A DNA stretch of 64,000 nt. It comes from Magnolia sinica. Lineage: Eukaryota > Streptophyta > Magnoliopsida > Magnoliales > Magnoliaceae. Position 1 is the stretch's first letter. Every line of letters starts with the position of its first letter. A program made the position numbers and the translations under genes. The stretch is taken from the NCBI RefSeq assembly GCF_029962835.1, contig NC_080577.1:4278001-4342000 (forward strand), read 5' to 3'. The notes beneath the pieces were generated by a model that searched no databases, had not been told where the DNA came from, and saw only the letters and a program-made list of their open reading frames with translations. This document shows, in pieces, positions 1 to 64,000 of this stretch.

Positions 1-437
1 CAAATACGTGCAGCATTATCACTCGTATAGCAAGGCCCCCTTCACCATCCTATTAAAAAATGCAAGGAATCCTATTAAAAAAAATTCAAGATAGTTATGA
101 AATAATTTTGAAAATCCTATAGAGAAAAAAAAGGTGGGGGATTCTGGAAGAAAATTACCTAAGCACACTGTTCGTTCTCCGCCTCTTTTTGTTTCTTTAT
201 TGAGTAAAAGGGATTTTTTTTTTTTCTTTTTGGAAATGGGCCATGACTTATACAAGATGAGAAAAACAAAAACAAAAACAAAAACAAAAATATAAACAAA
301 ATAAAAATAAAAAGACAAGAAATGAAAACCTCTCAACCGTCTGTCCTAATGACCCACCTCCTTGGGACTTTTATCAGGCGCCAGCTTACAACATGAGATA
401 TGAACAAAACCATGAAAGTGGTATCATAACTGCACCT
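1..437. other. 3' flank of the protease gene
   Basis: This stretch lies downstream of the protease stop codon (minus strand) and probably holds its 3' UTR. It is AT-rich with an A5C-type simple repeat near 260-300. No second gene is seen; the open frame through it is low-complexity. Confidence 0.5.
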
Positions 438-3400
438 CTATAAGTTCCGCTCTATAAATTCCCAGATCCTCTCTTCCATATAAATACGGTCCCTGAGCCG
501 ACGTGGCATGTGGCGCTCATCTGGAAAAACCAAAAGCTCATAGGGCTTGCCAGCCGTGACGAATGCATTCACAAGCCTTGCCGTGTGCCTGAAATGCACA
601 TTCTCATCGATCATCCCATGCACAAGCAGCAACTTCCCTTTGATCTTCTGCACATGGTGCATGACAGAACTGTATTCATAACCCGCTGGGTTTTCCGAGG
701 GCAAGCCCATGTACTTTTCCGTGTAGAATGTGTCGTACCCGTCCCATGCTGTCACGGGAGCGCCAGACACCGCGCACCGGAACATGTCGGGGAACCTTGC
801 TAGAGCCATGGCTGAGAGGTACCCACCATAGCTCCATCCGTACAGGCCAATCCGACCTGCTTTTGCAAGGCCCTGTTTTATGAGCCATTCGGCTCCTGTG
901 AGTTGATCTTCGGCGTCGATACGGCCAACATTGTATTTAAGGGAGCCCTCGAACTTCAGCCCACGCCGTGCCGTCCCTCTATTGTCTAGCTGCAAATATG
1001 AAGGAACGTGAACAAGTCATACAGCGATGTCAAAAGATCAGAAACCTTTCAAATTGTTGCAGTAATGAGCAAACATGGAATGCATACAAATGACATGAAC
1101 AAAGATAATAAACATGGAATGCATACAAATGACATGAACAAAGATAATAAACATGGAATGCATACAAATGACTTGAACAACGATAATAAGCCCATCAAGA
1201 AGGGAGATGAATGCTCAGTTATTGGACTGATGGAAATCCACAGATTTTGCAGGTGATACCAAAATTCCTAATTTGTCAAATCATTACTGAACGAACCTAC
1301 ATGGATATGAATACAGCTGTATCTTGCCATCCACATTTCATAGTTTTCAGTTAAAACTTTTTTTCGCAGTGCATTTTTTTTCAGGGTTCTAAGGTAGGGT
1401 ACTTGAAATTTTCAATCAAGACTGCAGTTCTCTTTATCTTTAATTATTTTCCACTTGACGTGCATGAAATATGTTTTCCGGAGTTCCAATGAGCAAAAGA
1501 CTTTTTTTTTCCCTACCTTGTTTCTTTTTTCTTGTGTTTTTTTCCATATTGCAATTGGTTTGAATATCTTGCATGGATGGCTTTCATTTTGCCGTGCATT
1601 TGGGATGGGTGAAAAGTCAGAGAAATGCACCTCACCAAACATAGCTTGCAATTGCCATGCCACCTCAAATGCACTGTGGAACTAAATCATCTGTTGTGCC
1701 GAAGTAATCAAACCACTTGGCAACCCTAGTTTCAAACTTCTATAAATGATCCACGTAGTACAAAGTGCAAAATATTCAGATTGTTCCTATTAACTGACCA
1801 TCTACATGAATCTTAAACCCTGTTTGGTAGACGCCTAAAAAATGAGTAGATCTCATTTTAGCTAACAGTAATTATGTACTAGAGATATTGATCTCTAATA
1901 CATAATGAGTTCACACTGATAGTAATTATGTAACGGAGATCAAGATCTCCAATAAATAATTGCTGTTAACTAAAATGGGATAAATTCATTTTCAGGTGTC
2001 AACCAAGTAGCTTCATTCAATATAATAAGGGTAGAGTCTGCCCCCAAACCAAAAGAAAGATAACTTGAGTGCTCAGACCTTGTCTTTATATTTTGCTCCA
2101 CCTAAATGTCTTCATATTCAGCAAGATTAGCATTTCATGGAAAAGAAATCTTACACATCAGGTAGAAGTCCTATTTAGCATTCAAGTCACAGAAAATGCA
2201 TGTGCTCCGAACTTTCAGTCATTTATTCAGTTGGGGGGCATTTGGATCGTAAGTTACTTAAGATAAGCTACTTATGCCTTAAGTAGCTTATCTTGATTTC
2301 TACTTATTAAACTGAAGTGATTAAGTAATTTTGAATAAAAATGCTACTTATAATTGATCATAAACCTAACTTGCTCATCTCAAATAAGTTACTTATCAAC
2401 TGCCGTAAGTAGAAAAAGTAACTTATTTGGTAGTATCCAAACGGGCCCTTGGCATGTCAAGGTTGCGGTCAATACATAACAAAACAAAAGCATTTTATAG
2501 ATAAAGGAAAGTTATCAAAAGAAGTTCAATTAAAAGAATTCAGACTGAGTTGTACAGTTAATTGGTGGAACAATTACCAGGAGAAGCATATTTTCGTGGG
2601 AAACTGACGATGCAGTTATATTTGCGAGGATGCATTTCATACTGAAACAGTCTATAAGAGCCTGTTTGAATTGGTGGAACCCAAAAAAGTTAAACGTGGA
2701 AAAGAAAACGTTTTCTGCTGATTGCGTTAATAAATTAACATACGAAAACTGTTTTCATCCGAACAGTTTCCTCAATAGAAGGCATTTTCCTTTTCCATTT
2801 TGAAATTTGTTAATCTCATTGCCACACTTTTTGAGAAACAGATTTCACTTTTTGATCATTGACCATTGTATTTTTCCCTGAAAATCACTAAAGTTCAAAC
2901 AAACATCCTTTTTAGGATTCTTTTCCACCAATGATGCTATCCATGATTTTCCTCAAATGTGATATTTTCCTTTTTAGACCTACTTTTCAGGTTCACCAAT
3001 CCAAACAAGCCCTAAGAGATAACCCATGGCAGAATGCACGTACACAGTAATAGGCAGATACTGACCTTCCATACTAAGATGCCTTTGCTCCTTAAATACT
3101 GAGCTCTCATGTCAACTGTATTCATCCATGAATCGGAAACAAGCTGGACACTTGGACCACCATAGACACTGATTAAGGTCTTGTAAGGAGGAGGTCCAAA
3201 CCTTTTCGCGTCAGGCCTGTATAAAGCCCCATATAAAACTGTGCCATCATTTGCTTGTATATGAACAATCTCCGGGGGCAGAAGTTGAAGCCTTTTGAAT
3301 CTAGGGACTGTAGATGGTTGCTCGTATAGAGGCATTATTAAGCTTCCATCGTGCAATGAACAAAGCAACACCCGAGGTGGTGTGTTCAAAGAGTCATGAA

Positions 3401-6400
3401 CATCAACAAACCTCTGCATCTGATGATCAAGGACAACAGCATGTCTTCCCTTGCCATCAGTCAACCTCTGTGGAGGCTGCAACGGAAGGCTCCAATCAGG
3501 GAATAGATTGGTGCAGTATAAGTGACCCTGCAAAGGCCCATCCTTGGTTCCAGTGAAATATACAAGACCTGCATTCTCATTGACACCAGAGATTTGCTCA
3601 ACCATCCAATCGCCTTCTGTGATGGGCCCCAAGCAAACCCCATTCCTATCATGAAGATAGAGATGTCGAAAGCCTGTCTTATCACTAGCCCAAATAAATC
3701 CTCCAGAAAATTTATCGACTCCCTTGTCCAGAGGTGTAAAACATTCATGTAAATTGACCCATGTGTCCTGTTCTTCTACCAGTAGAACTTCCCTTTTGCC
3801 CGTACTGATATCAAACCTAAGAATCTTTAGTTTGGAGTGGGTCCGGTTCAGAACTTGAGTTATCAGACTGTTTCCAGGCATCCAACTGACCCTGGCCAAA
3901 TATTCTTCATCCTTGTTGGCTTCATCCTGGCTTCCGCAGAGAAGGTCCATCCAAGTAACTTCCCCACCACAAGCAGAAACAACCCCAATCCGGACTTTGA
4001 CATTTGACGTTCCAGCAAAGGGATAGGCGTGGTCTTCCTGTGCATCTGAACCAATGGAGTTTTTTCCTTGATGCATGATTCTGAAAAGAGGTATCTCTGA
4101 TGCATCAACTTGTGTGAATGCAATGTACTTGCTATCCAGTGACCACCAGAATCCAGCCTTTCGGTCCATCTCCTCCTGCAGGTATGAAAAATGAGCAGAT
4201 GAGACAGAATTTGGGTGACAGCTGTAGAAAAAAAATCTTGATTGGGGGAGAGAGAGAGAGAGAGAGAGAGCCAGGAATCACACCTGTGCAATATATTCAG
4301 CAAGACCATGCGTCTGAAAACACAAAAGAAACCAGAACTGTCAGATTTAAAGGATCTTAACTAGTTTTCAGCAAGCTTAGTAATTTCAACTTACATCGTT
4401 TCCCTCAAATAACATCTAGCTCGAATTGATACTGTAAGGGCATGCAGCCATACAATGCCGGAATTAATTTCTCAAAAACCAACAAACACTATAACACAAA
4501 ATGTTCTGTGCAGGATACTTTGATTATTAAGTGTTGAAAGTGGTGCAGAAATGATGCGAATGAAGTTTGCAGTGGAAAAGAAATTTACACGAGAAGGAAC
4601 AAGGAAAAAGCAACTCTACAGGGATCACAATTCACAACCCCAAAAGTCTCCTCAGAGAACTAATTTCACTAAGAGGAAAACATCATGAACTCCCTTCATC
4701 TTCCTTTCATTGTCATAACAAAAGAAAACCTAGGTGGCCATTTGGTAGCAAGAAAAGTTGGAGCCCGCCCCTGGCTTGTCCAGGCTTAAACTTTTGGAAT
4801 TGCAGTCCAGCATTTGTTAAGAAATATCCTACCCACAAATCCAAGAAAGTCAGGCATGGATTGTCTCTGTTTTTACCATTAGCAAGGTCTCCCTTGTCTC
4901 TGCAAATAGTCAACTTTTGGTAGACCAGAGCACATATCCTCTCGAGTTTCATACGTCTCCAAAGCAGGAGTCCTCTGTGCATTGAACTTTCATCCATCCA
5001 TGGTGGCCCCGCAGACAAACATGTGGTAGGCATCCCATTGCTCCCTGTAGAGCAGCCCACCTAAGTTTTGGATCTAGCTAATTTTTTGCCCTGCACACAA
5101 ATGATTGTTGCTGATGAACATGTTTTGGGCATCCTATCTTCATGTATTATTCTATTTCTAAAATTATGCTTCAAACTATATCTACTTGGAGGATAATATA
5201 AATCTTCAGGAATTATTCTATTTCTAAAGTTATGCTTCAAACTATATCTACTTGGAGGATAATATAACATACGTGATCTATCTACTTGGAGGATAAGTAT
5301 AACAAATGTGATCTATGCAGACACGCCCACCAATACCTCCAAGTTACAAGACGTATTCAGCAGATTGGGATGCCCTTCCTGCGATTTTTTTCCTACCAGA
5401 ATTGATGAAAAGGTTTTACTGTCTTAAATAATGTAAGGTGTGGGATGTTTTTTTTTTTTTTTTCTTTTTTTTATATACCAGAATTGATGAAAAGGTTTTA
5501 TGGTCTTAAATAATGTGAGGTGTGGGATGTATTAATCTATGTGGGTACTTCATTTGGGATCTTTCTTTTTTTTTTTTTTAAAGTTTAAGGCAAAGTGGGT
5601 GGTGGATGAATGTAGTCGAATTATTTGTATAATAGTTATTTATCTGCATTAACTCCTAAATAGTCTTAATATAGGGTAGTTAACAAACAGCAGATGGGCC
5701 TATCCTCCACAGAGACCCAGACAGGTCTGATCAGGACTAGATAGACTTCAACAAACAACAGACAAGCTATGTCAAGTGAGATGTATTAGTCGGGTGGGAT
5801 TCATAATGAATTGATGGCTTCAACAAACAGCAGACAGGCTTGTTCTTGGCAGACTACAGACTTCAACAAACAACAGAGATGCCTAACCAGGACAACATTG
5901 GCCTAGCTAAACAAGACCAGGACAGGCTATCCAGGCTTGAACTTCTCCTACAACCAAACGGACCCTAAGGACATACTAATATATCTTCTAGTCTTAATCA
6001 CTAATCTCACCCAACCTGCTAACTTTTAATTCATCCCATCTTGTTGACCCACAGAAAATAATTTTTGTGCACCCTATTTAGGATCCAAATAGACCGTATA
6101 GGTTCCAATAAACCCTGGAGTCAAGGTATTAAAAAATGGTTACATAAAGGTTGCCGTTTTGTGTTATGGGGCCACAACAGCCCATATTGTAAAGGTAATG
6201 GCCATGGCTGTTACGATCACTGTTACCATTATGAAATACCTTGCCTGGAGCTGTGTCCTTCACAAAACCCATTTTTCTTTGCATCAAGATAAATAACTTG
6301 TCACTTCCTAACTGAGGTAATTACTAAGGAGCGGGTGAGAAAATCATGATATACAGCTAATAATGGTGTGTGCATAATCAAGGGAAAATAAATAGCAATT

Positions 6401-9400
6401 GGACGAACACATGGTCAAAGTGCATGAGCATCTAGAAGAACTAACTTAATGCAGGGCATCTGTCAAAGCATTTTATTAGTAACTACTATATTCTATTGCA
6501 CACTTGTCCTTGCCAGTTTCCGTCAATTGAAACTTTCGACATCCACAAGATCCTTTGCCCACCCATCAATAAACCAATCAAGACATGCTTAGATCAATGC
6601 AACACCTTTTCTTCAGATTCATGTATGATTGACCGTTTTCTTGCTTATTTTGTACAACAATTTAACATATAAAAATGTGGCTAAACCAATAGACTTATAA
6701 TTCCCAAACAAACAAATATTTAAGTATCTTAGACCTAAATAACCATATCTAATTAAACAAAATGTGTTAAATAAGTAGTTTAAAATCTTGTGTGTTTATG
6801 TGTTTGTCATGGTGTGCTATAGCTGCCGTTACGGGGCCATAAAGGCCGTTATGTAAAGGTAACAGTGGCAACTGTTACACATTACGGGGTTATAACGGCT
6901 GAATCAGTCATTACGGAAAAAATGACCCATAACAGCCATTACAACCCCTGTAACACCCCATTGCACCCCTTGTAAAGGCCATAATGGCCCTGTAACAGTC
7001 CATTGCGGGGCTGATACAGGTCTTTTGGTTTTTTTTCTAAAAAAGAAAAAAGAAAAAAAGAGAGAGAGATCGTAACGCCGTTACAACTTGTATTGTAATG
7101 GCCACTGTTGCCATTACAGAATACCTTCTTGCTTTAGAGCTCATCATATGGTTTGAAAATTTGCTAATACAAAATAATTCCACCCCCTCTCCATCTACCA
7201 TTGACCTTTTCCTGGGGGGTTGGGGTGGGGTGATCATGTTCTTGCTTTAGAGCTTATCACATTGTTTGAAAATTTGCTAATACAAAATAATTCCACTCCC
7301 CTTTAAGCTCTTCATCTACCATTGACCTTTTCCTTTCCACAAAATCTGGACTGGTGGTCACATGTAATTATCTCACCCATATCCTCATCATCAAAGCCTC
7401 ATCCCAACTAATTGGGAATATGTGATTACCTCAGGACGATAAAACATAGAGGTGAATGCTTATACTACCAGGGGAAAATGTAAGCTAGCTTCCAGTGAAG
7501 TTGAGCATTTTGGATTCATATTTCATAACCATAGATGTCACTCCTTGCTACTTTAACCATAGGCATTCTTTTACAGGTAATAAACGGTAGCCTTATATCT
7601 TTTAGAAAGCAGGCCCAACATTTGAAACAAACATAATCTGGTCTCAAAAGAAAATATTAGAGAACATATGAAAGGAAGAACCAAACCTCACCTTTGCATT
7701 TCCTCTGGCACCAGATGTTAACTGTTTAGGCTCGCCATATGACAAATTCAAAACATGCAGCTCATCATCTCTTACGTAAGCAAGCATACTTCCATCTGGA
7801 GAGAGATGAGGATCAATAATTGGCGAACATGCTGAGCTTTGCAGCTTAAGTTCTGGTTTAGAACAGGAGACATCCTTAAAATAGATCTGTTGATTGAGTG
7901 CAAAAGCATGTCATTATTAAGTTTAAGCCATGTGTAAAAGGAACAAGTAACTGTCATACTTTCAGAGGATCAAATCATCAAAACCAAAATCATATATAGA
8001 CTAAAGGCAACAACCAAAAAACGAATGAATTGTTTGAAGTAGGACAACAGCAATAGGATTCACAACATTGATGACTAGCATGAATTGATGTCTTGAGTCT
8101 GCGAATTGAAATTGAAAAGCAAATATGAAGAGTGGAAACTTGCATCTCAAGAACTGACACCTAAAATTTTAGGACTTTATTTTTTTGTCCAAAGAGAATT
8201 CCCACACGACGAGAATAGCCAAATCAAAACCAAAACCAACGGAGTCTTTACACGAGAAAAGAATCGATAGTCAGAGATTATTCCCCTACAGCAACACGTC
8301 TTTCAAGTCAACAATCTGGGAGAAAAACCACATTAAAGCAACTTCTTAATAAGCAAATATTCAAAAGTAGAAAAAAAAAATTAGAAAAAAAAATACAAAA
8401 ACACAGGTGTCTCAAGGGTTTTACTACATAAAACAAAAGGTATACCTACGTTCAAATTGTAAAAGAACTGCAGCCCATATTGTATACCTACATTCAAATT
8501 GCAAAAGAACTACAGCCCATATTCCTTTGAATTAGCAAATTCTAGTTCACTAACACAGTGTTTGGAGAACCCAATTATAGTTTTAAAACCATGAATTTCA
8601 AACCTGTCTGAAATCTGAATCATAAATACAGGTCTCAAGGCGTGTTCGGTAGCATTTGATTATGCAGCAAAATCATCTAAAGTCCGCAAATGTTCATGTT
8701 GGAAAACGTTTCTAGTCAGGCTGGAAACAACTTCCATCATGGTAGCTGTGAGATTCTCATCCAAATGAGACCTAATGCATGAGAAGTCCTCATAACGATT
8801 CTATTATTACAAAAACTACCATCTTCAAATTAAAAACTGGATATGTCAGAAGACATTCAAACAAACACCCGATAGCAATAGCATACTCATTGCCTGCCTG
8901 TCTGGGCGAAATTGAGAACAACAACCCAAACAGATACTTTCTGTCCAAATGTGCCTTATTTTCTCCAAAATTCCGATTCGGGCGGGCACCCAAACGGCGA
9001 ATTCTCAATTAAAGCAAACCAAGATCAGAGACAAGAGGGAAACGAACCCCGGCGGGCAAAGGCACCATGATACTGCGCTTCTTCGACCCAGCTGACTTCA
9101 CCCACTCGTAGCGCGTAACACCCAGCCCACGCTCCCTCATCCGCTCCCTCCTCAGCTTCTCCTCGGCCGACAGATTGCTCTCATCCAACCCTCCATCCGG
9201 CGGGCTGAAGATAAGCTCCTGCTTACGTGTCGTGATATCAAAGGCGTAGACCCGCCGGCTAAGTGTCCCGTCGGCGCTGAACAGATACGATATCGAGCAA
9301 TCATCAGGGCTGAAGGCGACCGACGACGGAGCGACGTAGCCCGGCAACGGATACTGCACGATCTCCTCCACCGGGAAGAGGAAGCAATCGTCCGGCACCG

Positions 9401-9500
9401 AAGCGGCGGAGGTGTCAGTCAGAGGCATGGCGATGCTGTTGGAAGGCTCCGATTCTGCCACGTGTACTCGCTTCTTCTTCTTCTTGCTGCAAGCTTGCAT
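438..9500 (-). CDS. Dipeptidyl peptidase IV / DPP8-9-like serine protease (S9 family), 5 exons
   Basis: Joined exons on the minus strand: 9048-9500, 7692-7886, 4284-4313, 3066-4175, 438-989. All introns are GT-AG and all junctions fall between codons, giving 779 residues. Family role: the S9B group removes N-terminal dipeptides after proline or alanine; plant members lack an obvious signal peptide and are probably soluble. The N-terminal three quarters match the DPP beta-propeller. The substrate-binding Glu pair (E227-E228) lies in AEYIAQEEMD, split by the exon 3/4 junction. The C-terminal alpha/beta-hydrolase domain holds the triad: Ser649 in GWSYGG, Asp724 in GMIDENVH and His756 in DERHMP. 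The length is near plant homologues (about 750). The first ATG gives a Lys-rich head (KKKKKR); an in-frame ATG at 9428 (Met25) could be the real start. Introns 2 (3.4 kb) and 4 (2.1 kb) are filled with MITEs and short tandem repeats. No break is seen in any exon. Confidence 0.93.
1071..1187. repeat. Tandem repeat, 3 x 39 bp, in protease intron 4
   Basis: Three consecutive units beginning aaacatggaatgcatac differ at only a few bases. They lie about 80 bp upstream (in gene sense) of the exon 5 acceptor. Confidence 0.9.
1817..2010. mobile_element. MITE, family with TTTGGTAGAC termini (copy 1)
   Basis: Terminal inverted repeats: tttggtagacgcctaaaaaatg at the left, and the right end reads back as cttggttgacacctgaaaatg. 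Inner inverted pieces (attttagctaacagtaatta / taattgctgttaactaaaat) make it a foldback. Related copies lie at 21685-21816 and 33637-33805. It sits in protease intron 4. Confidence 0.8.
2233..2449. mobile_element. hAT-like MITE
   Basis: The left end ggggcatttggatcgtaagt and the reverse complement of the right end (gggcccgtttggatactacc) form an inverted repeat. Repeated taagtnacttat blocks inside also pair. The GGGCCCGTTTGGAT terminus is typical of plant hAT MITEs. It lies in protease intron 4. Confidence 0.75.
2659..3013. mobile_element. MITE with CCTGTTTGAATTGGTGGAAC termini
   Basis: The left end cctgtttgaattggtggaac mirrors the right end (read back as gggcttgtttggattggtga). It is about 355 bp long and ends only about 50 bp from exon 4 of the protease. 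The right flank CCTAAGAGATAA is shared with the MITE at 38571-38995. Confidence 0.75.
4246..4270. repeat. (GA)n microsatellite in the 108-bp protease intron 3
   Basis: A short GA run between exon 4 and the microexon. On the transcript strand it is CT-rich and lies just downstream of the microexon donor. Confidence 0.9.
5145..5315. repeat. Tandem repeat of about 66 bp in protease intron 2
   Basis: Two near-identical units starting attattctatttctaaa, plus a third partial unit (tctacttggaggataa). Confidence 0.85.
5395..5531. repeat. Direct duplication of about 55 bp separated by a T-rich tract
   Basis: The unit starting accagaattgatgaaaagg occurs at 5395-5450 and 5478-5531, with poly-T between. 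Confidence 0.85.
6123..6244. mobile_element. Small MITE with CAAGGTATT termini and GTTAC/GTAAC core (copy 1)
   Basis: The ends caaggtatt and aataccttg are inverted repeats. The core is an alternation of gttac, ggccat and gtaatgg blocks able to pair with each other. It sits in protease intron 2. Confidence 0.7.
6825..7134. mobile_element. MITE of the GTTACGGGGCC / CAAGGTATT type (copy 2)
   Basis: Dense blocks of ccgttacggggccataa, gtaaaggtaac and gtaacagtcc, ending agaatacctt like copy 1. The left end is unclear. A pyrimidine/purine simple repeat interrupts it near 7030-7070. Confidence 0.55.
7126..7337. repeat. Duplicated segment of about 95 bp
   Basis: Units starting ttcttgctttagagct occur at 7126-7214 and 7240-7337. 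Both contain tttgctaatacaaaataatt and end in attgaccttttcct. Confidence 0.85.
8441..8522. repeat. Duplicated 40-bp unit in protease intron 1
   Basis: The unit gtatacctacnttcaaattg and its continuation to cagcccatatt occur twice with few differences. I see no gene in the rest of intron 1. Confidence 0.8.
8638..8999. mobile_element. Possible hAT-like MITE in protease intron 1
   Basis: The left end ggcgtgttcggtagc and the right end (read back as cgccgtttgggtgcc) are weakly inverted. No clear target duplication was found, so this is tentative. Confidence 0.3.
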
Positions 9501-9741
9501 TACAAGAGAAATGAGAGAGGTGAGGAAAAATCCCTAGCGGTGCCGGCCGATCGGTTTTGTAGGAGAAAGGGAGAGATGGGAAATGGGATTCGGGATTTTA
9601 GTTTGACTTGGGATCGGGATTCGTGGGTGATCAGATGATCTTGACCGTTGGATCGAGATCGGAGGAGTAGGGACGACTCGGGTCGGCAGTTCGGAGTCCT
9701 TTATTTTCTTTCTTTCTTTTTATTTTTTTTAATGCTAAAAA

Positions 9742-10246
9742 GGAAGCGGATTGCGTACTGAGTAAACTCTGTGGGGTCCACTGTGATTTATTTATTTTAT
9801 CCACTCCGTCCATCCATTTTAGAATATAATTTTAATTAATAATACAAAAAAGAAGTATGTAAAAAACTCAAATGGACCACACCATAGGAAAAAAATGTTA
9901 ATTGAAATTCTACCGTTGAAAATTTCTTGGGGTCCACATAAGTTTTTGATCAAGCTAATATTTGTCTTTTCCCTTAATCATGTCTCTATGGTCTTATTTA
10001 CAGGTTGGATGACAAATAACCATCTCTATGGGCCTTAGAAAAGTTTCAACGGTGGAAATCATTATTCCCACTTTTTCCTATTGTGTGTTCCACTTTAGCT
10101 TTGGTTATACTTCAATTTTGGACTCAACTACTAAAATGAACTGGAAAAACGGATGGACGGCGTGGATAAACTACATACATTCAGAGGTGGACCCAAAAGA
10201 ATTTACTCAGTACGATAAAAGAGTACTGAGTACGCAATCCGATTTC
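9742..10246. mobile_element. Foldback element, CGGATTGCGTACTGAGTA family (copy a)
   Basis: Starts ggaagcggattgcgtactga and ends with the inverse (tacgcaatccgatttc). The interior arms are inverted to each other (accacaccataggaaaaa / cctattgtgtgttcca) around a centre with tttgatcaagctaatatttg. The flanks GCTAAAAA / AGCTGAAA look like a decayed 8-bp target duplication. It begins 241 bp upstream of the protease start codon. Confidence 0.85.
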
Positions 10247-12268
10247 AGCTGAAATACGGAATTTTTTTTCAGAAAACTGCCTTCTACGGCTCCTTGTCGG
10301 TGATTTTCTAGCCTTTCATGAAATTTTCTAGCCCCACGCGCGCATTTTCCACACACACATCGCTAGGTTTGGTAGAATACATCCCTACGTATTGCTGTAG
10401 GATACATATTGGGACTTCAGCATTGGATCTGGGATGATCTTTCCAGTGATCCAGACCGTCTATATGATGGGACTCACGTTATTTAGTGGAGAGAGAAAAG
10501 AACCTCCTAGAATGAAACCTGTGCCGTTTTGAATAATTTCCTTTAAATGAAAACGTCACCGCCTTTGAATAATCAAACGGTTGAAATATTTCAATTTGAT
10601 TTATTTTTCATAGACCCAAGTACGGTGGGTCTCTTGGTATAAACGGTTTGGACCGTTAAAAACTGCCTTGATCTAATGGCTAAAGCCCCGTTTTTTTAAT
10701 ATTGCAATATGTAGTATGTATTACATTTTTAATGTAGGGTCACTGTGATGTATGTGACTTATGTACACACTGTCCATTTATTATATGAAAATCGCATATC
10801 GGCCGTTTTGGGTTGATGTGAATGTGTGAATACGTCATTTTTAAATTACGGATTCTCCTCTCAAAAAGATATCAACAGTAGAAAACCCTTTTCACAATAC
10901 GGTGTAGATAGCATTTTTATCACTCCATCTCTTCTTACATGTATGGACGATCTGATGATTTGAATAGCCCAATTAATCAGAATCATGAGCAATTCACTGT
11001 ATTAAATACATTTTGAACGTCCTGGATTGCTCACATATGGGCAAAGATGTCACGTGTTGTGCACTTGTGTGTAGCGTGTAAGAACAATAACCTTTATTCC
11101 TCCTTAAATGGTCGATTTTGTTATCTCTACAGGCTGGAAGTAATTAAAATAAATAAATAAATAAAATTCCATTTTTGTAAAAACGATATTAGATTCTGTA
11201 CCTCTGGACCTGCAGCATTTTCTGTGCGTCTCTGTAATTCTGGATACGTAGGACACGAGGATCAGATCGAAACTGTCCGTTTCGTACTTCTCCAAAATTA
11301 ACATTGCTTAGACGGTTCTAACATTTCACTTGATGGAATACAAATGGACATAAAATACAGAAATCAGCAACGGTTCCTTTCAAGTAAACATAGGCCCACT
11401 TATTATTGAGTTAAGATATCCTAATCAAACAAAATTTTGGTTTAAATCAATCTACTGCTTATTCCGCAGGATGTATGGTTCAGATCATAATAAAAATGTG
11501 CCACGTGTGTGGTACACAAGGAAGAGTGTTATTCTATCAAGGAAGGAGCATCAGCTGTCCTGCATCGGCCAAGCATAGTAAGGAGGCCGTTCAGCTAAAA
11601 GTGAGAAAAGAAATGGCTACCGTCTGCCTTAATCCTCATCTGTCATCCAAACTGTTTACCCAGGTTTGTATAAATTCATTGTCTAAAAAATTTACATCTC
11701 AGATGCAAAATGGGATTTACCGTGGACATCTAAATCCTATACCAATTCCTAATGCTCTCTATTTATTACTTTAATGGTAATGTAATTACACTTTAATTCA
11801 TGCACCAAACACTCGCTAAAAGATTTTGAAAGAACTTAGCATATTTTATTTCAAATCTAATATTTAGAAATACGCAAGAATTAAAAGAAATTCTAGCTAT
11901 TTGTTATATATATTAAAATTACATTAATAAAATAATTAGAATTATTCAATCATTAGTTACCTGATTAAAAAATATCGATGAGTTGCACATTTGTAACGGT
12001 AGGTGGTTCGTATGCCTGACGTCAGATTAATTGTAGTCTTGCATTTGTTCGAAGAACATGGACCATTGGATACTTAGCCTCAACCATCCTTTTTTTTTTT
12101 TTGTCCCCCATCAATTAGTCATGATGGAACTTTAGTATTATTACAGGTTATTCCGATCCATGCTTGCTCCATTCTTTTAATATTTTTTACAGGGTATGGG
12201 TACGTATGGATGGTTGTACTCCACCAGAGTATAAAAGCTGTCCTCATTTTTAGATAGCCTGACAATCG
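10247..12268. other. Gene-free repeat-rich stretch
   Basis: No gene is recognised. At 10378-10690 there is a fragment of a second repeat family containing ccagtgatccagaccgtc and an inverted aaacggtttggaccgtt; a relative lies at 12810-13135. The remainder is AT-rich with no coding signal. Confidence 0.5.
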
Positions 12269-12783
12269 TTGAATCGGATTGCGTACTGAGTTACTCAGTA
12301 CGCTCTTATCGTACTGAGTAAACTCTGTTGGGCCCACCGTGAAACTAAGTGGTTTATCCACACTGTCCATACGTTCTTTCAGCTCATTTAAGGCGTTGAG
12401 CCCAAAGTTGAAGTATATCCAACTCTCAAGTGGATCATACCACAGGAAACAGTGGGAATAATGATTTCTACCGTTGAAACCTTCCTAGGACCTACAGTGA
12501 TGTCTATTTGTCATCCAAGCTGTTAATAATATCACAAAGACATGGATGAAGGAAAAAAAGCAAATATAAGATTAATATAAAAATTCTGTGACACTCAAGA
12601 ATTATGCAACGGTATAAGTTCATTTCACACTGTTTCATGTGGTGTGGTTCATTTGACATTTGGATATCCTTAAATTTTGGATCTATGTGATAAAATTATC
12701 TAATAAAATAGATGGACGGAGTGGATAAAGTACATAGATCATAGTGAATTCCACAAAGTTTACTCAGTACGCAATCCGCTTCC
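12269..12783. mobile_element. Foldback element, CGGATTGCGTACTGAGTA family (copy b), 8-bp target duplication
   Basis: A 515-bp element flanked by a perfect GACAATCG duplication (12261-12268 and 12784-12791). Just inside the left end is a perfect hairpin with 11-bp arms gcgtactgagt / actcagtacgc and a one-base loop, then a further tcgtactgagtaaactctg. The right end is the simple form. It has no coding capacity. The 8-bp duplication and inverted termini suit a non-autonomous hAT or Mutator-like element. Confidence 0.9.
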
Positions 12784-12809
12784 GACAATCGGGCCCGGGA
12801 TCCGTACCG

Positions 12810-13135
12810 CAGAAACCTCTGCATTCACGAGAGTAGGTTTACTATGCATCTCAGACGTAATTCATGGGGTACGTCGAGACTTCAGCCGTTCTATTTGGGG
12901 TCATATTTGGGTGATCCAAACCGTTTAATTGACGAGAATTATTGTGGATGAGAGATCTCCATAAATAAACAAACTCTCAGTTTGAAATATTTCATTTTCT
13001 AATTATTCTATCTACGGTTTCGTTTTGTGATGCTCCAATCCACTGAAGGCCCACCATATAAACGGTTTGGATAATTGAAACATGACCCCGATCCAACAGC
13101 AAAATTCTCAATGTATCTTATAACCACATGATCGG
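12810..13135. repeat. Foldback repeat of a second family (GGTGATCCAAACCGTT)
   Basis: Internal inverted pair: gggtgatccaaaccgttta and taaacggtttggataattg. Related to 10378-10690. The boundaries are not clear. Confidence 0.5.
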
Positions 13136-14157
13136 CTGCATTGAAGCGAGATGATCATACCCATCTAATTGATGAACATCGTTGACCTTTTGTATTCACG
13201 TATAACCTTTCTATCACGAGCAATCCCCAATTAGGCCTCCATGAACGGTCCAGATTATGTACCGTTGTGCTACATTTCCAATTTTCTTGTAGCACACCAT
13301 GTGAAATATCCAACCATTGATCAGGTGGACCTCACCGTGTAGATGTTGGTGGTTAACTCAGTACGTGTACCATGATATTAGCAATAAGTAGTCAGAACTT
13401 TTTCACAACCGTACATTTGTTCAGTTAACTGTGGCCCACCTGAATAGTGGACTGAGCTGATTCTTTATATAGGAAATCTACAGAGTGGTACCCTTCGATT
13501 CTGTGTATTATTATAGAATTGTAAAACTGATGGACGGAGTGGATTTGCCACAGACATCTGTGTGGGCCCCACACAACTTCCGACTACAGGAACTTTCTGT
13601 TCTGACATCTGAGCTTTGCAAAGCCCAGGTGCATGTACAAGTAAGGAAATGCACATGCTACGAACGTGCCACTTGTAGTGAGTCGTCCGGGTCACGACTC
13701 GACTCAAAACTGAAAACTTAGTCAGAGTCGCTGAGTCAAAATTCCACGTGCGACAAAGAGCACCTTCCATCGAGTAATGGTCCCAGAGCAGCAGCAGCAG
13801 CAGACACATGCCACGAACGTGCCACGTGGGTCCCACGTTGTTGGCGTTATTCTTTGGGCAGATAAAATCCATCTATCTGATTACTGACATTATTTCAAAT
13901 AATATATACATAGATGTTTGTTTAAAGATAGGGACTTGAAATGACCCAAACCAAAGATCAGGTTACACCTGTCCTGTCCTGCCCACAAGATCACGCATCT
14001 GACATGTGTCAGCATCTCAAGCAATGGTCCACTCCCAGGATTGTAAGCCCTTGAGAGAAAGGGACGTTTGCCTTTCCTTTCCGTTTCATGTGATCCATTG
14101 TCTTCTTGTATCTGCCATCGTTAGAGCATTCATCCAATAATAGGTGCGTTTTTTTCT
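13136..14157. other. Gene-free stretch
   Basis: Contains fragments of the GGGCCCACC foldback repeat (13530-13575), a short CAG run (13786-13804) and direct repeats of a cgaacgtgccac motif. No gene is supported. Confidence 0.4.
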
Positions 14158-14171
14158 TCTTCTTTTTTTGA

Positions 14172-14173
<2 letters not shown>

Positions 14174-14226
<53 letters not shown>
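14174..14226. repeat. (AT)n microsatellite
   Basis: An uninterrupted TA run of about 50 bp. Confidence 0.95.
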
Positions 14227-14227
<1 letters not shown>

Positions 14228-14234
14228 CGGAACA

Positions 14235-14525
14235 CTCACCTGCTTACATACGAACTTTTTTGAGAACTCATCATATTTGATGAGTCTTGAAAATTTGAAC
14301 AATCTAAATAAAGTAGAACCTCATGAAACCTCCTGATACGAATTTTTACTTTGAACCAAAACTTCGGTATACCATGAAAAATGTAAACAATTTCTTCCCT
14401 TAATTTGAATTTCTCTTTGCTATGGCCCACCGGAATCTTAAATCAGGATAAAAATTTACCCCATAAAATTTTATAGGATTCCGCATCTTATGGATCATTC
14501 AGATTTGACATCCATGACACGTGTG
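14235..14525. mobile_element. Foldback repeat related to 50470-50820
   Basis: Shares gaactttttttgagaactcat, catatttgatgagt and tctttgctatggcccac (partly in reverse) with the repeat at 50.5-50.8 kb. Lies between two AT microsatellites. Boundaries are approximate. Confidence 0.5.
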
Positions 14526-14555
14526 CAAAGGTGCGCACATGCTATGCGGTTCACA

Positions 14556-14557
<2 letters not shown>

Positions 14558-14640
<83 letters not shown>
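14558..14640. repeat. (AT)n microsatellite
   Basis: An uninterrupted AT run of about 83 bp. Confidence 0.95.
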
Positions 14641-14643
<3 letters not shown>

Positions 14644-15620
14644 TGCTTGAGAATACCGCCCACTGTAAATGGACGGACGGTATCCATTTTATTTGATACG
14701 GTGCCCATAAAATTTCTAAAGACCAATTTCCAATGTGATCCAAAATTTTAGCAAACCATAACAATTACAGATATAAATTAAAGGAGAAAATTATTTTCTT
14801 TTGATATGACCCACTAAGGTTTTGAATCAAAGTACAAGTTAGGCACTACAATTTCATCAAGTGCTGCATTGCGTGGACCATTCAAATTTTAAGCTCACTT
14901 TACAATGATAATATTCTCAACAAATTTTCACAGGAACTGGAGAGAACTAATGCACAAATGATGCCACTTGTGGAGCGTATCACATCATAGGCGTAAATTT
15001 AATATCTTATATATGCGCATGTTTCCCCAAGGGCATTTACCCACGTAGCAAGTAAGCTACCACGTGAACTTTATCTACCCTTATTTCCTGTGGTGAGGAG
15101 ATAGGTGAGGGCTACTATAAATATTTGCTAAAAATCCACCTCCTTTTATTTTGCTAGTCATGTAATTAAGAAAGATTTCTAAGGAATGTAAGAAATAAAG
15201 TAAATCTAAAACTCAAATAAGCTATATATAATAGAAAGTAATTGAATTGAATGCTCAACCTTAGTAAGGTGTATTTTGTCCACCTATAGTTCTCTTCAAT
15301 TATTCATTTATTTAGATTTTGATTGTGCCACTTGTCCTAAAACACATCAATCCATTATAGGCTATTTTATTGTACTTGATTGTAGTTCTCTTTATTCTAT
15401 TGTACACATCAATACATTTTTATTGTAGCTATTAAATTGCTTTTCACATTCCAACAATTTAATTTTCATGAATGTACTAAATATATAGAACTTGATTGCC
15501 ATCTTTTATAATAAAATTATTCCTTAGCATTTTCACTACTTACATCTCAGCTTAAAACCAACCAGCTAACATTTTTACAAAAACATTTGGTTGATATCAA
15601 TTTCATCTTAAAAAGTTGGG
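14641..15620. other. Gene-free AT-rich stretch
   Basis: Continues with decayed foldback-repeat sequence to about 14900, then AT-rich DNA. No gene, RNA gene or clear mobile element is visible. Confidence 0.4.
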
Positions 15621-15872
15621 CATTCAAAAGTTTTGTATCAAGTTGAAATTTGTGTTTTCCTCCGTCCAAATTCCAAATTGGATGACAAATAAACATTGTT
15701 GTTGGCAATAGGAAGATTTCATGAAGGCCAACTTCATTCTCCCTACTTTCCTGTGGTGTCGTCTGCTTAAGCTTTTGATCTGCTTTACTTTTGAGTTCAT
15801 GCTCTTAAATGAGCTGAAAAATTGATGGATGGCTGGAGTGAAATATGTACATCTTGGTGGGCCCCACCAAGC
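15621..15872. mobile_element. Foldback GGGCCCACC repeat, right half only
   Basis: Contains the landmarks ttggatgacaaataaacat, ctttcctgtggtg, gatggatggctggagtg and ggtgggccccacc in the usual order. The left half is missing. Confidence 0.6.
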
Positions 15873-16439
15873 TTTGACGCCAGCTAGCTGGATCGTGTTG
15901 GGGTCGCCAGCCAGGCCGCGTCCGATGCTGCAAGCCAGAATTTGGTAGGACCATCTCACCACGGTACAAATGGCGGGGAGGTGTATAAGACTGGTCCATC
16001 CATACACGGGGACATGACATTGATGGCTAATATTTTAAAAGTTCTACCCATTGAACAATTTTATCCATCAATTTTCTTCAATTTACCGTACTAAATCTAT
16101 CACCATTAGCTATTTTGTTCTATACCTTTGTTGTGAGGGCCACTTATCACATGGATAAGATTTCTTAATGAATATGATTTTTGAAATTTAAGACATTCAT
16201 GCTAGATCACAATAAATGGATGGATCCGATTCATCATCTGTAGAGAGATGGCTCACCCATAATCGGTTTCTCCCTGCTCTGCCGTACCACCTCCCTGTGA
16301 ACTGGCCCTAGCAAAAAAAATAAATTCCTTTGATACTCCGCAGGTAAATGTATGATAGAAAGGCACTTAAATGTTACTAATAAAATGGACGCATGTTGGA
16401 TACTACACGAGCACGTCTTGAGCTCTGGAGAGGCTGGGC

Positions 16440-17620
16440 TTTGATGGACCACCATAATGTATGTGTTTATCCATACTGTTGATGACTAAATCTGGACGAC
16501 TCTCCATTCCAATCCATGAACTCTGAGCCGCTTCAGCGCCTTGAACTTGCACACTCACAATGAGCAAAGGAGACCTTGGTCTAGTCAGGGGACCCTCCGT
16601 TGCCTAAGTCAGGTCAAGGGAATCGGAGTCTAGGTTCGGGTGTAGTGAAAGAGAGTTAGATGTTGCGTACCTGTAGCAATAAAACTCCATTATATTTATA
16701 CCTGCTTATCAGACGGTCTAGGTCTGTTAATCTCGGCATGATTCACTCAATTAGTGGGATACTATGGTCGTGAAGATATCGTCCGTAATTTAGGGATCGT
16801 GTAGCGTATCGTGCGTATCTGCGGGCAAAATAATCGGCCGTGTTCACTTAAGGTAGTTTCTTAGTTTGGCACACGAGACTACTCGCATCCGGCTTCAATC
16901 TCGGCTTAGGATTTCTAACTAAAGCGGTCCTGACTCCAAACCTCGGACCTGAACTAGCACGCAGGGGATAGGGTCCAGAGGTCGGGACGAGCCTCGGTCC
17001 GGGCTCGTGGCGGTCTCGGAATCACTTGTCTGTCCGGTACTCTCGAGGTCTCCCCTCCGAGCTCCAAGGTAGGTGGCGAACTTAACCCGTTGAGTTGGAT
17101 TTCTTCATAACGGGTCACGCATAAATGTGAGTAATTGAATATTCCGTCACGAGCTGAGCAGTGGTAGGGCGACCTGAGATCTCACGAGTAGGTTTCGATC
17201 TGAGCTTCGCATCGACTGCCCCGGCCTTAGAATACTCCAAACTGAATGCCTCGGAGCAGGAGCATGATTGGGGTCGGGTCGAGAATCAATCTTCCTTATC
17301 TTAGGTTGTTTTCACCATTTCCAATTAACCCTAATATATCCGATCGGATTAAGAGGGCGTCAGACCTCGGAATTTAAGGGGCTCGGATCTTCCCATAATA
17401 CACACCGTTCATTTATTTTACCATATCATTTTACGACATGATAAAAAAATTAAGCAAATCAATGGCTCAAGTAGACTATATAGCGGGGATTAAATGCCTA
17501 CCATTGAAAACTTCTTAAAATTTTGGATGAAGTTTATATTTGTATTTTACCTTCATCTCTGTACATAAGACTTTATGAAGAGGTTGGATGATGTTGTACT
17601 CTATTTGTTTTACTATTCTT
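16440..17620. mobile_element. Foldback GGGCCCACC repeat interrupted by an LTR copy
   Basis: The left part (16440-16476) carries ggaccaccataatgtatg and gtttatccata. After the LTR copy it resumes with ccgttcatttattttaccat and aagttgcctaccattgaaaac-like landmarks to about 17620. The right arm is absent. Confidence 0.6.
16477..17396. mobile_element. Old solo LTR-like copy, same family as 27547-28234 (reverse orientation)
   Basis: A fossil LTR of about 920 bp with no internal coding region next to it. It begins tgttgatgactaaatctgg, as the reverse strand of the 27.5 kb copy does, and shares ggggaccctccgttgcc and tatatttatacctgc-type segments. Flanks catac / aatac look like a decayed 5-bp target duplication. 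Many differences from its relatives suggest considerable age. Confidence 0.6.
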
Positions 17621-17639
17621 ATAAATCTAATTAGAATGG

Positions 17640-18900
17640 ACAATGTGTTATAGTAAAGGAAATACATGAGAATACTAGAGTACTTTTTATGGGATCGTTA
17701 TTGATACGATGATAATATAATAGTTGAGTAGTATTCAAAAGCAAACCTAGTGGAGAGGCATCTAGGAGTTGTGGTTGAGAGGTATCCAAAATCAAACTGA
17801 GCAATTGAGAGGTGTTCAACAAGAGACTGAGTTGCTGAGAGAAGCCAGGAAACAAAATGTGTTTGAAAAGTTTGGTCGAGCAGTTGAAACAAAAAAATAC
17901 GTAGAGCAGTTGAGTGGAGCGTAAGCAATTGACAAAAGAAATATAGTTAATGTATGGTCAAAAGGTGAATGACGATAGAGAGAAATAGACCTTGGCCAAG
18001 CAAAAAAGGAACAATCACGAAAAGGAGAAAGTAACAAAAGAATGATCTAGAGAGACGTTTTTCAACTACTATAATTGTTACAGTAATGGAAGAACAAGCT
18101 CCAATAAAACTCTATAAATAGTAAAAGAATTCAACAAAAAAAAAACAACTAATCCAACACAAGAACCAATCAAATCAAATCAATTAATTTATCTTTTATC
18201 TCAGCTTATCCTAACAGCAGCGTTAATCTAATAACGATAATTCTTAACTATAATCCTTAGTTGTAATTCAAATTTACACTCATAAGTTAAATTTAATCTG
18301 TATCCTATACTACACGGTTCTTTCAAAAGACACATTATTTAAGTTGTTCTTGGTGAATGTAAGCTTTTATTTTTGTTTAATTACATTGGTATTTTAAAAG
18401 TTCTCTATAGGGAAAGACACAAATTAACTCATTTTTCTAATAAGAAGCTCACCTTCAATATCACCTAATCATTATCGAATTCTGCAAGTGGCTCAATAAG
18501 TGATAGATCTTAATAAAATCTAATCATATACATTTATATTAGGTGTATATGTTTATTTCGATGCTTGGGGTCAAAGTCGATAAGTTTTGAATCGAACTGT
18601 AATCTTGTCAATACTTGCACAAACTACACATGACTAAAAGCAATAAACATAGGATAAAACCCATACATCAATGGCGGCCCCTCAAGCCCAGGATGTGTAG
18701 GGGTAGTACTCAGCGGACGTACTTATAAAATTGCAGACGTTGCATATAAGCAAATCAAATTAAACCGTTCAAATTGTGGTTCGATTCAAATTAAACCGTC
18801 CAACCATCAGAATTTAGGATTCTTCAAGAAATCTGATTTGGGGCTTTAAATTAATGAGCATTGATTTCCATAATTTAGTCCCTTTAAATTGAGTTAAATA
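17640..18900. other. Gene-free stretch with an LTR-like promoter segment
   Basis: Repetitive gagaggtattcaa / gagaggtatccaa phrases at 17735-17830 are followed by ctctataaatag near 18110 and an AT-rich leader-like region. This could be a decayed LTR, but no matching second copy or target duplication was found. The last 250 bp are the upstream region of the GDSL gene. Confidence 0.35.
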
Positions 18901-19131
18901 TAACCACTTGGACAGTTTATGGGTGCCTGCGTATCAAGCAGCCGCCTTCTCCGCCAGAGCATCGTATAACTGCCCCTCCGCTCTCACTCTCTCTCGAATC
19001 CGTGAAGGCATTTTAGGCATTTCCGAGGGCCCTTTCGTCAATTCCTTCAAAACCCCGCCAGAGGTTGATCTCACTTCCAGTTTGAAAAAGCAAACGGCGC
19101 GAGAGCTCTCTGCTCTCTTGAATTTCCCAAA

Positions 19132-22100
19132 ATGCTCCTCTATTCCCCTTCTTCCCTCCTCCTTCCCATTCTCTTCTCCGTCCTTCTGCTCCCTAGAGCT
19201 CTCCCATCTCCCCAAAAACCCGAAACCAGATCCGATGGCTTCCAATCCGACACCGTTTCGGAAGGTGAAAGAACAGCCGTCGGATCTTCTCCGCATCTCA
19301 ATCCCTTGAAATCTCCTCTCGCTCCGGGGCTCTTCGTCTTCGGAGACTCCACCGTGGACTGCGGCACGAACAATTTCCTTGGGACGCTCGCCCGTGCCGA
19401 TCTTTTGCCTTACGGGAGGGATTTCGACACGCACGAGCCGACGGGAAGGTTCTGTAATGGACGGATCCCCGTAGATTATATCGGTACGCTAAGATTTATT
19501 TTTATTTTTTTTTGAGAATTTTGGTAATCATGTTTTGATTTTCTTGAACGGACAATTCATGATGAGACGGATTCGGGTTGTTGAAGTGAATTTCAGAGAT
19601 CTTTGATATTTTCTTGTTTCTTTAATCTTTCTTTGGGCAGATTTCCAGATATCAGTGGTTAGTAATTTATTGTAGGACGTATGATATAATGATCAATCTG
19701 TACAGGTGGGGCCCACGTTTTGGTGATTCGGACCATTCATCTGGTGGGCCATGATTGAAGCTGTTGCACATGAGTTGTGGCTATATTTTTATTTTCAAAT
19801 ATTCAATTTACAGACCTAAAAAGGATGCTGTGGGGGTTATTTTGCACTATCCCTCCGTAGCAGGGCCCACTAGACGATCGGTCTGGATCACTGAAAGGTG
19901 TGCCGCACCTGTATAATCAGAGCATTGTATAATTTCCCTCTTTGATTTAGAGGCTATCTCATCATGCATTGCTTCAATAATCAGAGAGGTGGTACCTGGT
20001 CTGTGATCTGGACTTGTTATCTAGCTGAATTTATTGTTGATCAGCCATTTTCTGAAAATCACATGAATCGGACGATCCTGAATGTCCATACCATATCAGT
20101 GGAAGTGGCCACTGGCTGAGCGGTTCCGATCCCATATACATGGCAGCCATGAGTATGATTCTACATCCAGGATGCAAAATCCTAGTTCCCTTTTTGATGA
20201 TCTAGGAACCCCATTGTCTTTGTTTATTAGCGCTTTGATCTTGTTTAACTAATATCAGCAGCAGCATAATGGATGGATAAAAGCCCTTTGATCAGACAGG
20301 ATTACCTAGTTGACTTGATTTTTGGGCTTCAATCTATCCATACAGTGGCCCTCTAGATGAACAGATATTGATGACCGCATGTATGATTCAAGTTGGGGTA
20401 AAACCCCTCTGATCAGTGGTTTGATATTGTGGAAGTAAATTGTACTTGCAGCATTACATCTGGGGCTCCCGTTCGTGCCTGCATTCCTCGGACAGAGCGG
20501 TAGTGTGAAAGACATGAGTCAAGGAGTGAATTACGCTTCTGCAGGTGCCGGAGTTCTCTTCTCGAGCGGATCAGATCTGGTGGGTTTGTTTCTTGAATTT
20601 TCCTTGTTAGGGTATTATGATGATTAAAATGGTCTAGACACCTATGTCTACATGTGAAAAGAGGCCGAATCGAAAACAATGCTCTCTACCCCAAGCTTAA
20701 CCTACAAAATGCATCCATGTTCATCTAAGTGCATCTGCATTTTAAGTGCATTGCACTTAGATGCACACCTAGATTCAATTTGTATGTCAAGCTTAATGTA
20801 CAAAGCTTTGTATTCGATCGAGGCTGATATGAAAGATTTGAGGAAACGCCAATTCATCTTTGATAGCTGTTGACATACAAGTATAACTCCATACATAACT
20901 TCCACAAGCCGTAGTTAGAACAGTGGTGTTTCAGAGAAAGAGGAAGCTACCTTTGCATCCCATCTCCTCTTCGATTGAAACGTTCATAGACAATCTCAGG
21001 GAATCAAACAGTTTGGGAGAACTCCATCAATTGACTATTTCATTACCATATCAGTTATAAGATGCTGTGGACAACATCATTGCATATGTAAAGATTCTTG
21101 GCCATGATTTCTTCAGGGACAGCACATCTCCCTAACACAGCAGATTCAGCAAGCAATGGATACCTTCCAGCAGTTTGTGTTGAGCATGGGAGAAGAGGCA
21201 GCAAACGATATGATCTCAAAGTCGGTCTTCTATTTTTCTATTGGAAGCAACGATTATATACACTACTATCTGCCTAACGTTTCAAGAGTGCAGTCTCTTT
21301 TCCTGCCATGGGAATTCAACCAGCTTTTAGCAGCCACAATAAAGCAGGAATTGAAGGTACTGTCTTAAATTTCTACGCCGTTCTAGCTATTTTGGTTAAT
21401 ATGGGTGTTTGTTTTTACCATCCGTATTGGCTGTTTTGGTTAATAGAGGTTTTTGTTTTTAATCGTATCTGCCGATGTGGTAGTTTGTTGAACTCCACTT
21501 ATGAGCAGAAAATCCAATGAAAGTCCGGCGTCTCTCAACAGTCTGCATACAGTGTGTATCCCAATATTTTAATGTTTGAAAACAGCAGATTTTTTTTTAT
21601 TTTAGTTAAAAATTTAAAAAATAAAAAATAAAAAATAAAAATAAAATAAAATTCAATACATTAATTATAGATCTTTTGCTCATCTTAAGGCCTGTTTGGT
21701 AGACTGGTAAAGTTGAGTTCATCTCATTTTAGTTAACAGTAATTATATATTAGAGATTTTGTTGTTAATTAAATTGAGATGAACTCATTTTTAGGTGTCT
21801 ACCAAATAAGGCCTTAGAGTTTGATAGGGTTTCTTTTGGGTTCCATGACTATAGAGCCTTAGCAAAGTTGAAAAGTTGGTAGGATGTGTAGCAGACTGAC
21901 TGTTTTGCCCCTACAATTATTCAACAACATGCAATGGCAACCATTCCTGCTGAAAAAATAAGAGGGAAATCAGTTTATGTTCCTGGAGGTGCATGTGGGG
22001 CTCCCATTACCTGCTTCATTAAAGCTCTGGAAGACTGCAACTTATTTTTCATATGGAACCATGAATGATTGACTACGTAACATAGGGCTTACGTCAGTGT

Positions 22101-23272
22101 TGTACATGGACATAAGGCTTCAAACCTACAAGGGACCCTGGAAAACCCCATATGCCAACACAGCCGTATGTGTGTGCAAAAATTATACATGTAAAACCCC
22201 ATACGTCAAACACTTGTGTCTGAAGTTATATATGAAGTTCAGTTCATAGCACAGAAGAACGTTTCCACACAGCTTAAGATGCATCAAAACTACTCTAATG
22301 TTTATATGTACTGCTACAATACAAGAATAAATGAGTTGGCATGTGGCATTTTTTTAGGGCTTGTTTGGGAGCTCAGAAAGTATTTGGGTGGAAAATACTT
22401 TCCAAGAAAATGACATTTTCCCGTGACTGGGAGGTTACTTTTGGAGGAAAACAATTTCCAAGATTGTGTTTTCATAGAAAAAGTCCTATATGATTTCCCC
22501 AGCCCCCTAGCTTCTTTTTTTTATCCCCTCTTCAAATACTTTCTAGGAAAAGAACTTTCAAAAGAAATGCCACTCTCTCCCCTTTTATTTTCCAAGCTCC
22601 CAAAAATGGATTGTGCTTGTTACATAGACTACTACCTCTCACCCTGCTTGATGCTTGTCACCTCGCCTGCCGAAAGTTGTACATGAGAATTTCATATCCT
22701 TACATGACCGTGATGGTTTGTGCAGAACTTGTACAATGCTAATGTCCGGAGAGTGGTGGTCATGGGGATGGCTCCTCTCGGTTGCACTCCTCACTACTTA
22801 TGGAAATATAATAGCCAGGATGGGCACTGTGTAGAAGAGATAAATGACATGGTGATAGAGTTCAACTTTGCCATGCGGTATGTGATTGATGAGCTCCGTT
22901 GGGAGCTCCCTGATGCCAAGGTCACCTTCTGCGATGTGTTTGAAGGTTCCATGGATATACTCAGAAATTACCGGCATTACGGTGAGATAAGTATGTTTCT
23001 GTCCTTATAAGTATCTGCCGCTCACGAACTAAGCATTACAATCCCATGCAGGTTTTGAGACTGTCACCGATGCTTGCTGCGGGTTAGGTCGATATGGAGG
23101 TTTGATCATGTGCATATCACCAGAAATGGCTTGCGTTAATGCCTCGAACCACGTCTGGTGGGACCAGTTTCATCCAACTGATGCGGTTAATGCTATCATT
23201 GCAGACAATGCGTGGTCTGGCCTGCATGTAGACGTTTGTTATCCCTTGAACTTACGGGACATGGTACCATAG
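19132..23272 (+). CDS. GDSL esterase/lipase (SGNH hydrolase), 5 exons
   Basis: Joined exons 19132-19483, 20452-20579, 21117-21356, 22726-22981 and 23052-23272 give 398 residues with all GT-AG introns. Family role: plant GDSL enzymes hydrolyse ester bonds of lipids, cutin or acylated sugars and are usually secreted. The first 25 or so residues form a hydrophobic signal peptide. Block I is [13 protein letters not shown] with the nucleophile Ser73; block II is NYASAGAG (Gly149); block III is [12 protein letters not shown] (Asn205); block V is WWDQFHPTD with Asp363 and His366, so the four SGNH blocks are complete. The five-exon layout and 350-400 residue length are typical. A Ser/Pro-rich linker of about 40 residues between the signal peptide and block I is rather long. 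A TATA-like stretch lies at 18895-18904. Introns carry MITEs (intron 1 at 19.7-19.9 kb, intron 3 at 21.7 and 22.4 kb). Its 3' end converges on the CBL gene, with 514 bp between stop codons. Substrate unknown. Confidence 0.95.
19668..19930. mobile_element. Foldback repeat in GDSL intron 1
   Basis: Left phrases gtacaggtggggcccacg and tcggaccattcatctggtgg are mirrored on the right by gggcccactagacgatcgg and gccgcacctgtataat. About 260 bp, no coding potential. A similar inverted pair lies at 39762-40035 in CBL-B intron 1. Confidence 0.65.
20721..20761. repeat. Inverted repeat (hairpin) in GDSL intron 2
   Basis: Arms atctaagtgca and tgcacttagat pair perfectly around a loop of about 16 nt. Confidence 0.7.
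21685..21816. mobile_element. MITE, TTTGGTAGAC family (copy 2), in GDSL intron 3
   Basis: The left end ttaaggcctgtttggtagac is mirrored at the right (read back as ctaaggccttatttggtaga). The core atctcattttagttaacagt pairs with aattaaattgagatgaactc. A compact relative of the copy at 1817-2010. Confidence 0.8.
22356..22607. mobile_element. Probable hAT-like MITE in GDSL intron 3
   Basis: Left agggcttgtttgggagct; the right end reads back as tttttgggagcttggaaaat. The outermost right bases have decayed. It ends about 120 bp before exon 4. Confidence 0.5.
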
Positions 23273-23786
23273 ACGGTATGAGCCAGTCATGGATGTCAGA
23301 AACAATCATTGCCTGAAAACCCAGGGAAGCGAACTTGGGTCAGGCAATGGTACACACGCAGTTGCGGGTGTGTGACAAGCCACATTTTCTCCACAAGAAG
23401 TTTTTTACAAAACCATTTCTTGAAGTTTCATGGTAGTATTGTATATTTGCAGCAGCAGTTTTGGCTTATGTTGCTTTGCCGCTTGTTATGGTTGATGGTG
23501 TTTGTCCACAAAGTCATATACATCAATATGTAGTGTTGTTCTGTTTCTCCAATCTGTTTTTTCATTTTTCCCCTTTTGCAATTTATACAAGTTATCATAG
23601 AACTATGATAATCTAGCAGCTGGAGCTCAACTTTGGGGTGGTTCTGCAAGAAACAGAACTGCACATTGTAAGTGATTTTCTGTATCTTTAAGCCTTTTAT
23701 TTCTTGTTATCATAGAGATCAGGTTGATCATAGGCGTAGACAGAATCAGGCTCGTTTGAGCTCGGATTGCTGTTCGAGTTTGTATG
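23273..23786. other. Convergent intergenic region between GDSL and CBL-A
   Basis: 514 bp separate the two stop codons, so this must hold both 3' UTRs and polyadenylation sites. Nothing else is recognised. Confidence 0.6.
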
Positions 23787-26700
23787 CTAGTCATCGATAT
23801 CCGTATCTTCAGCTTCTGATCTCAACTCAAAGCTTGGAAATGCAGTAGTAATGTCCCTGCAAAATGAATAAGAAGATGGTTACCAAGGTGCAGTATTCAC
23901 ACCGTACATATGCTTTTGGATACAGGTAAAATGTTGATTCAACGCTAATTCATATAAAGCACGCCACTGCGTCATTTTTCATGTACCACCATGGTCCTAA
24001 ACATCATTTTTTTTGGGCGATCTTTTGGCTACATCCTACCTATCCATGTCACAAGATCAATGTTCTGATTGGCCTTGTGTACGGTTGGGATGTGGGAGAT
24101 GAGCAAGCCTCAATCTCCCTAGCTTTCCTCAACGTGAAATTGCAGGAAGAACAGAGAAATAAAAACACCCGTAGTCATTCTGCAACTAAGATGAAATACA
24201 AAAATTGACCCAGGGTAGAAATGTTTTCTGCTATTGTATCAAACATTTAAATTTTCTTTGTACATCTGGAAAATAAATGCCTGACGTTGCATGATTTATG
24301 TATAAAAACCATTATTAAAAGACTCAGGGACACAGATTCACATTGGGCCCGGAGTCAAGTTGCGACTTTCCCAAGTTTAGGCCGACTCTACTCGCTGTGT
24401 TAGGGTAACTCGTGGTGTCACCCAGATTGGGTCCCACTGATTCCGAGCTGACTCGTCAGATTCGCAGCCAACTCAGACAAGTCTTAAAACCATGATAAAA
24501 ACTAGTTCCATATAATAGTACAAAGTTGCATTATCTGTATGTACCATGTAGAGAAAACTCATGAACAGAGAAGCAGTAAATGCTTACTTTAGATATGGAA
24601 TCGTCATATTCCTCATTAAAGATGGATTCTGAGCCACAAATTCCTTCCATTCGTCCTCATCAATCTTCCCATCACCTTTTGTGTCTGCTTCAGCAAATGC
24701 CTGGGACAGATGCAAAGTAAAAGGCGCACTCAAGTTAAACAAATCAGGTTAAAATTAAGGTAAGTAGCAGAGCTACATCAATCAATTAAGCATTAGATTC
24801 TGAAGTCCCTTAACACGACTATCTGTGTCAGTCTCGGTCATCCTCATCAATACCTTATTGACGATAGCTTCAACAATGTCATCTGAAAGGCTAATGTCCG
24901 ATTCGTTTAGAAGTGCCTTTAGCATCTCCCTGACCTTTCGCAGAAGAATTTCACAAAGAACAAACAGTTTCAGTCAGCTTTGTTTTTTAAGAAAATTAAC
25001 TCAGAAATCCTTTTGTAATTCATGGTAATACAGCTAGCAGTGGAAAAACAGAATCAAATTCTAAAAGAACTCATTGGGTTTACTCAACTCGGGTCGCTAT
25101 CACTGTGAACTTTTTGATTGACGTTTTGTGGTGAAAGAAACTGTTCCAAAAGAAACAGTATCTCTTGACCACTTTGTAATGATATGTGGAATTGCAGTCA
25201 GCTGCTAAAAGCTAAGTGGCGTATGCAACTCCCGAATTACTTCGCAATTACTTTCAAGATCAGTCAGAAAACATGCAAAGGGAACCGTTCCCAGTTTTAC
25301 CTCTTCCCATTCGATGTAACCAGTCTGCCTTATATCATACAATCGGAATGCGACTGCAACAGCATTGCATTGTGTTAGGAGACGAAACCATGCACACCTG
25401 TGCTTGGATGCATGCATAAATAAACACACGTAGATAAATATACAAGAACACATACATGCTGATAAGAAAATACGTGTGTGTGTGCATGTGTGGATATATA
25501 ATTGGAGATGGGGAAGTGTTTGTTACAAGCAACTTTGTCCGCTTCAGCAGAATTTGGATGGAAAATGCTCAATGATCGGACAAACTCTCCAAATTCAATC
25601 ACCCCGTCGTGTTTATCGTCGAACAAATCAAATATCTATTGAAACAAAAGCAGCTCAAATCAACATTATCCCCAAAAAAGAAAAGTAGAAATTTCCAATG
25701 CTGGGCCTCTGTTCACTTGTAATTATAGCCACATTTTTTTTCCAAAAGTTCAGAATTCATATCCTAATCCTAACCCTGTCAGCAAAGAGGTTTTGCTTCT
25801 TCCTGTTCCTGAAAAGTCCAAGCTGAAATTCTTCCTGCAAACCAAAACCCAATTCATAACAAACATCAAACAGCTATCTACATGCATCCCTCCATACACA
25901 CATACCAAGTTTGCCACCTTGTTTAGAAGTTGTGGCATCTCATCTAGTGCACGTATGGCGTATATTCAAATCAATCTAGACCATCCAACTGCAGAGCCCA
26001 CTAGAATTTACTGTGGTCCAAAAATCGCACCGATTGAACGATCCTAACCATCCCATTGGTGGCCATTGAATGAGTGATTAAAATACAATGACCAGCAGCC
26101 TAAATTCAGGAACCGAACTCAGATGGTTAAAATTGTTTGATCTGTGTGGATTCCAGGATGGGCTCCATCCAGAGTTTAGCCGATGATGTGGATAATCCAG
26201 ATCGCTTTATATGTATGGCAAGGGTACCATGGATGAGACATGACAACTTCAAAGATGGTTTCAACCATCACAGTAATCTAGCCCAAATTTCATGTATTTA
26301 TCTGTTGATAACACTGTAGGAGTATTTGGAGAAAAGGAAGAGAAACTTACTTTGCTAATAAGCCCATCATCAGTAAGTGAACTACTTAATTTCCTGAACA
26401 GCTCATACAAACCTTCCACTTCCTTCACACTGACTGAAAATGAAAATACCAACAGCAACAGCAACGATGAAGGAAGAAAACGTTACTGCGAAAGAGGTAA
26501 TTCTACAGAAATTTTATTAGAACACATGTACATATATCCACACACGCATATTGGTACACATGTTCACATATGCCTCAATGGAGGGACCGACCTTTCCAAC
26601 GGCTATGATGTTGCAGTACTGGATGTGAGGACCAGACGGATTTTTGCTCGGGGTGATCTTCATGGCGGGTGGCACGCCATGACAGGTTGGCACATGTGAG

Positions 26701-26838
26701 CAATGTGGATGGTAGCTTTGTCATTGATTCATTGCTCGTGTATGAATAACAAATCATCATCATCAGATCATTTCTTCCGGCAATTAAGTTGGATGTGAGT
26801 GAATGTATGTATATATCTATGCGTCTATGGATGGATGC

Positions 26839-26900
<62 letters not shown>

Positions 26901-26970
26901 AACATGTCTGAGCTGCAAGAAGAGCAGAGTCTTCGTTTTGGGATGGTTTCCTTGACCAATTGCAGCCCAT
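23787..26970 (-). CDS. Calcineurin B-like Ca2+ sensor protein, CBL-A (CBL4-related, divergent), 8 exons
   Basis: Minus-strand exons: 26901-26970, 26351-26433, 25775-25834, 25527-25635, 25301-25353, 24854-24934, 24588-24700, 23787-23856, giving 212 residues. Family role: CBLs bind Ca2+ through EF hands and recruit and activate CIPK kinases at membranes. The start at 26970 gives Met-Gly-Cys, a site for N-myristoylation (Gly2) and S-acylation (Cys3). Four EF hands are visible: the 14-residue first loop in exon 2, then loops at 77-88, 114-125 and 158-169; the fourth is canonical ([12 protein letters not shown]). The C-terminal FPSF box is present (Ser198), but Glu follows where the tandem partner has Val. 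EF hand 3 has Trp123 where CBLs normally have Arg. The exon 6 acceptor is the less common AAG. A (CT)n tract follows the exon 1 donor in the transcript. Exons 2-8 match the downstream CBL gene in length. It is most likely expressed, but more diverged than its partner. Confidence 0.93.
26843..26895. repeat. (GA)n microsatellite at the start of CBL-A intron 1
   Basis: A 53-bp GA run; on the transcript strand it is (CT)n, starting about 5 nt after the intron's GTAAG donor. Confidence 0.95.
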
Positions 26971-27161
26971 CAAATAGAGAAAAATGTCTTCTTTTTTTCT
27001 TTTAAGGTTTTATGATCTGATCTTTGGAAAACGAAGTGATTTAAATGTGCAGAAGAAACAGAGGTTTTACGAAAGAAGAGGTGCAGCAGTTTCCCACTCT
27101 TTTTATGTTTTCTGTCCCTCTTTTTAAGGAGGCTGGGTTTTCTTTATCACTATCTTTACCG

Positions 27162-27168
27162 TATATAA
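27162..27168 (-). promoter_or_regulatory. Possible TATA box of CBL-A
   Basis: On the minus strand the sequence reads TTATATA, about 195 bp upstream of the CBL-A start codon, which would leave a leader of about 160 nt. The assignment rests on motif and distance only. Confidence 0.3.
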
Positions 27169-27399
27169 CGCGAGCAGCGTTTGGACACTTTTCCCTGGCA
27201 GTTAAATCTCCGCAGGCAAAGACATTCGGATGTTAAATAAATAAATAAATAAATACGAGTATTCAAGGTAAGGATGTTTTTGAAACCCACATTTAAAATA
27301 AGGTTACGGATGTTCTGGCAACCATAAAATGTAAGCATTCCAACAGTTTTGGATTTCACCTTTTTAAAAAAATTGGATTAATGCGTCTCAGGCAGGGGC

Positions 27400-28511
27400 T
27401 ATATGGGGCCCACCGTGATGTGCGGGTTTTATCTATGCTGTCCATCCATCTTTTCATATCATTTTAGGGAATAAGTCTAAAAATTTAGGGATAGGTCCCA
27501 AGCTCAATTGGACCGCACCATAGGAAGTAGTGGTGATAATGAAACTTGTTATGCGTAAATTTGAACCGAGCCGCATCAGGTTAACTTCGGCATTGATGAA
27601 TAAAGCTTCGGGTGGGTAATGTTTGAGCTGAGAAAAATGTCTGACCTGAGGGCTCTGGTAGAACTATGACTCCGACCCGATCTTCTCATAATCTTGTAAG
27701 GATCACCTCAGAGCAGTAGCAATTTGTCCGAGCCGATCCGTCTATCTCCTCTATTTGACTCAATCCCCTCAACTTAAACATGTCATCAATCTACTTACTC
27801 ATGGGCTCGGCTCGAGTCGCCAAGCCGGATCTAAGCCAGGAGGTCGAGTCAGATGGGAGCTTGATGAATGACATTAATGTATAAGTCCAGTAATGCACAA
27901 CTAGAGTTGTGTCTGGCGCACAATCTTCGGGTAATTGCCAACTACCGCCCCCTCGTAATCCTCACGTGATAGCTATGATCGAGCCGAGATTGTCGGACAC
28001 ATTTACCCCGACCCTCGGATATAAATACAGATCATTTTTACAAGATTAGGTATGCAATATCTCGCACCCTCACTCTACTTTACGCTACTTAGACCCAGAT
28101 TCCTTAGCCTGACTTTGGCATCGGAGGGTCCCCTGCTTGAGTAAGGGTATCATTTGTTCACTATTTTGTGCAGGACTAGGGTCTGCTCCAAGCACACGGC
28201 TCGATGGAAGGTGATCCAAATTTTTGCACCAACAAAACTCACCCTTGAAACCCTCTTAAGGGCCACCGTGATGTTTATTTGTCATCCACCTTGTTCATAA
28301 GATGATATAGAACTGGATGAATGAAGGGAAAACGCAATTATCATATTGATCCAAAACTTCTTCTGCTCGCATAAGTTTTTAATGGTGGGAATTCAATCGC
28401 CATTGTGTGGTCCACTTGAGCTCGGGATCTACCTCATTTTTGTGTTCATATCTTAAAATTATCTGAAAAAATAGTTAGATTGCGTAGAATATATCACGGT
28501 GTCCACATAGG
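27400..28511. mobile_element. Foldback GGGCCCACC repeat carrying a solo LTR
   Basis: The left half 27400-27546 (tggggcccaccgtgatgtgc, ccatccatcttttcatatca) and right half 28235-28511 (gccaccgtgatgtttatttg, tgtggtccacttgagctcg) form one element split by the solo LTR. Without the LTR and one copy of AAACT the two halves read continuously. Confidence 0.8.
27547..28234 (+). mobile_element. Solo LTR, 5-bp target duplication AAACT
   Basis: A 688-bp sequence from TGTTATGCG to CACCAACA, flanked by perfect AAACT copies (27542-27546 and 28235-28239). It contains atataaatacagat, a plausible TATA region. TG...CA ends and a 5-bp duplication identify an LTR retrotransposon; no internal region remains, so it is a fossil solo LTR. 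The perfect duplication suggests it is younger than its two relatives. Confidence 0.88.
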
Positions 28512-30519
28512 GCCCTGTCTAGATGAATTATCTTCCACCATGTTAGTGGCAAAGAGCCATTGGCTTAATGTGAGTAGCCAGATCCTCTATTGGCACAAAT
28601 TGAAATTTTCTATTTTCTTACATACTGATTGGTCTATGTTATCATGGGCGTTGTCAAAACTACTACATTAAATGCAGTATCTGGCCCAATCACGGACTCC
28701 TTTTCTCTGTAGCATGTAATTGCACTCTTCACTTTCATCTCCATTTCTTATCTTCTCTATAGTGCTTTCCCTCCACATATGTCACACGGGCCCCACACAC
28801 ACCCTAGTATACATGTGCAAGTTACATTGACCATTGACACTCTTAATGCGCCAGGATGCACATGGTAAGTAATGGACAGTCAAATCATCAATTTGGACTA
28901 TTCATAGGGTTGCCCCACTTTTCATACCCCACCATGAAAAGCTCAAACGTTATCCTCTCCTTTTGTAGCCCTTGGTTCTCCGAGAGCTGCTGATGGTCAT
29001 AGTCATGTAATGAAAAAGGACTGTCCAATTCTATTCATATTAATAACCTGACCTTTTATTCCTAATCATCCAATTTTTTATAGCGTCCATTTGATTCCTA
29101 TTTATCAATTCTATTCAAATTGACAGCTATAAAAGGAATAGGGAATGTCCCTAAAAGTTCATGAAAGCAATAAGAAATAATTTAACTGAGGACACAACCC
29201 GTGATAGAATGGAATGGTTAGACCGGATTTGTCCCATCCCAAGTAATTAAGATAAGGTGTAGGCTTGGATGGAATAATTACTTCAATGGGTGTAGACTTT
29301 TCCCAGCATATATCCATGACTTGGAAAAGTTCTAACCCTAGAATATGTGGCCAATTAATGGATGGTCACCAAAGAAAACATAGCAACGGTTCACATTCAT
29401 TATACTGAGAGAGAGAGAATTTCAGTACAACGAGCAAAGGACTAGGTGCTTCTAAGCATAGGATCAGGTTCTTATATGGTGATGAAAGGATGGGGTGGAA
29501 TGGGACCCATGGCCCATTTGTGGAGGGCAATACCCAACTCCATTTCAGGAAAAACACGTTCCTTCACGCGTGTACAATGCAGCTAATGCACACGCCACCA
29601 CATATGCCAGTGCAGGCCGACTTCTGCAATATCCAAGCCATCCATCAAAGAGTACCACTACAAAATTCTCTATCTAAGGAGTTAGGTCAGTCTATTATCG
29701 AGGTGGGCCACAAATAACTGAATAACTGTACAGGTCCGTCGATTTGTATCAAATGTCATGGGACGCATACTGAATGGACCACATTTACCTTTGGGCAGTG
29801 AAATCTAAACGAGGATGTCCACATGATGGATGGCTTGGATATTCCACCTATCTGCCACGTTGGCATATGTTGTGGCGCGTGCATTAGCTGTCTGACTTAT
29901 AGATGCATGCAAATGTACTCAGAAAAGCTAACCCTTCAAATATTCGCCGAGATATCCATGCCATTTCGCATAATTCCATGTGTCACTTCTACGGAAATAT
30001 TGTTAGTGCAACTCAGTAACCGAGTCGTGAGTGACTCGGCAATCAAGGGCTGACCACAACCGGTTGAAGATTCGATATTTGAGGCCCCACGTAAAATACT
30101 TGTTTGCAATGTGATTGCGCCACATCAAATAGACTACATTTAATGTGGTAGTGTTGACAAATTCATTAATGACGTGGGTAATGTAATCCAATTATAATGT
30201 TGGAAAATAAGAAAATTCTGCCAGTGGCGGGCACAAGATTCAGATTCATCGTCCGTGGATAGAGAGAGCCATGCACACCTGCAGCTTTTATGCATGCACC
30301 CGTGCATACTTTTGTACACATGTCATGGGTGTAAAATCCCAAATAGTCTATGTGATGCAGCACACTATGAAACCCCCAATTGCCAACTTTCAGCTTGATT
30401 GAAAACTCTCCCGGGCTATAAAATATGCCTGTCAACCTAATAATTAAAATTAAAATAAAATTAAGTTATGGTTTACTATACATCTAAGCTGGTAGTGACG
30501 GAAGTTTAATTTGTATGAG
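28512..30519. other. Gene-free stretch
   Basis: No gene recognised. Short direct phrases such as gtcaattctattcatattaa / tcaattctattcaaattgac occur at 29015-29120, with a short GA run at 29407-29418. Confidence 0.4.
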
Positions 30520-30900
30520 GATAATATTTGTTCCTACAGTTTATTCGAGTGATAATAACCCGAGGACGGAAGGTTTCAATACTGGACGTTTCTATTCCCA
30601 CTGTTTCATTTGGTATAGTCTACCTCTTCTTTTTTTTTTCTTTTTTTCTTTTTTTTAAAACACGCACACACACCCCCGGACACTCACGCTAGGGAATTTC
30701 ACCACCTATGGATACTTGAACCCTGGACCCAGTGTTGAAACTCCTGGGAGTCTACCACCGGAGCAAGAGTGAGGATCCTGGTATAGCCTACCTGATATTT
30801 GAATCTGCCTGATTTTTATACTACTATCCAATTGTGGTCTTTCAAAACAGATGGACTTAGTGTATTTGTCACGTACATCTCTGTGGACCCCACACAGCTG
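30520..30900. mobile_element. Foldback GGGCCCACC repeat (right half) interrupted by a SINE
   Basis: Carries gaaggtttcaatactgg, cccactgtttcatttggt, gatggacttagtgtatttg and ctctgtggaccccacac in family order, split at 30626-30779 by the SINE. Confidence 0.65.
30626..30779 (-). mobile_element. tRNA-derived SINE, 14-bp target duplication
   Basis: On the minus strand: an A-box-like gctccggtggtagactcc, a B-box GGGTTCAAGTATCC, then a 3' A-rich tail. Flanks ggtatagtctacct (30612-30625) and ggtatagcctacct (30780-30793) differ at one base, as expected for LINE-driven insertion. Confidence 0.85.
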
Positions 30901-31099
30901 TGCCCGGGTTCACGGGCAACCGATACTTGAGCCGTTTTACAGGAACGCCATATATTTTAAAGTTACTATAATACCCTCTGCGTATTTAACTAAAATCTCA
31001 TTTATGTCCTTTGAATTTTTAATGTTCACCGCTCTCTAAGAACAAATTGTGAGGGTAAAAATGTCCGGATGCTACTCCCGTCATTTATAGCAAATGTTT

Positions 31100-31380
31100 G
31101 GTATATTTGTGGATATAACTGGAATAAATCTTAGTTCTAACGTATCTCTGGTGTGAATAAGATCATACAGACATGGATGAATAGAAAACATAAATATAAG
31201 CTTTTCAATGGTACAAGTTCAATTCAACTGTTTCCTGTGGTGTGGTCCATTTAAACATTGGATATGCTTCATTTTTGGGCTAAAGCTATAAAATTATCTG
31301 ATAAAATGGATGGACGGAGCGGATAAAATACATAGATCATGGTGGACCTTATAGGGTTTACTAAGTACGCTAATCCGCGT
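31100..31380. mobile_element. Foldback element, CGGATTG-terminus family, right half
   Basis: Contains acatggatgaatagaaaaca, tttcctgtggtgtggtcc, gatggacggagcggataaa and ends tttactaagtacgctaatccg, the mirror of a GCGGATTAGCGTACTTAGTA terminus. Confidence 0.65.
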
Positions 31381-31531
31381 CCCTCTGGTGGGAAACCGAT
31401 TCGGTGAGGCTGGGAAAACACGAGTTCGCTGAGGCCCTGATATGGAGGGCACCCCACGGTCCAGCTACCTGTGTGACGTCCAAGATCGAACCAATTTCCA
31501 AGGACGCAGGAACTTACTGCCAAGGGAAGCT

Positions 31532-31890
31532 AGGTGGGCCCACCAAGATGTTTGTGAGAAATGAGATCATATACTGGACATGGACAAAAAAATGAAGCAG
31601 ATTCCAAACTCAAGCGAGCCGCGCTACCAGAAAACGTGGGTAGGAAAATACCCACAGTTGAAACCTCCCTAAGTCCAGAGGAATGTTTATATGCCGTCCT
31701 AAGGTCATTCCTTTTAGGATGAACTGAAAACACAAATATTAGCTTATCCAAAACTTCCGGGACTCCACGAATATTTCTAGGTGGACATTCAATCCTCATT
31801 GTCAAGCGGCCTAATTTTTTAGGCCCATATCCTAACATGGTCTAGGAAAACAAATGGGTAGGATTTCTCACAAACATTACAGTGGCCCCA
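31532..31890. mobile_element. Foldback GGGCCCACC repeat, complete
   Basis: Left tgggcccaccaagatgtttg (then tgagaaatgagatca) mirrors right gtaggatttctcacaaacat. Centre: gtttatatgccgtcc and cttatccaaaacttccggga. Confidence 0.65.
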
Positions 31891-33636
31891 ACTAGCATCC
31901 TTTTTCACAGGCAATGGGCCTCTGCTTTCGAACATGCTTTGCATGACTTATATTTGATAGTAGCATGTAGCCCAAACAAATCTTGTCACGTCAGGGCCTC
32001 ATTCAATTTGGATTATCTCTGGTGCTTACATTAACATAGGGTGGGGTATATAAGATAAATTGCGAGCTTGTGAGGCAGGCTGAAAAAAAGAAAAAGAAAA
32101 AAAGGAAGAGGTCGTGGGGTGAAATATAAACCATGTGATCAATGATTTTTAATACGGACACAAAAATGCATCCAACTAACTATTTCATCCATTTATTTGT
32201 TAGGGCCAATCATGGTTGGCTTATGATTCTAGCCAATTACTCCGTTTACTCAATTGTAACCCTCCCATGGAAAAATAGATGGCTGAGAAAGTAAGGGCAG
32301 ATCAAAGATGGATTGGATCAGCCATTTAAAATGGACTTAATGGACAGTTCAGATCAATAAAATGAAATGTCTAAGAGAACTGACGCAACTAAGAGCACCA
32401 TAACTTATAATTCATTAAAAGCACTGGATCATTTCTCTTGAAACTTTTTAAGTATTATAGATTGTTGATGGACGACTTTTTTAAAATTGGAAGTGTCCAA
32501 ATTGATTATCGATGACAGCCCTTACTTTATTTTATTCTTAAATTCTTCTCATGTTTTTTTTAATCTAAGATGCTTAAGACCGTATGCTTGTGGAGCATTA
32601 ATTGTACAAAGACCCATTTATACGTTTTAGACCTGACCCACATCCAATCTGTTATGCAAATGGTTAGGTTCGGATCCTTTATTCTTGACCTGACCTATTC
32701 AATAAACAAATCAGCTTACCTTGACTTAGATCCAACTCAGATTTAATGAGCTGGGTGTGGCCGAAAACACAAACCCAAGTATTGGGCCGGGTCTATATCT
32801 CCTGGTTCATGCAACACATGCGAAAATTCTATCAGGCTAGCATGTTGTTTGTGTGACATCCACTCCGTCCATCAGGTATGCTCCTTGAAGCTAGGCCCTG
32901 TGGCAAAACATCAGCCTCATACACACAGGTGGACCCACCATGATTTATATATTTCATCAAAACCGTTCATTAAGTACGCGTCATTAGAATGAAGTGGACA
33001 TGCAAAAATCAGCCTGATTCAAAACTTAGGCAGGCCCCACCAAGTAAACTTAGAGGTCTTCAGTACAATTTTATAATAATTTCATTGGCATGGTCCTCAA
33101 TGAGTTTTTTTTTTTTTTTTTAAATTTAAATCAAGCTGATCTTTTGTTGATATGGTGAATACATTGGTTCTCACCTGATGGAAGGGGTGAATTTTCCATA
33201 TACACCATGATGGGCCCCATACAAGTAAGGTGTTTTGTGCACTGCATAAAACAAGTGTTGTAGATGACGTTCGTACCCATAATATAAGCTCACTTGCAAT
33301 AATTAAATAATTGAATGGTAGAATGGCTTAAAATGGACTGAGTGGGTCATGAGATGGCAGCATGCATTCTTCAATGTTCTTGGACAGCAAAATCACTGAG
33401 TCAACTCAGTAGAACTTAGCATGGGTCAAGCATTCGAGTCATTGAACTTTGATGAGAATAAAGTTCAATTTAGTTATTCCTTATTACATGGCCATCATTG
33501 CCTTGTGAACACTCACCAGACAACATCCTATAAAAAATCATCATTTCAATCAAGGACGGATTCTTTTTCTGATTCAGGGTTTTATTTATTTATTTATTCA
33601 ATTATTTCTAATTTTGCGTGATTTTCTTAACATCAG
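31891..33636. other. Gene-free stretch with a decayed foldback at about 32880-33240
   Basis: The pair caggtggacccaccatgatt and caccatgatgggccccatac frames a decayed repeat. No gene supported elsewhere. Confidence 0.4.
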
Positions 33637-33805
33637 CCCCATTTAATGGGCACCTAAAAAATGAATTCATCTAATTTTAATTAGGAGTAATTTTTTATTA
33701 AAAATCTTGATCTCTAAGAATCTCTAATGCATAACAACTTCATGTTAAAGTAATTATTTATTAGAGATCAAGACTTTTAGTACATGATTATTGGTAACCC
33801 TACTG
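33637..33805. mobile_element. Decayed MITE, TTTGGTAGAC family (copy 3)
   Basis: Contains gggcacctaaaaaatgaatt, atctaattttaattaggagt and an inner inverted pair ttgatctctaa / ttagagatcaag like copy 1. The right terminus is not recognisable. Confidence 0.5.
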
Positions 33806-35151
33806 TGGCCTGACATGAACTTAGTGTCCATGATGAGGGCCATCAATCAATGGCTTGGATATCCCTAACATGGCCCACACAAATGGGGGCCATTCAATTT
33901 CTCATGCAACACTTTTTTTTTTCCCAGCCAACATATCACTTGCATAGAACACCGTCTTTCACATATAACATTTCCTCTCCAGCCAACATGTTACTTGGAA
34001 ACAGCCCAGATAGGTGACCTCATAGGATCTGATGCTTTCTACATGATTTTTGTACTTCACAAAACTAAGGATGGCCACTCTGTCCAAAAATCCACCTAAA
34101 TACTGTGAGAGTGGAGATGAACAAATAAACCTTTTGATCCTGCGATTAGGATGACCATTGTACACAATCAACAGTTTAGATCGTCTTAATCGAATATTCT
34201 CTCTCGTAATTCATAAATATAAAGCTAAAAAGAGTCATGGAGGGGGCATCCAAACCACTAATGAGGCAATCCCTACCATGTCGCTGCCCTGGCCCACAAA
34301 TCAGGCCTATTCACCGATCAGGTTTCATGGATGTATAAAGCTTCTTAACAAAAGCTAACCAAATAAAATAAATTCAGTAACAGGTACAAGGTATGTCACA
34401 TCCAATCCACTCATCAGGCAGGATCCACCATGTAGATGATCCGATCCAAAAATCAGGCTAGTCTTCTCATCAAGTGGTCCTGCCCCTTTATTAGATATGA
34501 CACGTCGACCCCCTAGTGAGTGGACCAGTCTGATTCATGGACCATGCCAGTAACAAGGTGAGAGCCTGGATTGCCTTCTTTTTTCCTTCTTTTTTTTTTA
34601 AAAAAGTTTGAGAGCCTGGATACCTACCAGGGTAATCCACTTAAATACTTGAAGCTGCAAAAACATTATCATTTAACAATATCTGAATTTGATAGTGAAA
34701 ATCTACAACCCATTATACACATTTAAATCATCTGCTCAATGAAAACAACACGAAAATTTTAACATGGAAATTATGTTTTGCATAGGCATGAAAACAGAAA
34801 TGTTGTCCCACATATACAGTTAAAAGTCTTATATACATTTAGCTTTATCTTCTCTGCATTGAAAAAAAAAAAAAAAAACATCACGAAACTGAAGATAGTA
34901 AATACACGTCATCTGCGAGAAACCAAGATGGTTTTCAAGCTCAGATTTGGAGGTATTTCTAACAACTTCGCGTTTGCATTTTATATTTCTAACAACTTCG
35001 CACTTGCATTTTATATATATAAGAAACGGTGCGATTATCTTCATACCTTTCGCACTGCCATAGAAAACGCAAGAATGGAAAAGTAACCATAGAGGACATT
35101 GATCGAGGCCCTTTTATTTTCAGGATGAGAACAGCAGCACGATCCATGTAT
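33806..35151. other. Gene-free stretch downstream of CBL-B
   Basis: The last few hundred bases probably hold the CBL-B 3' UTR. A 33-bp direct repeat (tttctaacaacttcgc) occurs at about 34956-35018. No further gene. Confidence 0.45.
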
Positions 35152-36774
35152 TTAGGATGTCATATCTGCATCTTCGACTTCGGAGTTCAACACAAAGCTG
35201 GGAAATGCGATTGTTATGTCCCTGAAAAGTGTAATTCCACGTCGCATTTGTAATTGAATTGCCGTGGACCATTAAATGCAAAGAGGGGCTAAAGTACGCA
35301 CTACATTCATCACTATTTCTCAAAATGTCCATGACTAATGGCATGTGCATATGGCAATTCAAACAATCAAACCTGTTGAGGATGGATCATAGCCCAAAAA
35401 TCAGACTGAATGGGCAATCTCAACCATCTGATTTCCCATTGCTTTTCAACTGGTGAGCAATTTATTTAGCAGTCCCCACCAATTGGACAGTCAGGAGGAT
35501 TCAATCACAGTGCAATTTTCAGGTTATGCTCCATCAAAAATGGACTATGCAGCTTGGATAGTCTTGATTGACATACATGCATGCCGCATGTAAAATGGAC
35601 TCGAGCCATAGACTTAAAAAGATATGCACTCTGCTTTTTAGGTTGTAAGCACAACTATCAATGTGGATCTTTCTAATTGTCAACTATAAATTAATAATTT
35701 AGATCAGGTTACTTTCATGTAATTGAACTTCGAAATTTCTCCCATGGATAATTCTCTCACTTCAAAAATCCTTGACGAGCTATTAGAGCCCGGATATCCA
35801 TGTAGAATATAATGCAAGGGCATTTTCACGCTAGGCTCGAGTGGGGTTCCCTGTAAGATGTAGAGGCACACTCAGGGTGGGCGGCCCATGTGAGGCGGCC
35901 CCCACCGGTGTAAGGCGGGTGGCTCGTGTGAGATGGTACCCATGTGATGTGGGGCCCACGAGAAGGGTTCGACCGAGGTCCTTAACCGTGCGATATGAGG
36001 CATGGGCTATGAGATAAAAGGATTGATTTGCCATACTCTAACAATTTGAGCTTTTAGAGCAAGTGGTTAATTGTCTTGCATCAAAGTGGTATAGAGAGGG
36101 ATACTTAATGAGGGCCATTTTCACATTGGGCTTGAGTGGGGTTCCCTTTGGGATGTAGGGGGCCAAGGGCACACTCGGGGTGGGCGGCTTGTGTGAGGCA
36201 GGTGGCCCATATGATGTGGGTCCCACGAAGCAAGTGCTTAATTGTCCTGTATCAGAACAACTCACTTTAAATATGGAAGAGTCATATTCTTTATCAAAGA
36301 TGGATTTCGTGCCACGAATTCCTTCCACTCATCTGGATCTATTTTCCCATCGCCTTTTGAATCTGCCTCAGTGAACGTCTGTAAAAATAAAGAAATATGA
36401 ATCACTAAGCCAAAAGAAATTTTAATAGTACAATTTTCATTGAAGCAAAAGGTTGTCAAATGAGAGGGCTAGTTTCAAACCTTGCCAACAATCGTTTCAA
36501 CAACATCATCGGAAAGGCTAAGATCAGATTCATTCAGAAGGGCCAACACCATCTCTTTCAACTATGTATAAACACAATTTCAAATAATAGATTCTAGATA
36601 ATCAGTCTCAGATCATGAAATGTTAAAAGATATGTTCATATTCAATGCACCTGACAAACAATAAATCTCTCAAAAAGCTGCAAAGGGTGAATTTGGTGTT
36701 GTAACTTGATTGAATGGATTATTATGTCTAGAATGGTAGTTAGAAAATTCCTTGTAGATGTAAGACATTTTAGT

Positions 36775-36864
<90 letters not shown>

Positions 36865-39800
36865 AAATTCTAGATAATCAGTCTCAGATTGTGAAATGTT
36901 AAAAGAGAAGTTCATATTCAATGCACCTGACAAACAATGAATATCTTAAAAAGCCACAAAAGGTGAATTTGGGTGTTGTAACTTGATTGAACGGATTATT
37001 ATGTCTAGAATGGTAGTTTGAAAATTCCTTGTAGATGTAAGACATTTTAGTATTTTTCCCCCATCTATAATTACCCAAAATGGCCAAGAAGGAAGTTAAC
37101 TTTTCTCTCCTTCTAATGCTTTGAACTTGATTGGCATGCGAATGATCAACTCATCATGGATTAATTGTTAAGCTAGCTGGAACCTACCATCTTTGTTAAA
37201 TTTCACTTTTTTCATACTTCCAGAGAAATGTGAGTGCACATTTGAAGGTTTGTACTTGAGAATCATAGTGCAGATTTTTCAACTCCAAAGGAATAGGTAT
37301 GTATGATTGGTTCTCACAAACCCAGGTTAGTTTCAAGGGCTCTACAAATCAACATGTCAATATCACATACGAGTGCTCTGTGCCCCTCTATGAATCTTCT
37401 ATTCTCATTATTACCAGAAAATAATAGGCATTTCTGAAATTACAAAGTCTATAATACAACAAAAGACTTCTACAACCATATCCTTTCATTATACCTCGAC
37501 AGGGCAAAAAAAAACTGCTTCAGAGTACTAATAAACAATAAGACAACAGGTAAAAGACTAAAGCAGCCATCTGGTATTCGCAGCACCTCATTCTGAAAAA
37601 TGAGTGTTATTTTCTCAAGTTTTGATGTACAGTTATTCACCTCATTCTCTCTCCAAGTCCAAAATATAGAGATATGTGGTACTCAAGCAATGTAAGAAAA
37701 CAAGATCAAACATTGATGACAATGAGCTAAAATCCACCATGATATGTAGTTTCAATTGGAATTATCGTTGTTGCGTGTTGCAAAAAAACTTGAAAGCAGA
37801 TGTTCAACAGATGGAATGAAAAGGAGAAGAAAATTTTGTGAAATTCACCTCCTCACGTTCAATGTAGCCAGTGCGCCTCAAATCATACAATCTAAATGCA
37901 ACTGCCAAAAACACATTCCCCATATCATGCAATGGAAATAAAAATAAAAGAAAAGGAATAGAAAAACAAAACATAAAAAACGGCAACGTTCAGATTATGT
38001 GGAAATATAATTTTCTTACATGCAATTTTCTCTGATTCCGGAGCATTTGGGTGAAAGATGCTCAGTGATCGAACAAATTCCCCAAACTCAATAACCCCAT
38101 TGCGTTTGAGATCAAACAGATCAAAGACCTGCAAATGGTCACCAAGACAAACTGGAATTATAGAAAGTGCCAAATGCTAACCATGAAGGCATGGCCCAGA
38201 GTATCAATATCTGCAAACATGACTACAGATTCATTTTTCGGCAAGAGAATAATGTAGTCATTGCAAGAGGTTCAAATGATACATTTGGAGTAGTGGACCT
38301 TAGGGATATGTCACAATGTACGTTTGTCTATTGCCTTCTTATAGACGGATGGGATGTGCTATGTCCAAATCAGCATTTACATAATGTCAGAAATGCAGCT
38401 CTTTGGATGAAGTTTCTATTGTTCACCAGATCAATTTTTATCCATTACCAAGGATATTCAATCCAATGGTGATTTGTGGTACATCCAAATGGGCCATGAA
38501 GGAATATACATATGCATGACTCCAAACAGAACATCCAGGACTGCTTGTGCACAATTGCCTCTATTAACTAAGGGCCTGTTTGTTTCACCAATTACCACAG
38601 TTATGTAAGAAAATATGCAATGATTACAAATTACTTTACCTGTCTCTTAACAATATCTGCATTTGACCGCAGATTTCTGTCTTTGGTTTACCAGCAGTAA
38701 ATTCATAATGATGGCATTTTGATATTGCTTTGATGATAGCATTTAATTCATTTTAAAAAATAATAATAATCAATTTCATGTCAAATCATCACCAAAATAC
38801 GCTAATGTGATGTCGTTGTTTGGATTCAAGATTTTCATAAAAATGCTATGAAAAATTGCAATGACTACAAATTCATTTACTTGTCCCCTGAATGTATCTG
38901 CATTTGACCCTGTGTTTGGTTTGAAGGTGGTAAAACCGTAGTGATGACAATTTTACTTTACATTACTGGGGTAATTGGTGAAACAAACAAGACCTAAGAG
39001 ATAATGAAATATTGGTAAAAGGTACAGACCCTGTCCGCAAAAAGATTCTTCTTATTGCTGTTCTTAAATAGTGCAAGTTGGAACTCTTCCTGTAAGAACA
39101 GAAACAGGAAGTGAGAACCAACAAGGAACCTAAACTGCAATGCATAAGTCATTAGTAACAGAAAACAGAACCAAGTGGAAACACCTTGTGAATAAGCCCA
39201 TCGTCGATAATGGAACTGCTTAGCTTCTTAAATAGCTCATACAAGGCTTCCACTTCACTCACAGTAACTGCCAGGAAATTCAAAGTATTTTAGATTTTAG
39301 TAAGATTTCTTCATGATTACAGATGCAGAGAAACTCCACACACAAGTTGAGAATTAGTTGATGCAAAAAAAATTTTAAAAAAAATTCTAATGAGATGTTC
39401 CTTCTAGATTTGCATTTTAAACAATTGCTAGCTGTAAATTTATTATTTTTTCTTTCTTTTGAAGAGGGCATATCTAGAAACTTCTAGTACATAGAAACAA
39501 TTCCATACATATGCTTTTTCCATAGAATGCAAATCCTTTAATGTGCTAAAAACACGAGCCTACGATTTTAGAGATGATGCCTGAATGAAATAAGTGCGTA
39601 AATTACCAACTCAAATTAAAATTGAAGCAGAAACCTTCAGTTGAAATTTCCCAGTGGCATCCCTTTACAGTTATGTAAGAGGAAAAGTGGGAGAATAAAG
39701 ATAAGCATGCAATGTTCAGACCAGCAATATTTCTGTTCAAGACAAACTGGTGAATCTTCACTTTCAGTGATCCAGACCGTCCGTTTGGTAGGTCCCAGAG

Positions 39801-40201
39801 TGGAAGGGAGATGCTGCAATAAACTCTGTGCTTCGGAATCTTAGCCAACAAATTGTTGGCATGCAAACAAATGGTTGATAACAAAATATAGCCAATGGAC
39901 CATATGCAACGAAAGAAAACACAATGCATGAAACAGCTGGGACTGTTTGATGAGGAAGAAGTTGGTCTCCTGCTCATCCCCAGTAGAGACCACCAGACAA
40001 ATAATCTGGATCACAGGAAGTGGGCCCCACCTGCAGTATTTGACAGAATGCTTGCCTAAATATAATAAGAAACCCACTGTATCGGGCCAAGTACTGCAAA
40101 ATGCCTCGATATCAATACTTACAAGTTGTTTCGGATGCAAGGACAGAAGGCTCCTCATATCCTTGAGGCTGTTTGATTTGTTTGGAGTAAATGCAGCCCA
40201 T
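35152..40201 (-). CDS. CBL4: Calcineurin B-like protein, CBL4/SOS3-like Ca2+ sensor (CBL-B), 8 exons
   Basis: Minus-strand exons: 40123-40201, 39185-39267, 39030-39089, 38020-38128, 37849-37901, 36481-36561, 36266-36378, 35152-35221, giving 215 residues with all GT-AG introns. Family role: CBL4 (SOS3) binds CIPK24 (SOS2) to activate the Na+/H+ antiporter SOS1 and, with other CIPKs, K+ channels. The protein starts MGCIYSK (Gly2 myristoylation, Cys3 S-acylation). The motif [13 protein letters not shown] precedes EF hand 1, a 14-residue loop at 43-56; further EF loops lie at 80-91, 117-128 and 161-172. The segments [21 protein letters not shown] and [11 protein letters not shown] closely match my memory of Arabidopsis CBL4. 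The C-terminal FPSFV box (Ser201) is the site CIPKs phosphorylate in the family. The introns hold a MITE (38.6-39.0 kb), an AT microsatellite with a duplication (36.6-37.1 kb) and a TRIM-like remnant next to exon 7. The symbol rests on similarity only; CBL5 or CBL8 are alternatives. Confidence 0.95.
35810..36258. mobile_element. TRIM-like retroelement remnant in CBL-B intron 7
   Basis: A direct repeat of about 140-150 bp (gagtggggttccct, ggtgggcggc, gatgtgggncccacgagaa) occurs at about 35818-35965 and 36112-36235. The first is followed by gtcttgcatcaaag and tggtatagagag, which resembles the tRNA-Met primer-binding site of plant TRIM/Copia elements. A fossil with unequal repeats and no coding region. 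Its right edge is within about 10 bp of the CBL-B exon 7 donor. Confidence 0.55.
36587..37058. repeat. 194-bp duplication flanking an (AT)n run in CBL-B intron 5
   Basis: Units starting attctagataatcagtctc occur at about 36587-36779 and 36866-37058 and are about 93% alike by eye, with a clean (AT)n tract (36779-36860) exactly between them. Confidence 0.9.
38571..38995. mobile_element. MITE with AGGGCCTGTTTGTTTCACC termini in CBL-B intron 3
   Basis: Left agggcctgtttgtttcacca; right reads back as aggtcttgtttgtttcacca. About 425 bp, with repeated internal phrases (gcaatgattacaaattactt / gcaatgactacaaattcatt). It ends about 35 bp from exon 3. Confidence 0.85.
39762..40035. repeat. Inverted repeat in CBL-B intron 1
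   Basis: cagtgatccagaccgtccg and its mirror in aataatctggatcacagg, with ggtcccag / gggccccacc next to them. Same family as the foldback in GDSL intron 1. Confidence 0.5.
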
Positions 40202-40548
40202 GAAAGCAAGAAGCACTATTCAAATATGAAACAATAAGGGGATTTTCATGAATTTGGGACCTGCCAATATCCACAAGAAATATGAATTCACCAAAAGATT
40301 GCCTAATTGGAAATACAAGCTAGAAGCATAAATTCCAATTATTTCAGTGCCAATCTTAACTAAGTCAATTTCCATCGGACATGTACATATTGAGATCTAG
40401 CAAAATTTTCACTACTATGGCTCTGTTGCCTGATGAAAATGAAATTCTCCTAAATTTCCAAAATTCAGAAATATCGATAGTAGTATTTTGCTAGAAACGA
40501 TGTTCTGAAGTGATCACAATTGTTGATTTCTTAGGCCATTATATACAT

Positions 40549-40581
<33 letters not shown>

Positions 40582-41500
40582 TATATATATATGAAAGATG
40601 TTCTTAGGCCATTATACGGTTGAGCTGTAGCACAAAAGTTTACAATCAGACAATGGTATTCATCAGATCACTACCTAAAAATAGACGATTAACTCAAAGT
40701 TGAGCTAAAAAGGATCAACCACATTTGACCAGCACAACTCACAACTATTGGATTGTCGAGATCATCCAATCACAGCAGTCATCGGCACGTTCCCATCCAT
40801 GTTGTGGCCCACAACCTAAACGGTACTCATTCCGGAGATCACACTTCATAATGGCATCCTCCACTCAGAAACACTAAGTATAGAAGTATTACAGAGAGGC
40901 AACATTGTAAGACCTTCAACCACATGGACTAAACAAGACAACATAGACATATAGTTGCCTTCTTGTTTTCATATCTACCCCTGATTTTTGCATAAATAAC
41001 CAAACTGCTGAGCTTCTCCATTAGTCAAATAATAACAACTCTGATTAAGCTTAATCAAAAGAAATTTTATTTTTTATTTTTTTAAAGTGACGAAAATCTA
41101 TTAAAAAAAGATCAAAATACAAGAGAAAGAGGAAAAACTCCCGCTGAGATAGCGGAAGAATCATCACCAAAAAGCTTAATCAAAAGATTAAAGCAAAATT
41201 AAAAACAAGATCGAATTCTGCGTCCAAATGAGACTTGATCAACAGAAATCGCAGCATTCACATCACTTGAAATTTGTGCTTTATTTCACTGGAGTGAACA
41301 GTATAAAAGGGATTCCAACATATAAACCCTATCTTTTGGCCCATTTCATTTATATATATATAAACCTCCTTTACTACTTTCCCAAATAAACCCTTATAAT
41401 TTACAAATACAGCAAAAACACCCCTATTTTGAATTCAGACCAATGAAATAGGTATGTAAATGATTGTTTTGCCCTTAGGAAATGACCAATAAGGCATGGA
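40202..41500. other. Upstream region of CBL-B
   Basis: Presumed promoter and leader of CBL-B close to 40202. A compound (TACA)n(CA)n(TA)n microsatellite lies at 40541-40592. No gene and no clear TATA box chosen. Confidence 0.4.
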
Positions 41501-41507
41501 AATTATG

Positions 41508-42010
41508 CGGCCCACCACGACGTCTCTAAGATATCCAATTCGTCCATCTGTTGTGCTAGCACATGTTAGGACGTGAGCCCAAAAAGCAGGCAAATTCAAA
41601 ACTCAAATGGGCCACACAACAAGAAATAGTGGGGATTGGACACCCACCATTGAACCTTCATGGGGCCCGTAGAAATTCTGGATCAGGTTGGTCTCTGTGT
41701 TTTCCCTTCATCACTTATGAATAGGTTGGATTGCAAACAAACGTAATGGCAATTTGGTCATACGCAAAATCACCATTGAACCTAATTGGCATTTTGGTTA
41801 CTAGGGGAAAATAGAGAGGCGATGGGAAAGGGGGGCATACACATAGGCACATGCAACACACAATGAGAGAAAAGAGAGAAGGGAAGGATGGGCAAACCAT
41901 CATCACTATCTCCCTTGTTGTGGTCCACTTAAGTCCCCAATCTATTAAACTTTTGGGCTGACGTCTAAACATGAGTCGATACAATAGATGTATAAAGCGG
42001 ATATCACATA
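41508..42010. mobile_element. Foldback GGGCCCACC repeat with a small internal insertion
   Basis: Left cggcccaccacgacgtctc, caaatgggccacacaacaag and ttctggatcaggttgg; right ttgtggtccacttaagtccc and aacttttgggctgacg. About 160 bp of unrelated sequence (41755-41920) interrupts the right arm. Confidence 0.6.
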
Positions 42011-42512
42011 GTAATTAAGGTCTGCCCTATAGAATCTTTGTCACACAATCTTCCTATTTAAACATTTTGTGTAAGCTAAACACAAAGAACAAAAGGGGTC
42101 GGTGCGGGCTACACATTTTTTAAAAGTAAAAGGCAACAGGATTGATTTAGGCTGTTCATGCTGCCTTGTCTAGTAAAATCTAAACTATCCTTGCCAAGCA
42201 GCTACATTTTTAGTGATGAATTTACTCCATAATAACCAAAGTTTCTAACACTAGTTGCAGGGCAAAAATGTCCAAAGCTACTAGCATGATATATAGAGCT
42301 TTCCTGAGCACGCACACATTTGAAATAAAGCTCATGTAAATGCCACACATATGCCAGCATGGCACACAGGTGCAAGATCCGATCCATCTATGGTCAGACC
42401 GTGTACATGTTTTTACAAAATTAAAATATAGTCCAATCAAGATGTGGGCCCCAATATTGGAAACCAATGGATTGGGTACAACCCTGCCTATCGTGAGCTC
42501 AAAACAGGCAGA

Positions 42513-45180
42513 GGCTCTGGGGGGCCCATTGTGATGTATGAGTTTATCCACACCATCCATCCATTTTTCCATATTATTTTAGGCTATAAGACCAAAATTG
42601 AGGCAAGCCCAGGGCTCAAGTGGACCACACATATGGGATTAAACACCCACCATTAAAAACTTCTTGGGAGCCGCAGAAGTTTTGGATTGGATCAAGCTGA
42701 TATTTGTGTGTGAACGCCGCTTGCATACTTCTCAATCGTCCCATCCTGTGATGAGGATAGAAGGAACAAAAGTTTGCACGGCCCATCACCCTTTAGGGGC
42801 AATATGCCCCATAAAGGTGATTTGTTTGGCTTGGTTTTGTTTCCTTGATTATGTGATGCCATTCCGACATAAATAGAATGGTACTTTTGGAATGTTTGAA
42901 GGTTTTGGAGTCGACACTAGCCGAATTATAGCTTCAAAATCTACGGTTAGCCGGAACCCATAGAATTGCCGAATGGACGACAAATCCATGAAACTGTCGA
43001 TTAGAATTACTCATGTATTGGTCCGTACCATAGATGTTGGGTAAGGGCCTTGGTTACAGAAAATGAAGGGGTTAGGCACCATTTTCCGCCCAAACACTCA
43101 TACGGTCTCTACTTGGCAAGGTTTTATTGATTTCTTTAAAAAAGAAAAGAAAAGAAAAGAAAGATGTGAGTAAGAAACGAAAAAAGAGAAGGTTGTCTCC
43201 ATCTTGGAATGTGCAGAACCAAAATTGATTAGTGTTGAAGAGGCGGGGAAAAGTGTGAAATCAGATACTCTTCTTATGCAAAAGAGATAATCGGATGTCC
43301 CGATTGTACCCATACTATTCACCTGAGCTGCTTCGATAATTGGTCATGATGGAGGTTTACTAATGATCTTACACCGCTGAACCCAAGCAATGGACTTGAT
43401 GTTCGCACCAATCTCTCCAACTCAAGACCAACACTTCTTGACTTAAGTTTGAATGTTCACTCTTTGGCCAAGAGTTCTCACTGACCTATCCATGCGCCGC
43501 AATTGACTTCGTCACTCTGTCTCATTTGCTCTTCCAACCAAGTGCATTTATAGTGTGAAACCAACAATTTGGTGCTAATTGTTGGTCTCCATAGGTTAGC
43601 ATAGGGTCATAGGGCGTCAGTAAGATGGGGGTGTAAATCAGTAAGAACTCTCGGTCATAAATTTGCCATCTGAATTTAACTCTAAGGTGTTAGTCTTGAG
43701 TCAAGGGCGATCAAAGAGAACGCCAAAGCCACTAGGATCCAATGGCGCCAGATCGTCAAAAATACCTATAATGGCCAATTATCAAAGCAACTCAAGTGAA
43801 GAGTAGTGGTACGATCAAGGATGTCCGATTATCTCTTTAACATAAAATGAGTATCTAATTTTTCCATTTTTCCATTTTTCCTGCCTCTACAAGATGAATC
43901 AATTCTAGTTCCACACATTCCCAGATCGAGACAATCTTTTTTCTTTTTGTTTCTTGCCTTGCTTCTTTTCTTATTTTTAGGATTCAATCAATATGTGACT
44001 AAGCTAATGCTTGACTAAATCCCCAAAGAAATCAATAAGACCCCGTTAAGTACAGACCCTGCAAGTATATGGGCGAAAAAGGGTGCCTAACTCCTTCATT
44101 TTCCATGACCGGGGCCCTTACCTCAGCATCTACGGTACATACCAGAGAAAGAGTCAATCGAGCCAAAAAGTCCTCGTATTTCTGGTCCTTTTTGGTGATT
44201 CTACAAATCCTAGCTAGCCGTAAATTCTAAAATCATGATTTGACTAGTGGCGACTCCAAAAAATTATAAGCGTCCCAAATGTGCTACTCTATCTACCTTA
44301 GATAGGTATTGCACAACCAAGTCAAACAATTCACTTACATGAGGCATACTACTCCTAAAAGATAATGGGGTGCGCAAACTTCCGTTTCTCCTCTCTGATA
44401 GTATGTGCGGAAGAGTGAGCCCTCAAGATCTAACGGTCTACACGATATGGAACCTTCACAAAACCAAAGATGAACGGTCCAGATCTAGCAGTCCACCTAA
44501 CCACAACTGGAGCAGATGGGTCTAATCACCCCTCTAATTCTACGGTATAGATGGCCCCGGATTACAATCTATGGCTTAGATCGTCCCAAGGCAAGCTAAA
44601 CGGATAAATTTCTATATACCATTATTCCTCTTTTTACTCTAGTTATTTCTGATATCTTTTCACAAGAGAGCCTTATCTTATTTATAGGAAATTATGAGAG
44701 TTTAGATGAGACCAGAAATTATCCGGTCTTATCCCTATCTCCCCATTTAAATCCAAATTCAAATTTGAATTTGAAATCTATTTGCTAACGTAAGAGGCCT
44801 CAACTCATGGGACCCACCCACTAGTGATTGCCCACCAGTGGGCCCCACTGGCCTATTTCCAACACTCTCTTCATAAAAGGAATGCGACAATCGTGGAGAT
44901 TGTGAGCAGCTTTCACATTGTGTTTTGTCTTCATCAAGATCTATGTGACCTTATGAACAGGTTAGATGGCAAATAAACATCACCGTGGGCCCTAGGAAGG
45001 CTTCAGTTGTGGGCATCATTATCACCACTGCTTCCGGTGGTGTGGTCCACTTGAGCCTTGGATCTACCTCATTTTTTGGATTATACCCTAAAATGACATG
45101 GAAAAATGGATGGCCGATGTGGATAACACCATATATCACTGTGGGTCCCTCAGATTCCCAGAGAGTTAGTACCCAATCCG
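42513..45180. mobile_element. Foldback GGGCCCACC repeat split by a 2.2-kb insertion
   Basis: Left half 42513-42708 (gggcccattgtgatgtatg, ctcaagtggaccacacat, gatcaagctgatatttgtg) and right half 44923-45180 (cttatgaacaggttagatgg, ggtgtggtccacttgagcc, ending gtacccaatccgg) rejoin exactly once the insertion and one TTGTG are removed. Confidence 0.8.
42709..44917. mobile_element. LTR-like insertion (TGTGAA...TTCACA, 5-bp duplication TTGTG), mostly one giant hairpin
   Basis: A 2209-bp fossil insertion flanked by TTGTG (42704-42708, 44918-44922) with TG...CA ends. From about 42715 to 44412 the left and right halves are imperfect reverse complements. Examples are aatgaaggggttaggcacc at 43062 against ggtgcctaactccttcatt at 44084, and aaagagataatcggatgtcc at 43280 against ggatgtccgattatctcttt at 43818. 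A perfect 10-bp hairpin (accaacaatt / aattgttggt) at 43560-43586 marks the centre. The last 500 bp are unpaired and include a reverse-strand TATA-like cctataaataagataagg. No protein-coding region is recognised. Confidence 0.75.
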
Positions 45181-45447
45181 GGTCCGCAGGTGGGAGGGAA
45201 AACTTCAGCCAAGTTTTTCAATAGCCGTAAAATTTGTTTTGCAAACTGTGGCCCACCTGATCAGTGGATCAACCTGAGTTTTGGGCTAGGGCATCAATAC
45301 AATGGTGCCATTCTGATGGATGGATTGGATCCTGGACCTATCATGCCACGCTTCACATGTGTGGCGCGTACACGAGCTTCATTGCATACGCGTGTGAGCT
45401 TAGCAAAGCTTTGACAAACTGGTAGGAATTTTTTACTTCTTTTTTTA

Positions 45448-45987
45448 GGAAGCGTATTGCGTACTGAGTAACTCAGTACGGTAAGCGTACTGAGCAAACT
45501 CTGTGGGCCCCAGTGTTATTCATGCATTGTATCCACTCCGTCCATCTCTTTTAACACATAATTTTAGGGCTCTATCCCAAAAATGGAGTATATCCAAACC
45601 TTGAATGGACCACACCACCGGAAACAGTGTGAATTGAACATCTACCATTGAAAAATTCTTGGGGACAATAGAAGTTTTAGATCACGCTGATATTTGTTTT
45701 TTTCCTTCATCCATGTCTTTCTGATCTTATGAACATGTTGGATGACAAATAAACATCACTGGGGGCCTTAGAAAGTTTTCAACGGTTGAAATCAATACTT
45801 CCACTTTTTCCAGTGGTATGGTCCACTTGAGATTTGTATATGCATGAATTTTGGTTTGAACCCATAAAATGATCTGGAAAAACGAATGGACGGAATGGAT
45901 AAACTACATGCATTCGAGGTGGGCCCAACTGAGTTTACTCAGTACGATAAGAGCGTACTGAGTAACTCAGTACGCAATCCGATTTCC
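45448..45987. mobile_element. Foldback element, CGGATTGCGTACTGAGTA family (copy d), 8-bp target duplication
   Basis: 540 bp, flanked by TTTTTTTA (45440-45447, 45988-45995). Both ends have the full subterminal hairpin (gtactgagta-actcagtac) followed by a further cgtactgag repeat. The most complete copy in the window. Confidence 0.9.
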
Positions 45988-45995
45988 TTTTTTTA

Positions 45996-46323
45996 TTTCT
46001 TTTCACGACTGGCGTACAAGATTAGGGTTTATTTGGGAATAATACTAATAAGGGAGGGGCTTTATAGCAATGGACGAAAAGATAGGGGTTTATCTGTCAA
46101 AATCAGAAAGCAAGAACCAAACCTTTTGATGTTGCCGAAATGCAAAACGGCTTCAAGAAATCCGCACTGGAACAGGAATTGAAAATCCAAACAGAAAACT
46201 GCGTGCAATGAAGTAAGATATCGATCGAAAACAGGAGGATATGAATCCAACTAACAGAAAATGGCTAGAATCTAATTACGGCATGAGTTGAAGTTCGGAT
46301 CTGGAACTTACCTGAATTCTCCA

Positions 46324-46360
<37 letters not shown>

Positions 46361-47913
46361 ATTCAACACTCTCCCTCGAGCCTCTTGTCTTCTATATACG
46401 GCTGGCATTGACTTTGCCTCTCTTCCAAAATCCAGCTTGAATCGGTTCGCATTTCCGTGACGAGGTCATCCCACCTCAGTCGCGACTTAGGCTCGACCGT
46501 CAGTCGCACATTACTGACCGTCGATTAAAGAAATAATGTTAGATCAACCGGCTTTAACAGTTACTAGAATCAGTTAAAAGCGTTAAAAACGATAAAAATA
46601 AATAAATCAAAATTGATTTTTTACAAAGACAAAAAATCAGACAAATGCATGGTGGATGTAGAGTGGGGTCACAAAGACAAAAAATCAGACAAATGCATGG
46701 TGGATGTCGAGTGGGGTCGCGACTCATTCGTGTCCAAGATAAATCAGAGAAGTCATCAAGACCGTAAGAACCTTAAAACTTTAAAACAGGCATATATGGC
46801 AAACGGAAATGAGTTACTCGATAAGACGAGCCACCTGAGTTTTAGCTTAGGCTAAAACTTTTGTCTGGTGAACTATGAAATTATAAACTAGAGTTCACAG
46901 CTGAAAGCTAACTATGAAATTATAAACTAGAGTTCACAGCTGAAAACTGATCACCTGTATGCATATACCACTTAAAGGTGTATATAGTGGGATTTCACAA
47001 TGGATATCGAACCCAAGACCTCTTGTTGAAACTCCCCAAAGTCTACAACCAAGGTAAGGACCCGAACCCATTTTATTGTAAGTTATAATGCTTTTATTTG
47101 AATTGAGATACTCAAACGACCCAGTCACTTGATTTGAACTGTCCATTAAGACCAGCATGCATTTCATTTCATGTGCTACCATGTAAATATCACAATGTTA
47201 CCATGGTCTTAACTATTTGATTAATCGCCTTAAATATGGACGGACAAGATCATTTGTATATTAACAAAAAAAGTCTAACCAAATATTTGATCCATCTGTT
47301 TAATAGCTCCCATCACGGAATACTTATGATTCTAAATATTGGATTCCATCAGGTAATTCTAACCATCCCATCCATGGATTGAAAAAAAGTATGGCCATAA
47401 AAAAAGTCCAAACCTAGGATGGATTTGATAATTAGATCTGTCTCACTTTTGCAGCGAATTTCTTTCTAGACTTAATGGACGGTTTAGATCAATTTATTGG
47501 GCTGTCAAATTTACCAGATGCAATTAGGAGCACAATAACTCATATGCTTTGAGAGCACTGTAGCATTTTCTCCGTATTATTTATTTATTTTATTAGTTTT
47601 CTATTTTTCTTTCCTAATTAATCTCAAATTGCCTGTTTACTCCGGACCGCAGTTGGTTTCCCATCTGCCGCGACTCAGCGTTCAGCTTGCGTCGCCTCCC
47701 AATGGGACCCACACGCAGAGATGATCCTGTGATTTGAACCGTACAGATCTTATTTGATATCGCATCGGTTATTGCCCCGTATTCCTGCTTTAGTAATGTT
47801 CCTAACCTTAGATTTGTGAAGTTAAATGAGAGCCATTGAACATTTTCTTCTGATGGTTCTAAATTCATCTCGAGTTAACAACGTTCACAACATCCGTTCA
47901 GTGTAAGACTCTC
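45996..47913. other. Gene-free stretch with tandem repeats
   Basis: Holds (CT)n at 46328-46359, a 2 x 48-bp tandem repeat (46623-46718, one mismatch; unit starts acaaagacaaaaaatcag), a 2 x 38-bp repeat (about 46870-46945; ctatgaaattataaactag) and a SINE at about 46955-47070. No gene is supported. Confidence 0.55.
46955..47070 (-). mobile_element. tRNA-derived SINE fragment
   Basis: The minus strand reads ccttggttgtagactttg (A-box-like) and a B-box GGGTTCGATATCC, then gtgaaatcccac as in the SINE at 30.7 kb. Target duplication not identified. Confidence 0.55.
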
Positions 47914-48460
47914 AGGGCTGTTTGGCCGGGCAGATTAAGAGGGATAGAGCTGTACACGAGCACAGTTAGCTCAGTAACTCGCTCGACTCAACTCGAAAAT
48001 ACTTAACTCAACTCGGCTCGAAATGAGTTCGAGCCGAGCACGAGCTGATTTTTGGTGCTCGAATTAAGTTCGAGCCACCTGCTCGACTCGACTCGACTCA
48101 AATAGTACTCAAAATCGACTCGTACTCGACATGATACTCGACCAGGGGTATATATACTCCAAAAGAAAAAACCCTAAGCTACCCTCTCAACGCCCATTCA
48201 AAAAACCCTAAGCCCTTCCTTCCTAGTGCTCGTTTAAAAAAAAACCCCAGCCCTTCAAAAAAAAAAAAAAAAACCTAAGCCCCTACCCTCTCTCAGCCAT
48301 CTCATTGGTCATTCAGCCCATCCCAGCGCTCATTCGGCGTCCAATGCTCGTTCCCCTCTCTCCCATTAGCTGTCCCAGCCGCTCGATCACCTTGTCCAAC
48401 TGTCCCTCTTCTTCCCTCACCCATCCGGCGACCTTTCTGGTGCCACTGCGACCGTCCGGT

Positions 48461-48538
<78 letters not shown>

Positions 48539-49123
48539 TGCCCTGTCCGGTGTCGGTCATCTCTGTCGCTCATCCCTGCCCTGCCCAATGCCCCAGTCCG
48601 ATGTCACAGCTCGTCCCTGCCGCGCGAACTCGAACTTGACTCGAATACTCTGCTTGAACTTGGCTCAAACTCGGACGAGCCAAACACAAGTTGGGCATCT
48701 GAGCTTGAAGGCCGAGTACGAGCTGGGCAATACTCGACTCTTGTACAGCTCTAAAAAGGGATTAGGAGGGATGGGATGGTAAAACCCCGATATATACCAA
48801 ACGAGCCAAATAGACCTGATGAACTTGTCCCAATATATAGCAAACCCATAGATATTAAACCAATCCACTAACATCACCATCATTACCTAAAAATTGATCC
48901 CATCCCTCCTAATCTTATTCAATCGTGCATGGGGCATGTTTGGTTGGACGGATTGGAAGGTAAAATCCCGGGATGTGCCAGGGATGCCAAACAGACTCGG
49001 TGAACTTGTCCCGGGGTATAGCAATCCCATGAATCTTAAACCAATCAACTGGCACCACCATCATTACCTTAAAATCCATCCCATCCCTCCTAATTCCATG
49101 GGATCCTCCGGCCAAACAGGTCC
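47914..49123. mobile_element. Nested hAT-like MITE pair (CTGTTTGGCCGG ends)
   Basis: The outer left agggctgtttggccggg mirrors the right end (read back as ggacctgtttggccggagg). Inside are two related copies of the body, about 47914-48925 and 48929-49123, sharing gaacttgtcccnnngtatag and accaccatcattacct. The first copy is interrupted by the element at 47946-48752. Confidence 0.7.
47946..48752. mobile_element. TIR element AGAGCTGTAC...GTACAGCTCT
   Basis: An 807-bp insertion with inverted ends agagctgtacacgag / ctcttgtacagctct and many ctcgactcgactcg / gttcgagccgag blocks. Flanks AAGAGGGAT and AAAAGGGAT agree at 8 of 9 bases, which would suit a Mutator-like 9-bp duplication. A (CT)n(CA)n microsatellite lies at 48464-48537. 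Confidence 0.65.
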
Positions 49124-51530
49124 TTAAGATCTATAGAATCACAAAATGGACGGTTCCGATTATGATCCCACTCGTCCTGTGGGCCCTGTGGACGGTGACA
49201 CCGCTGGATCCCGACTACCAAGTGGGGAGGAGTGAGAGTAGAAAAGCGCTTCTAAAGCAAGTTACTCGATAGAATGTGATGGTTGATACTCGGGAACGTT
49301 GAAATGAACACGCGGCATAAATTAATTGAATTCAATAAAAAAAACTGTCCAAGTCGCGGAACAACTTTTAAATTGAGAGCTTTTGTTTTCACCGTCCATT
49401 AATATTATACTTTTAAATTGAAGGTTTATCCTACTATATTGGGTCCACCTCTCTCCATGAATTATGGTGAATTATCCACTGTACACGTGCATACACGTAA
49501 ATCAGCCCAAACCGTCTAAATCATGGGGCCCATCATGGATAGATCTTTAAAATGATAGCTTTGGACGTATCTCAATCTTCTCAGGCATTCGATGTGGGCC
49601 GGATATGATAGTTGGATGGCCACTAATTGGATAGTTGGACCGTTCATTAAAGACGTGATTTTTTCAGGATGCTACGTCAGAAACATGCCTTTTAACCATT
49701 GTATGACCCACCACCAGAGAACGTACACATTATACTCGTGTTCTCATTTTCGATGCACAGGAGCCGTGGCATAGCGATACAGGGAGGTGGGATTTTGGGC
49801 CCACAGTCGATGGACCATGCCCCTTAAATGCTCCCAGATTAGATCCTCGCCGTCTATCCATGATCCTGCATATGGCCCACCAAATGGGGCCCGTATTTAA
49901 GATGCTACGGTGATTTTAACCGTTCATATTCTCTACCACGATCGATGAGCTATTTTCAAATAACTAGGCTTCATTGGTGATCCTATACTTTTATTTTTAG
50001 AGTTAATTAGATCCGCTAAAAGTTTTAGTTCCATTGTTCTAAATTCTTCTCCAGATGGAATTTTCAAAATTGTTTATGTTTGTGTAACTCAATCAAACAC
50101 AGGTTACATGTGTGTAACAAGAGTTTGTATCCAGTTAATGTATACAATTATAATAATGCCTGGCTAACATAGTTGTATTTGACCCAAGTTTAATTATACG
50201 TTCCTACTTCCTATATTGAAATAAATCAATTAAGACTGAACTTATGAGACCAATCGTCCTCTCAACTACTAATTGTTATAATAATATGGTAAATTAAGAA
50301 ATAATAATAGTTAATATGCTTTCCAATGAATTCCTTTGGTATTGCTTTTATAACTTTTTTGTTTACTTAATAGTTGTAAGTATTTTTATTCTATTTTTTA
50401 AATGTAATTAAGATCGACAAATCTAAAATTAAAGAGGCTAAAATTGCCAATTTTATTGATGTATGTCTATAATCATGCTCACTTAAGCACCTTTACACAT
50501 ATGTCATTGGTGTCGATTTGAATTGTCCATGTGATGCAGAATCTCATGAAACCTTTGGAGATAGATTTTCACCTTGATCTAAAATTCTTATGGGCCATAG
50601 CAAAGAGAAATGTAAATTAATAGAAGAAACTATTTTAATTTTTCATGGCCCATCAAAATTTTATATCAAAGTAAAATTTGGACCCAGGTGGTTTCATAAG
50701 GTGCTGCTTCACATAGACTATTTAGATTTTGGAGTCATATTGCATATGATGAGTTTTAAAAAAAGTTCACATGAGTTTTATGTGAACTGGTGCACTATTA
50801 AACATTCGGTGTATATCTAATATTCAGTACAATTGATAGATAAACAAAATAAAGAAATAAAATAGAGATGTATATATGCAATCACCTATTGGACAAAAAT
50901 CAAAGTGAATTAGTCACTAGAATGTAATTGTGGTGTGATCTTCCAAATAAAGACTTAATTGATCGAGCTTCAATAACAATAGGTCATGAATATTTATATT
51001 ACTCCCAAACATACTACAACAATGACGTTGAACACTAATGGTATAGGCCAACTTAAATATTAAATGTTCAACAACATGACTTAGGTCGAAATAGATAAAT
51101 TAAAAACTAAGATAAAAGCAATATTGTGTTGTATAAAGATCACATTTAACATAAGTATAGAGCTATTTGTTATATCTTCCTTTTATGGTTGTGGGAGATG
51201 ATAAAAATTTCTCCGAGGTTTCCTTATATTATAGGATTCTTGACAATTGGGATGCATAATTGTTCTCTTGTAATCGCAGCTTGTATTAATAGATATTTGG
51301 AATAAAAATTTGTTTTCAAATCTCGTGACAGTGTAATTGCATGAATATTATAGAATCACTATCATCCTACTATTTTCTTATTTTGGGTAAGCTTGTTAGT
51401 ACACCCCCACTATCAGTTCAGACTTCACTGTTAACCACCCCACCTAGGAATATTATTGTACCTAAGTTAATCATGATCCACTGGTTCCCATCGACTTTTA
51501 TTGAATGCTAGTAACTGTCACGTGAGCACC
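49124..51530. other. Gene-free AT-rich stretch
   Basis: Contains a foldback repeat at about 50470-50820 (relative of 14235-14525; gagttttaaaaaaagttcac). No gene recognised elsewhere. Confidence 0.4.
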
Positions 51531-51533
51531 CAT

Positions 51534-51757
51534 CACCTTTAGCAAAATCTTCCACTCAAGAATGATGTGATAGAAATTTTCACTCGTCTGGATACTCTCT
51601 CATTACCTTTATTATAACAGGACGCGCATATGATTATGTACCACTCTAAAAATCTTTCAGTCAAGAAGGATGTGATAGACATTTTGCCTTGTATGGGTAC
51701 TCTCTTATTACCTTTATTATAACACGGACGTGCATATAATTCTCTACCACTCTACTG
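51534..51757. repeat. Tandem repeat, 2 x about 112 bp
   Basis: Units share aagnatgtgatagaaattt-like, ttacctttattataaca and taccactcta phrases and lie directly next to each other. Confidence 0.75.
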
Positions 51758-53099
51758 TTTGCCGCATCATTTTTCTATATGAACTAAGCCAAAAGATATC
51801 TGACATAAGTGGCCGGTGTGTGTATGCACCAAAAAGAGTATAAACAGTCCCTTTAGCGTGATTTTATGCTGTTGGACCTTCTGGAATAAGATACACAACT
51901 TGGACAGTTCAGATCTGGAAACGATAAGCATGTGGGCCTATCTGGGCAGCGACATACGCTGCATTCTTAGTTGCGACGGAGGATAAACGGAGTCCTTTTC
52001 CCGTGCTAGATCGAGAAAAGAACCCGTCGCGTACAAAAAGCAAGCCAGAAGACGTGGCCTTAGGTCGGTCGACTTTATACAGATCTTATCCTGCACGTGG
52101 ATTTCCTGCGAAAGCCAGGTGGGGCCACCGTGATGGTTGTGAGAAATCCAAACCTAGTAAGGAACCAAAATTGAGTAGTATCCCGGACTCAAGAGGGCCA
52201 TATTAAAGATATGGTTATGGAAATTCCTACCGCTGAAACTTCCTACTAGCATCATTCAAAACGTCCGTGCACCTATCTGATTTGGACTAATCGACGGTGA
52301 CATTGGCTATCTGGACCGTCTATTAAGTCTATCTCACCCACTCTCGGTCTACTGTCCAAAAATCACAGCAATCGAATGGTCTAGAACACCCATTACCAAA
52401 CCTACCTTGTAAGAACGATCCCAATCTTTTATACCATTCCAATTAGTTTTACTTTCTCCAAAGGACCCTTTGAACAGTGTGTCATCCAAATGGACGTTTG
52501 AGATTTGATTATATGGATTGTCGGCATATCAAAACGAAAAGGTGCAGTAGCATGTTTCTATACACCTCGCTAGTATAATCTTTCAGCTTCCTTTGATATT
52601 TTGCGAGCAGGTGATGCTCCATGCACGTGCAAATAGGGATTACACGCACATGAACGTGCAGCGTGCGGTTCAAAATCTGTTGATCATACGGTCCTGGCTT
52701 CATAGACTTTCAGCCGTTGAGGAATTTTGGTTAAAACGGCAAGGTGAGAGTCAACCAATTCAATTACTATCTTCGTTTGAGGCACATATACAGTGGGGAC
52801 ACGTGATTTTGACGGTTCTCGATGACGGTGTATGCCACGCGTTCATTTATTTCTGCATGCACAGGGAACATCATGCTCTCACAGAGCATCAGTGTATTTT
52901 TTTCTCGAGTCAGCGACTTGGCGATAAAGAAAATTAAAAAAAGGACAGAACAGCGAAACGTTGCAGTCTATCGGCTGCATGGCCGCATGGGTGTCGGAAG
53001 TACGGCGTAGATCGCCAAAATGGACTGCGATTCAGTGGACGGTCCCGCATGCGAACTGACAGAATACTTGTTAGTGATCCGCTAGTACGGAAAACGTAT
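51758..53099. other. Gene-free stretch
   Basis: A foldback-repeat fragment lies at about 52118-52260 (gtggggccaccgtgatgg). A frame of 114 codons at 52593-52937 shows no family signature. Nothing else recognised. Confidence 0.35.
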
Positions 53100-53295
53100 G
53101 TATGGAACGGGAGCGGATTGGATACTGAACGCTTCAGTAGCCTTTTGGCTACTGAAGTGACGTGGCAAAATGGCAGTGGTGGATATCAATAGGCGGTTTC
53201 CTTCCAATAAATGTTCTTCAAAAGGAGATCCGTTAACGGAAGTTTTTCCGTTTAGGCTGTTAACGCACTCGGCCACGCACAGTAATGTTTATCTG

Positions 53296-53790
53296 GAAAC
53301 GGATTGGCTACTCCTCTGGCACCGACCAATGGCTGGTGCTCAGTATTATATGGGCTCCACCTTGATATATATTTTTCATCCATTCTGTCCATATGTTTTT
53401 ACAGATCATTTTACAGTATGAGACCAAAAATGAGGTATATCCCAATCCCGATTGGAACACATTACAGGAAACAGTTTTGAATGAGCGTCGACCATTAAAA
53501 ACATTTTGGGGGCGATAAAAGTTTTGGATCAAGCTGATTTTTGTTTTTTTCCCTTCATCTGGGACTTTATGACCTAATCAACAGATTAGATGTCAAATAA
53601 ACAGTACAGTGGGCCTTAGGATGATGTTAATCGTGGATATCCAATCACTATTGTTTTCATGTGGTGTAGTCAACCTGAGATTTATGTACTCTAGTTTTTT
53701 GGATCAAGCCTAAAATGATCTTTAAAGTTGTATGAACGGAATGGATGAAACACATACATCATGGTGGGGCCCACAAAGCACTGACCACAG
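53296..53790. mobile_element. Foldback element nested in the composite, GGAAACGGATTGGCTACT terminus
   Basis: Begins ggaaacggattggctactc, then ggcaccgacc / ggctggtgctc (partial hairpin). The body has the usual gtttcctgtaatg-type and catggtggggcccacaa landmarks, ending near 53790. Confidence 0.6.
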
Positions 53791-53825
53791 AAGAAATGTA
53801 CGTGGAGTTTACCAATACGTGGCAA

Positions 53826-54302
53826 GGGAAGCCGATTGCGTACTTAGTAAACTATGTGGGGTCCACCGTAATTTATGTATTTTATCCAGTCTATCCATCC
53901 ATTTTATAAGATAATTTCAGGGCCTTAGATCAAAACCTAAGCATATAGAAGGCTAAAATCGACCACACCAACGGAAACAGTTTGAATTGAATTTATACCG
54001 TTGAAAAATTCTTGAGGGCCACAGAAGTTTTGGATCAAGATTATATTTTTTTATTGTACCTTCATCCATGTTTTTTGATCCTTTGAACAGTTTGGATGAA
54101 AAATAAACGTCACTGTGGGGCTTGGAAAGGTTTCAATGGTGGAAATCATTATTTCCACTGTTTCCTGTGGTATGGTCCACTTGAGATTTTTATAAGCTTC
54201 AATTTTGAGTTCAACGCCTAAAAGTAGATGAAAAAACAGATGGAAGGTGTGGATAGATCACATAAATTCACAGTGGGCCCAACTGAATTTTCTGAGTATG
54301 AC
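53826..54302. mobile_element. Foldback element, CGGATTGCGTACTGAGTA family (copy e), nested
   Basis: Left ggaagccgattgcgtactta; landmarks caatggtggaaatcattatt and ggtatggtccacttgag. The right terminus is decayed (ttttctgagtatgaccg). Confidence 0.7.
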
Positions 54303-54490
54303 CGTCCGATGTCATGGCCGAGTGGGTGCACGGCGGAAACGGAGAAAGATCCGTTAAGGGAACTAACGGAGTAGCATTTATAACCAGGGAACATGCCATT
54401 GGTATCTAACCAATGGGGTTTTGCCGCATCACTTCAGTAGCGTTTTTGGCTACTGAAGCGTTCAGTATCCAATCGGCTCCCGTATGGAAC

Positions 54491-56329
54491 CGGTATATAG
54501 CTGCTATATTGGTGTCAGCAAGTTCGGTGGGTCTGATCATAAGATCTGTGTTATATCCGAACCATCTATCCATTTGGAGAGCTCGTTTTAAGGCTTGAGA
54601 TGAAAAATAAGACAGATCTAAAAGTAGATCAGACTGCGAAAACCAGTGGGAGATTGAACGGCTACCATTGAAACCCTTTTTGGGGTCATAGAAGTTTTGG
54701 ATCTCATGAACTAGATGTAAAATAATATGATGTTCACAGAAGCTTTTGGATCTTATGAACTGGATGTGTTTTGGATCTCATGAACTAGATGTAAAATAAA
54801 CATTATGATATTCACAAAAGTTTTTGGATCTTATGAACTAGATGTGAAATAAACGTCACGGTGGGTCCTACAAATTGTAGGGTGAAAATCATTATCTCCC
54901 TTCGTATGATTTTCACCGTTCGTATGTAACCAAGACCTTCGCTAGCTATTGTCACCAAGACCTCAGTGTCGAAACGAAGTATCTTTCACAAAGTCTGCCA
55001 CTAGAGCTATGGATGAGGGTGTACTAAGCAACTAGCAAAAAAAAACAAAAAAAAACTTCATTAGTGCACACCTAAGAATAGGAATTTCAAGAGAGCTACT
55101 TAGATACTTCAAGAGAGCTATTTTGAAGCTTTATAATTTAATTTCGTACTAAAAATTATGTAAATAGTTGAAGTAGATAGTATCTCATTAAATATAAATT
55201 AAATATAAATATGTACAGGGGACTTTAAAGCCTATATATACATATAGGGATCTTTATTGTAATAAAACAAGTGGAGAATAACCTCTTGTTCCTCTTCTAA
55301 TTTGTTTAGAAATTTAAAAGTGTTAAAGGCCTTTCTAGCGCTGCCTCATTTTTGTTGATTGGCATTACGATGAATGGCCAGGATGAATGACATGTGTGCC
55401 CTACACACGGATTCACCTCACATGAGGGGCCACAATCACCGCCTGCGAAATAGGACACACACCGTCTATGTGCTAGTCAAGCTAGAGTAGAGTAGTGATT
55501 GCAGGGACGCAGATTGAGTACAACCGCCGTCCGTCCCTAACTTCTAACGGTCAGGGCTCTATAGGGCTATCATGATGTATGGGTTCTATCCAATCCATCC
55601 ATCCAAATTTACCTATTATTTTAGGCTAGAACCCAAAATTGGCGCAGATCGAAGGCTCAAGTTGTTGGGCTTAAACATTTACCGTTGAAAAAAATTTGGA
55701 GGCTACAGAAGTTTTGGATCAATCTGGTATTTGTTTTTTTCCTTCATCCAAATTCATGGACCTTACTCTTGCTCCGGTGGTAGACTCCTGGGGGTGTTTG
55801 GAGCATGGGATTAAATGGGTTTACGAATGTTTTAACCTTGATGATTATTATCCTCACTGCCATATGTGGTGTAGGCCACTTGAACTTTGTATATGAGTCA
55901 TTTTTGAGTTCATGTTCCGAAATGATCGTGCCAAATGTATAAACGTTGTGAATATAATAAATATATTATGGTAGGGCCCATGAAACTTTGATAACCTCTT
56001 AGGAAGCGGATTTGTTGGTGTGCCTCACACCAACTATATATAGCTGCTGTATTGATATCAGCAAGTTCTGTGAGTGTAATCATGATGTATATATCATATC
56101 CAAACAGTTTATTCATTTAGCGAGCTTGTCCTAAAGCTTGATAAGAAAAATAAGACAGATGTAGCTATCAAGTGGACCACACTGCAAAAAGCAGTGGGGG
56201 ATTAGGAACCATGGGCTCAATCGGTCAGATATCAAAACCCATTGCAAAAATGTGAGGCCACCCATTATAAGATTATTATTTAAGTACATGCCAACACGCT
56301 TGGATATTGCAAGAAGGAAGGCATGAAAG
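54491..56329. other. Foldback-repeat and SINE fragments
   Basis: Related fragments at 54491-54700, 55560-55985 and 56003-56240; the last starts ggaagcggatttgttggtgtg with a perfect gttggtgtg / cacaccaac hairpin. Tandem phrases tttggatctcatgaactag recur at 54690-54860. SINE-like pieces lie at 54940-55030 and 55757-55800 (ctccggtggtagactcctgg). No gene. Confidence 0.5.
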
Positions 56330-57544
56330 TCAATATAAACATACAAATATTTAATTTTTAAAGTTATTTTAAAGAAATGATGATACATGCGCGGAGACAT
56401 TTGAAAGTGATGGAAAAGGAAGACAGATGGTATCTTTCTTGGAATGCGGATTGGAAAATGTGTCATTTATACCAGACATGCCATGTTTGTCTTTGCAAAA
56501 CCTACACAAATTTTAATTTCGAAGAAGTTAGGCCCATGGTTTAAGTAATCCAAACCACCGTTGCACTGATATTTTCAGTCATCCGTAGGCCATGGCCCTA
56601 GTGAGTACTGTTACCGGCAAAATCTGACTGAACTAGACAAGTAGTTCAGGAACAAAGATCTAGTAAAGATCTGACACCCAGATCCATAGCTCAACTAGCG
56701 GACTGAGTGGAGAGATACCTTGTTTCAACACTCGAGGTCTTAGTATGGATCTCTAGCGGAGGTGGCTAACATTGAGTGTGTGTACTAGCATAGGTGCGTA
56801 CTAACAAGCTAACCCAAAAATTAAAAAAAAAAGAGTAAAGATTTGGATATAGAAAGCCAAGCAAGACATCTACACATCTACCATGATTAAGAACTACAAG
56901 CCAGGACTTTGGCTCGGGGCTTACACCTTGTTACCACAACAAACAAATGATTATGAGTACCGACTCAGCTTTGAGGATGGACAACGACTATAACCAATAG
57001 TTCGGTTCAATATGTAAGACCTCGGCCAAATTGACTTAGATGTCAACATCAATTGTCGACCACAAACTCTTTGGAGTTGACCGCGAGAGATCTCATTCGT
57101 GTACGAAAATGATTAATTTCATGATATCTTCGTCAAGAATCGCTCCAAGGATAATACCGTGTATCCTGAGGATGATTCTCTCTACAATATGCACTTATCA
57201 ATAAGGAAACTTACCCAAAACACAACTGGTGCCATGCAACTATAAATAAGAACCATCCACATACTAGAATGTGAGGTATGCACAAACTCCCTAACTCAAC
57301 TAGACCTAAATTTTCTATTGTAACTTAGGCATTAGAGAATCTCCTATGCAAGTATCTGAGAGTCTAAGAGGGGCGATCAGAAAACTACATCAATAAGTGT
57401 GAATTGTTAATGCATTCTAGAATAATCCCAACCATTCAATCTTGAATGGAAAATGAATGGTGCATATTGATTATAGTAAAGGTCCTCTCATTGATTTGGA
57501 ATATATATGATACGGCCTACCTTTGATTGCTATTTTTAAGGTGA

Positions 57545-57587
<43 letters not shown>

Positions 57588-57789
57588 GTTGGAATTAGGG
57601 AGAGCTATTGGTACGACAACTTAAGATTATAACTATAAATAGGATCTCCCAATTTAAGAAAATAATGCATTAAGTAAATATAACATGTTAAAACTATAAT
57701 CAAAACAAGTGTTCCAAAATCCAAGCTCCTTTCATTAGCCTAATGAATTATGCTATAATACATTATTTTATAAATAGGTTTGTAATAAG
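56330..57789 (+). repeat. Direct repeat unit 1 (about 1.46 kb)
   Basis: From tcaatataaacata to ataggtttgtaataag, nearly collinear with 58854-60294. Contains a SINE-like insert (56676-56835), a TATA-like aactataaataagaac, a cacaaactccctaactc leader-like segment and (GA)n at 57547-57585. The central part could be a fossil LTR, but its ends were not resolved. Confidence 0.85.
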
Positions 57790-58853
57790 TTTTTAATTGT
57801 GGAAGTTAAATTAGCTTGATCCTAAACTTCTCCAGCTCCCAAAAAGTTTTTAATTGTGGAAGTTAAATTCCTACTTTGTGGTCCACTTAAGCCTTATTCC
57901 TACTTCATTTTTTGTATTATACATTTAAATGATATGCAAAAAATTATGAACGCCGTGGATAAAATATTTACATCACTTTGAGCCCCATATAGCCGAGCCT
58001 GCGCAAAAACCATTACCCCGGCGCTGATTCCAAGAAAGGGCTTCACAACCCATTCCGCATGTGACTCCCAAAACATGATATTATCTTAAAAACCACTCCC
58101 ATCTAATCTCATTTAAACTCAGGCGCCAAACGCCCACCTGGTCAAGGGTTCGAGTAGCCATAGGTGGTGAAATTCCATAAGGTCCATGGGCCCTATGAAC
58201 AGTTTGATGTGAATTAACCTTCACGGTGGGACCAATTTGTGGCACCAAAATAAAGGTTAAACTGAAAACGTCAACGGTGCAGATTAACTAAGCAGATTCC
58301 TCCTAATTTTAGGTTTGGTTTGCCCACCCAATAAAATTAAACATAAAAACCTCTAAATTCATGTCTTATGGTCCACCTGAGATTTCGAACACTTATTGGG
58401 GGGGTGGCCTACCTGAATTCTGGGTGGTCGCGATTGTATGGTGAACATGATGCAACGTACGAGACGGACGGGTGAAATGCTCTTGCTGCAGCGTAGGCGA
58501 TGGACGGTGTGAATTTCTCGTGGATCCGTTTGGTTGATCTAAAAAGAAGAGAAAATAAAAATAATAACAATAAAGCAGCCATCATTACTTTTCTTCTCCT
58601 TTCATACTCCAAATCAGAAGCGGATTGGCTGGTGTATCATACACACCTACCCGGCTGATTTGCTGACGTCACCAAGTTATTTAGGTCCCATTACGAGGCA
58701 TGTGTTATATCTAAACCGTCCATCTGGCTATCTCTTCGCAAGGCTTGAGCCAAAAAATAATATAGATTTAATGATCAATTGGACAGCACAGCAAAAAAAA
58801 GAAAAAAAGAAAAAAGAGGAATTGATCATCTACCATTGAAACCCTTTCGGGAG
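57790..58853. other. Spacer between the two direct repeats
   Basis: Right arm of a foldback repeat (57870-58000; gtggtccacttaagcc), a SINE-like piece with ggtcaagggttcgagtagcc (58130-58180), and from 58617 the left end of another foldback element (gaagcggattggctggtgta). No gene. Confidence 0.5.
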
Positions 58854-60049
58854 TCAATGTAAACATAAAAATATTTAACTTTTTAAGTTATTTTAAAGAA
58901 ATGATGATACATGCACGGAGACATCTGAAAGTGATGGCAAAGGAAGAGCGGATTGAAAAATGTGTCATATATAGTAGACATGCCATGTTTGTCTTTTCAA
59001 AGCCTACACAAGTTTTAATTTGGAAGAATTTAGGCCCATGGTTTAAGTAATCCAAACCACCGTTGCACTGATATTTTCAGTCATCCGTAGGCCATGGCCC
59101 TCTTACTGGCAAAATCTGACTGAACTAGACAAGTAGCGCAGGAACAAAGATCCAGTAAAGATTGACACCCAGATCCATAGCTCAACTGGCATACTGAGTG
59201 ATCCCTAGCAGGGGTGGCTAACATGGAGTGTGTGTACTGACATGGGTGTGTACTAACAAGCTAACCCAATACAAAAAGAGAATAAAGATCCGGATCTAGA
59301 AAGCCAAGCAAGACATCTAGACATCTACCATGATTAAGAACTACAAGCCGGGACTTTGGCTCGGGCTTACACCTTGTTATCACAACCAACAAACGATTAT
59401 GAGTACCGACTCGGCTTTGAGGATGGACCACGACTATAACCAATAGTTCGGTTCAATATGTTGGATCTCGGCCAAACTGACTTAGATGTCAACATCAATT
59501 GTCGACCACGAATTCTTTGGAGCTGACCATGAGAGATCTCATTTGCGTACCAAGAGGATTAATTCTATGATATCTTCGTCGAGAATCGCTCCAAGGATAA
59601 CGCTGTGTATCCCGAGGACGATTCTCTCTACAATACGCACTTATCAATAAGGAAACTTACCCTAAACACAACTGGTGCCATGCAACTATAAATAAGAACT
59701 CTCCACATATTAGAATGTAAGGTATGCACAAACTCCCTAGCTCGACTAGACCTAAATTCTCTGTTCTAACTTAGGCATTAGAGAATCTCTCATGGTCTCC
59801 ATTGTCATTGTTCTTTCCATAGCCATGGTCTCCATTGTCATTGTTCTCTTGCAAGTATCTGGGAGTCTAAGAGGGGCGATTAGAAAACTGCATCAATGAG
59901 TGTGAATTGTTGATGCATTTCTAGAATAATCCCAACCATTCAATCTTGAACGGAAAATGAATGGTGCATATTGATTATAGTAAAGGTCCTCTCATTGATT
60001 TGGAATATATATGACACGGGCCTACCTTTGATTGCTATTTTTAAGGTGA

Positions 60050-60094
<45 letters not shown>

Positions 60095-60294
60095 TGGAAT
60101 TAGGGAGAGCTATTGGTATGACAACTTAAGATTATAACTATAAATAGGATGTCCCAATTTAAGAAAATAATGCATTAAGTAAATATAACATGTTAAAACT
60201 ACAATCAAAACAAGTGTTCCAAAATGCAAGCTCCATTCATTAGCTTAATGAATTATGCTATAATACATTATTTTATAAATAGGTTTGTAATAAG
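58854..60294 (+). repeat. Direct repeat unit 2 (about 1.44 kb)
   Basis: Second copy of 56330-57789. The SINE-like insert is shorter here, and a 30-bp phrase (atggtctccattgtcattg) is tandemly doubled at 59790-59845. (GA)n at 60053-60092. Confidence 0.85.
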
Positions 60295-61728
60295 CTATCT
60301 CCAATATGGACAAGCACCCTAATGAAAGAACACAAGTATTTGCGGAGACCATGATGTTTATGTGAAATCTACTCCATCCATCAGTTACTTTCAGGCTATG
60401 GCCATGTATTAGATAATCAATGGACCGTTTAATCAATTACTTTCAGGCCATAGTCCATCCAAATGGACCACATAATTTCAATGAACATTTTATATCTAGC
60501 TCGTCTCAGCCGGGAAAACCAATTAAAAATTTCGAATAGGCCTATCATGAAAAATTCAAAATTGTGCGTGGGCCGTTTACACCAACGATGGAGGATGGCC
60601 ACTGTATTATTGGGAGTAACTCAACAGGTTCAATGAATGTGCCGAGATGGTCCCCCTGGATTGCAACAATTTGGGGCCCAGTTCTCTGTGACTATCGCCA
60701 TCCATGTCTATCACTATCCTTTTCCCCAGCTGACTTTGCTGCGAGTGGCCCACCTAGCTGATTTTGACTGATGGGGATCTGCTTTAAATTGATTCGGATC
60801 CCGGCCTGAAGACATGTCTTTTTAAAAAGGGCGAATTATTTATAGGTGGGCCCCACAAAGCTTGGAAAGTTATCAAAGATCTATCTTCATTTGTCATGTT
60901 ACAGTGGTCTGAATTTGGACCGTTGAAGGATGGATATTCAAACAGAGAAGCTTGTATCTAATACGTGGATCGCTTGAGTTATAAGGACGAATGTGTACCC
61001 GTCCATCTCGGTGGACAACAACGTTACCATGCATACACGAACATTAAGGGAGGATTTGATTCAGACCATCGCTTGGCCAGTAAATTCAACAATGTAGACT
61101 GCCTATTTACTAAATGGTCCCAATGTTCGCACCATGTGAATTTTAAGTTGTGGCCTACATTTTGAACGGCTGTGATGTTATCCTCAAAAGAGGCATGAAC
61201 TACTTTAGGGCCAACGGTACGAGCTTGATTTCAGGCATGGGCGAAGCGTCTGTAGCTCCTCCCGACATGTCACATGTATACGGCACAGTTCAAGAACCCG
61301 ACAACTCGACCCGAGCCCATGTTCGGCCGGGTCGGGTCGACCCAAAGACCAGACTCTTAATTAATAATTTCATTACGAAGGTTTTTTTTTTAAAAATAAA
61401 AATTAAAATTAAAATTAATAATAGAACTTTGCTAAGCTCACACGCAGGTGCAATAAAAGTGGTGTACATGCCACATGTACTGGCATGGCATGATAGGTCC
61501 GAGATCCAATCCATCCATTAGAATGATACTACCGTTGATGCCCTATCCCAAGAATCAGATTGATCCACTCATCAGGTGGGCCACAGTTTGCGAAACAAAT
61601 GTAGGGATCTGAAAAACTTTGCTGAAGTTTCCTAACCCATCACCAGTTTCCAATATTAGGGTCAACTTGATGCTTGGACCAGATTTAATTACTGAGAAAA
61701 CATGAAGAAAATCCTACCAACTTGATGG
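60295..61728. other. Gene-free stretch
   Basis: No gene recognised. Short foldback-repeat fragments (ggtgggccccacaaagc near 60845) and an A/T simple repeat near 61390-61420. Confidence 0.4.
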
Positions 61729-61741
61729 ATGGATTAGATCT

Positions 61742-61899
61742 TTATACCCTGATGCATAGCTCAAGTGGTAGACTGAGTGAAAGATACCTCCTTTTAACAC
61801 ACTGAGGTATTGGTATCGATTCCCTAATGGGGGTGGCTAATAGTGAAGTGTGAACTGACAGTGGGTGCACTAACAAGTAACCAAAAAAAAAAAAGATCA
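61742..61899 (+). mobile_element. tRNA-derived SINE, perfect 13-bp target duplication
   Basis: A-box-like tagctcaagtgg, B-box-like GGTATCGATTCCC, 3' end gtaacc followed by poly-A. Flanked by ATGGATTAGATCT at 61729-61741 and 61900-61912. About 158 bp. Confidence 0.88.
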
Positions 61900-61973
61900 A
61901 TGGATTAGATCTCGCTCGTATGTGCCATGTTGGCACTTGTGGCGTATATAGGGATCATCGGATCAATGGTTTG

Positions 61974-62788
61974 TGTTGATGCAAAAATATGGTTCACCCT
62001 TGCCGAGCTCCGAACACTTGCTCCAAGCCTTGTAAGTTTGCACAAGAGAAGGACAAAGGGGACCCTGGCTAGTGCTGAGGCTCCCTCCGATGCCAAAGTC
62101 AGGCTAGGAATCTGAGTCAAAGTAGTGTAATTGGAGCTTAGGGTGTGAAATATTGCATACCTTCTACTGTATATAAAACTCTTATTTATAGTGAAGATAG
62201 GACAGTGTGGACCATAATTCTAGGCATAATTTTAGCCATTACATGAGATGTCAGGGAGTGATGGATGCCGGCAGTTATGCAAGAATCATGTCGTGGGCGG
62301 TTGCTCCTGTCATGTGTTACTGGAAGAGAATTTTGTACCTAATTGATCTAGTTGAGCAAATACGTCCAGAGCTGAGCTTATCTCAGCCGAGCTCTATCAA
62401 ACAATCGAGGACTACTTAGACTGGGTTTACCATAACTGAGTTCTATTACTCGGTCATGGATTGACCCAAGCACAACTAAATCGCTCTGAGCTATGGCATA
62501 TTGAGGCCGAGCTGACCTACTGAGGCCGAGCTAACCTGCCGAGGGCGGGTAGACCTGTTGAAGCCGAGCTGAGTTGCCGAGGCTGACATCTCTATCTTGG
62601 CCATTGAGGAGCTCATTGGTCATGACCGGTGCTGGCTAACCTCATGTCTCGCTGAGATGTCCGAGCCGACCCCTTCTCTTTAGTCAGTCCATTTTTACCC
62701 ATAACAGTTTGTATAGACCAACCATGAGCCCCGCATCTAAAATCCAAGTGCCCGAACAAATACGGAACTCGGCCTCTTGTAATATCAT
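61974..62788. mobile_element. Solo LTR-like copy, same family as 27547-28234 (reverse orientation), TSD GTTTG
   Basis: Begins tgttgatgcaaaaatatggt, matching the reverse strand of the 27.5 kb solo LTR. Shares aagtcaggctaggaatctgag and tatataaaactcttatttat. Flanked by GTTTG (61969-61973, 62789-62793). About 815 bp fossil without internal region. Intermediate age judged from its intact duplication but many differences. Confidence 0.7.
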
Positions 62789-62793
62789 GTTTG

Positions 62794-64000
62794 ACTATTT
62801 TTTATTTTTTTTATAAAAAAAAAAGAAGAAGAAAAAAGAACCATTTACCTCGTCGAAAAACAACAAATGGCAAACTGGTATTGACCCAAGTATCTGACTC
62901 ATGAGTTAAAATTAGGATGCAGATTAGGCACTGGCCTCACCTGTTCCTAGCTCCCTCGACCCCTGATGTGGTGGGGTTTGTTTGGAACTGGCTGTTACAA
63001 AAGCATGTTTAAAAAGTTATTGGTTGAGTATATATTTAACCAAGCTCATCTTTAACAATAGTCTGCCATCCAATTAAATCCAACCACATCAGAGATAGAG
63101 GGCACATGGTCCAGATGGGAGCGGTATCCAATCAACATCCATCAATTGTGACCAATTCAGATTGCATGGTGACTCCAACACCACATAGCTACATGTAACT
63201 ATGAGGTGTTGGGACATGGTGGCATTTGATCAGGCCATGTCCGCTATCAAAGACAAGGCCGGTTAAGTATATATTCGACCTAACAACTTACAAACATGTT
63301 TTGCATGAGCTTCACTTCTAACAGCAGCATGTAGCCCAATCAAATATTGCACGGCCCAACACCACCACCACCAAGCCATTTGGTGTTGAGTCACCATGCA
63401 ATCGCTGTCCAGGTTAGAATAAGAACCGAGCCTTGCTTGACAGCCAGTATTTATGGGATATGGCAGCCTCTGAGATGGGAGGCTGCACTTCCAACTTAAA
63501 CGGAACACATCCATTCATTTCAAGGGGGACCACAACAATAGAAAACCATGGATAGAATGAATGAAATGGTTGGATGATGGATTTAATCAAATGTAATGTG
63601 TGGCCGTCATGATGAAAGTATCCAGTTTTTGCACTCAAGTTCTCAAGGTGGGACCTACATTTTAAGCAACTTGGATGTTGTATACATGTGACACATTGGC
63701 CGTACCTGTTCAATGGAAATGCTCCTCAAAAAGGAATTATACCATAGGATTGGGGCTGGGGCGCATCTTGGGTTTCATCAAAAACCACATTTGCAAATCA
63801 GATTTGGTATTTGGGTCTAGTTTGGTGGTGTTATAGGCTTAAAGTCGTCAACCTAACCTCAAGTTAGATTAAGGCCTTGAGCTGCTCAAACCTAATATGC
63901 ATGAGTTATGACTAACATACATGATATAAATATAAAATTTCATCAAATCGCCAAACAGTAGTATCGATTTCATCCGCATTGGACAAATTTCATCAATCAC
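62794..64000. other. Gene-free stretch to the window end
   Basis: AT/A-rich simple sequence at 62797-62840, then unique-looking intergenic DNA. Repeated tatatttaaccaagct / tatattcgacctaac phrases suggest decayed repeats. No gene supported. Confidence 0.4.

Follow-up and report, generated by a model that had tools for sequence, protein, structure and literature searches.

The Magnolia sinica genome carries an inserted palindrome of 1735 bp, built from two mirrored LTR segments that entered the chromosome in a single insertion and later interrupted by a Copia-type solo LTR, so that the insert now measures 2209 bp (positions 42709-44917 of the window, the 64,000-nucleotide stretch of contig NC_080577.1 analysed here). 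An LTR element would be expected to enter a chromosome with a U3 end on one side and a U5 end on the other. Here both outer borders are LTR starts and the LTR end is absent, so the inserted molecule had the form U3-axis-U3. The chances are about even that it was an aberrant DNA copy made from an LTR retrotransposon and inserted a single time, which would have arisen by fold-back near the U3/R boundary and been integrated by its two U3 ends. The parts of the insert and its target site, with the evidence used to place them, are as follows.

42515-45126 (42515-42708 and 44918-45126), no strand: host repeat split by the element (window repeats, empty-site alignment)
42704-42708, no strand: target duplication, left copy, TTGTG (empty-site alignment)
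42709-43559, plus strand: left arm, 851 bp as far as the central repeat, from the LTR start TGTGAA through the TATA-like box (arm alignment, relatives, match to locus L030)
43547-43553, plus strand: TATA-like box TTTATAG of the left arm (motif scan of relatives)
43560-43586, no strand: central perfect inverted repeat with a 10-bp stem and a 7-nt loop, axis at 43573
43587-43637, minus strand: innermost part of the right arm (alignment with the left arm or L030 not above chance)
43638-44395, minus strand: main part of the right arm, an inverted copy of the left arm's LTR segment (arm alignments, genome search)
44391-44395, no strand: duplication of the nested solo LTR, left copy, CTCTC
44396-44864, minus strand: nested solo LTR of 469 bp, Copia-type family (genome matches, frames of L009-L011)
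44865-44869, no strand: duplication of the nested solo LTR, right copy, CTCTC
44870-44917, minus strand: right arm, outermost 48 bp, with TTCACA at the end (end score 26 versus 10)
44918-44922, no strand: target duplication, right copy, TTGTG (arm and empty-site alignments)

LTR-retrotransposon insertions are recognised by TG...CA ends and a target duplication of 4-6 bp, and the palindromic element (42709-44395 plus 44870-44917) has both. For the 2.2-kb insert, TG...CA ends and a perfect 5-bp duplication had already been identified in a sequence-only reading of the window, and these observations hold, the ends being TGTGAA...TTCACA and the duplication TTGTG on either side. By BLAST, the joined flanks have matches spanning the junction at 10 further places in the window, and all 7 of the aligned flank paralogues in the window continue without the insert; these uninterrupted paralogues therefore represent the empty site, with TTGTG as the target duplication. 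Both arms thus belong to a single insertion, with one 5-bp duplication, TG...CA ends and empty-site paralogues. Once the nested LTR is removed, the outer element is palindromic from end to end (599/808 ungapped columns identical, 74.1%, with 119 gap columns), and the left arm's outermost 67 bp score 26 against the true right end versus 10 against the sequence now adjoining the right arm. What sets the element apart from a normal element or solo LTR, with one U3 and one U5 end, is that an LTR start lies at each border. The host repeat belongs to a fold-back family with copies in the window at 9753-10246, 12272-12772, 45485-45986 and 53838-54301, plus fragments, at roughly 65-80% identity, and the copy near 45450-45984 contains the perfect palindrome GCGTACTGAGTAACTCAGTACG twice.

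The sequence-only reading had treated the insert as one 2.2-kb LTR-like insertion, which is replaced here by the palindromic element and a nested solo LTR of 469 bp, each with a separate 5-bp duplication. It had also allowed that the structure might prove to be two independent insertions with their own target duplications; the 2.2-kb insert as a whole does consist of two such insertions, but its two arms do not, having a single duplication and a single empty site in common. When the whole insert was searched against the 1.84-Gb genome, 42 matches were obtained from 40 scored of 1989 candidates, of which two were the insert itself and the other 40 all fell within insert positions 1684-2170 (window 44392-44878), 39 of them at 85-90% identity and one, a short match, at 95%. 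The nested sequence occurs at L009, L010 and L011 as LTR pairs spaced 7.85-7.88 kb apart; a single 2.2-kb LTR with an internal hairpin was rejected because the last 469 bp recur genome-wide in this paired form and without the arms. Frames between the paired LTRs matched RVT_2 and the integrase core in L011, the integrase core in L010, and gag_pre-integrs in L009 and weakly in L010 (the integrase core of L009 being below the cut-off), which identifies the family as Copia-type. The coding frames of L009-L011 are oriented opposite to the nested LTR as read on the plus strand of the window. With its own TG...CA ends and CTCTC duplication, paired LTRs elsewhere and RVT_2 between them, the nested part is a solo LTR, and it landed later than the palindrome, 48 bp from the latter's right end. 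Raw divergence between the nested LTR and its relatives is 10-15%, whereas the arms differ from each other by a K80 distance of about 0.32 over a slightly different stretch, and this greater divergence of the arms fits the order of nesting. Annotators should be wary, as repeat finders would either miss such a dimeric palindrome, with a solo LTR nested in it, or call it one 2.2-kb element. At one further locus (L016, G000:C3:94602501-94608000), two copies of the nested-family LTR lie in inverted orientation at 2532-2896 and 4677-5041 and are 93% identical.

The arms have their own relatives in the same genome. With 42709-44390 as query, 477 candidates were obtained, of which 40 were scored; these yielded 83 matches, with non-self identities of 64-87%. 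Wherever a place was matched by both arms among those scored, the two covered one and the same stretch from opposite strands, the place being a single unit. Twenty relatives were fetched with their flanks, and 19 contain one unit; the exception, L034, contains two inverted units with their starts facing inward, the second of which was absent from the matches of the 40 scored candidates. The arms correspond to the first ~790-800 bp of an LTR family about 1.17 kb long, whose start and extent are taken from L032, both L034 units and two places on C18. Since they match this LTR from its start inward, both outer ends of the palindrome are U3-type ends and the U5 end is absent; the ~300-bp end part is missing from both arms, and fuller relatives extend ~300 bp further. 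An inverted duplication of an LTR or leader segment had been suggested from the sequence, and the LTR segment is borne out by the match of the arms to single LTR units elsewhere, but its placement within one 2.2-kb element is not. Collinear copies of the same inverted structure, for which that reading had advised a search, were not found, none of the 20 fetched relatives being a pair with U3 outward.

The L032 unit (1178 bp) was matched nearly full length at four other places, comprising both L034 units and two on C18, when 40 of 108 candidates were scored; LTR pairs of the arm family were not found in this search. The units end in GGTGTCTACA in L034 and GGTGTGTACA in L032, where the unit has no inverted partner and is flanked by AGATG before and AGATA after (4/5). 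Exact target duplications were not found at the ends of most relatives. These solo LTRs, L032 and the two L034 units, share with the arms the LTR start TGTG, the U3 sequence and a retroelement-type insertion, but they are single units of ~1.17 kb that include the last ~300 bp, whereas in the palindrome two truncated units are mirrored with the LTR starts outermost. L034 (G000:C4:16024001-16029500), where two full units lie within 1328-3707 and are identical at 917/1170 columns in an alignment that includes some flank, was considered as an object of the same kind; its starts face inward, the DNA between is AT-rich and no matching 5-bp duplication was seen, and the pair is probably two insertions. 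In 10 of the 20 relatives (L033, L035, L036, L038, L041, L043-L046 and L049; no coding match seen) the unit is preceded by a shared module of up to ~1.3 kb, which is lacking in L032 and L034 and is read as the internal region beside a 3' LTR. No polymerase or other classifying frame was recognised beside the relatives when the frames were inspected by eye. Several units of the arm family are clustered within about 1.3 Mb of one chromosome (G000:C9:84.66-85.49 Mb).

At the centre of the palindrome, the two arms behave differently. The inner part of the left arm aligns with L030 to about 43578, past the TATA-like box, and none of 200 shuffles was as good. A similar motif was found 550-1000 bp from the LTR start in 15/20 relatives, versus a mean of 5.3 and a maximum of 10 in 200 shuffles, although the relatives are homologous and their motif counts are therefore not independent. 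The axis lies 26 bp past the start of the box, which would place it near the expected transcription start and hence near the U3/R boundary, a placement taken from the box-to-axis distance and so from the motif itself. The arms are of similar length to the central repeat (851 bp left, 857 bp right). However, the right arm is clearly LTR only to about 43638, and its inner 51 bp (43587-43637) were no better aligned than shuffled sequence with the left arm (287/500 shuffles as good) or L030 (184/500), the nearest sequence being L031 (7/200). As this segment matches neither the left arm nor L030, it is not demonstrated that the arms join symmetrically at one position of the LTR. The arms were also considered as complete short LTRs around a primer-binding site, which is ruled out by the alignment of the loop with L030 beyond its TATA-like box and by the fuller relatives, which end ~300 bp later.

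In the proposed origin, reverse transcription would leave a DNA strand with its end close to the U3/R boundary; this strand would fold back through a short inverted repeat and be copied into a linear U3-axis-U3 molecule; integrase would then join this molecule by its two U3 ends, and the palindrome would decay in place after insertion. Fold-back is favoured as the source of both arms by the palindrome reaching both ends, the like arm lengths, the central 10-bp repeat and the agreement of the left arm with L030 up to the axis, while the unalignable inner right arm lowers its odds. The boldest form of this reading is put forward more tentatively, at somewhat less than an even chance: that fold-back at the U3/R boundary allowed a plant LTR retrotransposon to make a palindromic U3-U3 cDNA, which integrase then inserted through both U3 ends while leaving a normal 5-bp duplication. 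If true, the element would be the fossil of an aberrant route of reverse transcription and integration, and an inverted pair of LTR promoters, which would make RNA antisense to the family's own U3, would have originated in one step. A mirror-axis element of this kind, cleanly inserted through two U3 ends and centred close to the promoter, would show that plants can complete a fold-back cDNA and integrate it, and how a single event could give rise to hairpin or antisense loci directed against a transposon family.

Related molecules are known from other retroelements. PMC4751563 describes autointegration yielding inverted two-LTR circles in Ty elements and retroviruses; like the palindrome, these are aberrant products of integrase or cDNA with inverted LTRs, but, as described there, they are circular and keep the internal sequence, whereas the palindrome is a linear U3-U3 piece in a chromosome. 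Similarly, short palindromic LTR-LTR junctions of retroviral two-LTR circles are reported in PMC1905944 to be cleaved by integrase in vitro, and in these, too, LTR ends are presented symmetrically to integrase; the junction described there is U5-U3 and spans a few bases, compared with a U3-U3 palindrome of ~860 bp here. No inserted U3-U3 LTR palindrome came up in searches of the open-access literature, PMC5659011 included, which takes in few subscription papers.

Other origins have to be weighed against this one. The inverted arms running end to end, the target duplication and the second inverted pair at L034 could suggest an ordinary copy of a fold-back transposon family, or of an LTR family whose LTR is palindromic, but this is improbable: fold-back or long-TIR DNA transposons have multiple copies of the same inverted structure, and here, with 40 of 477 candidates scored, 19 of the 20 fetched relatives have one unit and L034 has the opposite topology, while L032-type units end in one or other of the two sequences given above and L032 lacks an inverted partner. 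The centre (43380-43770), used as a genome query, likewise matched nothing but itself, though at ~70% identity this is a weak test, with 1 candidate in the initial pass. Another origin would be two LTRs inserted separately in opposite orientation, with deletion of the DNA between them and a duplication shared by chance. It would be in keeping with L034, where inverted units sit 138 bp apart, but it calls for the outer ends to agree over 5 bp by chance (about 1 in 1000) and for zero loss of host sequence relative to the paralogues, and is considered highly improbable.

A more serious rival, though still an unlikely one, is that the arms derive from two different cDNAs of the family and were never identical, whether by concerted integration of two U3 ends with loss of the sequence between or by an intermolecular template switch at a short repeat. 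One molecule folding back would give arms identical at birth, which should therefore be sisters, and the best trees do not pair them. In the 23-row tree the left arm groups with L030, L040 and L042 (96/97), but forcing the arms together costs 10.1 log units (AU p 0.173), and in the 28-row tree, where the arms are again not sisters, the forced clade costs 2.9 (AU p 0.35); the clade is rejected in neither. Site counts, polarised by outgroup majority and given in the order arms together / left arm with relative / right arm with relative, lean slightly against the arms as a pair for L030 (11/18/20) and more so for L031 (21/8/34), with which the right arm shares sites, but favour the pair for L042 (31/21/24) and L040 (26/18/15). 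In a common alignment, identity is 69% between the two arms, 73% between L030 and the left arm, and 70% between L030 and the right arm. With the right arm as a genome query, five to six places, including L031 and L030, outrank or come near the left arm, which is seventh. Relative counts of the two arms are near equal against L030 (112 and 90), as for equal age, and unequal against L032 (116 and 77), and private gaps relative to L030 amount to ~45 bp in the left arm and 16 bp in the right. This pattern of trees and sites would suit a burst-like star just as much as a pair of parent molecules; arms identical at birth are neither supported nor rejected by the trees, while some site counts lean against them. 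The dissimilarity of the inner right arm to the inner left arm also speaks for two cDNAs, but the similar arm lengths and the perfect central repeat would then be a coincidence.

The giant imperfect hairpin recognised in the sequence-only reading is confirmed, with a self-complementarity score of 481 versus a mean of 17.7 and a maximum of 25 in 50 dinucleotide shuffles, and the arms align over 42731-43484 and 43638-44419 with 527/727 ungapped columns identical (72.5%). RNA folding, which that reading had advised, gave for 42709-44395 -691 kcal/mol for the plus strand and -742 for the minus strand, compared with a mean of -418 (sd 12.6, lowest -465.5 kcal/mol) in 25 shuffles of the plus strand, and 505/754 left-arm bases were paired with the right arm in the plus-strand fold. 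The perfect mini-hairpin noted at the centre is present (43560-43569 with 43577-43586, loop 7); in minimum-energy folds of 43440-43700 or 42709-44395, 0/10 of its pairs were formed. The present duplex is interrupted, the longest Watson-Crick run being 15, or 22 (plus strand) and 26 (minus strand) when G.U pairs are included.

Long inverted repeats can act as silencing loci, as in the case of Mu killer. Like that locus, the palindrome is a long inverted repeat of transposon sequence and potential dsRNA; unlike it, its arms are LTR sequence with a retroelement-type duplication, at a locus known here from DNA alone. An active left-arm promoter would be predicted to start near the axis and to transcribe the right arm antisense to U3, while the TATA-like site of the right arm itself is degenerate. 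Since the promoter of each arm would start near the axis, only read-through RNA from outside would form the long hairpin. That the inverted repeat, whatever its origin, has been kept as a small-RNA source silencing the arm LTR family would draw on the very stable predicted fold and on helices that reach 22-26 bp with G.U pairs, but Watson-Crick runs of 15 at most and the degenerate right-arm site make this a remote prospect; such a role would be compatible with all the other explanations of origin.

Elsewhere in the window, a direct duplication of ~1.4 kb (56328-57789 and 58852-60294) shows uneven divergence, identity being 85% in the first 1 kb but 96% in the final 0.44 kb, and the minus strand of 438-4274 contains exons of a plant dipeptidyl-peptidase-IV-like gene (Peptidase_S9, DPPIV_N).
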